Source: Candidatus Thioglobus sp. NP1
GTDB taxonomy: Bacteria; Pseudomonadota; Gammaproteobacteria; PS1; Pseudothioglobaceae
DNA: 64,000 nucleotides
Direction: 5' to 3'
Assembly (NCBI RefSeq): GCF_003326015.1
Contig: NZ_CP023860.1
Coordinates: 1,426,001-1,490,000 of the forward strand
The notes beneath the pieces are model-generated. The model had not been told where the DNA came from, did not search any database, and worked only from the letters and a program-made list of their open reading frames with translations. Position numbers and translations under genes: made by a program. Positions 1-64,000 of the stretch are shown one piece after another; positions within the stretch are counted from its first letter, which is position 1, and each line of letters begins with the position of its first letter.

Positions 1-510
1 AGTGGTTTTGGACCAAATCTTTTTGATGAATGGCGTTATTTAGATCATGGAGAAGTAGGAATGGATAATTCAAAACGTCCTATTAATCCTGATTTTGTTT
101 TAAACAATCCAGTCTTTAAAGGTGCAAAAATTCTATTAACTAGAAGAAATTTTGGATGTGGATCATCTCGAGAACATGCACCATGGGCTCTAGAGGATTT
201 TGGATTTCGTGCAATAATTGCTCCTAGTTTTGCCGATATTTTTTACAATAATTGCTTTAAGAATGGCATTCTTCCAATTGTTTTGAGTCATGATATTGTT
301 GATAGTTTATTTAGTTATTCAGGTGAAATAGTCATTGATCTTCAAGATCAAACAGTTACCACAGAAAGTCAGGTATTTAATTTTGATGTTGACCCTGAAA
401 GAAAGCGAAGACTTCTTCATGGTCTTGATGATATTGGTTTAACATTACAATATGAAAATCAGATTCGCTCTTTTGAAAACAATCACTTTAATAAGTTTCC
501 CTGGTTATGA
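1..510 (+). CDS. leuD: 3-isopropylmalate dehydratase small subunit, 5' truncated
   Basis: Small subunit of isopropylmalate isomerase, which with LeuC interconverts 2- and 3-isopropylmalate in leucine synthesis in the cytoplasm. The reading frame is open from base 1 and the first residues (SGFGPNLF) match the family well inside the protein, so about 35-40 N-terminal residues lie outside the window; the ATG at 61 is internal. The motif [15 protein letters not shown] and the following [12 protein letters not shown] block are diagnostic of LeuD swivel domains. The C-terminus ([10 protein letters not shown]) is also typical. Its TGA overlaps the ruvA start as ATGA, so the two are probably translationally coupled although unrelated in function. 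Confidence 0.95.
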
Positions 511-1100
511 TTGGTCATCTTAAAGGTCAAATAATTAGTAAAAATCCACCTGAAATCTTGCTAGAAGTTTCTGGTATTGGTTATGAGCTACTTTGTCCAA
601 TGTCAACATTTTATGAACTTGGAAATTTAAATGATGAAATCTTACTTTTTACTCATCTTAGTATTAAAGAGGATGCTCATACTTTATTTGGATTCATCTC
701 AAAAGATGAAAAAAATATTTTTCGAGAGTTAATAAGAGTAAATGGTGTTGGCCCTAAAGTAGCCCTTGCAATATTATCACACCTAGCTGTTCCATCACTT
801 ATTGAATGTATTGCTAATGAAGACTCTGATCTTCTAGCAAAAACTCCAGGGATTGGAAAAAAGACTGCTTTAAAGCTCATTGTTGAACTTCAAGATAGGT
901 TAAGTAAGGTCGAACTAACTAGCTCTTCTATTTCAAACAATGCAATTCAAAAGAGTAGCAACCCTAATACTCAGCAAGCTATTGAAGCACTTCAATCGCT
1001 TGGTTTCAAAACTAAGGAGGCCAATAATATGGTTTCAAAAATTAAAGACAAAGACCTTTCAACAGAGCAGCTTATTCGCCAAGCTCTTCAAAACAAGTAA
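507..1100 (+). CDS. ruvA: Holliday junction branch migration protein RuvA
   Basis: RuvA binds the four-way DNA junction as a tetramer and loads the RuvB motors. The 197-residue protein begins MIGHLKGQI as in the family, has the N-terminal OB domain, two helix-hairpin-helix segments ([14 protein letters not shown] and [14 protein letters not shown]), a flexible linker and the C-terminal RuvB-binding domain ([13 protein letters not shown]). Length is normal. It overlaps leuD by 4 bases and ends directly against the convergent RND gene with no spacer. ruvB (about 20.6 kb) and ruvC (about 13.7 kb) are in the window but not adjacent, unlike the common ruvCAB operon. Confidence 0.97.
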
Positions 1101-4100
1101 TTATCCAACTGCCTTTTTTCTTGAAAACTTCGCTCGTATCCTTCCAAGCATATTAATAAAGTCATGATTCATCAAATACATACATGGCAGGAGAATAAGA
1201 GTCAGCACTGTTCCAAATATTAATCCATAACCAAGAGCAAGAACCATTGGCTGCAAGAATACATCTGTTCCACCAATACCATAAGCAAGAGGCAAAACAC
1301 CAGCCATTGTTGTAAGTGTCGTAAGGACAACTGCTCTTAAACGATCTCGAGAACCTCGAGCTATCCAAACAATTTTATCTTCAAGTTCTGCACTCTTTGC
1401 CTTAATATAGTTTAAATGACTCACCATCACCAAGGAGTCATTTACAATCACCCCCATCAAAGCTAATGAACCAGTCAATGCAAAGAAACTTAGTGGCTCA
1501 CCATGAAAATAAAATGCCCAAACAACTCCAATTAAAGAAAATGGAACTGCGGCCAATACAAGCATTGGTTGTGAGTATGAATTAAAGAGTATTGCTAGTA
1601 AAAGATAAATACCACATATTGCTACAACAAAAGCCCTCAGAAAATCTTGAAGCGAATCAATAGACTCTTGTGCTCCTCCAGCAGTAATAATTGATACTTG
1701 AGGAAAATCAACTGAAACATTAAGCTCTTTCAAAGCCTGGGCCAATATTATTGCCTTAGAAGGTGGTCGGCCTCCTCCTCTTGCTTTTGGAGCCTCTTCA
1801 GGCTTTTGGGCTATGGATTCATCTTCAATTGAGTTTTGATTTTGGCTTTGATCTTGCTCAACATTACTTGGCCTACCTCTAGGGCGCCCATCAGCAATAC
1901 TTGCTGTAACTTTAATAGAGCGATCTCCATCTAAATGGTTATAGTCTGGCTCACCTGCAATCTCTCGAAGTGCTGAGAACTGACTCATAGGAATTGAATT
2001 GCCTTGACGGTTCTTTACAGTTGTATTCTTTATAAAGTTTTCAGTGTAGTCATTTTCACCAATGTAAATCCTAATATCCTCATCCTTTCCTGCAATAGTT
2101 GCATCTGTTACATAAGACCCAGAAAAAGCAGTTCTAAGATGACGGTATACTGCAGAATAATCAACGCCTAGACGTGCCATTTCATCAAAATCAAGCACTG
2201 TTTCAATTCTAGGTTTTCCAATCTCATCATTACGATTAATATTATCAACACCCTTAATTGTTCTTAGTATTTCTTCAAGCCTATCGGCAGCAAGGCTTCT
2301 CTGAGAATCATTATCAGATACGAGTGTTACCTCAATATCAGCCCCTTGCGGAGGCCCAGGACGAAGTAATGAAACTTTAATTTCTTCAGCACCTTCCACT
2401 TCTGCCACTAAGGCTTTAAGTTTTTCCTGCATATCTTCTGCAGTTCTTTCCCTATCACTTGTTGGTGTTAAAGCGATTTCAATATCAGCCCTATTGGTAA
2501 AATAGCTACCAATAGTACTTGTATAAGACTTAAGATCCTCACCAATTTCATTGACGATATGGTTTTCAACATCTATAACAATATTTTCAGTATAGGATGC
2601 AGAACTCCCATTTGGAGCCTCAATATTTGCAAACATTACTGTTGCTCCCCTTGAAGGGAACAAGTTAAATGGAATATTTTTCATCGCGAACATTGCTGAG
2701 TAAACTAAAAGAGCAATGAAAATAGGGACAATCAAGTAGCGCCATCTTAAAAAACGATGCATGCATTTATTGTAAAAATTTTCAATAGGTATAAACCATG
2801 TTTTTTGCTTACTACTTTTCTTGGTTGCTAAGTGAGCAGGTAAAGCAAATGTAATCTCTAAAAATGATATTCCAAGAGCAAAAATAACAACTACAGGCAA
2901 AACGTAAATAAATTTTCCTAGAACTCCACCCATTAAGAAAAAAGAAGACATTACCAGCATGGTAGATATAATTGTTGTTATAACTGGCAAAATTACTCGT
3001 TTTAATCCTGTTACAACATTTTTATAGAGATTTCCTTCTTTGGATTTATAGTGATGAATACTCTCAGCAATAACGATACTATCGTCCACTACAATCCCTA
3101 AAACAAGAATAAAGCCTGATAGAGAAATAAGGTTAATAGTATTTCCAGTTAGACCTAATCCAAAAACTGTCCCAAGTAATGTAACTGGGATACTAACTGC
3201 AACCCAGAAAGCAGTCTTAATTGAAAGGAAGACACCCAAAACAATTAATACTAAGGCAAGACCAATATAGCCATTTTTAATAATAATATCCAACCTATTT
3301 TCAACTGCCTCAGAAGAATCATCAGTATAAAAAATATTTATATCATCTGGAACATTCACTTGAATGTCTGAAACTTTCGCTCTAACTCTTTTAACTGTTC
3401 TAATAATATCAGCTTGCGCTTGCTTTCTAACTTTAAGGACAAAGCCCTTAGTTCCATTTACCCTAGTAATAGAGGTTTCCTCTTCTTGCCCTCTAAAAAC
3501 CTCAGCAATATCATCTAACCTAATTACTGGACCATCAAAACTTGACTTAATAACAACATTTTTAATATCATCAATACTTTCGAACTCAGAAAGTATTACA
3601 ATATTTTTCTCCAAACTTTCTTGATTATTACCACCAACAGTAAAACGTGCATTTCGACTTGATATTGCAGATATAACCTCATTAATTGACATGTTATATT
3701 TATCAAGCTTAAGAGGATTAACTTTTATCTGTATTTCGCTTTCAAGATAGCTAGGATTATCAACTGCAGCGACTCCCTTAATTCTAGATAATGCCACCTG
3801 CAGCTCATCTGTAACTTGCCTTGCCTGATCAAAATTTCCTGAAGTACTATCAATATTAACAGTAATAACTGGGAAATCACTGACATTAAAATCAACTACT
3901 ACAGGTAGGTCTGTGACTTCTTCAGGGAAAGCTTTAACACGACTTACTGCATTTCGAACATCATTTTTTACTGTTGTTACATCTTTAAGATCTGCCTCCA
4001 GTGTAACAATAATGCTAGATATGCCTTCTCTGGATGTTGATGTAACTTCTTTAATTCCACTTACGCCTAGTAGTTCGTCTTCAATAACATTTGTAACAGC

Positions 4101-4286
4101 TTTCTCAACATCCTCTGGAGAAGCCCCAGGATATGCAGTTGTAACACTTAATACTTCAAAGTCAACTGTAGGAAACTGATCTCTTTGCATCCCAACCACT
4201 GACAAAACACCAATTGCAATAAATGCTAGTGAGAAAACAAGAGCAAACTTTTTTTGCTTTACTAAAAACTCTAGGAAAGATTCCAT
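1101..4286 (-). CDS. RND-family efflux transporter permease
   Basis: Inner-membrane proton-driven exporter of the AcrB/HAE-1 superfamily, 1061 residues, full length. An N-terminal membrane segment (about 14-32) is followed by the periplasmic porter domain, a central block of membrane helices containing the GIVVDDSIVIAES motif with paired aspartates used in proton relay, a second porter domain, and a C-terminal helix block with GVIVNDSLVMVSHL. Around residues 798-845 there is a Gln/Pro/Arg-rich low-complexity insertion (GRPRGRPSN ... ARGGGRPPSK) within the second periplasmic half. No periplasmic adaptor or outer-membrane factor gene adjoins it here, so substrate and partners cannot be read from context. 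Typical of divergent RND proteins in marine gammaproteobacteria. Confidence 0.9.
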   Translation of the reverse strand: MESFLEFLVKQKKFALVFSLAFIAIGVLSVVGMQRDQFPTVDFEVLSVTTAYPGASPEDVEKAVTNVIEDELLGVSGIKEVTSTSREGISSIIVTLEADLKDVTTVKNDVRNAVSRVKAFPEEVTDLPVVVDFNVSDFPVITVNIDSTSGNFDQARQVTDELQVALSRIKGVAAVDNPSYLESEIQIKVNPLKLDKYNMSINEVISAISSRNARFTVGGNNQESLEKNIVILSEFESIDDIKNVVIKSSFDGPVIRLDDIAEVFRGQEEETSITRVNGTKGFVLKVRKQAQADIIRTVKRVRAKVSDIQVNVPDDINIFYTDDSSEAVENRLDIIIKNGYIGLALVLIVLGVFLSIKTAFWVAVSIPVTLLGTVFGLGLTGNTINLISLSGFILVLGIVVDDSIVIAESIHHYKSKEGNLYKNVVTGLKRVILPVITTIISTMLVMSSFFLMGGVLGKFIYVLPVVVIFALGISFLEITFALPAHLATKKSSKQKTWFIPIENFYNKCMHRFLRWRYLIVPIFIALLVYSAMFAMKNIPFNLFPSRGATVMFANIEAPNGSSASYTENIVIDVENHIVNEIGEDLKSYTSTIGSYFTNRADIEIALTPTSDRERTAEDMQEKLKALVAEVEGAEEIKVSLLRPGPPQGADIEVTLVSDNDSQRSLAADRLEEILRTIKGVDNINRNDEIGKPRIETVLDFDEMARLGVDYSAVYRHLRTAFSGSYVTDATIAGKDEDIRIYIGENDYTENFIKNTTVKNRQGNSIPMSQFSALREIAGEPDYNHLDGDRSIKVTASIADGRPRGRPSNVEQDQSQNQNSIEDESIAQKPEEAPKARGGGRPPSKAIILAQALKELNVSVDFPQVSIITAGGAQESIDSLQDFLRAFVVAICGIYLLLAILFNSYSQPMLVLAAVPFSLIGVVWAFYFHGEPLSFFALTGSLALMGVIVNDSLVMVSHLNYIKAKSAELEDKIVWIARGSRDRLRAVVLTTLTTMAGVLPLAYGIGGTDVFLQPMVLALGYGLIFGTVLTLILLPCMYLMNHDFINMLGRIRAKFSRKKAVG

Positions 4287-4352
4287 AAAAAACTATTAAT
4301 TAATTTAAAAGGGCTGATTATATCGTCAAAAAACAAATAAATAGTGGAGATT

Positions 4353-6164
4353 CTATGAATTCCTAGAGCGCTTCCTTTGATTCTCAGTAAGTAATCTTTT
4401 TCGAATTCTAATATTATGTGGCGTAACTTCAACTAATTCATCATCATCAATAAATTCCAGTGCTTGCTCTAAATCAAGCGTAATTTTAGGAGTTAAAGCG
4501 ACTGCTTCATCTGTGCCTGAAGCCCTAACATTAGTAAGTTGTTTTCCCTTCATTACGTTTATAACTAAGTCTTTATCTCTGGTATTGATACCAACTACCA
4601 TGCCTTCATAAATATCTTCGCCATGGCCAACAAAAAACTTACCACTTTTTTGCAAATTAAATATTGCATAAGCTACTGATTTTCCTTGATTCATTGATAT
4701 AAGAGAGCCATTTGTTCTTTGACCAATCTTGCCTTCTTTCTGAGGTTTGTATGAATTAAAAGTGGAATACATAAGGCCAGTTCCGGTAGTTGATGTTAAG
4801 AATTCAGTGCGGAAGCCAATTAAACCTCTTGCAGGAATTATAAAATCAAGTTTCACTCGCCCCTTACCATCTGGAGTCATATTAGTAAGCTCAGCTTTTC
4901 TTTCGCCTAACTTCTCCATTACAGTACCTTGATGAATAGATTCAACATCAACTGTTAAGTCTTCAAAAGGTTCACAGACTTTACCATCAATATCTTTTAA
5001 AATAACCTGAGGTCTTCCAACAGATAATTCAAAACCCTCTCTTCTCATTGTTTCGATTAATATAGAAAGGTGCAGCTCTCCCCTACCTGATACAACAAAC
5101 TCAGATGAATCTTCAGTATTTTCTACTCTTAAAGCAACGTTATAAATTAGCTCCTTATCAAGACGCTCCCTTATGTTTCTTGATGTTATATATTTACCAT
5201 CTAGGCCAGCAAATGGAGAATCATTAACACGAAATGCCATGCTTACTGTTGGCTCGTCAACGCTTAAAGGGGGTAGTGCTTCAACTTTTGAAGAGTCGCA
5301 AATGGTATCTGAAATTGAAATATTCTCGATACCCACAATTCCAACTATATCTCCTGCATTGGCAGAGCTAACTTCATGCCTTTCAAGGCCATTAAACCCC
5401 AGTAATTGAACAATCTTAACATTACGCCTTGAACCATCAGGGGAAACTAAGACATTCTGTATATTTTTTTTAGCGATACCTCTTTCAATCCTTCCAATAC
5501 CAATAGCACCTACAAATGATGAATAATCTAAAGAAGTAATTTGCATTTGGAATGGGCCATCAAGGTCAACATTAGGAGCTGGTGCTTTATCTACAATTAC
5601 CTCAAACATTGGGGTCATATCGCCCTCACTTACATTGTCATCATCAGAAGCATAACCAGCTAATGCTGAGGCATATATGACAGGGAAATCTAATTGTTCT
5701 TCAGTTGCTCCAAGCTGATCAAAAAGGTCAAAAACTTGATCAATAACCCAATCTGGTCTAGCGCTAGGTCTGTCAATTTTATTGATCACTACTATTGGAT
5801 TAAGGCCTTGTTCAAAAGCTTTTTTAGTAACAAATCGAGTTTGTGGCATTGGCCCATCAACTGCATCAACTAATAATAAAACACTATCAACCATAGATAA
5901 AACTCTTTCGACCTCTCCACCAAAGTCAGCATGTCCAGGAGTATCAACAATATTAATCCTATAATCGCGCCACTTGATTGCAGTATTTTTAGAACTGATC
6001 GTGATCCCTCTTTCCTTTTCTAAGTCATTAGAGTCCATCATTCTCTCAGTAGCCTTAAAACGGTCATCAAAAGTTTGAGATTGAGAAAGCAACTTATCTA
6101 CAAGTGTCGTTTTTCCATGATCTACGTGGGCTATTATTGCTATATTTCTTAAATTATTGCTCAT
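4353..6164 (-). CDS. typA: Translational GTPase TypA/BipA
   Basis: Ribosome-binding GTPase related to EF-G, linked to 50S assembly and stress or cold adaptation. 603 residues, normal for the family. The G domain starts at once ([15 protein letters not shown] for G1, RGITI for G2, [14 protein letters not shown] for G3, [10 protein letters not shown] for G4), followed by the beta-barrel, two alpha/beta domains and the BipA-specific C-terminal region ([16 protein letters not shown], then [12 protein letters not shown]). Monocistronic, divergent from rlmE over a 136-base spacer that carries its likely promoter. Confidence 0.97.
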
Positions 6165-6195
6165 CGAATATAGTTGCTATTAAATTTGATGGCAC

Positions 6196-6225
6196 ATTAT
6201 CCCGTAAAAACTAACTAAAGCTCAA
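6196..6225 (-). promoter_or_regulatory. Candidate sigma-70 promoter of typA
   Basis: Read on the minus strand, TTGAGC and GATAAT are separated by 18 bases, and would start a transcript around 6188, about 25 bases before the typA ATG. Both hexamers are imperfect and the region is AT-rich, so this is a moderate call. The remainder of the 136-base typA/rlmE spacer must hold the divergent rlmE promoter; AT-rich -10-like sequence at about 6270-6285 fits, but no convincing -35 was seen. Confidence 0.35.
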
Positions 6226-6300
6226 TCTAATTCAAAATCAATTTAACTGAACTAGAAGCTTTAGTCTTATAAAATATATACAATTTCTTTTTAATAAATT

Positions 6301-6924
6301 ATGATTGTGGCAAAAAAAGGCAGTTCACGTCGTTGGATGCATGAGCATTTAAATGATGAGTATGTTAAAAAAGCGCAAAAAGAAGGTTATAGATGTAGGG
6401 CTGTTTATAAATTACTTGAAATAATAGAAAAAAAACATATTATTAATAAAGGTGATACCGTATTAGATCTTGGAGCTGCTCCTGGTGGTTGGTCTCAAGT
6501 TGCAGTAAAAATTACTGGTAAATCTGGACAAGTTATTGCTAGTGATATTCTTCCAATTGAGGAAATCAATGGGGTTAATTTCATCCAGGGAGACTTTACT
6601 GAGCAATCTGTTTATGACGAACTAATGAATCTAATAAAAAGAAGCTCTATTGATGTAGTGTTATCAGATATGGCGCCAAATATGAGTGGACAGTTATCTG
6701 TTGATCAACCTAAGTCAATGTATCTAGCAGATCTTGCTATAGATTTTGCACTTAAAATATTATCCAGAAATGGGCATTTTATTGTTAAAGTCTTTCAAGG
6801 TGATGGTTTTGATGAATATGTTAAAAAATCACGCAGCAGTTTTAGAAAAGTTTCGATCATAAAACCAAAGGCATCTCGCCCAAGATCTAAAGAAGTATAT
6901 CTACTTGCAAGTCAGTTAAAATAA
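6301..6924 (+). CDS. rlmE: 23S rRNA 2'-O-ribose U2552 methyltransferase RlmE (FtsJ/RrmJ)
   Basis: SAM-dependent methylation of U2552 in the 23S A-loop, late in 50S assembly. 207 residues. The K-D-K-E type active site is visible: K37 in [10 protein letters not shown]123 in [10 protein letters not shown] and K163 in [10 protein letters not shown]; the SAM pocket is [11 protein letters not shown] at about 57-67 with the acidic D82. First gene of a tight plus-strand run (rlmE-ispB-dinG, gaps of 6 and 9 bases). In many gammaproteobacteria rlmE sits upstream of ftsH; that is not so here. Confidence 0.95.
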
Positions 6925-6930
6925 ATCCTT

Positions 6931-7902
6931 ATGCAAAATTTCTCTGAAATTCAGACTCTTATGAAGAGCGATCTTGAGATGATGGATGGCATCCTAACCA
7001 AGCGCTTAGACTCCAATGTTGACTTAATTAATCAAATGAGTCAGTACATTATTAATTCTGGTGGAAAGCGTATTAGACCACTTCTACTTTTATTGTGCGC
7101 AAGAGCAACAAACTATAATGGTAGTGATCATTATTCTATGGCTGTAGTAATAGAATTGATTCACACTGCAACATTACTTCACGATGATGTTGTTGATGCC
7201 TCATCCACTCGTCGAGGACAAGAAACATCAAATGAAATATGGGGTAATGCTCCAAGCGTCCTTGTTGGTGATTTTTTATACTCAAGGGCATTTGAAATTA
7301 TGGTTGAGCCGAATTCAATGCAAATTATGAAGGTTCTATCAAAAGCAACTAATCAGATATCAGAGGGGGAAGTCCTCCAATTACTCAACATAAAAAATGC
7401 TAAGGTTTCTCAGTCAGAATATTTTGAAGTGATTGAAGAAAAGACTGCTTGTCTTTTTAAGGCAGCATGTGAAATAGGAGGAATTTTAGCCAAGTCTGAT
7501 ATTAAAACAATAAGTGCGTTAGGAATTTATGGACTCCATCTTGGTAACGCATTTCAAATCATAGACGATACTCTTGATTATGAGTCGGACTCTTCAATTA
7601 TAGGAAAAGAAATTGGTCACGATTTATCTGAAGGTAAAGTTACTTTACCAATGATTTATGCTCTTGAAACAACGTCAGGTAATGACAAGAAAATACTAAT
7701 CAATGCAATAACTAATGCAGACTCCTCAAATATTGATTCTATCGTTGACATATTACTTAGCGTAAAAGCATTTGAATATAGTCGAAAAATTGCAAGAGAG
7801 CAGTCTTTAAAAGCATTAGATTCGCTAAATACTATTCCTGAATCTGACTATCGAAGCGCACTTAAACTTTTATGCGAACTTTCATTACAGCGACAATCTT
7901 AA
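6931..7902 (+). CDS. ispB: Polyprenyl diphosphate synthase (octaprenyl type)
   Basis: Trans-prenyltransferase that condenses isopentenyl diphosphate onto farnesyl diphosphate to make the quinone side chain. 323 residues, as IspB. The first aspartate-rich motif LLHDDVVDASSTRRG (D85, D86, D89) and the second, FQIIDDTLDYESD, are both intact; GGKRIRP near residues 44-50 binds the diphosphate. Chain length is not certain from sequence alone, but length and overall pattern match octaprenyl rather than C15/C20 synthases. Follows rlmE by 6 bases. Confidence 0.92.
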   Translation: MQNFSEIQTLMKSDLEMMDGILTKRLDSNVDLINQMSQYIINSGGKRIRPLLLLLCARATNYNGSDHYSMAVVIELIHTATLLHDDVVDASSTRRGQETSNEIWGNAPSVLVGDFLYSRAFEIMVEPNSMQIMKVLSKATNQISEGEVLQLLNIKNAKVSQSEYFEVIEEKTACLFKAACEIGGILAKSDIKTISALGIYGLHLGNAFQIIDDTLDYESDSSIIGKEIGHDLSEGKVTLPMIYALETTSGNDKKILINAITNADSSNIDSIVDILLSVKAFEYSRKIAREQSLKALDSLNTIPESDYRSALKLLCELSLQRQS

Positions 7903-7911
7903 CTGATATAA

Positions 7912-9969
7912 ATGCTCACTTCTTCCATTAAAACGCAAATTCGTTCTTCATTCGAGGAAGCAAAGAAACAGCTTCCTAATTACTCTAATCGCTCATCTCA
8001 AAATAAAATGATTGCTGAAATAGCAAAAACATTGACTGGGGAATATCCAAAATCAAACCCCATTATTTGTGTTGAAGCACCAACTGGAACTGGAAAAACA
8101 ATGGCATATTTAGTAAGTTGTCTTCCAATTGCCAAAGCTTCAAAGAAAAAACTAGTTATTGCATCAGCTAATGTGGCACTTCAGGAGCAAATTCTTAATA
8201 AAGATATTGTAGATGCAAAAAAATACTGCTCTATTGATTTTGAATTTGCACTAGCTAAAGGAAGATCACGCTATGTATGTATTAGGAACTTAATTAACTT
8301 AACAGAGGAAAATTCAAATTCGCCAGCAATTTTCGAAGATGCTCTTCTTTGGGATGAAAAGCCAAGCCAAAATGACCTTGATGTATTGACTGAGATGTCT
8401 GAAAATTATTCTGCTACAAGATGGAGTGGTGAGATTGATGATCTTATTAGCCCTCCAACAAGTTCACTATGGCAAAAAATTGCCTGCAACCGCTTTACAT
8501 GTAATGCCAAAAACTGTGAATTTTATGATGATTGTGCTTTCTTTAAAGCTCGAAAAAAAATCTCTCAAGCTGAAGTCATAATTGCAAATCATGATTTAGT
8601 TTTAGCAGACATTATAAATGGCAATAACGTTCTTCCAGATGTAGAGGATTGCATTTTTATATTTGATGAGGCTCACCATTTATCACAAAAGGCGCTTTCT
8701 CATTTCTCCATAAGTGCTAGTACAGAATTTATGAAAACTTCAATTCGCCAATGTCAGGGTGCTATTGATCAAATTAATAAAATTATAAAAAATGACTCAA
8801 CTGAAAATTATATTGAAAAAATTGATGAGTCGATTGACGAATTAATTGAAGTAATTTCAGATCTTGAATACTCTGATGATCTTTATTTATTCTCTATTTC
8901 TGGGATCTCTAGTGAAATTAAGAATCTTAGTAAAAATATATTAAACATTTTTACTAATGCATTTAATAATTTTTCTAAACAAAAAGAGTCTTGGGAAGAT
9001 TTCTGTAAAAGTAATAAAATTGATCAATCAATAGCTGATAACCTGAACAATATCGTAGGTCAAAACAATCAAAATTTATCTTCTATATTGTCACTTTTAA
9101 ATACATTTAATGAAAATCAACTTCCTGATCAACCCCCTATTAGTAACTGGATAAGTAAATCAACACTGGCTAATAAAAAAACGAATTACCATTTAAATAC
9201 AGCAAAAATTGATGTCTCAAACTTACTTGATAAACTTATTTGGTCAAGAGCAGATGGGGCTGTCTTAACATCTGCCACACTAACTGCATTAGGAAGTTTT
9301 GATAGACTAAACAACCAATTAGGATTGAACGCCAAAGATAATCAATATCTTCGACTCGCTTCACCTTTTAATCACAAAGAAGTAGACTTTGTTATAGCTA
9401 AAGTTAAGGCGAGTCCTACTGATACGTTTGAACATACTCAAGAAATTGCCCTTGAATTAATAAAAAGAGTCGATTCAAATTCTGCAACATTAGTGCTTTT
9501 TGCATCAAATCATCAAATGCAAGCAGTCGCTGATTTAATTGAAAAATCTATTGACTGTCAGCTTTTGCTTCAAGGGGAATATAGTAAAAAAAATATCTTA
9601 GAAAGACATATAGAAACTAGAAGTAAAGGAAAAGGAAGTGTTATCTTTGGGCTTGATAGTTTTGCTGAAGGGGTTGACCTCAAGGGGGATAATTTAAATC
9701 ATGTAATAATTGCTAAATTAAGATTTAATGTTCCAAGCTCTCCAATTGAAAAAACGACACAATCTTATCTTGAGTCTTTAAATAGAAATTCTTTTATGGA
9801 AATTTCATTACCAGACGCATCATTAAGGTTAATTCAAGCCTGTGGAAGGCTTATTAGAACAGAAACTGATACAGGAAAAATTACAATCTTTGATAACAGG
9901 CTTGTTTCAAAGTTTTATGGGAAGCACCTTATAAAGGCGCTTCCAGACTTCAACATTGTAATTGAATAA
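7912..9969 (+). CDS. dinG: ATP-dependent DNA helicase of the DinG/YoaA (XPD-like) family
   Basis: Superfamily 2 5'-3' DNA helicase with an iron-sulphur domain, involved in DNA repair and in clearing R-loops or collisions in relatives. 685 residues. Walker A APTGTGKT at about 56-63; four candidate cluster cysteines (RYVCIRN at about 122, then C, C and C in RFTCNAKNCEFYDDCAFF); DEAH box at about 251; C-terminal motifs SATLTALGSF, GLDSFAEGVDLKG and RLIQACGRLIRTE. DinG and YoaA are hard to separate by eye; the protein fits the DinG branch slightly better in length. Last of the rlmE-ispB-dinG run, convergent with ahpC. Confidence 0.85.
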   Translation: MLTSSIKTQIRSSFEEAKKQLPNYSNRSSQNKMIAEIAKTLTGEYPKSNPIICVEAPTGTGKTMAYLVSCLPIAKASKKKLVIASANVALQEQILNKDIVDAKKYCSIDFEFALAKGRSRYVCIRNLINLTEENSNSPAIFEDALLWDEKPSQNDLDVLTEMSENYSATRWSGEIDDLISPPTSSLWQKIACNRFTCNAKNCEFYDDCAFFKARKKISQAEVIIANHDLVLADIINGNNVLPDVEDCIFIFDEAHHLSQKALSHFSISASTEFMKTSIRQCQGAIDQINKIIKNDSTENYIEKIDESIDELIEVISDLEYSDDLYLFSISGISSEIKNLSKNILNIFTNAFNNFSKQKESWEDFCKSNKIDQSIADNLNNIVGQNNQNLSSILSLLNTFNENQLPDQPPISNWISKSTLANKKTNYHLNTAKIDVSNLLDKLIWSRADGAVLTSATLTALGSFDRLNNQLGLNAKDNQYLRLASPFNHKEVDFVIAKVKASPTDTFEHTQEIALELIKRVDSNSATLVLFASNHQMQAVADLIEKSIDCQLLLQGEYSKKNILERHIETRSKGKGSVIFGLDSFAEGVDLKGDNLNHVIIAKLRFNVPSSPIEKTTQSYLESLNRNSFMEISLPDASLRLIQACGRLIRTETDTGKITIFDNRLVSKFYGKHLIKALPDFNIVIE

Positions 9970-9983
9970 AAAAAACCACCTAA

Positions 9984-10583
9984 TTACAAGTTCTCAGCAT
10001 TTTTTGAGAGATATTCAGCAACACTTTCAGCTGACTCTTTCATACCATCATCACCTTTATTCCATCCAGCAGGGCAAACTTCGCCATGCTCAGTATGAAA
10101 ATCAAGTGCGTCAACCATTCTTAACATTTCATCAACATTTCTTCCTAAGGGGTGATCATTAACAACTTGATGACGGACAACAAAATTCTCATCAATTAAA
10201 AAAGATGCTCTCAAAGCTGTTCCCTCAGGATGAACGATTCCATAGGCATCCATAATGGCATGATCCATATCAGATACTAATGGAAAATCAATTGCACCAA
10301 TACCGCCATCATTCACGTCAGTATTTCGCCAGGCATTATGAGTATGCCTTGAATCTATAGAAACTCCAACTAATTGGGCACCACGTTCTGCAAATGCTGC
10401 AACTCTATGGTGATGGGCTAATATTTCTGAAGGACATACAAATGTAAAATCTAGTGGGTAGAAGAATAAAACAATTTTTTGTCCTTTAAGACTAGAAAGT
10501 TGAAAATCTTCTACAATTTGTCCATCTGCAAGAACTGCGGTTGAATGAAAATCTGGTGCTTGTTGTGTTACTAATACGCTCAT
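9984..10583 (-). CDS. 2-Cys peroxiredoxin (AhpC/Prx1 type)
   Basis: Thiol peroxidase reducing hydrogen peroxide and organic peroxides. 199 residues. Peroxidatic C50 in DFTFVCPSEI and resolving C170 in GEVCPAGW are in the expected places, and the C-terminal YLSKN tail resembles the YF-motif region of typical 2-Cys enzymes. A GGA ribosome site precedes the ATG. It lies 35 bases downstream of formate dehydrogenase on the same strand, so the two may share a transcript; no AhpF gene is present, so the reductant (thioredoxin?) is not shown by context. Confidence 0.9.
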   Translation of the reverse strand: MSVLVTQQAPDFHSTAVLADGQIVEDFQLSSLKGQKIVLFFYPLDFTFVCPSEILAHHHRVAAFAERGAQLVGVSIDSRHTHNAWRNTDVNDGGIGAIDFPLVSDMDHAIMDAYGIVHPEGTALRASFLIDENFVVRHQVVNDHPLGRNVDEMLRMVDALDFHTEHGEVCPAGWNKGDDGMKESAESVAEYLSKNAENL

Positions 10584-10618
10584 AATTTTTCCTTTAAATA
10601 ATTAATAATTAATTCTCT

Positions 10619-11815
10619 TTACTTTTTAAACTTAGCTGCTTCTTCAGAACCACCTGTTGCAGTTCCTTTTGAGTATGAATGCGCTCCCATTCCTGCAAGA
10701 TCTCCATTTTGCACGATAAGATATTCATTTCTAATTTCATCTCCAGCGAAGAAACACTCTAATATTTCTCTAACACCATCAGCATATCTTGCTTGTGCTG
10801 TTAAAGAAGTTCCACTTGTATGAGGAGTCATACCATGATTTGGCATTGTTCTCCATACATGATCATTTGGTGGTGGCTGTGGAAACCAAACATCACCAGC
10901 ATATCCAGACAATTGACCAGATTCACATGCACGAGCAATAGCGTCCTTGTCACATATCTTACCTCGTGCTGTATTAATTATATAAGCACCTTTTTTACAC
11001 TTTGAAATCAACTCATCATTGAACATATGCTCTGTCTCAGGGTGAAGTGGACAACTAATATTAATAACATCACAAACGGAAACAAGCGACTCTACTGTCT
11101 CATGAAAGGTAAGACCTAGCTCTTGCTCAATTGATTCAGGTAATCTATGTCTGTCCATGTAGTGTAAATGAACATCAAATGGCTTCATCTTTCTTAACAT
11201 ATCTAAACCAATACGACCCGCAGCAATAGTCCCAATATGCATACCTTCAACATCATAGGACCTTGATACAGCATCGGCAATATGCCATCCACCATCATTA
11301 ACAATATTATGCTGCGTAGTAAAATCTCTTACTAAAACTAGAATTTGCATAACAATATGTTCTGCAACAGATCTCGAGTTACAATAAGTTACCTCAACAA
11401 CATCAACACCATGATCCATTGCAGCTTGTAAATCAACATGGTCTGAGCCAATACCAGCAGTGATTGCCATTTTAAGATTTGGAGCGGACTCCATCTTCTC
11501 CCTAGTTACATAGTAAGGAAAGAATGGTTGAGAAATAACAATATCGGCATCAACCAATTCCATATCAGCAACACAACCCTCTCCATCTTTATCAGATGTT
11601 ACTATTAGTGTATGGCCCGAATCCTCAAGATATTTTCTTAAACCTAACTCTCCTGATACACAGCCCAATAATTCACCAGGCGTAAAGTCCCTTCCTTTTG
11701 GAGTGGGCAAAGACATCCCATCAGGGTATTTTTCTAAAGCAGGAAGTTCATTTAGAGGGTAATTTGAAGGCATACCACCTTTTGGATCATCGTATAAGAT
11801 ACAAAGTATTTTCAT
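10619..11815 (-). CDS. fdh: NAD-dependent formate dehydrogenase (metal-free, D-2-hydroxyacid dehydrogenase superfamily)
   Basis: Oxidises formate to CO2 with NAD+, giving NADH from C1 units. The 398-residue protein aligns without gaps in numbering to the well-studied Pseudomonas enzyme: I122 and N146 (TYCN) in the formate pocket, R284 (NTARGK) and H332 (TPHTSGTS) as catalytic residues, Rossmann GTIAAGRIG at 195-203, and D221 after the second strand, the residue that gives preference for NAD+ over NADP+. The C-terminal SYSKGTATGGSEEAAKFKK tail is also conserved. A clear AGGAGA ribosome site precedes the ATG. Needs no molybdenum, tungsten or iron, unlike multi-subunit formate dehydrogenases. 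Confidence 0.95.
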   Translation of the reverse strand: MKILCILYDDPKGGMPSNYPLNELPALEKYPDGMSLPTPKGRDFTPGELLGCVSGELGLRKYLEDSGHTLIVTSDKDGEGCVADMELVDADIVISQPFFPYYVTREKMESAPNLKMAITAGIGSDHVDLQAAMDHGVDVVEVTYCNSRSVAEHIVMQILVLVRDFTTQHNIVNDGGWHIADAVSRSYDVEGMHIGTIAAGRIGLDMLRKMKPFDVHLHYMDRHRLPESIEQELGLTFHETVESLVSVCDVINISCPLHPETEHMFNDELISKCKKGAYIINTARGKICDKDAIARACESGQLSGYAGDVWFPQPPPNDHVWRTMPNHGMTPHTSGTSLTAQARYADGVREILECFFAGDEIRNEYLIVQNGDLAGMGAHSYSKGTATGGSEEAAKFKK

Positions 11816-11891
11816 CTCATTCTCCTAATTATTATTGAATTGATTTCCAAAAAAGTTGACATTAATAAGTGACGCATTAATTATTTTTGGA

Positions 11892-12071
11892 TTAGTTATA
11901 TTTATAGCTATGGCTTGAAGGATTTTCCTTAAGTCTAAAATCATTTATTACTTCATCTAAGATGACCTTCCCAATTATTTTTTTAGGAATGCCCAACTGC
12001 CTCATCGAATTAAAATCAAGTCGATTAGTTTTTTTTAAATAAAATAATTTGTAGCTGTACCAATATTTCAT
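11892..12071 (-). CDS. Candidate small protein upstream of formate dehydrogenase, 59 aa
   Basis: An open frame of 59 codons starting ATG at 12071 and ending TAA at 11892, on the same strand as fdh, 76 bases before it. The translation begins MKYWYSYKLFYLKKTNRLDF and carries a regular amphipathic-looking stretch (RQLGIPKKIIGKVILDEVIND) near residues 24-44, then a Ser/Tyr/Lys tail. It is basic, has no cysteine, signal peptide or clear membrane helix, and I do not recognise it. There is no strong ribosome site (AAGAG lies 12 bases upstream). The ordered sequence in an otherwise non-coding spacer makes it plausible, not proven; chance is a real alternative. Confidence 0.4.
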   Translation of the reverse strand: MKYWYSYKLFYLKKTNRLDFNSMRQLGIPKKIIGKVILDEVINDFRLKENPSSHSYKYN

Positions 12072-12112
12072 ATTTTTTATTAACTCTTAAAATTTAAAAA
12101 TAAGTAAATATT
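12072..12112. other. AT-rich spacer between terminator and small ORF
   Basis: Forty-one bases, almost all A/T. It holds the possible weak ribosome site of the small ORF. I see no convincing promoter, so the small ORF and fdh would need either readthrough of the terminator just upstream or a promoter not recognisable by eye. Confidence 0.5.
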
Positions 12113-12148
12113 AAAAAAAGGTCCTATGCAAGGAGTGAGGCATAGGAC
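12113..12148 (-). terminator. Strong intrinsic terminator, minus strand
   Basis: GTCCTATGC (12121-12129) and GCATAGGAC (12140-12148) form a perfect 9-bp stem with a 10-base loop; on the minus strand it is followed at once by C and seven Ts (12119-12113). On the plus strand the same hairpin is not followed by Ts, so it acts only on leftward RNA. No annotated gene on the minus strand ends here, which implies an untranslated transcript starting to the right. Confidence 0.8.
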
Positions 12149-12376
12149 TGAATTAATCGCAGACATAATTATTAAAGGAAGTAAATGTCATACGTCTACA
12201 ATTAATTTATCACTCTTTTCAAAACTCCTTTGATATCTGCTTCATTATAGTTCGGAGGGCTATTTTGAAGCATTTGAAACGATCATAATTTTTAAACATT
12301 GCGATGTATTAATCGCTTGAGGATGTTTTAAAAAAATAATCAATTTCAAATTTTTCTTTGTTGTTAAATCTATTTA
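12113..12376 (-). ncRNA. Predicted Fur-controlled small RNA or attenuated leader
   Basis: A minus-strand promoter overlapped by a Fur-like operator (12379-12411) and the terminator at 12113-12148 would bound an RNA of roughly 260 nt. It contains no good gene: the longest frame is 26 codons starting at about 12300 (MFKNYDRFKCFKIAL...) without a ribosome site. The terminator loop reads CUCACUCCUU in the RNA, complementary to Shine-Dalgarno sequence, as exposed C/U-rich loops of regulatory RNAs often are. It could be a RyhB-like iron-stress RNA, or an attenuated leader of the small ORF, fdh and peroxiredoxin genes. Inference from sequence signals only. Confidence 0.4.
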
Positions 12377-12411
12377 ATGAGAATGATACTCATTTGCATT
12401 TGATAATGCAA
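12376..12411 (-). promoter_or_regulatory. Fur-like operator overlapping a minus-strand promoter
   Basis: Bases 12379-12397 match 15 of 19 positions of the Fur consensus (GATAATGATAATCATTATC), centred on the inverted repeat AATGAG/CTCATT. Immediately beside it 12394-12411 is a perfect 7-4-7 palindrome TTGCATT/AATGCAA that adds another GATAAT hexamer. On the minus strand TTGCAT (12411-12406), a 17-base spacer and TATCAT (12388-12383) form a promoter whose -10 lies inside the Fur site, the classical geometry for repression. A fur gene is present at about 25 kb. The site could also act on the plus-strand transporter gene 110 bases downstream. Confidence 0.65.
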
Positions 12412-12510
12412 GTGTTTTATAAAAAAAAGATAAAAATAATTTTGATAGGAAAAAAAAATTAATTATTTAACTTAAAATAGCGCTATAAATGCTATTAAAT
12501 CTGGTTTTTC
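12412..12510 (+). other. 5' region of the cation transporter gene
   Basis: A-rich stretch between the Fur-like operator and the transporter's ribosome site. TTGATA at 12442-12447 with ATTTAA 17 bases on is a possible but weak promoter. No hairpin or riboswitch-like fold was seen. Confidence 0.3.
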
Positions 12511-12524
12511 GGAGGACCATTTTG
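12511..12524 (+). promoter_or_regulatory. Ribosome binding site deciding a TTG start
   Basis: A perfect GGAGG at 12511-12515 sits 6 bases before TTG at 12522. The in-frame ATG at 12489 lies upstream of this site and has no ribosome site of its own, and the extra 11 residues it would add are not part of the family's N-terminus. The TTG is therefore the better start. Confidence 0.75.
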
Positions 12525-13667
12525 AATAAAATAAAGTCACTATCCCGTTCCAAAGAAAGTCAAAAGGTTGCTGTTATTGGAGCTCTTGTTGATTTTTTAT
12601 TATCTGCAGTGAAAATTATTATTGGAATAATAGGCCAGTCTGGTGCACTTATAGCAGATGGTGTGCACTCTTTATCAGACTTAATTACAGACTGGGGAAC
12701 TTGGTATGCTGTTAGAATTTCTGGTGAAGCACCTGATAGTGAGCATCCATATGGTCATGAAAGATTTGAAACCGTTGCAACTCTTGGTTTAAGTATTTTT
12801 TTAGCTATTGTTGGAACCATTATTATCTTTGATGGCATTACTCGATTCACAGATGCAAGTACTCTAAAGTATGAAGGTTGGCTAATTGCTGCTGCTGCAT
12901 TATCTATTCTAAGTAAAGAGGGACTGTATTGGTATACCGTTTTAGTTGCTCGAAAGATAAAATCAGAATTACTCAAAGCAAATGCCTGGCATCACCGGAC
13001 TGATGCATTCTCTTCAATTGTAGTAATTATTGGAATTATTGGTGCAGCTAATGGATTCTTCTTCTTAGATAGTGTTGCTGCAATTATAGTTGGGATAATG
13101 ATTATCTATATCGGTTGGAGATTAGGCTTTGAGGCAACAAAAGAATTAGTTGATACTTCAATTGATCCTGAAGATATAAAAATTCTTCATTCTGCACTTG
13201 AAGATATCAAAGGCGTTAAGAGTGTTCATACTCTCAGAACAAGAAAAATTGGCCATAAAAAATCTGCTGACGTACATGTTCAGGTAGCTCCCTTCTTATC
13301 GGTAAGTGAGGGTCATATTATTAGCGTTAGTGTTGAGCGAGTTGCTAAAGAATGTTTTGAAGATCTTGATGATGTTACTGTTCATATAGATCCCGAAAAT
13401 GACGAAGAAAAAGAAGATGCTCCCTATAAAAACCTACCTGAGAGAGCGCAGGCTTTAAAAATAATTAGTCAGTCGCTTAAACTTGAGGATTGTAAATACG
13501 AGATTCAAAAAACTCAACTTCACTATCTAGATGGAGAAATATTAGTGGATATTTATCTGTCTGCAAACTATTTAGAAAAAAATGACGTCAAAGAAATCCA
13601 ATCATATTTCACTGAAATTTTAAAAAAATTATCAGATTTTGGTGAAATTAAAGTTTATTTTAGTTAA
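12522..13667 (+). CDS. Cation diffusion facilitator transporter with extended C-terminus
   Basis: Proton-coupled exporter of divalent metals from the cytoplasm. From the TTG start it has 381 residues; the well-known FieF/YiiP has 300. Transmembrane metal site residues are H49 and D53 (DGVHSLSD) in helix 2 and H157 and D161 (WHHRTD) in helix 5, a His-Asp-His-Asp set typical of zinc-type members rather than the Asp-Asp-His-Asp of FieF. The cytoplasmic dimer domain (about 205-285, with HVQV) is followed by a further segment of about 90 residues that may be a second such domain. Convergent with ruvC at a 4-base gap. Metal specificity is inferred. Confidence 0.88.
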   Translation: MNKIKSLSRSKESQKVAVIGALVDFLLSAVKIIIGIIGQSGALIADGVHSLSDLITDWGTWYAVRISGEAPDSEHPYGHERFETVATLGLSIFLAIVGTIIIFDGITRFTDASTLKYEGWLIAAAALSILSKEGLYWYTVLVARKIKSELLKANAWHHRTDAFSSIVVIIGIIGAANGFFFLDSVAAIIVGIMIIYIGWRLGFEATKELVDTSIDPEDIKILHSALEDIKGVKSVHTLRTRKIGHKKSADVHVQVAPFLSVSEGHIISVSVERVAKECFEDLDDVTVHIDPENDEEKEDAPYKNLPERAQALKIISQSLKLEDCKYEIQKTQLHYLDGEILVDIYLSANYLEKNDVKEIQSYFTEILKKLSDFGEIKVYFS

Positions 13668-13671
13668 AACT

Positions 13672-14142
13672 TTAAAGTGCATGATAGGCATGGCAAATTG
13701 CACCAGCTAATGCATCACCGGCATCTTCTTGTGGTGCTTTATTTAATTTTAATAGCTGTTGAACCATAAAAGAAACCTGCTCTTTACTGGCATGCCCCCT
13801 TCCAACAACAGCTTTTTTAATTTGATTGGCTGTATAGTCTACTATTGGAAGATTTAGGCCTCCTGCAGCTGAGATAATTGCCCCTCGAGCATGTCCAAGC
13901 TTTATTGCAGCATCAGGATTTGGTCTGTCTGGTCGCATAAAAACCCTTTCAATAACAACTATATCAATATCATGCTTAGAAATAATTTCTTTGATCCCAG
14001 AGTATATGGTTACTACTCTTTCATTTAAATCGCCTTGAGTTCTAATACATCCACTATTGATATAAGTAAATTTAAGTTTGTCAGCATTGATTAAGCCAAA
14101 TCCTGTAATCCTTGAACCAGGATCTACACCAAGTATATTCAT
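13672..14142 (-). CDS. ruvC: Crossover junction endodeoxyribonuclease RuvC
   Basis: Resolves Holliday junctions by symmetric cuts. 156 residues. All four catalytic acids are visible: D7 (ILGVDPGS), E65 (VVIERVF), D140 and D143 (QEDAGDALA). Stands alone between a cation exporter and a thioredoxin rather than with ruvA and ruvB. Confidence 0.95.
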   Translation of the reverse strand: MNILGVDPGSRITGFGLINADKLKFTYINSGCIRTQGDLNERVVTIYSGIKEIISKHDIDIVVIERVFMRPDRPNPDAAIKLGHARGAIISAAGGLNLPIVDYTANQIKKAVVGRGHASKEQVSFMVQQLLKLNKAPQEDAGDALAGAICHAYHAL

Positions 14143-14232
14143 GAAGCTATTCTATCAGCTAAGGAAAAACAAGCCAGTTTTTTAGTAAAAAAGTTATAAT
14201 GTTTTTCAAAAAATCATTACAAGGGGAAATTT

Positions 14233-14589
14233 ATGGCAGTTATAGAGCTTTCAGAATCAAATTTTGATGAAACAATTACAAATAATGAAATTGTAATTAT
14301 AGATTTTTGGGCACCATGGTGTGGCCCATGTCTGCAATTTGCCCCAACCTTTAAAGAGACCTCTGAGAAAGTTGAAGGGGTGACATTTGCAAAAATTAAC
14401 ACAGAGGATGAGCAAACACTTGGCGCGCACTTTCAAATTCGCTCAATCCCAACTTTAATGATTTTTCGTGATGGAATTGGTATCTTTTCCCAACCTGGTG
14501 CAATTTCTGCAAAGGACTTGGAAGATCTCCTAGAAAAAGCTAAAACTATAGATATGGATGAAGTCAGAAAGGAAGTTGAAAAGCAGTAG
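14233..14589 (+). CDS. Thioredoxin family protein
   Basis: Small cytoplasmic disulphide reductant. 118 residues with the standard active site WAPWCGPC (C30, C33) and the cis-proline SIPT near residue 76. There is no signal peptide. The C-terminus is about 10 residues longer than TrxA and ends in a charged helix, so it may be a second thioredoxin of the cell rather than TrxA itself. AAGGGGAA precedes the ATG as ribosome site. Convergent with yffB (10-base gap). Confidence 0.9.
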   Translation: MAVIELSESNFDETITNNEIVIIDFWAPWCGPCLQFAPTFKETSEKVEGVTFAKINTEDEQTLGAHFQIRSIPTLMIFRDGIGIFSQPGAISAKDLEDLLEKAKTIDMDEVRKEVEKQ

Positions 14590-14599
14590 TTTATTCGAA

Positions 14600-14941
14600 T
14601 TAATTTACTAAAAAATTAGCGTATTCCTTCTCATTAAAGCCCACCATAATTCTCTTATCCTGAACTAAAACAGGTCTTTTTATTAAAGTAGGAAACTTTA
14701 ATACTAACTCATAGTTAATATTTTTTTTTTCATATTCTGTTAATGAACGAAATGTTGTTGAACGTTTGTTTATTAAGATCTCTAAACCAATTACATCCAG
14801 CATAGTTTTAAACTCATTCTCAGATATTGAATCAGTCCTTAAATCAATATATTGATGAGGGATATTTTTATTAATTAAATACTTTAGTGCCTTTTTAACA
14901 GTGTCACAGTTTCTAATTCCATAGATTTTTATAATACTCAT
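14600..14941 (-). CDS. ArsC/Spx-family protein of the YffB group
   Basis: Thioredoxin-fold protein of the arsenate reductase-like superfamily; 113 residues. The single cysteine C12 lies in YGIRNCDTVKKAL, the YffB signature, and LIKRPVLV and VGFNEKEY match the group's C-terminal half. YffB proteins bind glutathione in structures but their reaction is unsettled; arsenate reduction is unlikely given no ars genes nearby. Last gene of the long minus-strand run ruvB...glyS-dtd-yffB (6-base gap to dtd). Confidence 0.85.
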   Translation of the reverse strand: MSIIKIYGIRNCDTVKKALKYLINKNIPHQYIDLRTDSISENEFKTMLDVIGLEILINKRSTTFRSLTEYEKKNINYELVLKFPTLIKRPVLVQDKRIMVGFNEKEYANFLVN

Positions 14942-14947
14942 GATTTT

Positions 14948-15385
14948 CTAAGCATCCAGTAGAAATGTAACAGGGCCATCATTTACCAATGAAACCTTCA
15001 TTTCAGCTCCAAAAATACCACACTGAGTATCTATTTTTAATGCTTTTATTTTCTCCACAATATAATCATAAATACTTTCAGCTTGAATTGGGGGCATAGC
15101 AGTTGAAAAACCAGCTCTTGTTCCATTTTTGGTATCTGCAGCAAGGGTAAATTGGGAAACAATTAAAATACTACCACCAATATCCTTCAGGTTTAAATTC
15201 ATTTTTCCATCTGGGTCTGAAAAGACTCGATAAGAGATAATTCGTTCAATCATTTTGTCTGCATTTAAAAGATCATCTTGTTTTTCAATACCCACAAAGA
15301 CTAATAATCCAGAATCAATTTGACCAACTATTTTGTCATCGACCTCGACCATTGAAGATGTAACCCTCTGAATTAGAGCCTTCAT
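14948..15385 (-). CDS. dtd: D-aminoacyl-tRNA deacylase
   Basis: Hydrolyses D-amino acids (and glycine mischarged on tRNA-Ala) from tRNA. From ATG at 15385 the protein has 145 residues and begins MKALIQRVTSS, as the family does; a longer frame from 15418 would add 11 unconserved residues lying inside glyS. Active-site motifs SQFTLAADT and the C-terminal cross-subunit GPVTF motif are present. It starts 4 bases after the glyS stop, a functionally sensible pair since Dtd guards glycine and D-amino acid charging. Confidence 0.93.
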   Translation of the reverse strand: MKALIQRVTSSMVEVDDKIVGQIDSGLLVFVGIEKQDDLLNADKMIERIISYRVFSDPDGKMNLNLKDIGGSILIVSQFTLAADTKNGTRAGFSTAMPPIQAESIYDYIVEKIKALKIDTQCGIFGAEMKVSLVNDGPVTFLLDA

Positions 15386-15389
15386 ATTT

Positions 15390-17432
15390 TTATGAAGATA
15401 GGAAGGATATATCAGCAACTGATAAAAATAAACTCCTAACGCGACTTATGAGCATTAATCGAGCTCTCCTCAGATCTGGATCCTCCACATTAACCATAAT
15501 ATTCTCAAAGAAGTTATCTATATCATCTTTTAAATTAACTAAGGACTCCATAATGATGTTGTAGTCTTTATTATTTTCTAATTTCTTAGTAATTAGCTCA
15601 GTTGCTTTAAAAAGTTTTTGTTCAGACTCTTCTAAAAGCATTTCTGAATTTAATTCTTTGTGGCTTCCATTAAAATCTTTCAGAATATTTGCTATTCGCT
15701 TGTTAGACTCTATTAGACTCCTAGCCTCAATTTTTTTATTAAATTCGCTAAGTACCTCAACTCTTTGATGAAAATCAAGGGGGGATTCTGGACTAACTGC
15801 CAGAACTGCCTCATAAATACTTCCATCTATATTTATATCTTTGTAGTATGCCTTTAGTCGATCCATCATAAATTGATAAATAGATTCAGAGGAGTCTCTA
15901 TCAACTTCCTTTAAGTGGAGATCTAAAGAGACATCTATCAACTTTTTAAGATTAATTTCAATTTTAGCTTCCAATAATATTCTCATCAAGCCTAACGCCA
16001 ATCTTCTTAATGCATAAGGATCCTTAGAGCCTGTTGGCGCCTGACCAATGCCATAGATACCCGAAATTGTGTCTATCTTATCTGCAATTGCAACAACTAG
16101 GCCTTCATTTGTAGAGGGCAGTTTATCTCCTGCGAATCTTGGTTGGTAATGCTCCTTAATAGCAATTGCTACAGCTTCAGACTCGCCATCATTTAGGGCA
16201 TAATAACCCCCCATAATGCCCTGTAAATCAGCAAACTCTCCAACCATTTCACTTACTAGATCAGCCTTAGCTAATAAGCCAGCACGTGATGCAACAGTAG
16301 CATCAAAACCAATTAAATCAGCAATGTAAGAGCTAAGATGCTCTATTCGTTTTACTTTTTGACCCATAGAGCCAAGTGACTTCATAAACAAAACATTGTC
16401 TAAATCATTCAATCTCTTATCAAGCCTCAAAGTTTTATCTTGATTCCAAAAAAATTCAGAGTCTGCAAGCCTTGGATGAATAACCCTCTCATTACCTTTA
16501 ACAACAGTCTCAATATCACTAGACTCACCATTAGCTACTGATATAAAGAATGGCATTAGATTTCCCTTATTATCAACAAGATGAAAATATTTTTGATGAG
16601 ACTTCATGGCAGATATCAGAGCCTCTTCTGGAACTGCTAAAAACCTTTCATCAAATTTTCCATAAAAAGCTTTAGGAATTTCAACTAAAGCACAAACCTC
16701 ACTAAGCAAAGATTCATCAATAATAACTTCTGCATTTATATCTTTAGCTACTGATAAGACTTGTTTACGAATAAGTTCTTTACGCTTATTAAAATCAACT
16801 TCAATATGAGCATGTTCTGACATAAATGACTCATAGTCTTTAGCATTAGAAAACTCTAGTTCTGAGTTATCTTTAGACCTTAGACCTTTTGATTTATTTC
16901 CACTCTCAAGGCCCATAATATTGGCACTTACAATCTTAGAATCAAGCATCATAATTAGCCAATGAACTGGTCTTACAAATGAATAATCGGCACTTCCCCA
17001 CTTCATTGCTCTTGTTATTGGAATATTATTTATTGAGCTTTCAATAATCGCAGGAAGAAGGTCTTTTATATTTTGTCCACTCTCTTTATTTGAATAAAAG
17101 TAATACTCTTTGTCTCCAATAGAGCGCTTTTCAAGATTACTAACTTCTATACCACAGGATTTAGAGAATCCTTTAATTGCCATTTCTGGAGAATCAATTG
17201 AAGGACCTTTTTTTTCAATGATTTGTTCTTCTTGCTTACTTTGTAACTGTGAAATAGTTACAGCAAGACGCCTTGGAGTTGCGAATTCACTAACCTCTCC
17301 AAACGAAATACCTAGTTTCTCTAGCTCAGTGATAATATTATTTTTTAGAGATTTTGAAAGCCCCATTAAAAGCTTTGGAGGGAGCTCTTCAGTTCCTAAT
17401 TCTAATAAAAAGTCGTGCGATTTCATACTCAA
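15390..17432 (-). CDS. glyS: Glycyl-tRNA synthetase beta subunit
   Basis: Beta chain of the alpha2beta2 glycyl-tRNA synthetase, carrying tRNA recognition and HD-like and anticodon-binding domains. 680 residues, normal. N-terminal FLLELGTEELPPKLL and the KSHQKYF motif are typical, and DALR-like anticodon-binding sequence fills the C-terminus. The alpha subunit gene glyQ is about 13 kb away on the other strand, whereas the two are usually adjacent, so stoichiometry must be balanced from separate transcripts. Confidence 0.95.
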   Translation of the reverse strand: MSMKSHDFLLELGTEELPPKLLMGLSKSLKNNIITELEKLGISFGEVSEFATPRRLAVTISQLQSKQEEQIIEKKGPSIDSPEMAIKGFSKSCGIEVSNLEKRSIGDKEYYFYSNKESGQNIKDLLPAIIESSINNIPITRAMKWGSADYSFVRPVHWLIMMLDSKIVSANIMGLESGNKSKGLRSKDNSELEFSNAKDYESFMSEHAHIEVDFNKRKELIRKQVLSVAKDINAEVIIDESLLSEVCALVEIPKAFYGKFDERFLAVPEEALISAMKSHQKYFHLVDNKGNLMPFFISVANGESSDIETVVKGNERVIHPRLADSEFFWNQDKTLRLDKRLNDLDNVLFMKSLGSMGQKVKRIEHLSSYIADLIGFDATVASRAGLLAKADLVSEMVGEFADLQGIMGGYYALNDGESEAVAIAIKEHYQPRFAGDKLPSTNEGLVVAIADKIDTISGIYGIGQAPTGSKDPYALRRLALGLMRILLEAKIEINLKKLIDVSLDLHLKEVDRDSSESIYQFMMDRLKAYYKDINIDGSIYEAVLAVSPESPLDFHQRVEVLSEFNKKIEARSLIESNKRIANILKDFNGSHKELNSEMLLEESEQKLFKATELITKKLENNKDYNIIMESLVNLKDDIDNFFENIMVNVEDPDLRRARLMLISRVRSLFLSVADISFLSS

Positions 17433-17491
17433 TATTTTAACTTATTGTTTTGTTTGGTAATTGATTTGATAAAGCTTTAAAGATACTTAGT

Positions 17492-19075
17492 TTAATTTGC
17501 AACAAATATAAAGTAAATTTCTGGATCAAAGATAGCCTCATCAGGTGCTGCAGGTAATGGTGATGCTTTATAAACTGCTCTTTCTATTGAATTCATAAAT
17601 GCTGCAGCCTTATTACTATTTCCAACATTAGAATTTCTAACATTTACTGATAGAACCTTACCTTCCCTATCTTGAGTAACATATACTTCTGCCATCCATT
17701 CATCTTCTGGAGCTGAATATCTCCACACCGACCTAACTCTTGCAGCAATATTACTTACCCAGGCATTTTGAAGGATAGTTCGCTGATCAGCTATACGTGT
17801 TTCTCTTTCTAAGTCTTGCTCATCCTGAATGTCCTGAACAAGTGATCGTTTATATTGTTCTGTCTCATAGGCTAATTGCACAGCAGTTCTTTCAGCCTCA
17901 AGCTCATCTAATTTGATACGCTCTTCTTCAGTCAGTTTTTTAGCTATATCAGTTTGCTCTTCGGCCTCTTTAACCTTTTCTTCTTCAAGCTTAAGTTTTT
18001 CCTCTTCAAGCTTAAGCTTCTCTTCGGCCTCTTTAACCTTTTCTTCTTCAAGCTTAAGTTTTTCCTCTTCAAGCTTACGTTTTTCTGCAACCTCTTTTGC
18101 TTCTTTAACAGCTTCATTTGCTTTAATTTCTTCAGCTATACGCTTTTCCTCAGCCTCTTTAGCTTTGAGTTCTTCAGCTTTAGTTTTTGCTTCAGCCTCC
18201 TCAACTTCGAGTGCAGCCTCTTTAGCTAATATCTCTGCTTCTTTTGTTCTTTTTTCTTCTGCAATCCTTTTTAATTCTGCAAGTTTTGTTTTAACTTCTT
18301 CAGCCTTACGAACTGCCTCAGCAAGTTCTTTTTGCTTTTCAGCCTCTTTTACAAGAATTTCAGCTTCTTTAGTTTTAGCCTCTTCTGCCTTTCGTTTGGT
18401 TTCTGCCTCTTTCGCTTTTGTTTGCTCAACTTTTGTTTGAGTTTTAGCTTCTGCAATTTTCTTAGTAGCTTCTTTGGCCTCTAATTCAGCTTGTTTTGTT
18501 TTGGCCTCTTCTGATTTTCTCTGAATTTCTGCCATTACTTTTTTAGCCTTAGCTTTTAAGGCCTCTTGTTCAGCAACTTTCTGATCTTTTTTAGCAGTTT
18601 CAGAACGCTTTTCTTCATTCTTGATTTTTAGTTGTTTTTGTTTTTCTACATCTTTTAAACGATCTTGTTCTGCCTCAATTATTTCCATATCGATCATAAC
18701 AGCCTGGATTGGTGCAGCCTGAGATACTGCAGAACTCCTGTCAGGAGACTCCCAGCGCTCAACATTAGCATAAAGTAATGCAAAAAGAATAGCTGCATGC
18801 AAAGTAACAGCCACCCAAAAAGCTATTGGATGCTTTTTGGATATTCTGATCATTGGCTGCATCATTGTATGAATAAGGCCAAATATATAGACTACAAATT
18901 TTTTAAGATATTTATATATTAATTTGAAAATTTTGATAACAAGAAATTTAAATTTAGAAAACCTTGAAATCTCAGATTCACTTGATTTATCAAGTTTTTT
19001 TTGATCAGGAACCTCACTTGAATTTTTAGAGAACAACCCTCTAAAAAATTGAGCAATCTTTTTAAAAAAATTCAT
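17492..19075 (-). CDS. tolA: Cell envelope protein TolA, long N-terminal extension and repeat-rich helix
   Basis: Inner-membrane arm of the Tol-Pal system, which couples proton flow through TolQR to outer-membrane constriction at division. 527 residues. The transmembrane helix (about 84-103, VAVTLHAAILFALLYAN, with the conserved His) is preceded by about 80 residues including a hydrophobic, basic stretch (about 43-70); in the E. coli protein this part is only about a dozen residues. Domain II is a very long Ala/Glu/Lys helix (about 135-400), containing a 21-residue tandem repeat. Domain III (about 430-527) is TonB-like (RVRSVWRYSAPEDEWMAEVYV). tolB and pal do not follow; glyS does. Confidence 0.9.
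   Translation of the reverse strand: MNFFKKIAQFFRGLFSKNSSEVPDQKKLDKSSESEISRFSKFKFLVIKIFKLIYKYLKKFVVYIFGLIHTMMQPMIRISKKHPIAFWVAVTLHAAILFALLYANVERWESPDRSSAVSQAAPIQAVMIDMEIIEAEQDRLKDVEKQKQLKIKNEEKRSETAKKDQKVAEQEALKAKAKKVMAEIQRKSEEAKTKQAELEAKEATKKIAEAKTQTKVEQTKAKEAETKRKAEEAKTKEAEILVKEAEKQKELAEAVRKAEEVKTKLAELKRIAEEKRTKEAEILAKEAALEVEEAEAKTKAEELKAKEAEEKRIAEEIKANEAVKEAKEVAEKRKLEEEKLKLEEEKVKEAEEKLKLEEEKLKLEEEKVKEAEEQTDIAKKLTEEERIKLDELEAERTAVQLAYETEQYKRSLVQDIQDEQDLERETRIADQRTILQNAWVSNIAARVRSVWRYSAPEDEWMAEVYVTQDREGKVLSVNVRNSNVGNSNKAAAFMNSIERAVYKASPLPAAPDEAIFDPEIYFIFVAN
17961..18086. repeat. 63-bp tandem repeat, two copies, within tolA
   Basis: Copies 17961-18023 and 18024-18086 differ at three positions near the end. 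Each encodes a 21-residue Leu/Glu/Lys-rich segment (EEEKLKLEEEKVKEAEE type) of the TolA helix. Near identity suggests recent duplication and makes the helix length a candidate for strain variation. Confidence 0.9.
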
Positions 19076-19088
19076 AACTTAAAATTGA

Positions 19089-19541
19089 TTAATTAGGGTT
19101 TTCAGTCATAAAACCAACCTTATCAATCTTGCTGTATTGTTTCAATATAGCAATAATCTCTATGACTTTTTCATATTCAACTTTTTTATCACCTCTAACA
19201 AAAACCTGCATATCAGGAAAGATTTCTTTTCTTGCAAGAACTTGATTAATGGCTACATTTAATGACACAGGTTCTAGATCTTCAATTTCTTCAACGCCAG
19301 GACTTGTCATTGGATTAATAAAATAATTACCATCAACGTCTACTGAAATGATTGAAGGCTGTTGGTCTTGATAATCTACAACACTGGCAGGAGCACTTGG
19401 TAAATCAACTTCGACTCCTTGTTCAATAATTGGGGTAGTCATCATAAAGATCACCAGCAGAACAAGCATTACATCAATATACGGAACAATATTGATATCT
19501 GCATGAATATCTGGTCTTGAACGCTTTGGTAATTCAATCAT
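19089..19541 (-). CDS. tolR: Tol-Pal system protein TolR
   Basis: Inner-membrane partner of TolQ in the proton channel (ExbD/TolR family). 150 residues: short N-terminus with DIHADINIVPYIDVMLVLLV, where the membrane aspartate (YIDVML) is the proton-carrying residue, then the periplasmic domain ending in a KIDKVGFMTE motif. Overlaps tolQ by 4 bases and precedes tolA by 13. Confidence 0.95.
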   Translation of the reverse strand: MIELPKRSRPDIHADINIVPYIDVMLVLLVIFMMTTPIIEQGVEVDLPSAPASVVDYQDQQPSIISVDVDGNYFINPMTSPGVEEIEDLEPVSLNVAINQVLARKEIFPDMQVFVRGDKKVEYEKVIEIIAILKQYSKIDKVGFMTENPN

Positions 19542-20209
19542 TTTTGTCTTTGTAGAATCACAAATATTTCTTCAACAAATGCAGTGTACTTATTGCCTAT
19601 TTCCTCAACGTGAGAAACTAATCGGTTGTAGGCAATAGTTGCTGGAATAGCGGCAAATAATCCAAAAGCGGTTGCAATAAGAGCTTCTGCAATACCTGGT
19701 GCAACAATTGCTATAGTCGCTTGCTTGACTGAGGCAAGGCCAATGAAAGAGTGCATAATTCCCCAAACGGTTCCAAAGAGACCAATATAGGGACTCGATG
19801 AGGCAATCATCGCCAGTATTGATAGACTAGAATCTAGGCGATCAATCTCATTACTAGCTGAAGTATTCATAGATCTGTATGCTCTTTCTGAGTTCATAAT
19901 AAGAGCTTGACTTGAGGTAGACTTGGTATGAGTAAATTCTTTATAACCAGAACCAAATATATCTTCCATTGCGGTTCGATCAGAGGCAAGAGGAGGAAGA
20001 TTTTTATAGAGAACTGATAATTTTTCTTCTCTCTCAAAAACCTGGTGAAAGTTTTCAACATCATTAGATGCATCCAACAAAATCTTTTTCTTCGACATTA
20101 TTACTGTCCAAGAGTATATCGACATTAAAACCAATATTACCATCACCAGTTGAACAACTAGTCCTGCACTAAATATTAGACCAACGATTGATAAACTACT
20201 TTCTTCCAT
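19538..20209 (-). CDS. tolQ: Tol-Pal system protein TolQ
   Basis: Three-helix membrane protein of the ExbB/TolQ family that forms the proton-driven motor with TolR. 223 residues; N-terminal helix (about 8-32), then a cytoplasmic loop, then two helices containing YIGLFGTVWGIMHSFIGL and PGIAEALIATAFGLFAAIPA, the conserved channel-lining segments. Overlaps ybgC by 14 bases and tolR by 4, so the order ybgC-tolQ-tolR-tolA is strictly coupled. Confidence 0.95.
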   Translation of the reverse strand: MEESSLSIVGLIFSAGLVVQLVMVILVLMSIYSWTVIMSKKKILLDASNDVENFHQVFEREEKLSVLYKNLPPLASDRTAMEDIFGSGYKEFTHTKSTSSQALIMNSERAYRSMNTSASNEIDRLDSSLSILAMIASSSPYIGLFGTVWGIMHSFIGLASVKQATIAIVAPGIAEALIATAFGLFAAIPATIAYNRLVSHVEEIGNKYTAFVEEIFVILQRQK

Positions 20210-20600
20210 TTAGTTTCTCCAAGATTTCTTGCGGTAATGCGCAAGGTTTTAAGTTATTATTAAATACAGAAACTACCTTAACTATGGCATTAAATAATAC
20301 CGTACTTTTGTCTATATTCACTATTTTCTGAGTAAAAATAAGGCTTGCATGATTTACTTTTTCAATAACTGTCTCAACTTCTATTAAGTCATCAAGAAAG
20401 GCAGGTGATAAATAATTAGCTTCAACAGACTTGACTATAAAAACCATCCCATAATTCTCTAAAAGATTAATTTGTTCAAAACCTAATTCACGAAGATATT
20501 CAGTTCTAGCTCGCTCAACATACTTTAAATAATTAGCATAATAAACAACTCCTCCAGCATCAGTATCTTCATAATAGACCCTGACAGTTAGATTGCTCAT
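20196..20600 (-). CDS. ybgC: Tol-Pal associated acyl-CoA thioesterase YbgC
   Basis: Hotdog-fold thioesterase acting on acyl-CoA or acyl-ACP, found next to tol genes in many gammaproteobacteria. 134 residues; catalytic aspartate in [19 protein letters not shown] near residues 9-27. Overlaps ruvB by 4 bases and tolQ by 14. Physiological substrate remains unclear in the family. Confidence 0.93.
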
Positions 20601-21625
20601 TTTCCGAATAAATCTTGACTCTGATTCACTCTAACTTCACCCAAATGGGAGAATGCTAAATCTGTGGCAATCCTTCCTCGAGGTGTTCTCATAATAAAAC
20701 CTTGTTGCAGTAGGTAAGGCTCAATCATATCCTCTAAGGTAAGTCTTTCCTCACCAAGCGCTGTTGCTAAAGTATCTAAACCAACCGGACCAGCTGCAAA
20801 TTTATTAATAATTAAACTTAAGTAATCCCTATCAAGCTGCTCTAAACCAGCTTCATCTACTTTTAAGGCCTCAAGCGCTTCTTTAGCAATTAATTTATCT
20901 ATAACACCATTATTTTTAACATCCGCAAAATCGCGAACTCTTCTCAAGAGTCTGTTAGCAATTCTAGGAGTACCTCTTGATCTTTTAGAAATTTCTTCAG
21001 AACCCTCTTTTTCAATTTTAATAGCCAAAATTGAGGCTGATCTTTCAATGATCTCTTGGAGCTCTTTCAAATTGTAAAAAGATAGACGGTGAACTATCCC
21101 AAACCTATCCCTTAGAGGCGAGGTCAGCATTCCTGCGCGAGTTGTTGCACCGATTAGGGTGAATGGAGGTAATTCTAATTGAACTGAGTGCGCTGCAACA
21201 CCCTCACCAACTAAAATATCAAGCTTAAAATCCTCAAGAGCTGGATATAGAATTTCCTCAACTACAGGATTCAGTCTATGAATTTCATCAATAAAAAGTA
21301 TGTCAAAAGGCTCTAGTTTAGTTAGAATTGCTGCCAAGTCTCCAGATCGTTCAAGAACAGGTCCAGACGTTTGTTTAATTCCAGCATTCATTTGGTTTGC
21401 AATGACATTTGCCAGCGTGGTTTTACCAAGGCCTGGTGGACCATATATTAAGCAATGATCAAGTACATCCCCACGTGATTTTGCAGCTTGAATAAATAAG
21501 GACATTTGTGACTTAATATCTTCCTGACCGATATACTCATCAAATGTATTTGGTCTAACCGAGGCAACCTTTAAATCTTCATTATTTTGGCTTTCTCCAC
21601 CAACTAGGCTATCCTCTTCAATCAT
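20597..21625 (-). CDS. ruvB: Holliday junction helicase motor RuvB
   Basis: Hexameric AAA+ ATPase that drives branch migration with RuvA. 342 residues. Walker [13 protein letters not shown], Walker B FIDEIHRL, sensor GATTRAG, arginine finger region LRDRFGI, and the C-terminal winged helix ([17 protein letters not shown]) are all present. First gene of the minus-strand run that continues ybgC-tolQRA-glyS-dtd-yffB. Confidence 0.97.
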
Positions 21626-21786
21626 AAAAAAAATTAGTAGTAAATTATTAACTTTATTTTAGACCAATAGGCTGTTGGAATTATTAATAATATAAAACTA
21701 TCAATATTTCAAAAAAAATTTTATCATTTGATGAACTTATTTGACACTGTATAATGTATCGGAATAATTTATTATGATTTTTTTAA
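21626..21786. promoter_or_regulatory. Divergent ruvB/hemA promoter region
   Basis: 161 bases. For hemA, an exact TTGACA at 21741-21746 is followed after 16 bases by AATAAT (21763-21768), giving a start near 21775 and an unusually short leader before the ATG at 21787, which has no Shine-Dalgarno sequence. The run of A/T near 21626-21720 must serve ruvB, but no clear hexamers were found there. Confidence 0.4.
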
Positions 21787-23055
21787 ATGTCAAATATTGC
21801 AATATTGAGTGTAAATCATCAGCTTGCTCCTGTAGCTATTAGAGAAAGAGTTGCGTTTGCTAAAAGTGAGCTAGCACCAGCTATTTCCTCTCTAATGTTG
21901 TTCAAAGAAATTACTGGCTGTGTTATTTTTTCTACGTGTAATCGTTCAGAAATATATGTAACTCATAATTCTAAAAACATTCGTACAGTTCTAACCAAAT
22001 TTCTAGCTACTAGTCATGATTTTGAATACGATTCATTACTGCAATACATATCTTTCTATGAAGACAATGATGCCATAAATCATATTTGTAATGTTGCATG
22101 TGGGATTGACTCATTGGTTTTAGGTGAGCCTCAAATTTTTGGGCAACTTAAAGACGCTTATCAGTTCTCAAAAACCCAAAATGCTTTAGACAAAATTCTT
22201 GAAAAACTTTTTCAGCATGCATTTAAAACTGCAAAGAAAGTTCGAACTGATACTAACTTAGGCTCATCACCAGTTTCTGTTGCCTATTGTGCAGTGAAAC
22301 TTAGTGAAAAAATATTTACTGATTTATCAACACAAACAGCTTTATTAATTGGTACTGGAGAAATGATTGAGCTAAGTGCTAAACATCTTTCAAAGAGAGG
22401 TGTTAAAAGCATGATTTTTGCTAATAGAACTTTAGAAAATGCCCAGTCTATTGCAAATATGTATGATGCAGAAGCCATTACACTTAAGAGTCTATCAGAG
22501 CATCTTTACCGAGCTGATATTGTGATCTCTTCTACTGCTGCTCCAATACCAATTATTGGAAAAGGTCTTATTGAAACAGTTCTTATTCATAGGAAGCATC
22601 AACCAATGCTCTTAATAGATTTAGCAATTCCTAGGGATATTGAGCCTGAGGCAAATCAATTAGAGGATGTTTTTCTATACACAGTTGATGATTTACAACA
22701 AGTTGCTGATAGTAATTTAGAAGAAAGAATTAAAGAAAAAGATATAGCTCAAAAAATTATCCAAAATCAAAGCTTAGATTTTATCAATTGGTTGAATAAT
22801 GTACCAAACGAAGAAGTCATTAAAAATTACCGTAGTCAAGCAAACTTAATTAAAGATGAGCTTTTACAAATTGCCCTACGTAAACTTGAGTCTGGCTCTA
22901 ATCCTGATCTAGTAGTTGAAGAGCTTGCAGATAAACTGACCAATAAATTACTTCATAAAACTTTTCAAGATATTAAAAAATCTAAAAATAATCAACTAGA
23001 ACCTTCAAAATTTAAAGATAAAGACAAAAAAAAATCATCCAATATTAGTAGTTAA
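21787..23055 (+). CDS. hemA: Glutamyl-tRNA reductase
   Basis: First committed step of C5 haem synthesis: NADPH reduction of glutamyl-tRNA to glutamate-1-semialdehyde. 422 residues. Catalytic C51 in [11 protein letters not shown], substrate motif [16 protein letters not shown], and NADPH domain with [15 protein letters not shown] are intact; the C-terminal dimerisation helices end in a lysine-rich tail. Its TAA overlaps the prfA ATG by one base, the conserved hemA-prfA pairing of gammaproteobacteria. Confidence 0.96.
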
Positions 23056-24143
23056 TGAATCAATCAATACTTACTAAATTAGAGCAATTATCCATGCGCC
23101 TTGAAGAAATCAATGCGTTACTTTCTGAACAATCTGTTGCTAGTGATCAAAATAGATTCAGAGAACTTTCTATAGAGCATTCGCAGTTAAGTCCAGTTAA
23201 TGATAAATATAATGAGTATTTATCAACATCGAGAGATATTGAGGCTGCAACAAAACTTCTAGATGAAGAAGATAAAGACATTAAAGAAATGGCTGAAGAA
23301 GAAATCACTACAGGCCAAAACAGATTAAATGAATTAGAATTAGAATTAAAGAAATCACTTCTTCCAAAAGATCCAAATGATTCTCGAGATATTATTATTG
23401 AAATTCGAGCAGGAACAGGTGGAGATGAGGCTAGTATATTTTCAGGAGATCTTTATAGAATGTATACTCGATATGTAGAGAAATCAAAGTGGCAAATTGA
23501 GGTGTTAAGTTCAAATCTGGGAGAACATGGAGGATTCAAAGAAATTATTGCAAGAATCTCTGGTTCAAATGTCTATTCAAAACTTAAATTTGAATCTGGA
23601 GCACATAGAGTTCAAAGAGTTCCTGAAACTGAGTCACAAGGGAGAGTTCATACTTCGGCCTGTACAGTAGCTGTGATGCCTGAGGTTTCGAGCATTGAGG
23701 AAGTTGATATTAATATGAATGATGTTAGGGTTGATACTTTTAGAGCCTCTGGTGCAGGAGGACAACATGTAAATAAAACAGATTCAGCAGTGAGAGTTAC
23801 TCATTTACCTACTGGAACAGTAGTAGAGTGCCAAGATGGTCGATCGCAACATAAAAATAAAGCCCAAGCTTTATCTGTTCTTGCATCTAGAATCCTTGAT
23901 GTTCAACAACAAGAGCAACAGCAAGAACAAGCCTCGCAGAGGAGAGAGCTAGTCGGAAGTGGGGATCGTTCTCAGAGAATAAGAACTTATAATTACCCTC
24001 AAGGAAGAGTAACTGAGCATCGAATTAATTTAACACTTTACAAGCTTAGTGAAGTTATGGAAGGAGACTTAGAGTCAATAATTGATCCACTAATACTTGA
24101 ACAACAAACAAATCAACTAACAGAACTTAACGAAAATCTTTGA
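23055..24143 (+). CDS. prfA: Peptide chain release factor 1
   Basis: Recognises UAA and UAG and triggers peptide release. 362 residues. The catalytic GGQ is at 235-237 ([10 protein letters not shown]) and the codon-reading PxT tripeptide appears as P190-E191-T192 (VPETESQGR), where most relatives have PAT or PVT. N-terminal coiled domain and the AGTGGDEAS signature are normal. The methyltransferase gene prmC, which often follows, is not here; the next gene is convergent znuB at zero spacing. Confidence 0.97.
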
Positions 24144-24929
24144 TCACTTCTTACTTGGAATTAACTGCCCAGTAAAAAATAAAGCACCTAAGGTAATTAC
24201 AATTGCTGGTCCAGTAGCAACGTCAAATACCATTGAAATATAGAGTCCTAGTAATACAGATGCAACAGAAACGATTATTGAACTAATAATCATCCTAACA
24301 GGCGAACTTGAAAATAGGCGAGCAATTGCTGGCGGGATAATAAGAAGTGAAGTAATCAGTAAAACTCCTACTATCTGAACTGAAACAGATACTGCAAGAG
24401 CTATAAGCAACATAAATAATAACTCATAAAAAATCTTATTAATACCTTCAGCTTTAGCTAATTCTTCGTTTAAAGTAAGGAGCAATAATTTTTTCCAGTT
24501 CACAACTAACAAAAAAATAACAATAAACATTACAAAAAATATCCAATATATATCGCTTGTTGTAATTGAAAGTATATCTCCAAATAAATAAGAAAAATAG
24601 TCCGTATTCTGATCCCCTATAAAGCCCAGCACAACAATTCCTAATGATAATGAGACATGCGAGAAGATTCCTAAAACAGCATCACTCGACCAAAAATCTT
24701 TTTGCTGCAAGATGACTATTAGTATTGAAAATAAAGCACCAACTAAAACTAATCCAAAATTAATTCCTAATCCAGTTGCTAAGCCTAAGGCTACTCCAAG
24801 TAAAGCACTATGTGAAATTGAATCAGAGAAATAAGATAATCGCTTCCAGATGACAAAACACCCAAGCGAGCCAGCAATTACAGATACCCCAAATGAGGCC
24901 AGTAAAGCTCTATAAATAAAATCTTCCAT
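24144..24929 (-). CDS. znuB: Zinc ABC transporter permease
   Basis: Membrane subunit of a zinc (or manganese) uptake ABC transporter of the ZnuB/MntB family. 261 residues with about seven to eight hydrophobic helices; SDSISHSALLGVALG near the N-terminus and LLITSLLIIPPAIARL are the family signatures. It follows fur by 26 bases on the same strand, so it is likely co-transcribed with it. The ATPase (znuC) and binding protein (znuA) are not in the window, which is unusual since the three usually form a unit. Confidence 0.9.
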   Translation of the reverse strand: MEDFIYRALLASFGVSVIAGSLGCFVIWKRLSYFSDSISHSALLGVALGLATGLGINFGLVLVGALFSILIVILQQKDFWSSDAVLGIFSHVSLSLGIVVLGFIGDQNTDYFSYLFGDILSITTSDIYWIFFVMFIVIFLLVVNWKKLLLLTLNEELAKAEGINKIFYELLFMLLIALAVSVSVQIVGVLLITSLLIIPPAIARLFSSSPVRMIISSIIVSVASVLLGLYISMVFDVATGPAIVITLGALFFTGQLIPSKK

Positions 24930-24955
24930 ATCTTATTAAAACCCTATTGAGTTAA

Positions 24956-25360
24956 TTAACAATCGTTACATAACCCATAAAGGTAAAGAGAATGATCTGT
25001 TAACTCAAAGCCGTGTTTTTTTGCAATCTGTTCTTGATGTTGCTCAATAACATCATCTTGAAATTCAATAATTTTATTACATTTAACACATACCAGATGG
25101 TCGTGATGTTCAACTCCACACAACTCAAAAACAGCCTGATTATTTTCAAAGTTTAATTTATTAACAATGCCTGACTCTTCAAATTGAGATAGGACTCGGT
25201 AGATTGTTGCAACACCAACCTCTTCATTTTGGTCAATAAGTGCTCGATAAATATCTTCTGCACTCAAATGATGGTTTGGGGATTTTTCTAAAACCTCTAA
25301 AATCTTTAGCCTTGGTAAAGTAACTTTAAGTCCAGCACTTTTTAAATCTTCTGCATCCAT
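24956..25360 (-). CDS. fur: Ferric uptake regulator Fur
   Basis: Iron-responsive repressor. 134 residues beginning GLKVTLPRLKILEVLE as canonical Fur, with the DNA-reading helix ATIYRVLSQFEESGIV, regulatory-metal histidines (HHLSAED, HHDHLVC), the structural CxxC (CVKC) and a second C-terminal CxxC (CNDC). Closer to Fur than to Zur despite the zinc permease downstream. Divergent from bamE over 53 bases, the omlA/fur arrangement known from Pseudomonas and Xanthomonas. Candidate target in this window: the operator near 12.39 kb. Confidence 0.93.
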   Translation of the reverse strand: MDAEDLKSAGLKVTLPRLKILEVLEKSPNHHLSAEDIYRALIDQNEEVGVATIYRVLSQFEESGIVNKLNFENNQAVFELCGVEHHDHLVCVKCNKIIEFQDDVIEQHQEQIAKKHGFELTDHSLYLYGLCNDC

Positions 25361-25413
25361 TTAAAAATCCTTAAGGTAAAATCTTATCTTTATTTTATAT
25401 GTTTTAACTTCGG

Positions 25414-25854
25414 ATGAGAAGATTTACTTTTATTCTAATAACTATTGTTTTTTTAAGTGGGTGTTCAAACTCACTTCCAAAGGCTCCTGAGTTGCCTAAA
25501 CTCCCAAAATTCTCAATGCCTGAGCTTCCTAAAATGCCTAAACTATCTTTACCAAGCTGGGCTAAACCTAAGATACCATCGATAGAAACCTACAAACCAT
25601 CAATATCTCAAGGATCGGTTCTTAATATTGAGGATGTTAACAAACTCAGATTAGGTATAAATAAAACTGATGTCATAAATTTAATCGGGTCTCCAAGTAT
25701 TAGTGACCCTTTCCATCAGTATCAATGGGATTATATTAATTATTCAACTAATGATCGTGGTGAAAAAATTTATTACCGTTTGAGGCTAGTTTTTAGTGGT
25801 AATATTTTATCTGAAATAGACAAAAGTGAATTAGAACAACTCATAAATAAATAG
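25414..25854 (+). CDS. bamE: Outer membrane assembly lipoprotein BamE
   Basis: Lipoprotein of the BAM complex that inserts outer-membrane barrels. 146 residues. Signal peptide with lipobox LSGC (C17), then a Pro/Lys repeat linker (about 21-55, LPK/MPK units) and the SmpA/OmlA domain (LRLGINKTDVINLIGSPSI ... WDYINYST). The linker between lipid anchor and domain is longer than in E. coli BamE. Divergent from fur. Confidence 0.9.
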   Translation: MRRFTFILITIVFLSGCSNSLPKAPELPKLPKFSMPELPKMPKLSLPSWAKPKIPSIETYKPSISQGSVLNIEDVNKLRLGINKTDVINLIGSPSISDPFHQYQWDYINYSTNDRGEKIYYRLRLVFSGNILSEIDKSELEQLINK

Positions 25855-25931
25855 TTAAGTTTCTTTTAGAATTTTAAGTTTGCTTTTCAGATTATTTCGC
25901 CTTTATAAGACTTATCCTCTAAAATAGTGTT

Positions 25932-26534
25932 ATGTCTAATCTAATCATTAATAACCTGAGTTGTATAAGGGGCTATAACCAACTCTTTACAGATCTTTCT
26001 TTTGAGCTCAGACCTGGTGAGATACTAAAGATTTCTGGAACTAACGGGACTGGAAAAACTTCATTATTAAAGATAATCGCTGGCCTAAATTCGGCTGAAT
26101 CAGGCTCTATTTTCTTTAAGAATTATGATATTAATGATATTAATAATAAGCTTGATATTTTTTATCTTGGGCATCTAAATGCCCTTAGTCCTGAACTTAG
26201 TTGTATTGAAAATCTTAACTTTCTTTTAGAACTTGGGACTGAAAATTTTAATTCTAGCTATGTAGATGCGCTATCAATGGTTGGATTGAATAATTATGAA
26301 AATGAACTTGTAGCAAATCTATCAGCTGGTCAAAAACGCAGAGTGGCCTTGGCTGCACTTTTTATTACTCCGTCAAAATTATGGCTACTTGATGAGCCTT
26401 TTACATCTCTTGATTCCAAAGGAATAGAGATTGTTGAAAATCAAATAAAAAAACACCGTGATAGTGGTGGGCTTTGTATCTTAACCACTCATCAAGTATG
26501 TAATATCACAAACCTAAGGGAACTTAATTTGTGA
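25932..26534 (+). CDS. ccmA: Cytochrome c maturation ATPase CcmA
   Basis: ATP-binding subunit of the CcmABCD system that releases haem-loaded CcmE during cytochrome c biogenesis. 200 residues. Walker A ISGTNGTGKTSLL, signature LSAGQKRRVALAAL (the LSAGQ form typical of CcmA) and Walker B LWLLDEPFTSLD. Overlaps ccmB by 4 bases. Only ccmA and ccmB are here; ccmC-ccmI must be elsewhere. Confidence 0.93.
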   Translation: MSNLIINNLSCIRGYNQLFTDLSFELRPGEILKISGTNGTGKTSLLKIIAGLNSAESGSIFFKNYDINDINNKLDIFYLGHLNALSPELSCIENLNFLLELGTENFNSSYVDALSMVGLNNYENELVANLSAGQKRRVALAALFITPSKLWLLDEPFTSLDSKGIEIVENQIKKHRDSGGLCILTTHQVCNITNLRELNL

Positions 26535-27196
26535 ACATTTTTATAAAAACTCTTAAGAGAGACTTAAAGATGGCGCTTCGGAATCCCTCAAGTTTTCTTA
26601 ATCCACTATTATTTTTTGTTATTTCCATTTCTTTATTCCCAATAGCTATTAGTCCAGAATCTCAAACTTTATCTAATATTGCTCCAGGAATTATTTGGGT
26701 AACTGTAATGCTCTCTGCACTTCTTTCCCTTAATACATTATTTCACTTTGACTATGAAAATGGTATTCTTGAACAGATGGTAATTTCTCATCATTCATTA
26801 GCATTAATTCTTCTCGCTAAGACAGCTGCTCATTGGATTCTTACTGGACTTCCAATAATATTACTTTCACCACTTGTTGGTACAGTGCTTTTTCTAGACT
26901 ATGAAAGTATCTTAATTCTTATGCTTACATTGCTAATAGCAACTCCTTGTCTAAGCTTAATAGGAGCGATAGGTGCTTCTTTAATTGTTGGCATTAAAAA
27001 CTCTGGAATGCTTTTATCGTTATTAGTTCTCCCTTTATATGTTCCTATATTAATTTTTGGAACAAGTGCAGTCTCTCAGACACAATTTAACCTACCAATT
27101 AATGGTCAAATCTATTTTCTAAGCTTTATGCTTGTACTAAGCTTAATAACAGCACCATTTATAAGTGCATATTCACTGAGGATAAGCATCGAATAG
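26531..27196 (+). CDS. ccmB: Cytochrome c maturation permease CcmB
   Basis: Six-helix membrane partner of CcmA. 221 residues; starts with the short amphipathic FIKTLKRDLKMALRNPSSFLNPLLFF, followed by GIIWVTVMLSALLSLNTLF, LVVLPL-like and APFISAYSLRI segments typical of CcmB. GTG start overlapping the ccmA TGA (GTGA). Followed by the metK riboswitch region. Confidence 0.92.
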   Translation: MNIFIKTLKRDLKMALRNPSSFLNPLLFFVISISLFPIAISPESQTLSNIAPGIIWVTVMLSALLSLNTLFHFDYENGILEQMVISHHSLALILLAKTAAHWILTGLPIILLSPLVGTVLFLDYESILILMLTLLIATPCLSLIGAIGASLIVGIKNSGMLLSLLVLPLYVPILIFGTSAVSQTQFNLPINGQIYFLSFMLVLSLITAPFISAYSLRISIE

Positions 27197-27230
27197 AGTT
27201 CACATTTTTAAATAAATGTTTATAATAACT

Positions 27231-27292
27231 GGACGCTGATTTGTTTCGATTGCTAGCGTTGTCACTGCAAGTGACTAAAACAAGCTAAAGGT
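27231..27292 (+). promoter_or_regulatory. SAM-II-type riboswitch aptamer upstream of metK
   Basis: P1 pairs ACGCT (27233-27237) with AGCGT (27255-27259); the loop opens with the SAM-II motif GATTTG, and the 3' strand ends GCTAAAGG (27284-27291), as in SAM-II RNAs. The loop TTGTTT (27241-27246) is exactly complementary to AAACAA (27278-27283), forming the expected H-type pseudoknot. An extra perfect 6-bp hairpin (GTCACT/AGTGAC, 27261-27275) is inserted between P1 and the 3' strand, where ordinary SAM-II has a short linker. Related SAM-V is an alternative. SAM binding should lower metK expression. Confidence 0.75.
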
Positions 27293-27304
27293 GGTGTTTT
27301 CCGG

Positions 27305-27336
27305 AGAAACCCAACTTTTAGGTTTTTTAATTTTTT
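27305..27336 (+). terminator. Riboswitch-linked terminator before metK
   Basis: AGAAACC (27305-27311) pairs with GGTTTTT (27321-27327; one G-U), followed by T-rich sequence. The GAAAC strand can instead pair with GTTTT just upstream (about 27296-27300), a possible competing hairpin. Because the aptamer's 3' end is about 55 bases from the metK start, transcription termination is more likely than direct masking of the ribosome site. Confidence 0.5.
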
Positions 27337-27349
27337 ATAGGACTTCACT

Positions 27350-28483
27350 ATGATTTTTACATCAGAATCTGTTTCAGCTGGTCATCCAGACAAAGTTTGT
27401 GATCAAATTTCCGACGCTATACTTGATGCTGCTCTAGCTCAAGATAAAGACTCTAGAGTTGCTGTCGAAACTTTAGTAAAAGATAATCAAGTAGTGCTTG
27501 CTGGTGAAATAACTACCAATGCAAATATTGATTATGATCAAGTTGTAAGAAAAACTATTCTTGGAATTGGTTATGATAAAGAAGAATATGGTTTTAATGG
27601 AGGCACTTGCTCAATAACTAATCTTCTTGGAAGACAATCCCAAGATATTTCTATGGGTGTCACTGAAAGTGAAAATCATGAGCAAGGAGCTGGTGATCAA
27701 GGTCTAATGTTTGGTTATGCAGAAGACTCTACAGATGAGTTAATGCCGGCACCTATAATGCTTTCTCATCAATTAGTACGGCAGCAAGCTGATCTTATGC
27801 TAAATGGATCTATTCCTTGGCTTAGACCTGATGCAAAGTCTCAAGTCTCATGCATATACGAAGGTAACCAAATTGTTGGTATTGATGCAGTTGTTTTATC
27901 TACTCAGCATGATGGTGATATTTCACTGGAAGAACTTAGAGCAACAGTTCTTGAAAAAATAATTAAACCAATCCTTCCAGAAAAATGGCTAACAAATAAT
28001 ACGCAATATCATATTAATCCAACTGGAAACTTTGAAATAGGTGGGCCGGTTGGAGATGCTGGTTTAACAGGTAGAAAAATTATTGTTGATACTTATGGAG
28101 GCATGGCAAGGCATGGTGGTGGGGCATTCTCTGGCAAAGACCCTTCTAAGGTTGACAGAAGTGCAGCCTATGCAACTCGCTATGTTGCCAAAAATATTGT
28201 TGCAGCAGGAATTGCTGAGCGCTGTGAAATCCAAGTTTCTTATGCAATTGGTGTTGCAGAGCCTACCAGTATTAGTGTTGACACTTTTGGGACTGGTAAA
28301 TTAGATAATCATGAAATTGAAGCACTAATCAGAGAACATTTTGATCTTCGCCCTAAGGGTCTTATTGCAATGCTAGATTTGAAGCGCCCAATATATCAAC
28401 AGACTGCAAGTTATGGTCATTTTGGAAGGAATGAGGACTCAATAAGCTGGGAGAAAACTAATAAGGCTGAGCTTCTAAAATAG
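27350..28483 (+). CDS. metK: S-adenosylmethionine synthetase
   Basis: Makes SAM from methionine and ATP. 377 residues. [22 protein letters not shown] with the catalytic His, [12 protein letters not shown], and [19 protein letters not shown] are the diagnostic motifs. Next to ahcY, it forms one half of the methyl cycle in this window, and each gene has its own metabolite-sensing leader. No stable terminator separates it from the ahcY promoter. Confidence 0.97.
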
Positions 28484-28506
28484 TTTCTTTTTTATTTTTT
28501 TTTTTG

Positions 28507-28580
28507 TATAATACATAACTTGCCAAGGAGCGTTGCATTGAGAATTTTTTCAATCAGGCTTGGTAATCAAAACGACGCTC
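28507..28580 (+). promoter_or_regulatory. Promoter and SAH riboswitch of ahcY
   Basis: TATAAT at 28507-28512 would start RNA at about 28519, exactly at the aptamer. P1 pairs TTGCCAAG (28520-28527) with CTTGGTAA (28559-28566); the core GGAGCGTTGC follows the SAH riboswitch consensus, an inner hairpin uses ATTGA/TCAAT, and the pseudoknot pairs GAGCGT (28528-28533) with ACGCTC (28575-28580) perfectly. SAH binding stabilises the pseudoknot and raises ahcY expression in characterised examples, disposing of a toxic by-product. Found mainly in beta- and gammaproteobacteria. Confidence 0.9.
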
Positions 28581-28608
28581 ATTTTTTTCAACTTAACAGG
28601 GAATAAAA

Positions 28609-30021
28609 ATGAGCGAATCAACAATAGATAATGCTGGCTTTAAAGTTTCTGATCTCAACCTTGACTATAAGGTTGCTGATATTAATTTAGCAGACTTTGG
28701 TCGTAAAGAGATTGAACTTGCAGAAGATGAAATGCCTGCATTAATGGCTCTTAGAGCAAAGTATAGTAAAGAACAGCCACTTAAGGGTGCAAGAATCATG
28801 GGTTGTATTCACATGACAATTCAGACTGCTGTCCTGATGGAAACACTTATAGATCTTGGGGCTGAAATACGCTGGTCATCTTGTAATATCTTTTCAACTC
28901 AAGATCATGCAGCATCAGCTATGGCTGCAAAAAACATACCAGTTTTTGCCTGGAAAGGTGAAACTGAAGAAGAATTTTTATGGTGTATTGAACAAACTAT
29001 TCTTCACAATGGTAAACCATGGGATGCCAATATGATTTTAGATGATGGCGGAGACTTAACAGGCATGGTTCATGACAAGTATCCAGAAATGCTTGATAAA
29101 ATTCATGGTATCAGTGAGGAAACTACAACTGGTGTTCATCGCCTTTTAGAAATGATTGAGAGTGGTGAGCTTAAAGTTCCTGCTATAAATGTCAATGATG
29201 CTGTAACGAAGGCTAAAAATGATAATAAATATGGCTGTCGTCACTCCTTAAACGATGCCATTAAGCGTGGTACTGATATGCTGATGTCAGGTAAAAAAGC
29301 CCTTCTTATAGGCTATGGTGATGTTGGAAAAGGTTCTGCTATGTCACTTCGACAAGAAGGAATGATTGTGAAGATTACTGAGGTAGATCCTATTTGCGCT
29401 TTTCAAGCATGTATGGACGGCTTTGAAGTTGTATCACCCTACATAGATGGCATAAATACGGGCTCAATAGATTGCATTAACAAAGAATTATTAAGTACTA
29501 CTGATTTAATTGTAACAACAACTGGTAATACAAATGTTTGTGATTCAGCAATGCTTAGAAGCCTCAAGTCTGGCTCAGTAGTATGTAATATTGGTCATTT
29601 TGATAATGAAATTGACACTTTGTACATGAGAGATAATTGGAAATGGGACGAAGTGAAGCCCCAGGTTCACCGTATCTATCGCTCTGAAGACAACAATGAC
29701 TATCTAATACTTCTTTCTGAAGGAAGATTAGTTAATCTAGGAAATGCAACCGGTCATCCTTCTAGAATTATGGATGGTTCTTTTGCAAACCAAGTACTTG
29801 CTCAAATGCATCTTTTTGAAAAGAAATTTGCTGACTTACCAAAAGATCAGAAAGCTGAGAATGTTTCAGTTGAAATTCTTCCAAAGAAACTTGATGAAGA
29901 AGTTGCTGCTGGAATGGTTAGTGGGTTTGGTGGTGTAATGACTATTTTGACTGATACTCAGGCAAAATATATCAATACTCCAAAAGAAGGTCCATTTAAA
30001 TCAGAAACTTATAAATATTAA
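28609..30021 (+). CDS. ahcY: S-adenosylhomocysteine hydrolase
   Basis: NAD-dependent, reversible cleavage of SAH to adenosine and homocysteine. 470 residues, the longer bacterial form. [16 protein letters not shown] near the N-terminus, [21 protein letters not shown]-binding [16 protein letters not shown] and the C-terminal [13 protein letters not shown] are characteristic. AGGGAAT ribosome site precedes the ATG. Controlled by the SAH riboswitch upstream and closed by a strong terminator. Confidence 0.97.
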
Positions 30022-30041
30022 GTTTTTTTCTAAATCATATG

Positions 30042-30073
30042 AAAAATGCGGGATTTCTTCCCGCATTTTTTTT
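30042..30073 (+). terminator. Intrinsic terminator after ahcY
   Basis: AAAAATGCGGGA (30042-30053) and TCCCGCATTTTT (30059-30070) form a 12-bp stem with a 5-base loop, and the T run extends beyond the stem. The A-rich start gives a T-run on the other strand too, but no minus-strand gene approaches it. Confidence 0.92.
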
Positions 30074-30162
30074 ACTTTCATTTAATAGAAAAAATAAATG
30101 CCGCCCTCTAAACTAGTTGGTGAGGTAAAATTTTTGTTAATTGTTATTTTTAGTTTAAATTA

Positions 30163-31059
30163 ATGTCAGTTTCAGAACTCGATACTACTAAATCATTTCA
30201 AAATCTAATCCTTAAATTACAAAATTATTGGGCAGAAAAAGGATGCGCAATTGCCCAACCCTTTGATATGGAAGTTGGAGCTGGAACCTTTCATCCTGCT
30301 ACTTTTCTTAGATCTATTGGCCCTGAACCATGGAAAGCTGCTTATGTTCAACCGTCAAGAAGGCCCAGTGATGGTCGATATGGTGAAAATCCTAATCGTC
30401 TTCAGCACTATTATCAATTTCAAGTTTTACTAAAGCCATCGCCAAGTGATATTCAAGATTTATATCTTGACTCATTAGCAGCAATTGGAATTGATTTAAA
30501 AATTCATGATGTAAGATTCGTAGAAGATAACTGGGAATCACCTTCATTAGGTGCCTGGGGCTTAGGTTGGGAAGTTTGGTTAAATGGGATGGAAGTAAGT
30601 CAATTCACTTACTTTCAACAAGTTGGAGGCCTGCCATGTAAGCCAATTTCTGGAGAATTAACTTATGGTTTAGAAAGATTAGCAATGTATCTCCAAGGAG
30701 TTGATAGTGTTTATGATTTAATATGGACAGAAGGGCTAACTTATGGAGATGTTTATCATCAGAATGAAGTTGAACAATCAAAATTTAACTTTGAGATTGC
30801 TAATACTGATGTTCTTTTTAGGCAATTTGATGAAGCTGAAGAAATGAACTCTAAACTTATTAAAGAAGAGCTTTCTTTTCCAGCATATGAGCAAACTATG
30901 AAAGCCTCTCACATATTCAATCTTTTAGATGCTAGGCGCGCAATAAGTGTAACAGATAGAGCAAGGTTTATAAGGAGAGTAAGGGCTATGAGTCAAAAGG
31001 TTGCTCAAGCTTATTATGATTCTAGAGAGCGCCTAGGCTTTCCAATGTTAAAGAAATAA
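30163..31059 (+). CDS. glyQ: Glycyl-tRNA synthetase alpha subunit
   Basis: Catalytic alpha chain that binds ATP and glycine. 298 residues. [50 protein letters not shown] and the [12 protein letters not shown] motif are diagnostic. Separated from glyS (about 16 kb). Followed by dedA after 14 bases. Confidence 0.97.
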
Positions 31060-31073
31060 AAAGTTACTCATTT

Positions 31074-31652
31074 ATGAGACCTTTTCATACTCTTTACAAT
31101 AAGGTTTTAGACTGGTCATCTAGTCGTTTTGCCATTTTTTGGTTATCTTTAATTAGTTTTTTAGAATCCTCAATACTACCCTATCCAATCCAAGATCTTT
31201 TATTAGCATCTATGTCACTTAAGAATAGGTCAAAAGCGTTTTATTTTGCGACAATTTGTACTATAAGCTCAGTTCTTGGTGCCGTTGCTGGATACTATAT
31301 TGGAATCTATGCAATTAATTTAATTATGCCGTTACTAGAAAAACTTAATTACTTGCCAGAACTCTATATTGCAGAAGATTACTTTAATACTTATGGGATT
31401 TGGATAATATTAATTGCTGGCTTTAGTCCAGTTCCCTATAAACTTTTCACAATTTCAGCTGGAATGATGGCTATGCCACTTATTCCTTTTGTAGTCTTTT
31501 CATTAATTGCGAGAGGTGCTAGATATTTTTTGCTTTCTTATCTTGTAATAAAATTTGGAAAAAAAGCTGATGCGTGGTTAAATAAATATATAGATAGATT
31601 GGGTTATCTTCTTATTATCATTGTTGCATTTGGAATTTGGTATGTCTATTAA
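31074..31652 (+). CDS. DedA/YqaA-family membrane protein
   Basis: Integral membrane protein of the DedA (VTT) superfamily, members of which move lipid carriers such as undecaprenyl phosphate across the membrane. 192 residues, about five hydrophobic segments. SFLESSILPYPIQDLLLASMSL resembles the E-x-x-x-P re-entrant motif and AGFSPVPYKLFTISAGMM the second, YqaA-like one. It overlaps the nlpD-like gene; the pairing with nlpD is common in gammaproteobacteria (surE-pcm-yqaA-nlpD). Confidence 0.85.
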   Translation: MRPFHTLYNKVLDWSSSRFAIFWLSLISFLESSILPYPIQDLLLASMSLKNRSKAFYFATICTISSVLGAVAGYYIGIYAINLIMPLLEKLNYLPELYIAEDYFNTYGIWIILIAGFSPVPYKLFTISAGMMAMPLIPFVVFSLIARGARYFLLSYLVIKFGKKADAWLNKYIDRLGYLLIIIVAFGIWYVY

Positions 31653-32136
31653 ATATTTAATTTTTATTTTATGTATATTTTTATCAGGCTGCTTTACTAA
31701 TAGTCCAGGTCAAGTAACTGTTGTTGAAAAATCATTCAACAAGATTGAAGTTAATCAAGAAAATACATCTAAGGTTAACAAAGTTAAAGTAAATAAAAAT
31801 TGGTCATTACCAGTTGAAGCCTCAATACTTAAAAACTACTCAAAAGAGGATAATCACCTCGGTTTAACTTTTAATAATAGTGAGGGTCAAGAGGTTCGTG
31901 CTGTTAGAAATGGAGAGGTAGTTTATAGTGGGGATAAAATGACAAGTTATGGGAAAATGATTATTATCAAACATGCTTATGGTTTTTATAGTGTCTATAA
32001 TCAAAATCAATCACTATTAGTTAGTGAGGGAGATGTAATTGAAAAGGGTCAATTAATAGCTATCACTGGCAATAAGCCATTTTATTTTGAAATGAAAAAA
32101 TACGAAGAACCCATTAATCCTTTAAAATATCTCTAA
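31642..32136 (+). CDS. nlpD: NlpD-like lipoprotein with degenerate LytM (M23) domain
   Basis: 164 residues from ATG 31642 (chosen because it begins a clean lipoprotein signal MSIKYLIFILCIFLSGC; a longer frame would add 7 residues). After the lipid cysteine comes a short polar linker and a LytM-type domain (about 75-164: EVRAVRNGEVVYSGD, MIIIKHAYGFYSVYNQN, FYFEMKKYEEPINPLKYL). Catalytic zinc ligands of true M23 peptidases (HxxxD, HxH) are missing, so it likely activates an amidase, as NlpD/EnvC do in septum splitting. No LysM domain, unlike E. coli NlpD. Overlaps dedA by 11 bases and mscS by 1. Confidence 0.78.
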   Translation: MSIKYLIFILCIFLSGCFTNSPGQVTVVEKSFNKIEVNQENTSKVNKVKVNKNWSLPVEASILKNYSKEDNHLGLTFNNSEGQEVRAVRNGEVVYSGDKMTSYGKMIIIKHAYGFYSVYNQNQSLLVSEGDVIEKGQLIAITGNKPFYFEMKKYEEPINPLKYL

Positions 32137-33173
32137 TGATAGATTTTATCGAACAAATAAGCCCACTTCAGATGATAGTTGCTCTTGTAGTTATCGCCAT
32201 TATTGCTCATATAGCTCTAGGCTTCATACTCAAGCAAATAACCAAGCATTCTGATAGCACTGAAACCCAAATAGATGATCATCTTATAAATGCTATTGCT
32301 GCTCCACTGAAACTTCTAATTTGGTATGGATGGTTTTACTTTTCATTAGCAGAGCTTACTTCAGAAATTCAAGCTTTAACTCAAATTCTTGGGTATATAA
32401 GCATCACACCAGTTTTTATATTAACCTGGGGAATTCTAAGACTAATATCTAGTATTGAAAACTATATGCTAGATAAAGAAGGTAGCGTTGATAAAGATTC
32501 AGTTAGGTTATTTACTCGCCTCATCAAAATTCTTTTTGTTTTTGCAATTATTTTAGGTGTTGCGCAGTATTATGGCTATGCTGTATCCTCAATTTTAACT
32601 TTAGGTGGTGTCGGTGGAATTGTTGTTGGTTTTGCAGCCAAAGACATGCTTGCTAACGTTTTTGGTGGCCTAATGATTCAAATGGATAAACCATTCTCAA
32701 CAGGTGATTGGATTCGCACGACAGATAAAAGTATAGAGGGTGTAGTTGAGAAAATTGGCTGGAGAATGACTCGTATTCGAACATTTAATAAAAACCCTGT
32801 ATATGTTCCAAATGGGATATTTGCAACAATACCTATTGAGACGCCCTCTCGAATGACAAATCGTCAAATTTATGAAGTTATTGGAATTCGTTATGATGAT
32901 ATTGCTCAAATGGAAAGTATTATTAAAAAAGTTGAAGCACTGTTAGCGAGTAAAGACAATATTGATCAAGATCAGCCTTGTCGAGTATATTTTGATTTAT
33001 TCAATGCATCATCTCTTGACTTTGTAATTTGGGCATTTAGTTCTTTAACTGATGCAGGTAAGTTCAAAAAGTTTAAAGGAAAATTATTACTTGATATAGC
33101 CCAAATTATTGATGATCATGGTGCTGAAATAGCCTATCCAACTCAAACTCTTCATATTCAAAAAACTGAGTAA
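32136..33173 (+). CDS. MscS-family mechanosensitive channel
   Basis: Pore-forming channel of the small-conductance family. 345 residues: about four N-terminal hydrophobic helices, then the pore helix and beta domain with [22 protein letters not shown] and [25 protein letters not shown], the MscS core, and a C-terminal alpha/beta domain. Longer than MscS (286) by extra N-terminal helices. Linked on both sides by one-base TAATG overlaps (nlpD, miaB). Confidence 0.9.
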
Positions 33174-34495
33174 TGAGTATCTCTAAACTTCACATACGTA
33201 CCTTTGGGTGCCAAATGAATGAGTATGACTCTAACAAAATGAGTGATGTTTTAAAAGACTCTCACGGATTGAATCTAACTGATGACATTAGTCAGGCTGA
33301 TGTTTTACTCATCAATACTTGCTCAATCCGAGAGAAAGCTGAAGAGAAACTCTTTCATCAATTAGGTCGGTGGAGAAAATTAAAAGCAAAAAACCCTAAT
33401 CTTGTAATAGGAGTCGGTGGTTGTGTTGCCTCACAAGAAGGCGATCTTATTCTTAAAAGAGCGCCATATGTTGATATGATTTTTGGCCCTCAAACCCTTC
33501 ATAGACTTCCAAATATGCTTAATGATGCACTAAATAGTAGAGCTACAAGTATTGACATCTCTTTCCCTGAAATTGAGAAATTTGATCATTTACCTGAACC
33601 TCATAGCGATGGTGCGTCAGCATTTGTATCAATAATGGAGGGATGCAGTAAATACTGTACATTTTGTGTCGTTCCTTACACAAGAGGTGAGGAAATTTCT
33701 AGACCCTTTAATGATGTGATAGAAGAAGTTGAATCTCTTGCTAGACAGGGAGTTAAAGAAATTAATCTTCTAGGTCAAAATGTAAATTCCTTTAGAGGAC
33801 TCATGGATGATGGTGATGTTGCTGATTTAGCACTTTTAATAGCGATTGTTGCTCAAATTGAAGGGATTGAGAGAATAAGATATACGACTTCTCATCCGGT
33901 TGAATTTACTGATCGGCTGATTCAAGCCTATGCAGAAGTTCCAGAACTTGTCTCTCATCTTCACCTTCCAGTTCAGAGTGGCTCTGATAAGATTCTAGGA
34001 TTAATGAAGCGAGGACATACTGCAATTGAATATAAATCTAAAATTCGTAATTTAAAAAAAATTAGACCAGATATTTCTATTTCATCTGATTTTATCATTG
34101 GCTTTCCTGGGGAAACTGAAGAAGATTTCAATAACACCATGCGTCTTATTGATGAGGTTGGCTTCGATAAATCATTTAGTTTTATATATTCAAAGCGTCC
34201 AGGCACTATTGCAGCAGGCTTTCCAGATGATGTGGACCTATCCATTAAAAAAAATAGACTTGCAAAAACCCAAGACAAGCTCAATAAAAATACTGAAGAA
34301 ATTTCTAAATCTATGATTGGAAGTGTTCAAAAAGTTCTTGTTGAGGGCCTTTCTAAAAAAGGATCAACTCTATCTGGAAGGACTGAGAATATGCGTACTG
34401 CTCACTTTCTAGGAAGTGATGACTTAATTGGAGAGATTGTTTCTGTGAAAATTATGGATGGCTTTGGTAACTCTCTTAAGGCAGAATTAATCTAA
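33173..34495 (+). CDS. miaB: tRNA-2-methylthio-N6-isopentenyladenosine methylthiotransferase
   Basis: Radical-SAM enzyme adding the methylthio group to i6A37 of tRNA; its substrate is made by MiaA, also in this window. 440 residues. Auxiliary-cluster cysteines C13 ([10 protein letters not shown]), C50 ([10 protein letters not shown]) and C84 (VGGCVA); radical-SAM cluster C158, C162, C165 (GCSKYCTFC); C-terminal TRAM domain. Start overlaps the mscS stop (TAATG). Confidence 0.96.
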
Positions 34496-34497
34496 AC

Positions 34498-35520
34498 CTA
34501 TTGCCTTAACCAAAGTTTGGAATACCAGAAATAACGACCTTTTTTGCTTGAGGGCATCGTGCAGTTATAACGACTTCTTCCAATTTGAAGTGGTTCTTTG
34601 GATTTAACTGATAATGATTGAGAAGATAGCCAGTTAATCTTTGGTTGATCTTGACCAGAAATAAAGCACGAAAAATTATTTTTTTCATAAGCTGATAATG
34701 GTCTAGAAAAATTAAGAACTAGTTTTGGTTTAAAATCTCCAAAAATAATTAAAGATTTAGGATTTTCTGACTCAATAGGCATATGCACAGTTTTAATCTT
34801 TAAAGAAAAACTATCCATTTTTGCATATGGTCCTGACATTGAAAATCTTGGTATATTCAGCAGATCACTTGAAATCCCAGCAACTCCAGAATGTTGGCCA
34901 AATCCAACATACTCAAGCTCTTCCAAAAGTGAATAAGTATTATCATCAAACTCACCATATGGATATGCAAAAAATTTATCAATAATATTTAATTCTTTAT
35001 AAAGTCTTTGTTGGGCTATATTTATTTCATTTTTTATAGTTAAATTATTTAAATCAACCATATGAAGATGGCTCACACTATGGTTATATATATCAACTAA
35101 AGGACTCATGTCCCTTAACTGTTCCCAAGACATCATTACCTTATATTTTTTATCAATAGGTTCAGTTGAAATAAAAACCGACATTGGAAGTTGATATTTT
35201 TTTAGCAATGGATAAGCCTCAGTATAGAATGATAAAAAACCATCATCAGCTGTTAAACTGACACATTTTTCAGGAAAAGAGCTTTTTAATTTAAGTCTTT
35301 TTACAACCTCATTCAATGGGAGTACTTTATATTTATTATCAACCAAGTATTCCAAATGCTGATTAAAAATACTTGGAGAAGTACTCGTTGATTTTGGCTC
35401 TTCATCTGAAAAACGATGATATAAAAGTATCACACAACCATTATCATCTGCAGTTGCAATTGATGGAAAAAAGCAACATATTATTAAAAAAAAATTTATA
35501 AGAATCTTTAGTCTCTTCAT
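34498..35520 (-). CDS. Secreted polysaccharide deacetylase (NodB domain)
   Basis: 340 residues with a Sec signal peptide (about 1-24). The carbohydrate esterase-4 domain has SLTADDGFLSFYTEAYPLL (D92 and D93, the usual TFDDG written TADDG) and metal histidines H147 and H151 (NHSVSH), resembling the PgaB/IcaB branch that deacetylates poly-GlcNAc. About 110 C-terminal residues (from roughly 230) match nothing I recognise. No other exopolysaccharide gene is nearby, so the substrate could be peptidoglycan or exopolysaccharide. Convergent with miaB, 2-base gap. Confidence 0.82.
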   Translation of the reverse strand: MKRLKILINFFLIICCFFPSIATADDNGCVILLYHRFSDEEPKSTSTSPSIFNQHLEYLVDNKYKVLPLNEVVKRLKLKSSFPEKCVSLTADDGFLSFYTEAYPLLKKYQLPMSVFISTEPIDKKYKVMMSWEQLRDMSPLVDIYNHSVSHLHMVDLNNLTIKNEINIAQQRLYKELNIIDKFFAYPYGEFDDNTYSLLEELEYVGFGQHSGVAGISSDLLNIPRFSMSGPYAKMDSFSLKIKTVHMPIESENPKSLIIFGDFKPKLVLNFSRPLSAYEKNNFSCFISGQDQPKINWLSSQSLSVKSKEPLQIGRSRYNCTMPSSKKGRYFWYSKLWLRQ

Positions 35521-35601
35521 AATATAAATGATAAATTAAATATTGTCTTAAATCATGCAACTTATCATTTGTTTTATATCTAATTCAGTAAAATAATAAT
35601 T

Positions 35602-36516
35602 ATGAAATTTACTCTTGATATTCAAAGTTCAGAACAATTAGCTAATATCTGTGGAACTTTTGATAAAAACCTTGAAAATATTGCAAAAAATCTTGATCTT
35701 AAAGTATCTAACAAGGGCTCTGATTTTAATATAAAAGGTGAGAATGCCTCATTGGCAGTTTCAGTTCTTCAAGATCTGCTTGTCCTATCCGAAAGCAAAG
35801 CAATTGATTTTAGTGATATTGATCTTTGCATTAAATCTCTTAATAGTCCAAATGGAGAAACAAAGTCTGTTACGATCAAAATGAGTAAAAAACATATTCA
35901 TATAAGAAGCACTAATCAACAAAATTATGTCAACTCAATAATTGATAATGACGCTGTTTTTGCTGTGGGTCCAGCGGGTACAGGAAAAACATATTTAGCA
36001 GTTGCAAGGGCTGTTGAGGCACTTGAAAATTCAAGCATTAAAAGGTTAGTTCTTGTTAGACCAGCTGTTGAGGCAGGAGAAAAGCTAGGTTTTCTTCCTG
36101 GTGATCTAAGCGAAAAAGTTGACCCTTATCTTCGCCCTATTTATGATGCTCTGTATGAGTTTGTAGGGTTTGAGAGAGTAAATAGACTAATAGAGAAACG
36201 TGTTATTGAGGTTGCTCCATTAGCATTCATGAGAGGTCGTACTTTAAATGAATCCTATATTATTCTAGATGAAGCTCAAAATACTACAATTCCTCAAATG
36301 AAAATGTTTTTAACGCGCATGGGCTTTGGATCTAAAATGGTTATTACAGGAGATATTACGCAAATTGATCTTCCTAAAGTAAGTGAATCAGGACTCATAC
36401 ATGCAATTAAAATCCTTAGTAGTATAGATAATATTGCATTTTGCAATTTTGATACTAAAGATGTAGTGAGACATCAGTTAGTTAAAAAAATTGTTAGTGC
36501 TTATGATCATACGTAA
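35602..36516 (+). CDS. ybeZ: PhoH-family ATPase (YbeZ)
   Basis: Cytoplasmic NTPase of the PhoH family, associated with ribosome and RNA metabolism and YbeY. 304 residues. Walker A AVGPAGTGKTYLAVARAVE, RLVLVRPAVEAGEKLGFLPGDL, and Walker B YIILDEAQNTT are present; the N-terminal 100 residues are less conserved. In E. coli ybeZ is followed by ybeY; here mnmA overlaps its end by one base (TAATG) instead. Confidence 0.92.
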   Translation: MKFTLDIQSSEQLANICGTFDKNLENIAKNLDLKVSNKGSDFNIKGENASLAVSVLQDLLVLSESKAIDFSDIDLCIKSLNSPNGETKSVTIKMSKKHIHIRSTNQQNYVNSIIDNDAVFAVGPAGTGKTYLAVARAVEALENSSIKRLVLVRPAVEAGEKLGFLPGDLSEKVDPYLRPIYDALYEFVGFERVNRLIEKRVIEVAPLAFMRGRTLNESYIILDEAQNTTIPQMKMFLTRMGFGSKMVITGDITQIDLPKVSESGLIHAIKILSSIDNIAFCNFDTKDVVRHQLVKKIVSAYDHT

Positions 36517-37607
36517 TGGGTGTCAATGATGACAAAATAATTGTTGGCCTATCTGGAGGAGTTGACTCATCAGTAACAGCCTACCTCCTTCTTGAACAAG
36601 GCTATAACGTTGAAGCTTTATTCATGAAAAACTGGGATGAAGCTGATGATGACAAATACTGCACTGCATCTAAAGATTTAGAGGATGCTCAAAAAGTTTC
36701 AGATCAGCTTGGCATTAAACTTCATACAGTCAATTTTTCACATGAATACTGGGAAGATGTTTTTGAGCACTTTTTATCTGAGCATAAAAAGGGTAGAACG
36801 CCAAACCCAGATGTATTATGTAATCAAAGAATTAAATTTAAAGCTTTCTTGAATTATGCAAAAAATCTTGGTGCAAAAAAAATTGCTACTGGACACTATG
36901 CAAGAATCTCTAAAGTAAATGGGAGTTTTCTTCTAAAGTGTGGATTAGATAAAAATAAAGATCAGAGCTATTTTCTCCACTTATTGGATAAAAATCAGCT
37001 TTCTCAAAGTTTATTTCCATTAGGTGAAATAGATAAAAATCAAGTTCGAGAAATTGCAAAAAATAATAACTTTGTAAATGCTGATAAAAAAGACTCTACT
37101 GGAATTTGTTTTATTGGTGAAAGACCATTTGCAGATTTTTTAACCACTTTTCTCCCTAAAGAACAAGGAAATATAATTAATAAGAATGGTGACTTTATTA
37201 AGCATCATCATGGCTTGCCTTTTTATACAATTGGTCAAAGAAAAGGGCTTGAAATTGGAGGTGGCTTTAGTGATTCACAAGAACCATGGTTTGTTGCAGA
37301 GAAAATCTTAGAGTCAAATGAAATAGTTGCTGTTCAAGGAGACGACCCTCTTCTTTATCATAATACTCTTATTGCAGATAATATACATTGGGTAGATATT
37401 GTCCCTCAATTTCCTCTTAAATGCACTGCTAAAATTCGATATCGTCAAGCTTCTCAAGATTGTAAGGTTATTATGTTAGAGAATAATTGCCTAGAAGTTA
37501 ACTTTAGTGAAAGTCAAAGAGCAATAACACCAGGTCAATCAGTAGTTTTTTATCAGGATGATATCTGTCTTGGTGGTAGCGTTATTAAATCAAAATCTAA
37601 TGAATAA
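36516..37607 (+). CDS. mnmA: tRNA-specific 2-thiouridylase MnmA
   Basis: Thiolates U34 of tRNA-Lys, Glu and Gln using sulphur passed along the Tus relay. 363 residues. PP-loop VGLSGGVDSSVTAYLL, the catalytic cysteine in NPDVLCNQRIKF and the partner cysteine in STGICFIGE are intact, and the C-terminal beta domain is complete. Overlaps hflD by 8 bases; the mnmA-hflD order is conserved with E. coli. Confidence 0.96.
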   Translation: MGVNDDKIIVGLSGGVDSSVTAYLLLEQGYNVEALFMKNWDEADDDKYCTASKDLEDAQKVSDQLGIKLHTVNFSHEYWEDVFEHFLSEHKKGRTPNPDVLCNQRIKFKAFLNYAKNLGAKKIATGHYARISKVNGSFLLKCGLDKNKDQSYFLHLLDKNQLSQSLFPLGEIDKNQVREIAKNNNFVNADKKDSTGICFIGERPFADFLTTFLPKEQGNIINKNGDFIKHHHGLPFYTIGQRKGLEIGGGFSDSQEPWFVAEKILESNEIVAVQGDDPLLYHNTLIADNIHWVDIVPQFPLKCTAKIRYRQASQDCKVIMLENNCLEVNFSESQRAITPGQSVVFYQDDICLGGSVIKSKSNE

Positions 37608-38205
37608 AACAGCAAAACAAACTCTAGCTTTAGCCAGCATTTTTCAATCTAGCAGTTTAGTCCAACAACTTGCCTCAACTGGTCAGTGCGATAGTCACAG
37701 CAATAAAATGAGTTTAAATAGTATAGTAATTGATAGTGATTCTATTGATGAAATTTTTACCTCTCCTGAAGATTTACAAATAGGCTTTAACTCTTTAAAA
37801 GATGTTCTTGAGAAAAAATCTATTGATATGCATAATGTAATGTTATATGTTACTGCTTTAATAAATCTTGAAAAGAAATTGATGAAGAAACCGCAACTTC
37901 TTAAGTTAATTACTACAGAGATAGAGCTCATTAATAGACAAGAATTTTTTGATATTAATCATAGTAATTCAATTGCAAGACTTGCCGAACTATATAAGAA
38001 TACTTTAGGTAGTCTCAGTCCTACTATTATGGTTAGAGGGGAACAAATCTACCTATCAAACCAAAAAACTGCAAATCATATTAGAGCCCTTCTATTGGCA
38101 GGTATTAGAGCAGTTTCATTATGGAAGTCTCAGGGGGGTAAAACCTGGCATCTTCTTCTTAATAAGAAAAAAACTCTCCAATATATTCAGTCTTTAGCAA
38201 ATTAA
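37600..38205 (+). CDS. hflD: HflD homologue (YcfC family)
   Basis: 201 residues from ATG 37600, which starts the conserved sequence MNKTAKQTLALASIFQSSSLV; a frame from 37558 would add 14 residues inside mnmA. Membrane-associated helical protein; in E. coli it modulates lambda CII, but its wide conservation beside mnmA implies a housekeeping role not yet defined. The repeated YMTALINLEKKL- and MVRGEQIYL-type segments (here YVTALINLEKKL, MVRGEQIYL) support the family. Confidence 0.88.
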   Translation: MNKTAKQTLALASIFQSSSLVQQLASTGQCDSHSNKMSLNSIVIDSDSIDEIFTSPEDLQIGFNSLKDVLEKKSIDMHNVMLYVTALINLEKKLMKKPQLLKLITTEIELINRQEFFDINHSNSIARLAELYKNTLGSLSPTIMVRGEQIYLSNQKTANHIRALLLAGIRAVSLWKSQGGKTWHLLLNKKKTLQYIQSLAN

Positions 38206-38223
38206 CACAATACAAACTAATAC

Positions 38224-38252
38224 TTGCATAAATTCAGACGAGACTCTATAAT
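38224..38252 (+). promoter_or_regulatory. Sigma-70 promoter of rpsT
   Basis: TTGCAT (38224-38229), an exact 17-base spacer and a perfect TATAAT (38247-38252), giving a start near 38259 and a leader of about 29 bases. The strongest promoter seen in the window, as expected for a ribosomal protein gene. Confidence 0.8.
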
Positions 38253-38287
38253 TCATCTTTTTGTAATATAGCACTAAATAAAAGTAT

Positions 38288-38548
38288 ATGGCCAATTCAG
38301 CAGGTTCAAAAAAACGCGCAAGACAGGCAGTTAAAAGAAATAAACATAACTCTCAAATCAGGGCCAAGGTCCGTACATTCGTTAAAAAAGTTGTTGCAGC
38401 CATTGCTTCTGGAGATAAAAAAGAAGCCACAGGCGACTTTATAAAGATGCAAAAAAATATTGATCAAGCTGTTAGCAAAGGTTTAATGCATAGAAATCAA
38501 GCTGCTAGAAAAAAATCTCGCCTCAGCTCTCAAATCAAAGTTCTATAA
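38288..38548 (+). CDS. rpsT: 30S ribosomal protein S20
   Basis: 86 residues, very basic, binds 16S rRNA early in 30S assembly. MANSAGSKKRARQAVKRNKHNSQIRAKV... start and KGLMHRNQAARKKSRLSSQI end are those of S20. Own promoter upstream and terminator downstream: a single-gene transcript. Confidence 0.97.
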   Translation: MANSAGSKKRARQAVKRNKHNSQIRAKVRTFVKKVVAAIASGDKKEATGDFIKMQKNIDQAVSKGLMHRNQAARKKSRLSSQIKVL

Positions 38549-38611
38549 GAAAGAGAATTTATAAATTTCCTTTGAATGTAATATTCAATAGTAAAAATCA
38601 CAGTTATAATT

Positions 38612-38636
38612 AAAACCCTCTTCGAGGGTTTTTTTA
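38612..38636 (+). terminator. Intrinsic terminator after rpsT
   Basis: AAAACCCTC (38612-38620) and GAGGGTTTT (38624-38632) form a perfect 9-bp stem with loop TTC, ending in a T run. Confidence 0.92.
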
Positions 38637-38655
38637 TGTTTAAATTTTTACTACT

Positions 38656-39153
38656 ATGGTAAATGAAAGTGACAAATTATTATTTCGTGAAACTATCGAT
38701 AAACAAATAACTATCGATAAAGATAATAATAAGAATAATGCCTTCTCGATTTCAAAGCCTGATAAGCCTTTTGAAGGTTATAGTTATTTATATGAGCCAA
38801 ATATCTTAGGATCAGAACCTGTAATACATGCAAAAGCAGGATTATCTGCAAAAATTGTTAAAAAAATGAAGCAGGGAAATATAGGATCAACACCATCTAT
38901 TGATCTTCATGGACATAAGATTGAAGAGGCCTGTCAAGCATTATCAAGGTTTATTCATTTTCACTCTGATGAGCGATTTATTCATATAATTCATGGTAAA
39001 GGATATCATTCAGATAATGGCTTATCAATAATAAAATCTCAAGTTGTTAATTATCTTAAACAACATCCTCAAGTTCTAGGATTTTGCTCTTGCCCTCAAG
39101 CGATGGGTGGAACTGGAGCAGTATTTGCCTGCCTAAAAAAAGCTAATGTTTAA
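38656..39153 (+). CDS. Smr-domain protein (putative endonuclease)
   Basis: 165 residues. The C-terminal Smr domain (about 78-160) has SIDLHGHKIEEA (DLHG 83-86) and IIHGKGYHS (HGKG 113-116), the two signatures of Smr nucleases found alone or at the end of MutS2. The N-terminal half carries the linker typical of gammaproteobacterial SmrA/YdaL. Overlaps xseA by 8 bases, so both may act in DNA processing. Nuclease activity is inferred. Confidence 0.88.
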   Translation: MVNESDKLLFRETIDKQITIDKDNNKNNAFSISKPDKPFEGYSYLYEPNILGSEPVIHAKAGLSAKIVKKMKQGNIGSTPSIDLHGHKIEEACQALSRFIHFHSDERFIHIIHGKGYHSDNGLSIIKSQVVNYLKQHPQVLGFCSCPQAMGGTGAVFACLKKANV

Positions 39154-40411
39154 TCTTGATGAAATTTATTCAGTTTCTAATTTTTTAAAATTATGTAAGA
39201 ATACAATTGAGAAAAATGTACCTTCTTGTTGGATTCAAGGTGAAATTTCAAATTTATCTAGGCCCTCCTCTGGACACTGGTATTTCTCATTAAAAGACAC
39301 AAGTGGACAAATAAGGTGTGCATTTTTCCGACTTAATCAGCGCAAGATACAATTTACTCCTGAAAATGGCATGTCTGTTGTAATCAGAGGTGCTGTTACT
39401 TTATACGAACAAAGAGGAGACTTTCAACTGATAGTTCAAGAAATGGAACCAGCTGGAATAGGTAATCTTCAACTTGCATTTGACCAGCTTAAAAATAAAT
39501 TAAGAAGTGAAGGTTTATTTGATATAGAGAATAAAAAAAATATACCCATATCTCCAAAAACTATTGGTGTCATTTCTTCTTCCAATGGGGCAGTAATTCA
39601 AGACATTATCAAAGTTTTAAAATTAAGGTACCCTTTTGCTGACATACTTCTGTTTGACACTATTGTTCAGGGTGATCAAGCCCATATAAAAATTATTAAA
39701 GCACTTCAAGCTGCAGATAATTCTAAACGCTGTGATGTCCTAATATTAGCCAGGGGAGGTGGATCAATGGAGGACTTGTGGGCATTTAATGAGGAAGAAC
39801 TTGTAAGAGCAATATTTAGTTGTTCAACACCTATAATTAGCTCTATAGGACATGAAACTGACACCACAATTGCAGACTTTGTTTCTGACTTGAGAGCACC
39901 AACCCCATCAGCTGCAGCTGTCAGTGCAACCCCAGATCGCCAAGTGATTATTTATCAATTATCTAAACTTATTAATCAATTAAAAGGCTTTATTGAGCAG
40001 TCAATTGAAAAGAAAAGACTGTCACTAAATCTTCTTCAACTAAGAATCATTGATCCAAGTCAACAATTACAAATAAATGCTCAAAAACTTGATGAGTATG
40101 AGTTACGTTTATTTAGAATAATAAACTTATTAATTGAACAAAGTCAATCCAAGTTGAAGCAGCTGTTTATAGAACTTAATAATAACTCAAAAAATCTTAT
40201 TAAAAATCATTTAGATGATTTGAGTAATAAAGCTAATCTTTTAAATCTTCTTTCACCACTTAATACTCTTTCAAGAGGCTATAGTATTTCGCATAATGAA
40301 AAGGGAGGGGTTATAGTATCAATCAAGAAAATTAACAAAGGTGATATTATTGTCTCTCAATTCAATGATGGAAAAGTTACTTCAAAAGTTACCAATAAAG
40401 AGGATAATTAG
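39146..40411 (+). CDS. xseA: Exodeoxyribonuclease VII large subunit
   Basis: Large subunit of the single-strand-specific exonuclease. 421 residues. N-terminal OB domain (CWIQGEISNLSRPSSGHWYFSLKD), catalytic block (GVISSSNGAVIQDI, ILARGGGSMEDLWAFNEEELVRAI, SSIGHETDTTIADFVSDLRAPTPSAAA split over conserved stretches) and a C-terminal coiled coil that recruits the small subunit XseB, whose gene is not here. Confidence 0.95.
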   Translation: MFNLDEIYSVSNFLKLCKNTIEKNVPSCWIQGEISNLSRPSSGHWYFSLKDTSGQIRCAFFRLNQRKIQFTPENGMSVVIRGAVTLYEQRGDFQLIVQEMEPAGIGNLQLAFDQLKNKLRSEGLFDIENKKNIPISPKTIGVISSSNGAVIQDIIKVLKLRYPFADILLFDTIVQGDQAHIKIIKALQAADNSKRCDVLILARGGGSMEDLWAFNEEELVRAIFSCSTPIISSIGHETDTTIADFVSDLRAPTPSAAAVSATPDRQVIIYQLSKLINQLKGFIEQSIEKKRLSLNLLQLRIIDPSQQLQINAQKLDEYELRLFRIINLLIEQSQSKLKQLFIELNNNSKNLIKNHLDDLSNKANLLNLLSPLNTLSRGYSISHNEKGGVIVSIKKINKGDIIVSQFNDGKVTSKVTNKEDN

Positions 40412-40447
40412 TTTTCATAAATCAAATCATTTAAAGAAAATTTAAAT

Positions 40448-40852
40448 ATGAAATCTAATGTCTCATTTCTTCGACGCTTAGGCTCAATTATGTATGATTT
40501 ATTACTAGTTTTTTCTTTTGTGTTTTTTATCGCAGGGGTAGTAATTCTAATTAACAAAAAAGAACCTATTACTAATAGTTTATTTTTTTACTTCCTTACG
40601 CTTCCAGTAATTTTTGGATATTTTTCCTTCTCTTGGGTTAAAGGCAAGCAAACTCTTGGCATGAGGGCTTGGAAATTCGAAATTTCTCAATTTGATGGTG
40701 ATAATATAACCTATAGACAGTCGCTAACCCGAATGATATTAGCTCTTATTTCTTTAACTGGGCTTGGATTTTTATTTCAGTTTTTTAATCAGTACAAACT
40801 TCCAATTCATGATTATTATTCAAAAACATATCTTTCCTCACTTTATAAATAA
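40448..40852 (+). CDS. RDD-family membrane protein
   Basis: 134 residues, three to four hydrophobic segments (about 12-32, 44-60, 93-112). Begins FLRRLGSIMYDLLL, the Arg-Asp signature region of RDD proteins, and has GKQTLGMRAWKFEI, also typical. Function of most RDD proteins is unknown; some act in sodium or proton exchange. Between xseA and ftsB. Confidence 0.8.
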   Translation: MKSNVSFLRRLGSIMYDLLLVFSFVFFIAGVVILINKKEPITNSLFFYFLTLPVIFGYFSFSWVKGKQTLGMRAWKFEISQFDGDNITYRQSLTRMILALISLTGLGFLFQFFNQYKLPIHDYYSKTYLSSLYK

Positions 40853-40867
40853 ACGATCATAGATTCT

Positions 40868-41224
40868 ATGAATAACAATTCAAAAGGATTATTTGGATTT
40901 ATTCTTAAATATAAAGTTTCACTGTTACTTTCAATTATTTTGTTTTTTTTAATAAAGCAAAATATTTTTGAAAATAATTTTCCTAATGTGATTTTAAAAA
41001 AACAAAGTGTTATTAAAGAGATAGAAAATAAAAATCTTAACCTCCAAAAAAATAATGCTTTACTTTTCAATCAAATCACTAACTATACAGAAGAAGATAT
41101 GTCACTAATTGAGTCTAAAGCAAGATACAAGTATGGCTTAGTAAAGGAAGGGGAAGTTTTTTTTAAGGTAAATAAGATTATTAATAATGATAATTTAGTT
41201 GACTCTTCTAACTCTGCTCTATAA
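40868..41224 (+). CDS. ftsB: Cell division protein FtsB
   Basis: Bitopic divisome protein of the FtsB/DivIC family that forms FtsQLB. 118 residues: short cytoplasmic N-terminus, membrane helix (about 15-33), coiled coil (about 45-70) and YKYGLVKEGEVFFKV, the family's C-terminal motif. Position immediately before ispD-ispF is the standard gammaproteobacterial arrangement and strengthens the call, since sequence identity is low. Confidence 0.85.
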   Translation: MNNNSKGLFGFILKYKVSLLLSIILFFLIKQNIFENNFPNVILKKQSVIKEIENKNLNLQKNNALLFNQITNYTEEDMSLIESKARYKYGLVKEGEVFFKVNKIINNDNLVDSSNSAL

Positions 41225-41271
41225 TTAAGTTCATTGATTTCAAAGCTTGAGAAAAGGACCACATAGCTACG

Positions 41272-41964
41272 ATGAATACTGATAATTGCTTCTTAATCAT
41301 TCCAGCTAGCGGAATTGGTAAGCGTATGAATGAGATAATGCCAAAGCAATACCTAAAACTTGATAATGGTAAGTCAATCATTGACCAGTGTCTTAAGACC
41401 CTTCTATCTATTGATAGAATTACAGCCTGTGTTGTTGCTGTAGCTGCTGAAGATGACCAATTTAAATTATCATCTTATTTTAATCACCCAAAAATACTTT
41501 CTATTGTTACAGGAGGAAAAGAAAGGCATCTTTCGGTTTTTAATGCACTAAATTCATTAAGTAATATAGCAAATAATAATGATTGGATTTTAGTTCATGA
41601 TGCAGTTCGACCATGTATTCTAAGCGAAGACATTGAAAACTTAATCGACCAAGTTTTTGATCATCCTGTTGGTGGCATTCTAGCAACAAGAATTATTGAC
41701 ACAGTTAAACAAATTAGTTCTCAAAAAGAGCTATCAACGATTGATCGAAAAACACTTTACCATGCTCAAACGCCACAAATGTTTCGATTTGGTATTTTAA
41801 ATGAGGCCCTAAAAAAATCTATTGAATTTGATAATATCATCACTGATGAATCTGAGGCTATTGAAAACTTAGGTCATTCTATAAAAATTGTTAAAGGATC
41901 TAAAAGCAATATTAAAATTACTCAAACAGATGATCTTAAATTAGCTAATTATTATTTAAAATAA
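41272..41964 (+). CDS. ispD: 2-C-methyl-D-erythritol 4-phosphate cytidylyltransferase
   Basis: Third step of the MEP isoprenoid pathway. 230 residues. Nucleotide-binding IIPASGIGKRMNEIMPKQYL, WILVHDAVRPCI and the HAQTPQMFRF, ITDESEAIENL motifs are normal. Three bases before ispF. Confidence 0.95.
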   Translation: MNTDNCFLIIPASGIGKRMNEIMPKQYLKLDNGKSIIDQCLKTLLSIDRITACVVAVAAEDDQFKLSSYFNHPKILSIVTGGKERHLSVFNALNSLSNIANNNDWILVHDAVRPCILSEDIENLIDQVFDHPVGGILATRIIDTVKQISSQKELSTIDRKTLYHAQTPQMFRFGILNEALKKSIEFDNIITDESEAIENLGHSIKIVKGSKSNIKITQTDDLKLANYYLK

Positions 41965-41967
41965 ATT

Positions 41968-42444
41968 ATGGAAATAAAAACAGGTATTGGACAGGATTCA
42001 CATGCATTTGAAAAAAAACCAGGAAAGCTATTAGTTCTTGCAGGTATTGAAGTCAATCATCCTTTTGGCCTCAAAGGAAATAGTGATGCAGATGTAATTT
42101 TTCATGCTATGACTAATGCTATTTCTAGTATCACTGGTAAAAATGTTTTAGGTTTTCAGGCTGATCAACTAGTTAAGCAAGGAGTAATTGATAGTCAAGC
42201 ATATTTGCAAGTTGCTTTAGATGACCTCAGTGATTGGAAAATAAATCATATTGCCATAAGCATTGAGTGTTTGAATCCAAAAATATCTCCTTTGATTGAA
42301 CTTATGAAGGAAAATATTTCTAAAATCTGTAATGTAACTTTATCAGATATTGGCATAACTGCAACTTCAGGGGAAGGCTTAACTGCCTTTGGAAAAGGCA
42401 AAGGGATTCAAGCAATTACCATTATAACTGTAAATAAAACATGA
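41968..42444 (+). CDS. ispF: 2-C-methyl-D-erythritol 2,4-cyclodiphosphate synthase, divergent
   Basis: Cyclises CDP-ME-phosphate in the MEP pathway. 158 residues. Zinc ligands D10, H12 (GQDSHAF) and H46 (DADVIFHAM) and a glutamate aligned with the magnesium ligand (E136 in TSGEG) are kept, but two otherwise highly conserved motifs are altered: the GDIGxxFPDTD stretch reads KNVLGFQADQLVK, and TTTEKLGFTG reads TSGEGLTAFG. Placement right after ispD and the overall fold leave IspF the best call; altered substrate handling is possible. Confidence 0.82.
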   Translation: MEIKTGIGQDSHAFEKKPGKLLVLAGIEVNHPFGLKGNSDADVIFHAMTNAISSITGKNVLGFQADQLVKQGVIDSQAYLQVALDDLSDWKINHIAISIECLNPKISPLIELMKENISKICNVTLSDIGITATSGEGLTAFGKGKGIQAITIITVNKT

Positions 42445-43853
42445 CTTTAATCAATAATCCTACTCGTTCAAAAATAAATAAAATTCACTTTATCGGCATT
42501 GGGGGTTCTGGGATGAGTGGAATTGCTGAAGTGCTTGCTAATTTAGGTTATGAAATTTCTGGATCAGATATTCAGTCAAACACAGCTACTGAGAAACTTG
42601 AAAAACTAGGTTGTAAAATTATTTATACTCAAAAAGCTGAAAATGTTTTGGGAAAGCAAGCTGTGGTTGTCTCTTCAGCAATTAATAAAAATAATCCCGA
42701 ACTCCAAGAAGCCAGACACCAAAAATTATTAATCGTTCCAAGAGCAGAAATGTTAGCTGAAATTATGCGCTTTCGTTTTGGAATAGCGATATCAGGAACG
42801 CATGGAAAGACTACAACTACAAGTCTTATTGTGCAAATAATGACTGAAGCTAAACTTGATCCAACCTATATTATTGGTGGGATTATCAATGCAACAGGTA
42901 TGAATGCTAAGTTAGGCAAAAGTGATTACTTAATTGCTGAAGCAGATGAGAGTGACGCATCCTTTCTTCATCTTCAACCAATGCTTAGTGTCATTACAAA
43001 TATTGACGAAGATCACATGAGCACCTACAGTCACAATTATGATAATCTTACTGATGCCTTTATTAAATTTACATCAAATTTGCCGTTTTATGGCATATGC
43101 GTTGCTTGCATTGATGATAATGGAGTTAAAGATATCCTTAAAAAAATTCATCGGCCTGTTTTGAGCTATGGTTTTAGTGAAAATGCTGATGTAAAAGCAT
43201 CTAATATTCAGCAAAATGAATTAAGAATGACCTTTGATGTTAACTGCTCTAAATACGATAAAAAATTTCCAGTTATATTAAATTTAATTGGAAATCATAA
43301 TATTCTAAATGCGCTCGCAGCTATAAGTGTTGCGATTGAGCTTGAAATAAAAATAGAAGACATTCAAAAGGCTTTATTGAACTTTAGTGGCGTTTCAAGA
43401 AGATTAGACTTTCATCAATATTTATCTATAAACGTTTATAAAGTCCCTCTCTTTGATGACTATGGTCACCATCCAAATGAGATTTCTGCAGTTGTTAGTT
43501 CACTTAGAAATACATATCCAGACAAAAGACTTTTAGTAATTTTTCAACCTCATAGGTATTCTCGCACTAGAGATTTATTTAATGATTTTGTAAGTTGCCT
43601 ATCCAAAGTTGATGCATTAGTATTGTTGAATATTTATTCAGCAAATGAAGCCCCAATAAATACTGTTAGCTCATCTACTCTTGCTGACTCTATTAGAAGA
43701 AGAAGTTCAATTGATCCTATAGTTGTTAAAAATATTGACGAAATAATAGAAATACTACCCAATATAGCTTCTGAAGATGATGTCATACTTACTCTTGGTG
43801 CTGGTGATGTTCATAAAATACCACATCAATTGAAAGATCATTTTTCTAAATAA
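42441..43853 (+). CDS. murC: UDP-N-acetylmuramate-L-alanine ligase
   Basis: Adds L-alanine to UDP-MurNAc. 470 residues. FIGIGGSGMSGIAEVLANLGY, ATP loop ISGTHGKTTTTSLIVQIM, LIAEADESDASFL, DDYGHHPNEI and FQPHRYSRTRDLF are all canonical. Overlaps ispF by 4 bases; precedes murB by 2. Confidence 0.96.
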   Translation: MTLINNPTRSKINKIHFIGIGGSGMSGIAEVLANLGYEISGSDIQSNTATEKLEKLGCKIIYTQKAENVLGKQAVVVSSAINKNNPELQEARHQKLLIVPRAEMLAEIMRFRFGIAISGTHGKTTTTSLIVQIMTEAKLDPTYIIGGIINATGMNAKLGKSDYLIAEADESDASFLHLQPMLSVITNIDEDHMSTYSHNYDNLTDAFIKFTSNLPFYGICVACIDDNGVKDILKKIHRPVLSYGFSENADVKASNIQQNELRMTFDVNCSKYDKKFPVILNLIGNHNILNALAAISVAIELEIKIEDIQKALLNFSGVSRRLDFHQYLSINVYKVPLFDDYGHHPNEISAVVSSLRNTYPDKRLLVIFQPHRYSRTRDLFNDFVSCLSKVDALVLLNIYSANEAPINTVSSSTLADSIRRRSSIDPIVVKNIDEIIEILPNIASEDDVILTLGAGDVHKIPHQLKDHFSK

Positions 43854-43855
43854 AT

Positions 43856-44689
43856 ATGATTAAATTAAATGAGCCAATGTCAAAACACTGCTCTTTAAGA
43901 ACAGGGGGTCAGACAAGTCAATTCTTTGTTCCTGAAGATGAAGCAGCTTTATCTAATTTTTTAAAAAATAACAAAACACAACTTTTATTTGTTGGTCTTG
44001 GTAGCAATCTTTTAGTTAGGGACAGGGGCTTTGATGGAACAACCATACATACTAAAAATTTTAATAGCCTTGATATTTCAAGAAATTTTATTGACTCTGG
44101 AGCTGGGACTTCTCTAGCAAAGTTATCAAGATTTTCTCAAGCTAATTTGAAATATGGTGCTGAATTTTTAAGTGCTATACCAGGAAGTGTTGGTGGTGCT
44201 CTCGCTATGAATGCTGGTGCTTTTGGCTCTGAAATTTGGCAATATGTTGTCTCTGTCAAAACTATTAATTTAACTGGAGATATTCAAGAAAGATTTCCAG
44301 GTGATTATAAAATTAATTACCGTTCAGTTATTCATCACTTCAGTGGTGAATTTTTTATTAGCGCTCGATTTAATTTTGATTTAAAACAACCCCAAGATAA
44401 TGTTCGTGACCTTCTTCATAAACGAAACTCAACACAACCCATTGGATTAGCTAGTTGTGGAAGTGTCTTTAAAAACCCAAAGGATACTTATGCAGCTAAA
44501 CTAATAGAATCTAGTGGTCTTAAAGGTTTTTGTATCGGTGGAGCTTGTGTTTCTGAAAAGCATGCAAATTATATTATTAATCAAAATAATGCGAGTGCTA
44601 TGGATATTGAAAACCTAATTGCTCATATTCAAAATACAATTAAAGATAAGCACAATATTGAACTTGAAACTGAAATTATAATCGTATGA
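43856..44689 (+). CDS. murB: UDP-N-acetylenolpyruvoylglucosamine reductase
   Basis: FAD enzyme reducing enolpyruvyl-UDP-GlcNAc to UDP-MurNAc. 277 residues, the short type II form rather than the 342-residue E. coli type. SLRTGGQTSQFFVP, GLGSNLLVRDRGFDG, AIPGSVGGALAMNAGAFG and SCGSVFKNPKD (with the proton-donating Ser) are visible. Overlaps ddl by 4 bases. Confidence 0.94.
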   Translation: MIKLNEPMSKHCSLRTGGQTSQFFVPEDEAALSNFLKNNKTQLLFVGLGSNLLVRDRGFDGTTIHTKNFNSLDISRNFIDSGAGTSLAKLSRFSQANLKYGAEFLSAIPGSVGGALAMNAGAFGSEIWQYVVSVKTINLTGDIQERFPGDYKINYRSVIHHFSGEFFISARFNFDLKQPQDNVRDLLHKRNSTQPIGLASCGSVFKNPKDTYAAKLIESSGLKGFCIGGACVSEKHANYIINQNNASAMDIENLIAHIQNTIKDKHNIELETEIIIV

Positions 44690-45564
44690 TTGCTGTTTTA
44701 ATGGGTGGCTATTCTGCAGAAAGAGACATATCTCTATTAAGTGGGAATGCTGTATATGAGTCTTTAGTTAAAAGTAATATTAAATGCTTTAAATTTGATC
44801 TTAATAAAGATAATATTACTGATCTTTGGTGCGAAAAAATTGATAAAGCATTTATTGTATTGCATGGCAGAGGTGGTGAAGATGGATTCATTCAAAGTGA
44901 ACTTAAAAAAAGAAATATTCCTTTTACTGGTTCTGATGAAAAAGCTTCTAACCTTTGCATGAATAAAGCAGCTACTAAAGAGATGTGGAATAAATATGAT
45001 TTACCATTATCACCATCAATTGTTGCTAAAAAAGGTGATGAACTTAATCCAATTTACTTTTCGCTTCCATGGGCGATAAAGCCAACTTTAGAAGGATCAA
45101 GTATTGGTATTAGTAAAGTGAGTGATAAAAAAAATTTAGAACAAGCCCTGGAAAACGCATGGCAATATAATGATGAAGCTTTAATTGAGAAGTGGATTGA
45201 GGGAGATGAATACACTGTTTCAATCCTTAATAATAAAACTCTTCCTAGTATAAAAATTTCATCTGATCATGATATCTATGACTATCATTCCAAGTATTTT
45301 AGTGAAAAAACTGAATATCTATGTCCATCTGATCTTAGTAATGCACAAGAGAAAAAGATTCAGATGATTGCCCTGAAGGCCTTTAATGTTATGGGAGCAT
45401 CTGGTTGGGGCAGAGTTGACTTTATTCTTGATAGTAAGAAGAATCCTTACCTATTAGAAATTAATACCGTTCCAGGCATGACATCTCATTCACTAGTTCC
45501 AATGGCTGCAAAAGCCTCTAACATTTCCTTTGAACAATTAATTTTAAAAATTCTTAATGGCTAA
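44686..45564 (+). CDS. ddl: D-alanine-D-alanine ligase
   Basis: ATP-grasp enzyme making the D-Ala-D-Ala dipeptide. 292 residues. VLMGGYSAERDISLLSG, HGRGGEDGFIQ, PTLEGSSIGISKV, GWGRVDFILD and LLEINTVPGMTSHSL are diagnostic of Ddl. Overlaps both murB (4) and ftsQ (8). Confidence 0.95.
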   Translation: MIAVLMGGYSAERDISLLSGNAVYESLVKSNIKCFKFDLNKDNITDLWCEKIDKAFIVLHGRGGEDGFIQSELKKRNIPFTGSDEKASNLCMNKAATKEMWNKYDLPLSPSIVAKKGDELNPIYFSLPWAIKPTLEGSSIGISKVSDKKNLEQALENAWQYNDEALIEKWIEGDEYTVSILNNKTLPSIKISSDHDIYDYHSKYFSEKTEYLCPSDLSNAQEKKIQMIALKAFNVMGASGWGRVDFILDSKKNPYLLEINTVPGMTSHSLVPMAAKASNISFEQLILKILNG

Positions 45565-46348
45565 ATTAAGAAGAAATTATTTAAAAAAACAAAGAAAACC
45601 AATTAAGGTTATTTTAGTTAAGATTCTGAAAGGTTTGTTTTATTTAATTATAATTTTGTCATTTGCAAGTTCGATATATTTAATAAATAATTCAAAATTA
45701 TTTGAACCAAGTATTACTTGGGAAATTAGAGGTGATTTTGAAACTTTGACTAATCAAAATAATGAAATTAACAACTCATCTATTATTAATAAATATTTTG
45801 TAGAAACTATAACCCATCAATATGATGATTTAATAAAGTCAGTTCTAGAAAATAAATATTTAATAGAACTTTCTCAAATCAATAAAAATGTGGAAAAACA
45901 CCCATGGGTTTCCAAAGCTAATGCAGAGAGAATATTTTGGAATAAGATTAGAGTTACAGTTGAAAATCATGATATAGCAATGCAATGGGGGTCAGAAGGA
46001 TTTATTTCTTCTAAAGGTATTTTATATCTACCCAGATTTTTAATTTCCTCAGATACTCCTATTGGAATTGTTTCAAAAGATAATATTAAACAGTTTTATA
46101 TAGATTTTAAAAAATATCAAGCAACATTAGGATCATTAAAAATTGCCCGCTTTGAGAGGTCAGCTATTGACCAATTAATACTTGAAAATAATATAAAAGT
46201 AATTTTAGGCTATCAAAAACAAAGTGAACGACTTGATCTATTTATCAAGGTCTATAAAAATTTTAAAAAATGTAAAAAAGATAGGCCAACATGTATTTTT
46301 GATATGAGATATCCAAGAGACTTTGCATTTAGTTATTCGCCATTATAA
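45557..46348 (+). CDS. ftsQ: Cell division protein FtsQ
   Basis: Bitopic divisome protein with a periplasmic POTRA domain. 263 residues: basic cytoplasmic N-terminus, membrane helix (about 28-46), POTRA region with KHPWVSKANAERIFWNKIRVTVENHDIAMQW split over the conserved stretch, and beta domain. Position after ddl is standard. It is the last gene of the block: ftsA and ftsZ, which normally follow, are absent and the coding end overlaps a convergent gene by 20 bases. Confidence 0.9.
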   Translation: MAKLRRNYLKKQRKPIKVILVKILKGLFYLIIILSFASSIYLINNSKLFEPSITWEIRGDFETLTNQNNEINNSSIINKYFVETITHQYDDLIKSVLENKYLIELSQINKNVEKHPWVSKANAERIFWNKIRVTVENHDIAMQWGSEGFISSKGILYLPRFLISSDTPIGIVSKDNIKQFYIDFKKYQATLGSLKIARFERSAIDQLILENNIKVILGYQKQSERLDLFIKVYKNFKKCKKDRPTCIFDMRYPRDFAFSYSPL

Positions 46349-46988
46349 CTCTGTAACAAAGAGAAAAGCTGATTGCCATCCAGTAGATTATCATGACTAT
46401 TGCTGTCCAAAATAAAAACTCATTTGCTCCAAGAAGGATTAATAGGCCTATTAAAATGCATGGAATTCCGAGCTTTAGAGAGAAGATACTGAATTGAACT
46501 CCTAACTTTAATTTATTTTTCCTATATGGAATATCATTTGCAATTGAAACTAAATTAAGTGATATAGGGATGAGGAGAAAATAAATTACAGGTATTAAAA
46601 ATGGTGAAATAAATATTGGAAACTGGGTTGCAATTGACAGAAAAATAGACAAAAGAAAAAAACGTCCAAATCTTAGACTTGGAAGAACGACTCCTAAACG
46701 AGCAACAGAGTTATTTCCATTTACCACCATACGATAAATATTAATAACAAGTGCAATGTGGCCATATTCAAAAAATAATAAATAGAATCCATAATTATCT
46801 GGATTAGCTTGAATCTCTCCATTTCCAAGAAGCTGAGCTTGCATAACAACTATAACCTCTGGCAAGATTGTTATGAATGGAATCATCATAAGCAATGGAA
46901 AGATACTAACCTCAAGCAACTTTTGCCAATTATTAATAGCAAAAGCTAAACTTGCGAGGATTGTTTTAAGTATTGGTATTGTTTTCAT
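46329..46988 (-). CDS. Hypothetical multi-pass membrane protein
   Basis: 219 residues with about five or six hydrophobic helices (near 30-50, 70-88, 110-145, 170-188, 192-210). I do not recognise the family. Its ATG overlaps the mltD stop by 4 bases, so it is translated after the transglycosylase from the same message; its 3' end runs 20 bases into ftsQ on the other strand. A role at the cell envelope is a guess from this context only. Confidence 0.7.
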   Translation of the reverse strand: MKTIPILKTILASLAFAINNWQKLLEVSIFPLLMMIPFITILPEVIVVMQAQLLGNGEIQANPDNYGFYLLFFEYGHIALVINIYRMVVNGNNSVARLGVVLPSLRFGRFFLLSIFLSIATQFPIFISPFLIPVIYFLLIPISLNLVSIANDIPYRKNKLKLGVQFSIFSLKLGIPCILIGLLILLGANEFLFWTAIVMIIYWMAISFSLCYRVIMANN

Positions 46989-48523
46989 GATAAATTTGAA
47001 TTTACTACATTAATTGTTATAGTTAATTTGTCACCTGGTTGCAAAATATGTTTTTCATTTAAATCATTCCAAGATTGTATGTCAGCTACTTTAACTTGAT
47101 ACTTTTGAGCAATCTTTGAAAGGTTATCACCAATTTTAACTGTATAAACTATTTTTCTACTAATATCGATTCCAGTATTTGCTATTTTAGCTAACTCTGT
47201 TCTACTTTTATTATTAAGCAAGATAACTAATTCTTTTCCAATTGAAAGTGACTCTGATGGATTGATTTGATTCCATCTAACAAGATTATTAATAGAAGTA
47301 TTATAAATTTTTGCAATTTTCCAAAGGCTATCTCCTGCAACAACCATGTAAGTAATTTTTTCAGAATTTTTTTGAATATTTAACCGACTTTTTTCTCTTT
47401 GATTCTCTGATAAAGAATAGTAACCTTCATTTTGTTCAGCAAGAGGCACAATTAGATAATCTCCTATTCTAATAATATCATCTCTTAACTCATTGACATT
47501 TTGAATTTGTAAAGTTGTCGTATTGTATTTATTGGCAATTAAACTCAAGCTATCGCCTTTTTTAATTCTATATCGAGCCCAGCTAATTTTTGGTCTCTCG
47601 CCAGACTTTGATAAATTTATTTCAAAGTCTTCAACAACATTTAAAGGTAAGAGCAAAGAATATGGTAATAAAACTGGAGTAGCCCATCTTCGTAGTCCAG
47701 GATTAAAGGTATAAATTTCTTCAATAGTAAGGCCTGTCCATTGAGCAATTAAAGCTAAATCAAATTGCGAATTTAGCTCTATTTTTTTTAAAAACGGCTC
47801 ATTATTTATTTTGACTAAGCTTTGGTTAAAGCTTGATGGCGCCTTTATAACTTCAGCTAATGCCAAAAGTTTTGGAACATATTTTTCAGTTTCATTTGGT
47901 AAATCAAGACTCCAGTAATCTGTATTTAGTCCAAGTTCAATATTTTTATCTATTGCTCTTTGAATTCGCCCTGGTCCGGCATTATAGGCCGCTATTGCTA
48001 ATAGCCAATCACCATCAAACATATTATTAAGATCTTTTAAATATAAAGCTGCTGCTTGAGTTGAAGTTAATACACCTCTTCTATCTTCATGCCACCAACT
48101 CTCTTTGAGGCCATACATTTTTCCTGTTGATGGGATAAATTGCCATAGACCAACTGCAGTTCCATGGGAATAAGAAAAGGGATAATAATCTGACTCTACA
48201 ATTGGTAATAACGCAATTTCAATTGGTAAACCTTGTTTTTCTAGCTCAGAAACTACTAAATATAAGTAGGGCTTGGCCCTCTTTGATATTATAGATAAAT
48301 ATTCAGGATTATTTTTAATCCTATTAATTTGACTTTGAATCCTTGGATTAATCTCACTATTTATTTGCTGATTATTTGCAATTAAAGTCCATAAATTAGA
48401 TTCATCAATAACTTGATAAGGGCTATCTGATTTAGACTTAAAAGTGCTTAATTTTTTATTATTATCAACAACACTTTGACACGCGGAAAGAAATATAACA
48501 ATCAATAAAAGTAACCCTTTCAC
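46985..48523 (-). CDS. mltD: Membrane-bound lytic murein transglycosylase D with LysM repeats
   Basis: Cleaves peptidoglycan between MurNAc and GlcNAc. 512 residues: lipoprotein signal (LSAC, C15), lysozyme-like domain with catalytic E110 (ALLPIVESDYYPF), AVGLWQFIPSTGKMYGL and AIAAYNAGPGRIQRAI, then three LysM domains (about 316-360, 391-435, 462-506, each Y-x-V/I-x-x-GDSL-like). First LysM begins YRIKKGDSLSLIANKYN. Followed by a coupled membrane protein and preceded by bolA at 2 bases. Confidence 0.95.
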   Translation of the reverse strand: MKGLLLLIVIFLSACQSVVDNNKKLSTFKSKSDSPYQVIDESNLWTLIANNQQINSEINPRIQSQINRIKNNPEYLSIISKRAKPYLYLVVSELEKQGLPIEIALLPIVESDYYPFSYSHGTAVGLWQFIPSTGKMYGLKESWWHEDRRGVLTSTQAAALYLKDLNNMFDGDWLLAIAAYNAGPGRIQRAIDKNIELGLNTDYWSLDLPNETEKYVPKLLALAEVIKAPSSFNQSLVKINNEPFLKKIELNSQFDLALIAQWTGLTIEEIYTFNPGLRRWATPVLLPYSLLLPLNVVEDFEINLSKSGERPKISWARYRIKKGDSLSLIANKYNTTTLQIQNVNELRDDIIRIGDYLIVPLAEQNEGYYSLSENQREKSRLNIQKNSEKITYMVVAGDSLWKIAKIYNTSINNLVRWNQINPSESLSIGKELVILLNNKSRTELAKIANTGIDISRKIVYTVKIGDNLSKIAQKYQVKVADIQSWNDLNEKHILQPGDKLTITINVVNSNLS

Positions 48524-48525
48524 CT

Positions 48526-48819
48526 CTATGACTTAGAAGAACATTTAGGAGAATCTGGAGCACCTTGACGCTTTTGCCATTCATCAATTGTATAAGTATG
48601 CATTGCTAATGCATGAATATGCTGAAGTTCTTCAGCAAAAAGTTTATTGATAAAGCGATGCCTATCAATGAGCTTCATCTTATCAAATTTTGAGCTAACA
48701 ACCACAATCTTAAAGTGTGATTCTGTGGCAGGTCCTGAATGTTGACTTGATTCATTTACTACCTCAAGATACTCTGGACTTAAAGCAATTTTGAGTTGTA
48801 TATTTATGTGTTCTTCCAT
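48526..48819 (-). CDS. bolA: BolA-family protein
   Basis: Small DNA- or glutaredoxin-binding regulator linked to envelope and iron-sulphur physiology. From ATG 48819 it has 97 residues and aligns with E. coli BolA from its first residue (MEEHINIQLKIALSPEYLEVVNESSQHSGP..., conserved ESHFK and HALAMHTYT). In-frame upstream starts (ATG 48828, GTG 48834) lie inside the flavoreductase gene and have no ribosome site; the start is therefore approximate. It directly follows the reductase stop with one base between. Confidence 0.88.
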   Translation of the reverse strand: MEEHINIQLKIALSPEYLEVVNESSQHSGPATESHFKIVVVSSKFDKMKLIDRHRFINKLFAEELQHIHALAMHTYTIDEWQKRQGAPDSPKCSSKS

Positions 48820-48820
48820 A

Positions 48821-49837
48821 TTATTCATTTTCACTAATCACATTTGCATATTCAAAGGCATCAGAAAAGAAGTTCTCTTTTGGCAGTTTATACTCTAGGC
48901 AACTTTTATGTGATGCGTTTACCATTACAGGTGGGCCACAGGAATATACCTCATAATCCGTTAAATCTTGAAAATCATCCACTACAGATTCATGGACATA
49001 TCCTTTTTTGCCACTCCAGGACTGATCTGCTTCTGATAATACTGGTTCAAAAGAGATATTGCCATACATTTCGCTCCATTCAGATGGAAGACTTGAATAT
49101 AAATCTTCTTCGCTTCTTACACCCCAGTATAAATGAATAACTCTATTTGAGCTTATGTTAATAAGATGTTCTATTATTGCTTTGATTGGCCCAAATCCTG
49201 TGCCACCAGCTATAAATATAATTGGACATTCACTATCCTCTCTAAGAAAAAAACTTCCCTTTGGGCCTTCAATTCTTAGAATAGATTTTTCAGTCAGTGA
49301 ATTAAATAAAAAGTTTGTAAGCTTACCCCCATCAACTAATCGGATATGTAGCTCAATCAAATTTGAATTAATTGGTGCATTGGCAATTGAATATGATCTT
49401 GGCTCATAATCTGAATGCTCTAACTCAAGATACTGTCCTGCCAAATACTGCAGTGATTGTGCTCCTGGAATCTTTAATATAATTGCTATTACATCATGAT
49501 TTAAACGATTAATCTCCTCGACACGACAAGGCATACTTCTGACCTCTATAGTTGCCAAAGAATCAAGCTCATCCACTGCAATATATAAATCAGTTTTTGC
49601 CTTGCATTGACAAAGTAATGCCATATTTGCTTCAGCATCATCTTTACTTATTGCAGAGGGAACATCTCCATCATACTCAATTTCACCGTTTAATATAATG
49701 GCTTTACATTGACCACAAAAACCATTTTGACAACCGTATGGGAAATTTAATCCACTCTCAAGAGCACCATTAAGAACTGGCTTTTGGCCGCTACTTTCAA
49801 ATGACTTTCCAGTAACTTGATTTAAAACTGTAAACAT
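48821..49837 (-). CDS. NAD(P)H-flavin reductase with N-terminal 2Fe-2S ferredoxin domain
   Basis: 338 residues. Plant-type ferredoxin domain first (cluster cysteines C36, C41, C44 and C76), then a ferredoxin-reductase module with FAD motif PRSYSIANAP, NAD motif FIAGGTGFGPIKAI and YSCGPPVMV. Same layout as CDP-6-deoxyglucoseen reductase (AscD/RfbI), phenol hydroxylase reductase and other oxygenase reductases. No oxygenase or sugar gene is adjacent, so the electron acceptor is unknown; genes of this type are common as orphans in gammaproteobacteria. Probably co-transcribed with bolA and mltD. Confidence 0.87.
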   Translation of the reverse strand: MFTVLNQVTGKSFESSGQKPVLNGALESGLNFPYGCQNGFCGQCKAIILNGEIEYDGDVPSAISKDDAEANMALLCQCKAKTDLYIAVDELDSLATIEVRSMPCRVEEINRLNHDVIAIILKIPGAQSLQYLAGQYLELEHSDYEPRSYSIANAPINSNLIELHIRLVDGGKLTNFLFNSLTEKSILRIEGPKGSFFLREDSECPIIFIAGGTGFGPIKAIIEHLINISSNRVIHLYWGVRSEEDLYSSLPSEWSEMYGNISFEPVLSEADQSWSGKKGYVHESVVDDFQDLTDYEVYSCGPPVMVNASHKSCLEYKLPKENFFSDAFEYANVISENE

Positions 49838-49869
49838 CGTTTTGGAGATACAATTTATAAAGCTGACAT

Positions 49870-49875
49870 TATAAT
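49870..49875 (+). promoter_or_regulatory. Candidate -10 of miaA
   Basis: A perfect TATAAT in the 70-base spacer between the flavoreductase and miaA, 33 bases before the ATG. The -35 position holds only a poor match, so this is a weak call. Confidence 0.35.
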
Positions 49876-49907
49876 GTAGGTATTAGTTATATAAGCCTAG
49901 TATTCTT

Positions 49908-50837
49908 ATGACAATAGAATCAAATAATTCAGTAGTTTTCCTTATGGGTCCTACAGCTTCGGGTAAGACTGATTTAGCCATTGAGATATCCAAGCATCTT
50001 GATTCTAAAATAATTAGTGTGGATTCAGCTTTAATATATCGTGGAATGGATATTGGTACTGCAAAACCTAGCAAAGAATTACTTAAGAACTATCCTCATG
50101 AAATTATTGATATTTGTGAACCACATGAAGGCTTCTCTGTTAAACAATTTGTTCAGCTTGCTAACAAACATATAGAGTCTGCTCTAAATGATAAAAAACT
50201 ACCAATTTTAGTTGGTGGTACTTCGTTTTATTTTAATGCTTTAGAGCATGGCTTATCTGCACTTCCTGCATCAACAAATCAGTCTCGTAAACACTTCAAT
50301 AATCTTTTACAAAAAATGGGAAGTGAAAAATTACATAAAGAATTGCAAGAGATTGATCCAAAATCAGCAAAAAGAATTCATCCTAATGACTCTCAAAGGA
50401 TTACAAGAGCTCTTGAAGTACACAAACTGTCTGGTGAAACTTTAAGTGCACTTCAAGGCAATAAAAATCAAAACAAGCTAGATCTTAAAATAAAAAAAAT
50501 TGTTCTTATGCCTGAACGATCAAATCTACATATTAGAATTGAGAGGCGATTTATTGAAATGATAAAAAATGGCTTTCTTGATGAAGTTAAATCCTTGAGA
50601 GAAAATCAAAAACTTAATTTAGATTTAGCGTCTATGAGGTGTGTTGGCTATAGACAGGCATGGAATTATTTTGATGGAGTCTACAATAAAAAGGAGATGA
50701 TTGAAAAGGCTATCGTAGCAACAAGGCAGTTGTGCAAGAGACAATGTACTTGGCTAAGAAATGAAAAGGAAGCGCTTATCCTTACTGAAAATGATATTAA
50801 TAAGGTGATTAATTTTCTTGAAGAACAAAATACTTAA
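49908..50837 (+). CDS. miaA: tRNA dimethylallyltransferase
   Basis: Prenylates A37 of tRNAs reading UNN codons, making the substrate of MiaB (about 33 kb). 309 residues. P-loop FLMGPTASGKTDLAIEI, DSALIYRGMDIGTAKPS, and RCVGYRQAWNYFDG are diagnostic. The usual neighbour hfq is absent. Its last 29 bases overlap the convergent murD end. Confidence 0.96.
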   Translation: MTIESNNSVVFLMGPTASGKTDLAIEISKHLDSKIISVDSALIYRGMDIGTAKPSKELLKNYPHEIIDICEPHEGFSVKQFVQLANKHIESALNDKKLPILVGGTSFYFNALEHGLSALPASTNQSRKHFNNLLQKMGSEKLHKELQEIDPKSAKRIHPNDSQRITRALEVHKLSGETLSALQGNKNQNKLDLKIKKIVLMPERSNLHIRIERRFIEMIKNGFLDEVKSLRENQKLNLDLASMRCVGYRQAWNYFDGVYNKKEMIEKAIVATRQLCKRQCTWLRNEKEALILTENDINKVINFLEEQNT

Positions 50838-52113
50838 AAGTCTCTCCTCTTTCACTAAAATTATTAAACATATCAAAGCTTGCACATCCTGGTGAAAGCA
50901 AAATAGCGCCCTCTAAGGCGATAGTTTTAGATAGAGCAACAGCATGCTCCATTGTCTCAACAATATGAACTGGACAACTGTTTATCTTCTTAGAAAACAT
51001 AGCACTAGACTGGCCAATTAAGATTAAGGTGTCAATTTTTGTATTTATTAATTGAAAAAGCTCTGAATAGTCTTCTTTTTTTGCAATTCCTCCAGCAATT
51101 AGAATTACAGATTTATATTTATCAGCTATAGCTTTAATAGCTGTAATAGTTGAAATACCATTAGTGGACTTCGAATCATTGAAAAAATCTACTCCATTAA
51201 GACTTACAACCCATTCTAAGCGATGCTCTATTCCCTTAAACTTTTTCGAGGTTATAACCATTGATTTAAGTGAAAGGCCTATCTGATGACCAAGAGTTAG
51301 AGCTGCAAGAATATTTTCTACATTGTGACGACCTATAACCAATAACTCCTCAGATGACATTAAAGTTTGGCTGCCATGAAAAAAAATAAATTTATCACCA
51401 TCTTTATTAGCATGGAATTCACAATTTATTCCGTGTTTATCAATTGCATAGCAAGCATTCAAATCAATTTTACTAACTAGAGATTCATTTAAATTAACAA
51501 TATTACTCGAACAATAAGAATAGAGTGATAATTTAGATTCTATATAGGCATTGAAATCTTCATATCTATCAAGATGATCAGGGGTAATGTTTGTAATCAC
51601 TCCTGTTAATAAATTAATCTTATTTGTATAATCTAATTGATAGCTTGAAATTTCAACAATATAAACGTCTGCATCATCACTCAAGCTATCCATAACAGGT
51701 TTGCCAATATTTCCACAGACAACTGCATTTTTCCCATCATTATGAGCCATTTCACCTAATAATTGAGTTACAGTAGACTTGCCATTTGAGCCTGAAATAC
51801 CAACAATAGGTGCTTTGGCATATCGACCAAATAATTCAATATCACTAATAATAGGAATACTTTTTTTACGAGACCAAGATACTATTTTTTCAGATTCAGC
51901 AATACCAGGGCTGATAATAATTTCAGAAATATCATCTAATAAATTCTTGTTCCATTCTCCAAGATGGAAGTCAATCAATAAGTTTTCTTGCTTCATTATT
52001 TGAAGCATAGGTGGTGATAACCGAGAATCAGCAATACGAAAATCAATATTTTTTTTCGAATAAAAGCGTGCAACTGATAAGCCAGTTAAACCCATACCCA
52101 AAATAAGTTTCAT
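50809..52113 (-). CDS. murD: UDP-N-acetylmuramoylalanine-D-glutamate ligase
   Basis: Adds D-glutamate to UDP-MurNAc-L-Ala. 434 residues. N-terminal GMGLTGLSVARFY, ATP loop GISGSNGKSTVTQLLGEM, EISSYQL, RHNVENILAALTLG, NDSKSTNG and the C-terminal LLSPGCASFDMFNNFSERG are canonical. Found alone, away from the murC-murB-ddl-ftsQ block, and divergent from the Bax-inhibitor gene. Confidence 0.96.
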   Translation of the reverse strand: MKLILGMGLTGLSVARFYSKKNIDFRIADSRLSPPMLQIMKQENLLIDFHLGEWNKNLLDDISEIIISPGIAESEKIVSWSRKKSIPIISDIELFGRYAKAPIVGISGSNGKSTVTQLLGEMAHNDGKNAVVCGNIGKPVMDSLSDDADVYIVEISSYQLDYTNKINLLTGVITNITPDHLDRYEDFNAYIESKLSLYSYCSSNIVNLNESLVSKIDLNACYAIDKHGINCEFHANKDGDKFIFFHGSQTLMSSEELLVIGRHNVENILAALTLGHQIGLSLKSMVITSKKFKGIEHRLEWVVSLNGVDFFNDSKSTNGISTITAIKAIADKYKSVILIAGGIAKKEDYSELFQLINTKIDTLILIGQSSAMFSKKINSCPVHIVETMEHAVALSKTIALEGAILLSPGCASFDMFNNFSERGETFKYFVLQEN

Positions 52114-52138
52114 GAAAGCCTTGTAATTTCGACCAAAA

Positions 52139-52167
52139 TTGACTATATTTTACACTTTTACTTTACT
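52139..52167 (+). promoter_or_regulatory. Candidate promoter of the Bax-inhibitor-like gene
   Basis: TTGACT (52139-52144), 17 bases, TTTACT (52162-52167). RNA would start about at the ATG (52176), implying an almost leaderless message; the -10 is weak, so the call is tentative. Confidence 0.3.
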
Positions 52168-52175
52168 TTAATATT

Positions 52176-52835
52176 ATGCCTACAAATGTTCAAACAACTT
52201 CTAGTTCGATTACTATAAATCGAACACTAAGAAATACTTATCAACTTCTATCAGCAACTCTTTTATTTAGTGGCTTGATGGCGTATCTTTCGATGTATCT
52301 TAACTTACCTTACTTTGGGCTATTAATAACCCTGGGTGGCTATTTTGGTCTGTTATTTTTGGTCACAAAACTTAGAAATTCAGCTTTGGGAATTCTTGCT
52401 GTTTTTGCTCTTACTGGCTTTATGGGTCTTACTTTAGGGCCAATAATTGGAGCTTATATGGGTGCATTCTCTAATGGCTCTGAGCTTGTAGCGATGGCTA
52501 TGACTGGAACTGCAGTAATCTTTTTGTCACTTTCTTTTTATGCAATTGTTTCGCAAAAAGACTTTAGTTTTATGGCTGGATTTCTTACTGCTGGTATTGT
52601 AGTTGCATTTTTAGCTGGTATAGCTGCATATTTTTTCCAGATGCCTGCTTTATCTCTTGCAGTTTCGTCTGCGTTTATTTTACTAATGAGTGGTCTTATA
52701 TTATTTGAAACAAGTAATATTATCCATGGTGGTGAAACGAACTACATTATGGCAACAGTTACTCTTTATATTTCTATTTATAATCTTTTCTTAAGCCTTC
52801 TTCACCTATTAGGTGTATTTTCAGGCGATGACTAG
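52176..52835 (+). CDS. Bax inhibitor-1/YccA-family membrane protein
   Basis: 219 residues with seven hydrophobic helices, of the BI-1/TMBIM superfamily. NRTLRNTYQLLSATLLFSGL start, GFMGLTLGPIIG, and the C-terminal SSAFILLMSGLILFETSNIIHGGETNYI motif match YccA, which in E. coli restrains the FtsH protease. Members form calcium-leak channels in some bacteria. Its TAG overlaps the rppH start by one base. Confidence 0.92.
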   Translation: MPTNVQTTSSSITINRTLRNTYQLLSATLLFSGLMAYLSMYLNLPYFGLLITLGGYFGLLFLVTKLRNSALGILAVFALTGFMGLTLGPIIGAYMGAFSNGSELVAMAMTGTAVIFLSLSFYAIVSQKDFSFMAGFLTAGIVVAFLAGIAAYFFQMPALSLAVSSAFILLMSGLILFETSNIIHGGETNYIMATVTLYISIYNLFLSLLHLLGVFSGDD

Positions 52836-53368
52836 TGATTGATAGCGATGGTTATCGTGCTAACGTTGGAATTGTAATTACTAATGAAAAAAAACAAATC
52901 CTTTTAGCAAAGCGATTCAAACAAGATGCATGGCAACTTCCACAGGGTGGTATTGATAAAGATGAGTCTGAGTTAGATGCTCTTTATAGAGAGCTTGAGG
53001 AAGAGGTCGGACTCTCATCAGCTCAGGTCACTCTGCTTGCTAAAACACCGAAATGGCTTCGCTATGAATTACCCTTAGAACACATTAGAAGGCGTCAAAA
53101 GCCCAAATGTATTGGACAAAAGCAAGTATGGTTTCTCTTAAAACTTGACTCAAGTGATGATCATATTTCTCTTGACTTGCATAATGATATTGAATTTGAT
53201 GATTGGAAATGGGTTGATTATTGGCGACCTGTTGACGAAGTAATAAAATTTAAACGTGAGGTATATGAGGATATGTTAAAAGCACTTGCACCAATACTTT
53301 TTAACAATGAACATAGCATACCAACTAAGTTATCTAGACCACTTCAATTTAGTGCAATAAAGTTATAG
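52835..53368 (+). CDS. rppH: RNA pyrophosphohydrolase RppH
   Basis: Nudix enzyme removing pyrophosphate from mRNA 5' ends to start decay. 177 residues. GTG start overlapping the previous stop (TAGTG); begins MIDSDGYRANVGIVITN as the family. Nudix box GGIDKDESELDALYRELEEEVG at about 39-60 is complete. In E. coli rppH precedes ptsP; here it precedes glaH. Confidence 0.95.
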   Translation: MIDSDGYRANVGIVITNEKKQILLAKRFKQDAWQLPQGGIDKDESELDALYRELEEEVGLSSAQVTLLAKTPKWLRYELPLEHIRRRQKPKCIGQKQVWFLLKLDSSDDHISLDLHNDIEFDDWKWVDYWRPVDEVIKFKREVYEDMLKALAPILFNNEHSIPTKLSRPLQFSAIKL

Positions 53369-53373
53369 ATACA

Positions 53374-54330
53374 ATGACTCCTAAAAATATTCTAAATATT
53401 GGCTTTGATATTAGTAATCATAATAATAATTCTAGACTTCAAGTTGTTAGACTTTCTAAAAAAACTATCCAAGAATTCTCCAAGCAGATTATTGGTCATG
53501 ATGTTCAGTCAATAGAATATAAACCTTTTTTAAGATTTTTCCTAGCGAATTGTCTTAATAAGTCAACGGAGGATACACTTGGTCATTATCTCTTAGATAC
53601 TATAAAGGATCGCTCTAGAGGTGCTGTATTACTTGAGTGTGAATCATTAGAAGCCTCAACTCTTAATGGAATAGATTTTATTGATTTTAATATTTTACTT
53701 TCAACAGCGATTTCACATCTTATAGGCGTTCCAAATCTTGACTCTATGTCAGGAAAATTTTATGCTAGATTTAGTGTTAAAAATGAGGATGATAGCGATA
53801 GCTATCTCCGCCAAGCACATCGAAGAATGGAGCTGCATACAGATGGTACCTACGTAAATGAAATCACTGATTGGGTGATAATGCAAAAAATTTTAGAAGT
53901 AGATGTTGAGGGTGGAGACTCCCTACTTCTTCATCTTGATGATTGGCAAGATTTAGATAAATTTTATAATAACCCATTAGCAAAGCAAAAATTTCAGTGG
54001 GGCTCGCCTGCAAGTAAAAATATTAGTTATAAAAACTTTCACCCTATTTTTATTAACGATAATAGTGATTCTCAGCCTAGAATATCTTTTATTGATCAAT
54101 TTGTTGAGCCCCTTAATATTGAGCAAGGGATGTATCTTTTTGAAGTTGGAGAATCATTGGAAAACGAAGTAAATACATCTAATGTGAAATTATTAGAAGG
54201 GAGTATGATCATTATCAATAATTATTTTTGGCTTCATGGAAGAGATAAATTTATTGCTAATAAAAAACTTCATAGAGAGCTTCTTCGTCAGCGAGGTGCT
54301 TTTGAAGAGAATGCTGGTTCTAATAATTAA
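53374..54330 (+). CDS. glaH: Glutarate 2-hydroxylase (CsiD)
   Basis: Iron/2-oxoglutarate dioxygenase converting glutarate to L-2-hydroxyglutarate, in lysine-cadaverine degradation. 318 residues, close match in layout to the E. coli enzyme: EYKPFLRFFLA, MSGKFYARFSVKN, DSYLRQAHRRMELHTDGTYVNE split in conserved parts, with iron ligands H155, D157 and H288 (WLHGRDKF) and the 2-oxoglutarate-binding arginines in HRELLRQRG. Next gene is lhgO, as in E. coli. Here the pair sits beside polyamine genes rather than gabDTP. Confidence 0.93.
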   Translation: MTPKNILNIGFDISNHNNNSRLQVVRLSKKTIQEFSKQIIGHDVQSIEYKPFLRFFLANCLNKSTEDTLGHYLLDTIKDRSRGAVLLECESLEASTLNGIDFIDFNILLSTAISHLIGVPNLDSMSGKFYARFSVKNEDDSDSYLRQAHRRMELHTDGTYVNEITDWVIMQKILEVDVEGGDSLLLHLDDWQDLDKFYNNPLAKQKFQWGSPASKNISYKNFHPIFINDNSDSQPRISFIDQFVEPLNIEQGMYLFEVGESLENEVNTSNVKLLEGSMIIINNYFWLHGRDKFIANKKLHRELLRQRGAFEENAGSNN

Positions 54331-54349
54331 TTAAAGACCTTTTAACATA

Positions 54350-55567
54350 ATGAATAAAGATGAAATTTATGACTATGTCGTTTTAGGAGGTGGGATTGTT
54401 GGTGTCTCAACGGCACTTGCACTTATTACAAAACATCCAAGTAAACGAGTATTACTTTTAGAAAAAGAGAAATCTTTTGCATCTCACCAAACTGGTCATA
54501 ATAGTGGGGTTATTCATGCAGGTGTTTATTATCAACCAGGAAGCTTAAAGGCTCAGTTTTGTAAAGAAGGCCTCAATGAAACTATTAATTTTTGTAAACT
54601 TCATAATATTCCCTATGAGCAATGTGGAAAGTTATTAGTTGCGACTTCTGATCTAGAATTATCCAGAATGAATGAGTTACATGAAAAGTGTAAAAAAAAT
54701 AAAATTAATGTTAAAGTTTTAGACCAAAAACAACTAAATAAACTTGAACCGAATGTTATTGGATTAGGCGCTCTCCTAGTTAAATCAACTGGTATTGTTA
54801 ACTATAAGCTGATTACAAAAAAAATGTCAGAACAATACGAGTCTTTAGGTGGTGAATCTATTCTTGATACTGAGGTCATAAATCTTAAGGAGGATACAGA
54901 TAAGATTGAGATAATAACTAAGAATGAGCGCTTTAAATCTAAATATCTAGTATGTTGCGCAGGGTTAATGGCTGATCGAATAGCAAGACTTCTTAGTATT
55001 AAAATTGATTTTCAGATTGTCCCATTTCGGGGTGAATATTTTAAACTAGCAAGCACTCATAATAAACTTGTAAAACATTTGATTTATCCAATACCTGATC
55101 CTTCAATGCCCTTCTTGGGAGTTCACTTGACTCGAATGATAGATGGCAGTATCACAGTTGGACCTAATGCTGTTCTTGGTTTTAAAAGAGAAGGTTACAA
55201 TAAATTTAATTTTAATTTTAAGGATACTTTTCAAATGATTTCATTCATAGGACTTTATAGAGTATTGCTAAAAAATATTAAGTCGGGCTTATATGAAATG
55301 AAAAATTCATTATTTAAAAGTGGCTATTTAAAAGAAGTTCAAAAATATAGTCCTTCTATAAAACTTAATGATCTTGAACCATATCCAGCAGGAGTTCGCG
55401 CCCAAGCAGTTCTAAAAGATGGCAGTCTTGTTCATGATTTTCTTTTTGCTGAGAGCAGACGCTCCATACATGTTTGTAATGCGCCCTCACCAGCTGCTAC
55501 TTCCGCCATACCAATTGGGAGGTATATAACAGACAAGGCGACAAAGGCATCCAATCAGCTTAACTAG
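54350..55567 (+). CDS. lhgO: L-2-hydroxyglutarate oxidase/dehydrogenase
   Basis: FAD enzyme oxidising L-2-hydroxyglutarate to 2-oxoglutarate, feeding electrons to quinone or oxygen. 405 residues. Rossmann YVVLGGGIVGVSTALAL near the N-terminus, TGHNSGVIHAGVYYQPGSLKAQFC (split) and YPAGVRAQAV are characteristic. With GlaH it turns glutarate plus 2-oxoglutarate into succinate plus regenerated 2-oxoglutarate. Its end overlaps the convergent amidotransferase by 4 bases. Confidence 0.94.
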   Translation: MNKDEIYDYVVLGGGIVGVSTALALITKHPSKRVLLLEKEKSFASHQTGHNSGVIHAGVYYQPGSLKAQFCKEGLNETINFCKLHNIPYEQCGKLLVATSDLELSRMNELHEKCKKNKINVKVLDQKQLNKLEPNVIGLGALLVKSTGIVNYKLITKKMSEQYESLGGESILDTEVINLKEDTDKIEIITKNERFKSKYLVCCAGLMADRIARLLSIKIDFQIVPFRGEYFKLASTHNKLVKHLIYPIPDPSMPFLGVHLTRMIDGSITVGPNAVLGFKREGYNKFNFNFKDTFQMISFIGLYRVLLKNIKSGLYEMKNSLFKSGYLKEVQKYSPSIKLNDLEPYPAGVRAQAVLKDGSLVHDFLFAESRRSIHVCNAPSPAATSAIPIGRYITDKATKASNQLN

Positions 55568-56277
55568 TTTAAGAAAAACCGCCTTATAGTCTCAGCAAAT
55601 TGATTGGATTGAACACTATCAGGATGACTTTTGAGTCCAATTAAAGCTGGGTCAACAAATTGCTTTGGAATAGTCACATCTCTTCGAGCTGTTAGAAGAG
55701 CCTTTATAAAATCAACTAAAAATTCAGGATGAGCTTGCATAGTTAGAACCTTATCTTTTATATAGAACCCAGCATTTTCACAAAAATCAGATTTAGCGTA
55801 AACAGTAGCTCCATTTGGAGGACTTAAAACTTGATCCTGATGACAGATATTCAAGGTGACTTCACTTGATAAATTACCCATATAGTTAGTCTTATTATTA
55901 ATTTGATAGGTATGAAGTCCCAATCCCCAACCTTTTGTTGATTTTTCAACATTACCACCTAAAGCTTGTGCAATAAGTTGATGCCCAAAACAAACACCAA
56001 AAATTGGAAGTTTATTATCATAAATATCTTTAATTAGTTGACTCACAATTGGAATCCAAGAATGCTCTTCATACACTCCATGAGGAGAGCCTGTGACGAT
56101 CCATCCATCACAATCGTTATGATTTAAAGGGAAAATTCCATCAAGGATATTAAATGTTTTGAATTCAAATAATTTCTCATCAGAATTAATTAAATTGATT
56201 AACATTTCAGCATAGGTACCATACTTATCCACTAAATCTTCTGAAGCCCTTCCTACAAGTAATATTCCTATTTTCAT
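55564..56277 (-). CDS. Class I glutamine amidotransferase-like protein
   Basis: 237 residues. Nucleophile C96 in FGVCFGHQLIAQALGG and H183, E185 in MQAHPEF form the catalytic triad of class I amidotransferases (GuaA-N-terminal-like). It is not the PuuD sequence type, but as last gene of an aminotransferase-oxidase-ureohydrolase operon it may do PuuD's job, hydrolysing gamma-glutamyl products of polyamine breakdown. That role is inferred from position only. Confidence 0.85.
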   Translation of the reverse strand: MKIGILLVGRASEDLVDKYGTYAEMLINLINSDEKLFEFKTFNILDGIFPLNHNDCDGWIVTGSPHGVYEEHSWIPIVSQLIKDIYDNKLPIFGVCFGHQLIAQALGGNVEKSTKGWGLGLHTYQINNKTNYMGNLSSEVTLNICHQDQVLSPPNGATVYAKSDFCENAGFYIKDKVLTMQAHPEFLVDFIKALLTARRDVTIPKQFVDPALIGLKSHPDSVQSNQFAETIRRFFLN

Positions 56278-56291
56278 AATGGTATTTAAAG

Positions 56292-57263
56292 TTAGATTTT
56301 TATTTTATTTTTTTGCTGAGCTCTAAGTACTAAATAATCATGAGCGATTGTCGCTGCTAATATAGCCGTAATTTCTGCATGATCATAGGCAGGTGCCACC
56401 TCAACGACATCTGCACCAATAAAATTTAAATCACCTAAACCTCTAATTATTCCTAAAGCTTGAGCAGATGTTAATCCTCCAGCAACTGGAGTTCCAGTTC
56501 CAGGAGCGTATGCTGGATCAAGTCCATCAATATCAAATGTTAGATAAGCAGGTCGATCTTTAACAACATCAATTATTTTTTTTATTACTTTTTTGACACC
56601 ATTCTCATGAACCCATGGTGCATCTAAAATAGTAGTTCCCTTGGTATTACTGTTATGAGTTCTTATCCCAATCTGAATAGAATGCTCAGTATCAATTAAA
56701 TTTTCTTTTATAGCTCTTGAAAACATAGTTCCATGATCGAGCCTACCATCCTCATCAGGCCATGAATCTGTATGAGCATCAAAATGAACAAGAGCAATTG
56801 GTCCATGTTTTGCGGCATGTGCTCTTAAAAGTGGATAAGTTACGAAATGATCACCACCAAAAGTTAACATCTCAACACCAGCATTTAAAATAGTTGTGGC
56901 ATGAGCCTCAATTTGCGAGACTACATTTCCGTGAAAACCATAGTCAAGTTCACAATCTCCATAATCTGAAACTGCCAAAGTTTTAAAAGGGTCTATTCCA
57001 TCAGGAAAGGCTAATAATTCTGCAAGTTGAACAGAGGCTTCTCTTATCGCCTTTGGACCAAATCTTGCGCCTGGTCGAAAACTAGTAGCAGCATCATAGG
57101 GAATACCACTAACAGCAATATCAACTCCCTTTAAATCTTTTGTATACTTTCGCCTCAGAAAACTTAGCGCTCCGCCATAGGTCATTTCATTGGCCCTTCC
57201 ATAAAGACTTTTTTTTGTAAAAGCCTGATCAGTATCTAAATCCTCAAAATCATCAATACTCAT
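56292..57263 (-). CDS. speB: Agmatinase-like ureohydrolase (arginase family)
   Basis: Manganese enzyme releasing urea from a guanidino compound, most likely agmatine to putrescine. 323 residues. Metal-binding motifs: GGDH (136-139), DAHTD (162-166), DIDGLDP (244-250), and the SFRPGARFGPKAIRE start typical of agmatinases. Guanidinobutyrase cannot be excluded. In this operon it would supply putrescine from imported agmatine. Confidence 0.88.
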   Translation of the reverse strand: MSIDDFEDLDTDQAFTKKSLYGRANEMTYGGALSFLRRKYTKDLKGVDIAVSGIPYDAATSFRPGARFGPKAIREASVQLAELLAFPDGIDPFKTLAVSDYGDCELDYGFHGNVVSQIEAHATTILNAGVEMLTFGGDHFVTYPLLRAHAAKHGPIALVHFDAHTDSWPDEDGRLDHGTMFSRAIKENLIDTEHSIQIGIRTHNSNTKGTTILDAPWVHENGVKKVIKKIIDVVKDRPAYLTFDIDGLDPAYAPGTGTPVAGGLTSAQALGIIRGLGDLNFIGADVVEVAPAYDHAEITAILAATIAHDYLVLRAQQKNKIKI

Positions 57264-57295
57264 ACAATCTCTCTATTTAAAAATAGTAAACAACA

Positions 57296-58564
57296 TTATA
57301 TTCTGTCTAATAACGAATAGTAAAGCATACCAATCTTCATACTTGGATTTCGTAAAAATCTTCCACCTGGAAAGCTTTGCCTTGGGATTTTAGCCATTAG
57401 ATCAAAAGTCTCACCACTACCTAATATTTTTTCAGAAATGATCTTGCCAGAATAACTTGCCAAGGCAACACCTTGGCCTGAATAACCTTGAGCAGATATT
57501 ACTCTATCATTTTTAAGGGTTGTAAAAAAAGGTAGCCGGTTCAATGTAATCGCAAGCTTACCACCCCAGGCATAATCAATTTTAACTCCCTTAAGAAATG
57601 GATAAATTTTTTCTAAAGGTTTAGTAACTATAGGTACAATATTTTTTGATAATTCTTGAGAATAGTTCTCTCCACCCCCAAAAAGCAAGCGCTTATCTGC
57701 ACTCATCCTAAAGTAATTAATTACGAATCTTGAATCTGCAAAAGCTATATCCCTTGGATTTATTTTTTTAACTACTTCATCACTCAAAGGCTTTGTTGCA
57801 ACAATATAATTATTCATTGGCAAAATTTTTGAAGTCAAGCTTTTTTCAAGATTACCAAGATAACCATTGCATGCAAGCACAATACGATCTGCTTTCACGG
57901 ATCCATTCTTAGTAATTACCTTTACATGATCATCTAAAACCTTATAACCACTTGCGGCAGTATTTTCGTATATTTTTGCGCCTGCAGATAATGCTGCTTG
58001 AGCAATTCCAAGAGCGTAATTAAGAGGATGACAGTGGGCCTCACCTTCATCATAACTTCCTCCATAATATGAGCTTGATCCTGTTACCTCTCTCATTTCA
58101 TTATCATTTAGATAATCCATATCCTCATAATCATAGTTTTTTTTCATATGATCAACATATTGCTTTGATTCATCACAATATTTCTGTTTGTGATTTGGAT
58201 GAGCAATACCCTTTTTATAGTCACACTGAATTTGGTATTTATCAATAAGCTCTTTTGCATGATATTTTGATTTTTCACCAATTTTCCACAATACCTTAGC
58301 ATAATCAAAGCCTAAAGCCTTTTCTAAATAAAATTGATCTCTTCGCATCCCACCTGATACTTGCCCCCCATTAGCCCCAGATGCTCCAGAAGCAATCTTA
58401 TTAGACTCAATAAGTACTACATTGACACCTTTTTTAGCAAGATAAAGAGCAGTTGATAAACCTGTATACCCACCACCAATAACACAGATATCAGCTAAAA
58501 CATCTTCAGTAAGTGGTGACTGCTCGATTTCTTTATTTCTACTAGCCTGATAGTAAGATTGCAC
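57296..58564 (-). CDS. puuB: FAD-dependent amine oxidase, gamma-glutamylputrescine oxidase type
   Basis: 422 residues of the DAO family: Rossmann ADICVIGGGYTGLSTALYLAKKG at about 24-46 (split in the conserved core), GANGGQVSGGMRRDQ, GWGGKLAITLNRLPFF-like segment (here YAWGGKLAITLNRLPF) and SAQGYSGQGVALASYSGK. Matches PuuB, which oxidises gamma-glutamylputrescine to gamma-glutamylaminobutyraldehyde. The presence of a PuuA-like ligase in the divergent operon supports the assignment. Eleven bases after the aminotransferase. Confidence 0.85.
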   Translation of the reverse strand: MQSYYQASRNKEIEQSPLTEDVLADICVIGGGYTGLSTALYLAKKGVNVVLIESNKIASGASGANGGQVSGGMRRDQFYLEKALGFDYAKVLWKIGEKSKYHAKELIDKYQIQCDYKKGIAHPNHKQKYCDESKQYVDHMKKNYDYEDMDYLNDNEMREVTGSSSYYGGSYDEGEAHCHPLNYALGIAQAALSAGAKIYENTAASGYKVLDDHVKVITKNGSVKADRIVLACNGYLGNLEKSLTSKILPMNNYIVATKPLSDEVVKKINPRDIAFADSRFVINYFRMSADKRLLFGGGENYSQELSKNIVPIVTKPLEKIYPFLKGVKIDYAWGGKLAITLNRLPFFTTLKNDRVISAQGYSGQGVALASYSGKIISEKILGSGETFDLMAKIPRQSFPGGRFLRNPSMKIGMLYYSLLDRI

Positions 58565-58574
58565 TTGTAAAAAA

Positions 58575-59948
58575 CTACTTTATAGATTGGGCCGTTAGAT
58601 CAAGACACTTCCAAACCTTCTCTATAATTTCATCAATATGCTCATTATTACAAATTAATGGAGGAGAAATAACCATCTTATTTTTAATTGCCCGCATTAC
58701 TATGCCATTCTCATAACAAAGATCACGACATTTTCCAACAATCTCTCCACTATTATCAAAGCGCTTACAATTTTCTTTATCTTCAACAATTTCTATTGCT
58801 GCAAGCATTCCAAGTTGTCTTGCTTCACCAACTAAGGAGTGGCTCTCTAAATCCTTCCACTTACTTCCCAAGTATGGGGCAGTATTATTTTTGACTTGGT
58901 GAATTATATTAGTGCTCTCCATTAACTCAAGGTTAGCTATAGCTGCAGCCATACAGGCTGGATGTCCTGAATAGGTATAACCATGATTAAACTCTTCCTT
59001 AGCTGAGGCTAATACATCAACAATATCATCATCAACAATAACACCTCCAACTGGAAGATAACCCGAAGTTACTCCCTTTGCAAATGCCATCAAATCTGGC
59101 TTAAAGTTAAAGTGTCCAGAACCAAACCATTCACCCGTCCTTCCAAATCCACATATGACCTCATCTGCAACTAAAAGGATATTTCTTTCCTTGCAAATTC
59201 GACTTATTTCTGGCCAATAAGTTTTTGGAGGAATAATAACACCACCCGCGCCCTGAATAGGTTCAGCTATAAATGCTGCAACACGATCTTCACCAAGTTC
59301 ATCAATTTTTTTAGCAAGAGTTTGAGCTACTTTAATTCCAAAATCATCTTCATCAATTTTGCCACCTGCCTCAACACAAGCATCATAATAGTAGGGCTGA
59401 TCTATATGCTCAATATCAGCTATTGGTAAACCACCTTGCGCATGCATAGCACTCATCCCTCCCAAACTAGCCCCAGCCATAGTAGAACCATGGTATGCAT
59501 TTTTACGACTAATAATCACAGACTTGGAGGGTTTACCTTTTGCTGCCCAGTAGTGTCTTGATAACCTAACAACAGTATCATTAGCTTCAGATCCAGAACC
59601 ACAAAAATAAACTTTATTCATTCCATCTGGAGTTTTATCAGCAATCATTTCAGATAATTTAATCGCAGCTGGATGGCTTGAACCAAAGAAATTATTATAG
59701 TAAACAAGTTCTTTCATTTGCTCATTAACTGCCTTAATAATTGATTGTTGGCCATAACCCATGTTGACACACCATAGCCCTGACATACTATCTAAAATTT
59801 TCTTACCATCATTATCATAAATATAAACACCGTCTGCACGGCTAATAATATGAGTTTCCTCAGGATTATTCATATAACTTAAATCGCTAAATGATTGAAT
59901 GAGATGCTTTGCATTTTTTTGTTGGAGTGCTGAAGTACTTGCAGTCAT
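58575..59948 (-). CDS. Class III aminotransferase, putrescine/cadaverine type
   Basis: PLP enzyme transferring the amino group of a diamine to pyruvate or 2-oxoglutarate. 457 residues from ATG 59948, chosen because AAAGGA lies 6 bases upstream; a longer frame would begin at 59975. PLP lysine K291 (AFAKGVTSGYLPVG), D262 (VADEVICGFG), and NFFGSSHPAA match the SpuC/PatA-like group. It offers a direct transamination route beside the glutamylation route of PuuA-PuuB. First gene of the minus-strand operon. Confidence 0.88.
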   Translation of the reverse strand: MTASTSALQQKNAKHLIQSFSDLSYMNNPEETHIISRADGVYIYDNDGKKILDSMSGLWCVNMGYGQQSIIKAVNEQMKELVYYNNFFGSSHPAAIKLSEMIADKTPDGMNKVYFCGSGSEANDTVVRLSRHYWAAKGKPSKSVIISRKNAYHGSTMAGASLGGMSAMHAQGGLPIADIEHIDQPYYYDACVEAGGKIDEDDFGIKVAQTLAKKIDELGEDRVAAFIAEPIQGAGGVIIPPKTYWPEISRICKERNILLVADEVICGFGRTGEWFGSGHFNFKPDLMAFAKGVTSGYLPVGGVIVDDDIVDVLASAKEEFNHGYTYSGHPACMAAAIANLELMESTNIIHQVKNNTAPYLGSKWKDLESHSLVGEARQLGMLAAIEIVEDKENCKRFDNSGEIVGKCRDLCYENGIVMRAIKNKMVISPPLICNNEHIDEIIEKVWKCLDLTAQSIK

Positions 59949-60127
59949 ATTCTTTCCTTTAAAATTAATTATCAATTACCATTTTAATAACAAAACTAAT
60001 GAATGTAGCTTGTCATTTGTCTTTAGATGATATAGTGTAATCCATTTTTACTTTTTCACAATAATTAATTTAATATTTGCCGATAAAATTAAGGTATTGT
60101 TAAAAAAATAATCAAAAAAGATAGTTT
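59949..60127. promoter_or_regulatory. Divergent promoter region of the polyamine operons
   Basis: 179 AT-rich bases drive both operons. The aminotransferase ribosome site (AAAGGA) is at its left edge. TTGTCA with TATAGT 15 bases on (about 60009-60035) is a possible plus-strand promoter with short spacing. No operator palindrome stands out and no regulator gene is nearby, so control is unknown. Confidence 0.4.
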
Positions 60128-61486
60128 ATGAAAAATATTGCTACAAAGTTTCTTGATGAAAATCCTGAACTAGAAAAAATTGAGTTCATTTATGTCGATT
60201 TTAATGGCATTCCCAGAGGTAAGAATGCATCGCCCAAAACCCTAATTAAAGCCTCTGAAGGTGGTTTAAAAATGCCTATTTCTAGTTATGTTCTTGATGT
60301 CTGGGGAGACAACCCTAAAGGTACAGGATTAGTTATGAGTGGTGATGGTGATGCGATATGTAGAATTGTTGAAAGCTCACTAGCAATTACTCCTTGGAGC
60401 TCTCGAAATACCGCCCAATGCATAGTCAGCATGGAAGATGGAAATGGCGATGCTATATATGCTGATCCAAGGAATGTTTTGAATTCAATTCTTAGTCGAT
60501 TCAAAAATCTTGGTTTGAGACCAGTGATAGCTCCAGAAATGGAGTTTTATCTAATAGATAAGCAGCTTCAAAAAAATGGACATCCTCAAATGCCATTGAT
60601 TCCAGGAACAAATAGACGTTATGAAGAGGTTCAATTACTTAACTTAAGTGAGATGGATGACTTTGAAGAGTTCTTTGAGCTAGTGGAAAAAAGTGCTATT
60701 TCCTTAGGGATTCCAGCTGAAACAGCAATTAAAGAGTGTGCTCCAGGACAGTTTGAAATTAATTTGCTCCATCATGATGATGCTTTATTAATGGCAGATC
60801 AAGCTTTCTTAATGAAACGTTTAATTAAAAACTGTGCTCGTAAGTTTAATTTGAATGCAACATTTATGGCCAAACCATTTTCAGAAGAAGCCGGTAATGG
60901 GATGCATGCCCATTTAAGTATTATTGATAAAGATGGTAAAAATATATTTAAAGTTAATAAAAATAAACAACCACAAGGCGTTTTTGCAAGTGCTATCGCT
61001 GGATTATTAAAAAATGCTCCAGACTTTCTTTCTTTTTATGCGCCTCATTCAAATTCTTATAGAAGATTAGTTCATAATGCTGATCATGCCCCAACTACAT
61101 TAAGCTGGGGAAATGAAAACAGAACTGCCCTTGTAAGACTTCCAGAAGCCTCTAATAATGCAACAAGATTGGAATTTAGACTACCCAGTGCAGACTCAAA
61201 TCCATATTTAGTTTTTGCATCAATCCTGGCAAGTGTTCTCAATGGAATAGAAAACGAATTTAATCTTGAAAAAGAAACAATTGGAAACGCTCATGCACAA
61301 CACGAACCAGAATTAGGAATAACATGGCGTGAAGCTGTGCATAAAACAAGTGTATCATCAGTGGTTAAAGAATTCTTTGGTGATAGATTTCAACAGTCTT
61401 ATCAATGCGTTAAAGAATCAGAAATAAAAAGATTTGAAAGTACAATTACAGATTTTGAATACAATTCATACTTAAGACATCTTTAA
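60128..61486 (+). CDS. puuA: Gamma-glutamylpolyamine synthetase (glutamine synthetase family)
   Basis: 452 residues of the glutamine synthetase superfamily, but of the PuuA/GlnA-like type that couples glutamate to an amine: VDFNGIPRGKN at the N-terminus, APEMEFYLID, ECAPGQFEINL, GNGMHAHLSI, HNADHAPTTLSWGNENRTALVR (split) and the RLEFRLPSADSNPYL end. The adenylylation tyrosine context of true GlnA is absent. Likely substrate putrescine, cadaverine or spermidine. Head of the uptake operon. Confidence 0.9.
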   Translation: MKNIATKFLDENPELEKIEFIYVDFNGIPRGKNASPKTLIKASEGGLKMPISSYVLDVWGDNPKGTGLVMSGDGDAICRIVESSLAITPWSSRNTAQCIVSMEDGNGDAIYADPRNVLNSILSRFKNLGLRPVIAPEMEFYLIDKQLQKNGHPQMPLIPGTNRRYEEVQLLNLSEMDDFEEFFELVEKSAISLGIPAETAIKECAPGQFEINLLHHDDALLMADQAFLMKRLIKNCARKFNLNATFMAKPFSEEAGNGMHAHLSIIDKDGKNIFKVNKNKQPQGVFASAIAGLLKNAPDFLSFYAPHSNSYRRLVHNADHAPTTLSWGNENRTALVRLPEASNNATRLEFRLPSADSNPYLVFASILASVLNGIENEFNLEKETIGNAHAQHEPELGITWREAVHKTSVSSVVKEFFGDRFQQSYQCVKESEIKRFESTITDFEYNSYLRHL

Positions 61487-61570
61487 ATATGTTTGTTTTT
61501 GTGATTTCAAAAAAGGTGATTAAAATAAAAAATTACCAATTAATAAAGTAAAAAAAATAAAGGAGAAATA

Positions 61571-62662
61571 ATGAAAAATAAATTAAATAATCTACTCGTT
61601 GCTGGTGCATTAACTTTTTCAGCGCAAGTTGCAATTGCAGACGAAGTAGTAAATGTTCTTAACTGGTCAGACTACATTGATGAACAGGTCAATACTGATT
61701 TTACCGCTGCAACTGGCATCAAAGTTGTTTATGATGTATTTGATTCAAACGAAGTCCTTGAGGCTAAGCTTTTAGCAGGTGGCTCAGGATATGATGTTGT
61801 GGTTCCTTCAAGTAGCTTTTTAGCTCGTCAAATAGAAGCAGGCGTTTTCCAAAAACTTGATAAGTCAAAATTATCCAATATTGGTAATATGTGGAGTGAT
61901 ATTGAAGATCAAGTCGCTCAATTTGGTCCGCTTAATGACTATTCTGTTAACTATATGTGGGGAACAACAGGAATTGGTTATAACGAAGGTCTAATTGGTG
62001 AAAGAATGGCAGATGCGCCAACAACTTCTTTGGCGATGGTTTTTGATCCAGATGTTGTTTCTAAATTTGCTGACTGTGGCGTTCATTTACTTAACGCGCC
62101 AACCGAAATAATTCCTGCTGCCTTAGCATATCTTGGAGAGGATCCTAGAAGTACTGACGCTGATGTGATTAAAAAAGCTGAAGAAGTTCTTATGAAGGTT
62201 CGTCCTTATATTCAAAAATTCCATTCATCCCAATACATTGATGCACTTGCAAATGGTGATATTTGCTTAGTAGTTGGTTGGTCAGGTGATATCTTTATGG
62301 CTCAATACGCAGCTTGGGATGCAGAAAATGATGTTGAAATCGTTTATGCAATTCCAGAAGAAGGTGCACTAATGTGGTTTGATCAATTAGCAGTTCCAAA
62401 AGATGCTCCAAATGCAAGTAACGCGCATAAGTACATCAATTGGATTATGGATCCTGAGCAGATTGCAACAGCAACAAATTACGTTTGGTATGCTAATGGT
62501 AACCTAGCGTCACAACCATTATTAGAAGAAGATCTGTTGAATGATCCAGCAGTTTATCCAACACCTGAGGTAATGGAGGGTTTATATATTAGCCCAACTT
62601 ATGATTCAAAATCCCAAAGAGTGGTAACACGTACTTGGACTAAAATTACTACAGGTCAATAA
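61571..62662 (+). CDS. potF: Polyamine ABC transporter substrate-binding protein
   Basis: Periplasmic binding protein of the PotD/PotF family. 363 residues: signal peptide ending around AIADE (cleavage near residue 23), then VVNVLNWSDYIDEQVNTDF, YDVVVPSSSFLARQIEAGVFQKLDKSKLSN (split) and the PWY-like aromatic pocket residues (W33, WSDY). Full AAAGGAG ribosome site. Followed by a long hairpin and the ATPase. Confidence 0.93.
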   Translation: MKNKLNNLLVAGALTFSAQVAIADEVVNVLNWSDYIDEQVNTDFTAATGIKVVYDVFDSNEVLEAKLLAGGSGYDVVVPSSSFLARQIEAGVFQKLDKSKLSNIGNMWSDIEDQVAQFGPLNDYSVNYMWGTTGIGYNEGLIGERMADAPTTSLAMVFDPDVVSKFADCGVHLLNAPTEIIPAALAYLGEDPRSTDADVIKKAEEVLMKVRPYIQKFHSSQYIDALANGDICLVVGWSGDIFMAQYAAWDAENDVEIVYAIPEEGALMWFDQLAVPKDAPNASNAHKYINWIMDPEQIATATNYVWYANGNLASQPLLEEDLLNDPAVYPTPEVMEGLYISPTYDSKSQRVVTRTWTKITTGQ

Positions 62663-62673
62663 TTCTTAATCCA

Positions 62674-62717
62674 CATAACCCTTCTTGATGCTTATCATCA
62701 GGAAGGGTTATGTTTTA
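62674..62717 (+). terminator. Long hairpin between binding protein and ATPase genes
   Basis: CATAACCCTTCTTGATG (62674-62690) pairs with 62696-62712 over 17 bp (one G-U), loop CTTAT, followed by TTTTATT. Lies in the 71-base gap between potF and potG. It resembles a leaky terminator or mRNA stabiliser giving more binding protein than transporter. Confidence 0.7.
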
Positions 62718-62733
62718 TTGCCTTTAAAAAAAT

Positions 62734-63864
62734 ATGTCAGAATCTACTTCATTCAGCCCATGGCTGGACCCAACTCAAGTACCTTATATTCAAATTCAAA
62801 ATGTAACAAAGAAATTTGGAGAATTCACTGCTATAGATAATCTAACTTTAGATATCTATAAGAATGAGTTTTTTTCCTTATTAGGCCCATCTGGTTGTGG
62901 AAAAACAACTCTACTTAGGATGCTAGCAGGTTTTGAGAAAATTACAAATGGTAAAATTCTTCTCGATGGAGAGGATATATCAGAAATACCTCCGCACCTA
63001 AGGCCTATCAATATGATGTTTCAGTCATATGCTCTTTTTCCTCATATGACTGTAGAAAAGAATATAGCCTTTGGACTCAAACAAGACAATCTGCCTACTA
63101 ATGAAATTGATCAAAGAGTTGAGGAGATGCTAGAGCTAGTTGAACTTACTGATTTTGCAAAACGTAAACCAAACCAACTCTCTGGAGGACAAAGTCAACG
63201 AGTAGCTCTTGCAAGAAGTCTAGCAAAACGTCCAAAACTATTACTTTTAGATGAGCCATTAGGAGCTCTAGATAAAAGACTAAGGGAGCAAACTCAATTT
63301 GAACTAATGGATATCCAAGAAAAATTAGAAGTTACTTTTGTTATTGTTACCCATGATCAAGAGGAGGCAATGACCGTTTCAAGCAGAATTGGTGTGATGG
63401 ATTCTGGAAACTTGGTTCAAGTTGCAACGCCTGCAGAAATCTATGAGGCACCCATTAATAAAGATGTTGCTGACTTTATAGGTGACGTTAATATATTAAA
63501 AGGAATCTATAAAGGACAAAATAAAATTGGTACTCAATTACTCTCTGAAGATTCAAATTCAATAGTATTTGCAACTCAAGAGGTTGGTGCTGAGATTGAA
63601 GATGAGATGTGGTTTGCTGTTAGACCTGAGAAACTTGAAATATCTAAAAATCCACCCTCAAATGATCATAATATATTGAAAGGAACTATTGAAGATATTG
63701 CTTATGGAGGAAGCTTTTCAACTTATCATGTTAAACTTGATAATGGTCGAATTCTTAAGGCAATTCGTGCAAATCGTGTGAGAACTAAAGAACATCATTT
63801 AACCTGGGAAGATGAAGTTTTTCTTCAGTGGGCACCCCATTCCGCAGTTGTTCTTCTTTCTTAG
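62734..63864 (+). CDS. potG: Polyamine ABC transporter ATP-binding protein
   Basis: 376 residues. Walker A GPSGCGKTT (51-59), signature LSGGQSQRVALARSL (from 149), Walker B LLLLDEP (169-175), and the C-terminal TOBE domain; PPHLRPINMMFQSYALFPHMTVE is identical in style to PotG/PotA. Better match to the putrescine system PotG. Downstream permease starts 6 bases after its stop. Confidence 0.93.
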   Translation: MSESTSFSPWLDPTQVPYIQIQNVTKKFGEFTAIDNLTLDIYKNEFFSLLGPSGCGKTTLLRMLAGFEKITNGKILLDGEDISEIPPHLRPINMMFQSYALFPHMTVEKNIAFGLKQDNLPTNEIDQRVEEMLELVELTDFAKRKPNQLSGGQSQRVALARSLAKRPKLLLLDEPLGALDKRLREQTQFELMDIQEKLEVTFVIVTHDQEEAMTVSSRIGVMDSGNLVQVATPAEIYEAPINKDVADFIGDVNILKGIYKGQNKIGTQLLSEDSNSIVFATQEVGAEIEDEMWFAVRPEKLEISKNPPSNDHNILKGTIEDIAYGGSFSTYHVKLDNGRILKAIRANRVRTKEHHLTWEDEVFLQWAPHSAVVLLS

Positions 63865-63870
63865 TTTCTA

Positions 63871-64000
63871 GTGAATAATTCAAGAAAAAAATCTAACTAT
63901 TTTCAAAGCATATTTAATGGAAGAAATGCTGTAATCGCTATTCCATATATTTGGCTTTTATTGCTCTTTTTACTGCCTTTTATTTTTGTTCTCAAGATTA
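63871..64000 (+). CDS. potH: Polyamine ABC transporter permease, 3' truncated by window
   Basis: GTG start at 63871, 6 bases after potG. The 43 visible codons read MNNSRKKSNYFQSIFNGRNA followed by a first membrane helix (IPYIWLLLLFLLPFIFVLKI), the N-terminus of PotH/PotB permeases. Cut by the window edge. Confidence 0.88.
   Translation, partial: MNNSRKKSNYFQSIFNGRNAVIAIPYIWLLLLFLLPFIFVLKI

Follow-up and report, generated by a model that had tools for sequence, protein, structure and literature searches.

A candidate SAM-II-type riboswitch with a linker hairpin precedes metK in the SUP05/Thioglobus lineage

In the 1.69-Mb, single-contig genome of Candidatus Thioglobus sp. NP1, the metK gene, whose nearest named records come from the SUP05 cluster and Candidatus Thioglobus, is separated from the preceding open reading frame by a gap of about 150 nt and is followed, about 35 nt past its end, by an SAH riboswitch and then by ahcY (Table 1). 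The stretch analyzed here, hereafter the window, comprises 64,000 nucleotides (positions 1,426,001 to 1,490,000 of contig NZ_CP023860.1), and at Rfam gathering thresholds it yields this SAH riboswitch and nothing else. Its placement after metK recurs among relatives: in 62 of the 63 family genomes that match the SAH model, the riboswitch lies 15-197 nt 3' of the gene. The gap upstream of metK holds a sigma-70-like promoter whose -10 box ends 6 nt short of the first stem of the element described below, P1, with two promoter-like sites seen in the metK leader stretch versus 1.0 in shuffles. A TATAAT or TAAAAT box is present within 45 nt 5' of P1 in all 72 loci with enough upstream DNA, compared to 14% when the closest 26 bases are shuffled, and is spaced 6-10 nt from P1 in 68 of the loci. 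With a -10 box placed just 5' of P1, the metK mRNA should therefore begin at or near the aptamer. Homology of metK in phages gave nothing on the leader.

Table 1. Features of the metK region, in window coordinates; percentages are alignment cells holding a pair.
Feature	Position	Strand	Evidence or remark
Sigma-70-like promoter TTCACA-16-TATAAT	27199..27226	+	11/12 consensus matches
P1, 5' strand ACGCU	27233..27237	+	pairs with 27255-27259, 5 bp; 99.7% of cells paired
L1, GAUUUG, predicted major-groove third strand	27238..27243	+	UUU 27240-27242 invariant; role by homology to SAM-V/SAM-II (passages of PMC6061858)
P2a, 5' strand UU	27245..27246	+	pairs with GG 27293-27294; 96.3% of cells paired
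A and pseudoknot P2, 5' strand UUGCU (27250-27254)	27249..27254	+	AUUGC invariant in 67/67
P1, 3' strand AGCGU	27255..27259	+	pairing in alignment
P3, inserted perfect linker hairpin GUCACU-GCA-AGUGAC	27261..27275	+	6/6 pairs change on both sides; 90.9% of cells paired
L3, A-rich UAAAACAA, predicted minor-groove strand	27276..27283	+	near-invariant A columns; role by homology (passages of PMC6061858)
GCUAAAG, P2 3' strand; U27286 bulged and predicted to contact the SAM adenine; includes A27289	27284..27290	+	invariant in 67/67
Proposed SAM-free competitor hairpin, CUAAAGGU strand with ACUUUUAG	27285..27321	+	in minimum-energy form of unbound leader
P2a, 3' strand GG	27293..27294	+	pairing in alignment
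Proposed terminator hairpin GAGAAACC-CAACUUUUA-GGUUUUUU, then AAUUUUUU	27304..27328	+	positive in lenient scan
metK, methionine adenosyltransferase	27350..28483	+	NCBIfam TIGR01034, 577.7 bits
SAH riboswitch, between metK and ahcY	28519..28587	+	RF01057, 49.3 bits, cut-off 37
ahcY, adenosylhomocysteinase	28609..30021	+	NCBIfam TIGR00936, 515.3 bits

From position 27233 onward the leader contains, in this order, P1, GAUUUG, AUUGCU, a perfect hairpin, an A-rich strand and GCUAAAGG. The first-pass annotation, made from the letters of the window, had described a P1 stem, a GATTTG loop and an GCTAAAGG strand, and these are indeed found at 27233-27259 and 27284-27291, respectively. In the window P2a consists of two U-G pairs, its 5' strand being CC in most relatives, and A27283, the last base of the L3 strand, pairs in P2. 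As the fold energy of the window's leader stretch is unremarkable (z -0.93), it is conservation and not stability that carries the case.

metK was located in 77 of the 83 genomes of the family (f1, which we take to be Thioglobaceae), and leaders were read among loci L009-L042, L059 and L119-L158, plus L169 and L170. The element was recognized by pattern in 73 loci, among them L010 and L015, which matched a looser expression. With L146 (contig end), L157 and L158 omitted, these gave an alignment of 66 distinct sequences (A1) and, on addition of L170, one of 67 distinct rows (A2), the window included. Under the combined P1, P2, P2a and P3 pairing, 96.4% of the 1200 cells of A2 hold standard pairs versus 91.2% in shuffles, a value that none of 500 shuffles attained, and sliding the partner strands against each other lowers the pairing to 17-52%. 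Both-sided change occurs among the 67 rows at every one of the six P3 pairs, at two of the five P1 pairs (in one sequence each) and at one of the two P2a pairs (in four sequences). P2 shows no covariation in the same rows and draws no support from it because it does not vary; its strands are complementary in 67/67, except for the outermost (last) pair, which is unpaired in one sequence. Folding energies of the linker are -2.3 kcal/mol or lower in all 73 loci, with a mean of -5.0 vs. -0.8 after shuffling, and the counterparts of the bases that line the SAM site in known structures (27240-27242, 27249-27251 and 27286-27289) are invariant throughout A2.

The alignment also bears on which pseudoknot is to be preferred. 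An exact 6-bp pseudoknot had been proposed for the window, which we take to be TTGTTT 27241-27246 with AAACAA 27278-27283; the P1 loop has no other perfect 6-bp partner up to position 27344. This pairing is rejected here, not being conserved, with 65.5% of cells paired compared to 65.8% in shuffles, and the alignment instead supports UUGCU 27250-27254 with A27283, G27284, C27285, A27287 and A27288, around a bulged U27286. The extra perfect linker hairpin, GTCACT-GCA-AGTGAC in DNA letters, is on the other hand real, and its covariation, together with scores beneath the Rfam cut-offs, bears out the suggestion of a distinct structural variant.

A model of our own, R1, built from the 67 distinct metK leader sequences, matches the leader element in 74 of the 83 family genomes (57.9-91.5 bits), and given this recurrence the element is real and conserved, and not a product of chance. 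Among its carriers in the SUP05/Thioglobus lineage is a Bathymodiolus gill symbiont (L040). The nine genomes devoid of an R1 match include five in which no metK was found (G016, G020, G030, G073 and G079), one whose contig ends at metK (G047) and one with a distant metK of 59% identity (G012); in G060 and G001 metK and its leader are present with no recognizable element, the leader of G001 reaching 14.7 bits. Two family genomes have a second, weak R1 match (27.3 and 23.2 bits). The window has one as well (46496-46563, minus strand, 18.8 bits), located inside an open reading frame (46329-46988) and taken as chance.

Rfam leaves the metK element unannotated because it falls below the Rfam cut-offs. 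On the 231-base leader of the window the long-loop SAM-II model RF01726 scores 13.5 bits against a cut-off of 44 (E=4.7 in a search admitting E up to 10), aligning to the expected leader positions with the P3 hairpin treated as an insert; by itself this match proves nothing, since unrelated families reach similar E-values in that search. Neither RF01726 nor RF00521 rises above its cut-off anywhere in the 83 family genomes. For RF01726, the four highest scores there (26.2-27.9 bits) all fall on metK leaders, and at E<=1 the model finds matches in 81/83 family and 7/14 control genomes, mostly at chance level. RF00521 gives nothing above chance level in the window genome, and matches in all 14 control genomes as well. 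The first-pass annotation had named two outcomes that, occurring together, would speak against its reading: the sub-threshold scores with SAM-II and SAM-V models came true, and the absence of covariation did not.

Beyond the family, a search with R1 of 369 sampled genomes of the class (E<=0.01) returned six, four of them from the family itself and two from other families, where the element stands before metZ (G420, locus L176) and before metN (G230, locus L177). The SAM_alpha model gives the metZ leader 36.4 bits, with a cut-off of 36, and the metN leader 28.2 bits, below it. Among 398 sampled genomes of the phylum (E<=0.02) there was one further match, at 40 bits before metX in G766, whose leader carries a P3-like hairpin and matches no Rfam model up to E=1. 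In the family of that genome, f108, 59 of 150 sampled genomes match R1 (E up to 0.5, 19.9-45.9 bits). The best 30 loci of these 59 genomes were fetched and 20 of the 30 given to Rfam. A MetX homologue begins about 50-100 nt 3' of the element in all 30, and P3 is present in seven. Of the 20 run through Rfam, the 14 that lack P3 each give a SAM_alpha match at E<=1, six of them above the cut-off, while the six with P3 show no SAM match. The best matches of one f108 MetX protein in a plasmid collection are to Neisseria, then Acinetobacter, and we infer that f108 is betaproteobacterial. R1 was derived from metK leaders alone, and its matches in the leaders of metX, metZ and metN argue strongly for a SAM-II-type aptamer shared by all four. 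The earlier claim that metK is preceded by a core of the SAM-II type in this gammaproteobacterium is supported.

Several further loci deserve mention in their own right. Two short contigs, which may be strays in their bins, hold SAM-II-like elements without P3: L208 (G029:C83), at 31.1 bits before an O-acetylhomoserine sulfhydrylase, and L209 (G006:C51), at 26.7 bits with an apparent second copy about 100 nt downstream by eye. In SAR86-type genomes, the metK leaders L043, L044 and L053 show GATTT and GCTAAA motifs by eye; none of the 12 SAR86-type metK loci matched an Rfam model up to E=1 and none of their leaders matched R1, and these leaders may hold another SAM-II-like variant.

How, then, does the element relate to the known pseudoknotted SAM classes? 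With SAM-II (RF00521, RF01726) it has in common P1, GAUUUG, the ..UUGC.. strand, GCUAAAG and P2a, all in the same order: the loop on P1 contains GAUUU(G) followed by the ..UUGC strand, P2 joins UUGC to GC-U-AA with a bulged U and invariant strands, and a P2a of 2 bp forms between the loop and the strand 3' of GCUAAA. The leader, moreover, belongs to a gene of the methionine/SAM pathway, metK, as SAM-II elements belong to methionine-pathway genes, where according to passages of PMC2258182 they are often tied to terminators. Unlike SAM-II proper, the metK element remains short of the gathering scores of RF00521 and RF01726 throughout the family, would control metK, and bears a covarying P3 in a linker that, in the passages drawn from PMC6061858, has no such hairpin in SAM-II; the same passages give a P2a of 5 bp in 60% of SAM-II RNAs, in contrast to the 2 bp seen here. 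The presence of P3 makes the metK element a variant and not a canonical SAM-II.

A divergent SAM-V riboswitch (RF01826) offers the closest competing identity. SAM-V too is an H-type pseudoknot with a P3 hairpin at the same linker position after P1 and a 2-bp P2a, as described in passages of PMC6061858; the window genome does hold a SAM-V match above the cut-off (44.7 bits) along with two weaker ones, and R1 weakly matches SAM-V elements of relatives (14.6, 13.3 and 11.5 bits). The pairing scheme differs, however: SAM-V joins UUGUGC to GCAC-U-AA (pairing as in passages of PMC6061858) and, in the SAM-V alignments, ends in CACUAAAAAGGAG with the Shine-Dalgarno sequence attached, whereas the metK leader joins UUGCU to AGC-U-AA, has another 3' consensus and places its Shine-Dalgarno sequence about 45 nt downstream. 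RF01826 exceeds its gathering score in four of the 83 family genomes, the window genome included, in each case at loci other than the metK leader, and under stricter filters it shows no match up to E=1 at the metK leaders of the 83 genomes, a result that counts against SAM-V membership. As R1 also gives the SAM-II-type elements fetched from other families 26-46 bits, higher than it gives SAM-V, we regard a divergent SAM-V as quite unlikely and the assignment to the SAM-II type as very probable on the sequence evidence.

The SAM-V matches elsewhere in the window genome (L159:2012-2079, plus strand; L160:2087-2155, plus strand; L161:2587-2652, minus strand) merit a separate word. The one above the cut-off sits before an open reading frame of 169 aa with no NCBIfam match, and the others lie at a betaine-homocysteine S-methyltransferase (36.8 bits) and at the start of metZ (26.1 bits). 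In relatives, two or three SAM-V-like matches occur within about 1.4 kb (L166:1934-3303, minus strand; L163:2066-3057, minus strand; and L168), a clustering that possibly reflects repeated control.

Downstream of the aptamer, evidence for the switching step comes from the family more than from the window. Statistics were compiled over 67 distinct downstream stretches from 72 loci, with p values from 200 base shuffles each that ignore relatedness. A terminator-like CC..GG hairpin with a U-tract, by a lenient definition, is present in 49/67 leaders, compared to a shuffled mean of 1.65 and maximum of 5, and the stretch after the GG pairs with the Shine-Dalgarno sequence at p<=0.05 in 54/67. In the window, the lenient scan finds a terminator stem with two G-C pairs and a U-tract, a stricter scan lists none on the plus strand at the metK leader, and the Shine-Dalgarno pairing has a p of 0.10, so that the window makes a weak case for terminator and Shine-Dalgarno masking alike. 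The competitor was likewise rightly read from the letters, as the GCUAAAG strand can form 8 bp with ACUUUUAG; the unbound leader has a minimum energy of -14.3 kcal/mol with this competitor included, and when GCUAAAGnnGG is held the terminator-like hairpin remains, at -7.4. The duplex of GCUAAAGnnGG with the downstream stretch has a p of 0.05 in the window and p<=0.05 in 14/67 leaders, and competitor pairing as a general feature, being significant by itself in no more than those 14, is put forward as a proposal. Transcriptional control, earlier suggested for the window, is thus likely for the family and weakly indicated in the window.

An opposite direction of control has to be weighed against these hairpins, namely an ON switch in which the GCUAAAG...CUUUUAG hairpin and its U-tract form the terminator and SAM binding prevents the hairpin. 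In the window this hairpin is part of the minimum-energy form with GUUUUUU directly 3' of it. In 44/67 leaders, a count that stands without a shuffled control, the (C)UAAAG strand makes at least five contiguous pairs with a stretch near the U-tract, the hairpin having a U-tract at most 3 nt away, and in 9/67, the window among them, the U-tract follows it directly, an arrangement that suits an ON switch. Against it, 36 of the 44 also possess the CC..GG hairpin with a U-tract of its own, which excludes the GCUAAAG strand, both hairpins thus being present as a switch would need. The excess of CC..GG hairpins over shuffles, the frequent occurrence of GCUAAAG stems with no or one G-C pair, and the positive feedback on SAM that an ON switch at metK would entail speak against it as well. 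We therefore judge the ON direction unlikely and OFF control of metK by SAM likely.

Two other readings concern what the element would bind. The same aptamer fold could serve a ligand other than SAM, such as SAH or a SAM analogue, and the spermidine riboswitch class, according to passages of PMC10853860, exploits a close variant of a SAM aptamer. The predicted SAM-contact columns are nonetheless invariant, including the U:A.U triple that reads the sulfonium in passages of PMC6061858, the target gene metK makes SAM, and SAH already has a riboswitch of its own just past metK, all of which render another ligand very unlikely. The strong conservation of primary sequence in P1 and the core could also be that of a DNA or RNA site for a protein regulator, with no riboswitch involved, a reading we hold to be extremely improbable, since the sequence of P3 changes in a covarying fashion and the core turns up again before metX, metZ and metN in other families, in some cases above the SAM_alpha cut-off.

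In light of the covarying P3, the invariant predicted contacts and the met leaders on which R1 lands, we propose that the metK element is a SAM-II-type core with a hairpin in the linker where SAM-V has its P3. The core would comprise P1, the GAUUUG third strand, the pseudoknot of UUGC with GC-U-AA and the 2-bp P2a, to which the linker P3 is added. Passages of PMC6061858 and PMC11508383 place the SAM site of SAM-V and SAM-II at the third-strand U's, A18, U19, U20, the bulged U47 and A48-A50, and the SAM-II triplex is described in passages of PMC5352136. RNA polymerase would begin transcription close to the aptamer's 5' edge. At high SAM levels, GCUAAAG and GG would be locked into the pseudoknot triplex, leaving the downstream strand free to form the CC...GG hairpin, which with its U-tract would end transcription, and in many relatives a pyrimidine stretch after the GG would cover the metK Shine-Dalgarno sequence. 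At low levels, GCUAAAG would be free to pair with the CUUUA stretch within the terminator, allowing expression of metK, such that the maker of S-adenosylmethionine would be shut off by its own product. Passages of PMC9373788 report a comparable prediction for SAM-II upstream of metZ in Sinorhizobium, namely termination on SAM. Within this proposal SAM as the ligand, the triplex, the OFF direction and the switching step are inferred. The explanation as a whole, a SAM-II-type core with P3 that senses SAM and switches metK off, appears probable with good confidence, and the exact combination of terminator and anti-Shine-Dalgarno mechanism has about an even chance of being correct.

The literature provides further points of comparison. 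The first-pass annotation called SAM-II best known from alphaproteobacteria, which is fair, although its occurrence in beta- and gammaproteobacteria is already in print (passages of PMC2258182 and PMC2704228). A metXZ element, described as novel, was reported from betaproteobacteria in 2014 by a study that found SAM_alpha only in Rhizobiales and Rhodobacterales (passages of PMC4239095). Like ours, the metXZ element lies in a leader, that of metX or metZ, and has a terminator and a proposed pseudoknot (same passages); it differs from ours in that the f108 metX loci, if taken as that element, mostly lack P3. Our results suggest that the f108 metX elements are the published metXZ element, which would hence be of SAM-II type. 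The SAM/SAH riboswitch (RF01727) is likewise a small RNA motif before metK (passages of PMC2864571) with a pseudoknot (passages of PMC7367207), but its model has no match in the window scans and PMC2864571, in the same passages, restricts it to Rhodobacterales. Among the matches listed in a search of the open-licence literature we found no report of this SUP05/Thioglobus metK element and no paper on a P3-bearing SAM-II; the supplement of PMC2864571 on long loops could contain hairpin-bearing forms.

Together, these observations suggest an optional linker hairpin common to both pseudoknotted SAM classes and offer the published metXZ element an identity, that of a SAM-II type. A broader reading, which we advance tentatively and at somewhat less than even confidence, would have a large P3-bearing SAM-II subclass lying below Rfam cut-offs in Gammaproteobacteria in the GTDB sense, which takes in the betaproteobacteria, with P3 gained, perhaps independently, at metK of the SUP05 family, in part of the f108 metX elements and in SAM-V, and with SAM-II and SAM-V forming one superfamily with a modular linker slot. 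On the same reading, the succession of metK, SAH riboswitch and ahcY in SUP05 would sense the product and by-product of methylation in series, coupling a terminator with Shine-Dalgarno masking. For the SUP05/Thioglobus marine lineage itself, the element places a putative SAM sensor before metK and adds it to the SAH sensor between metK and ahcY, and this lineage thereby gains a candidate feedback switch on SAM synthesis that Rfam cut-offs have missed.
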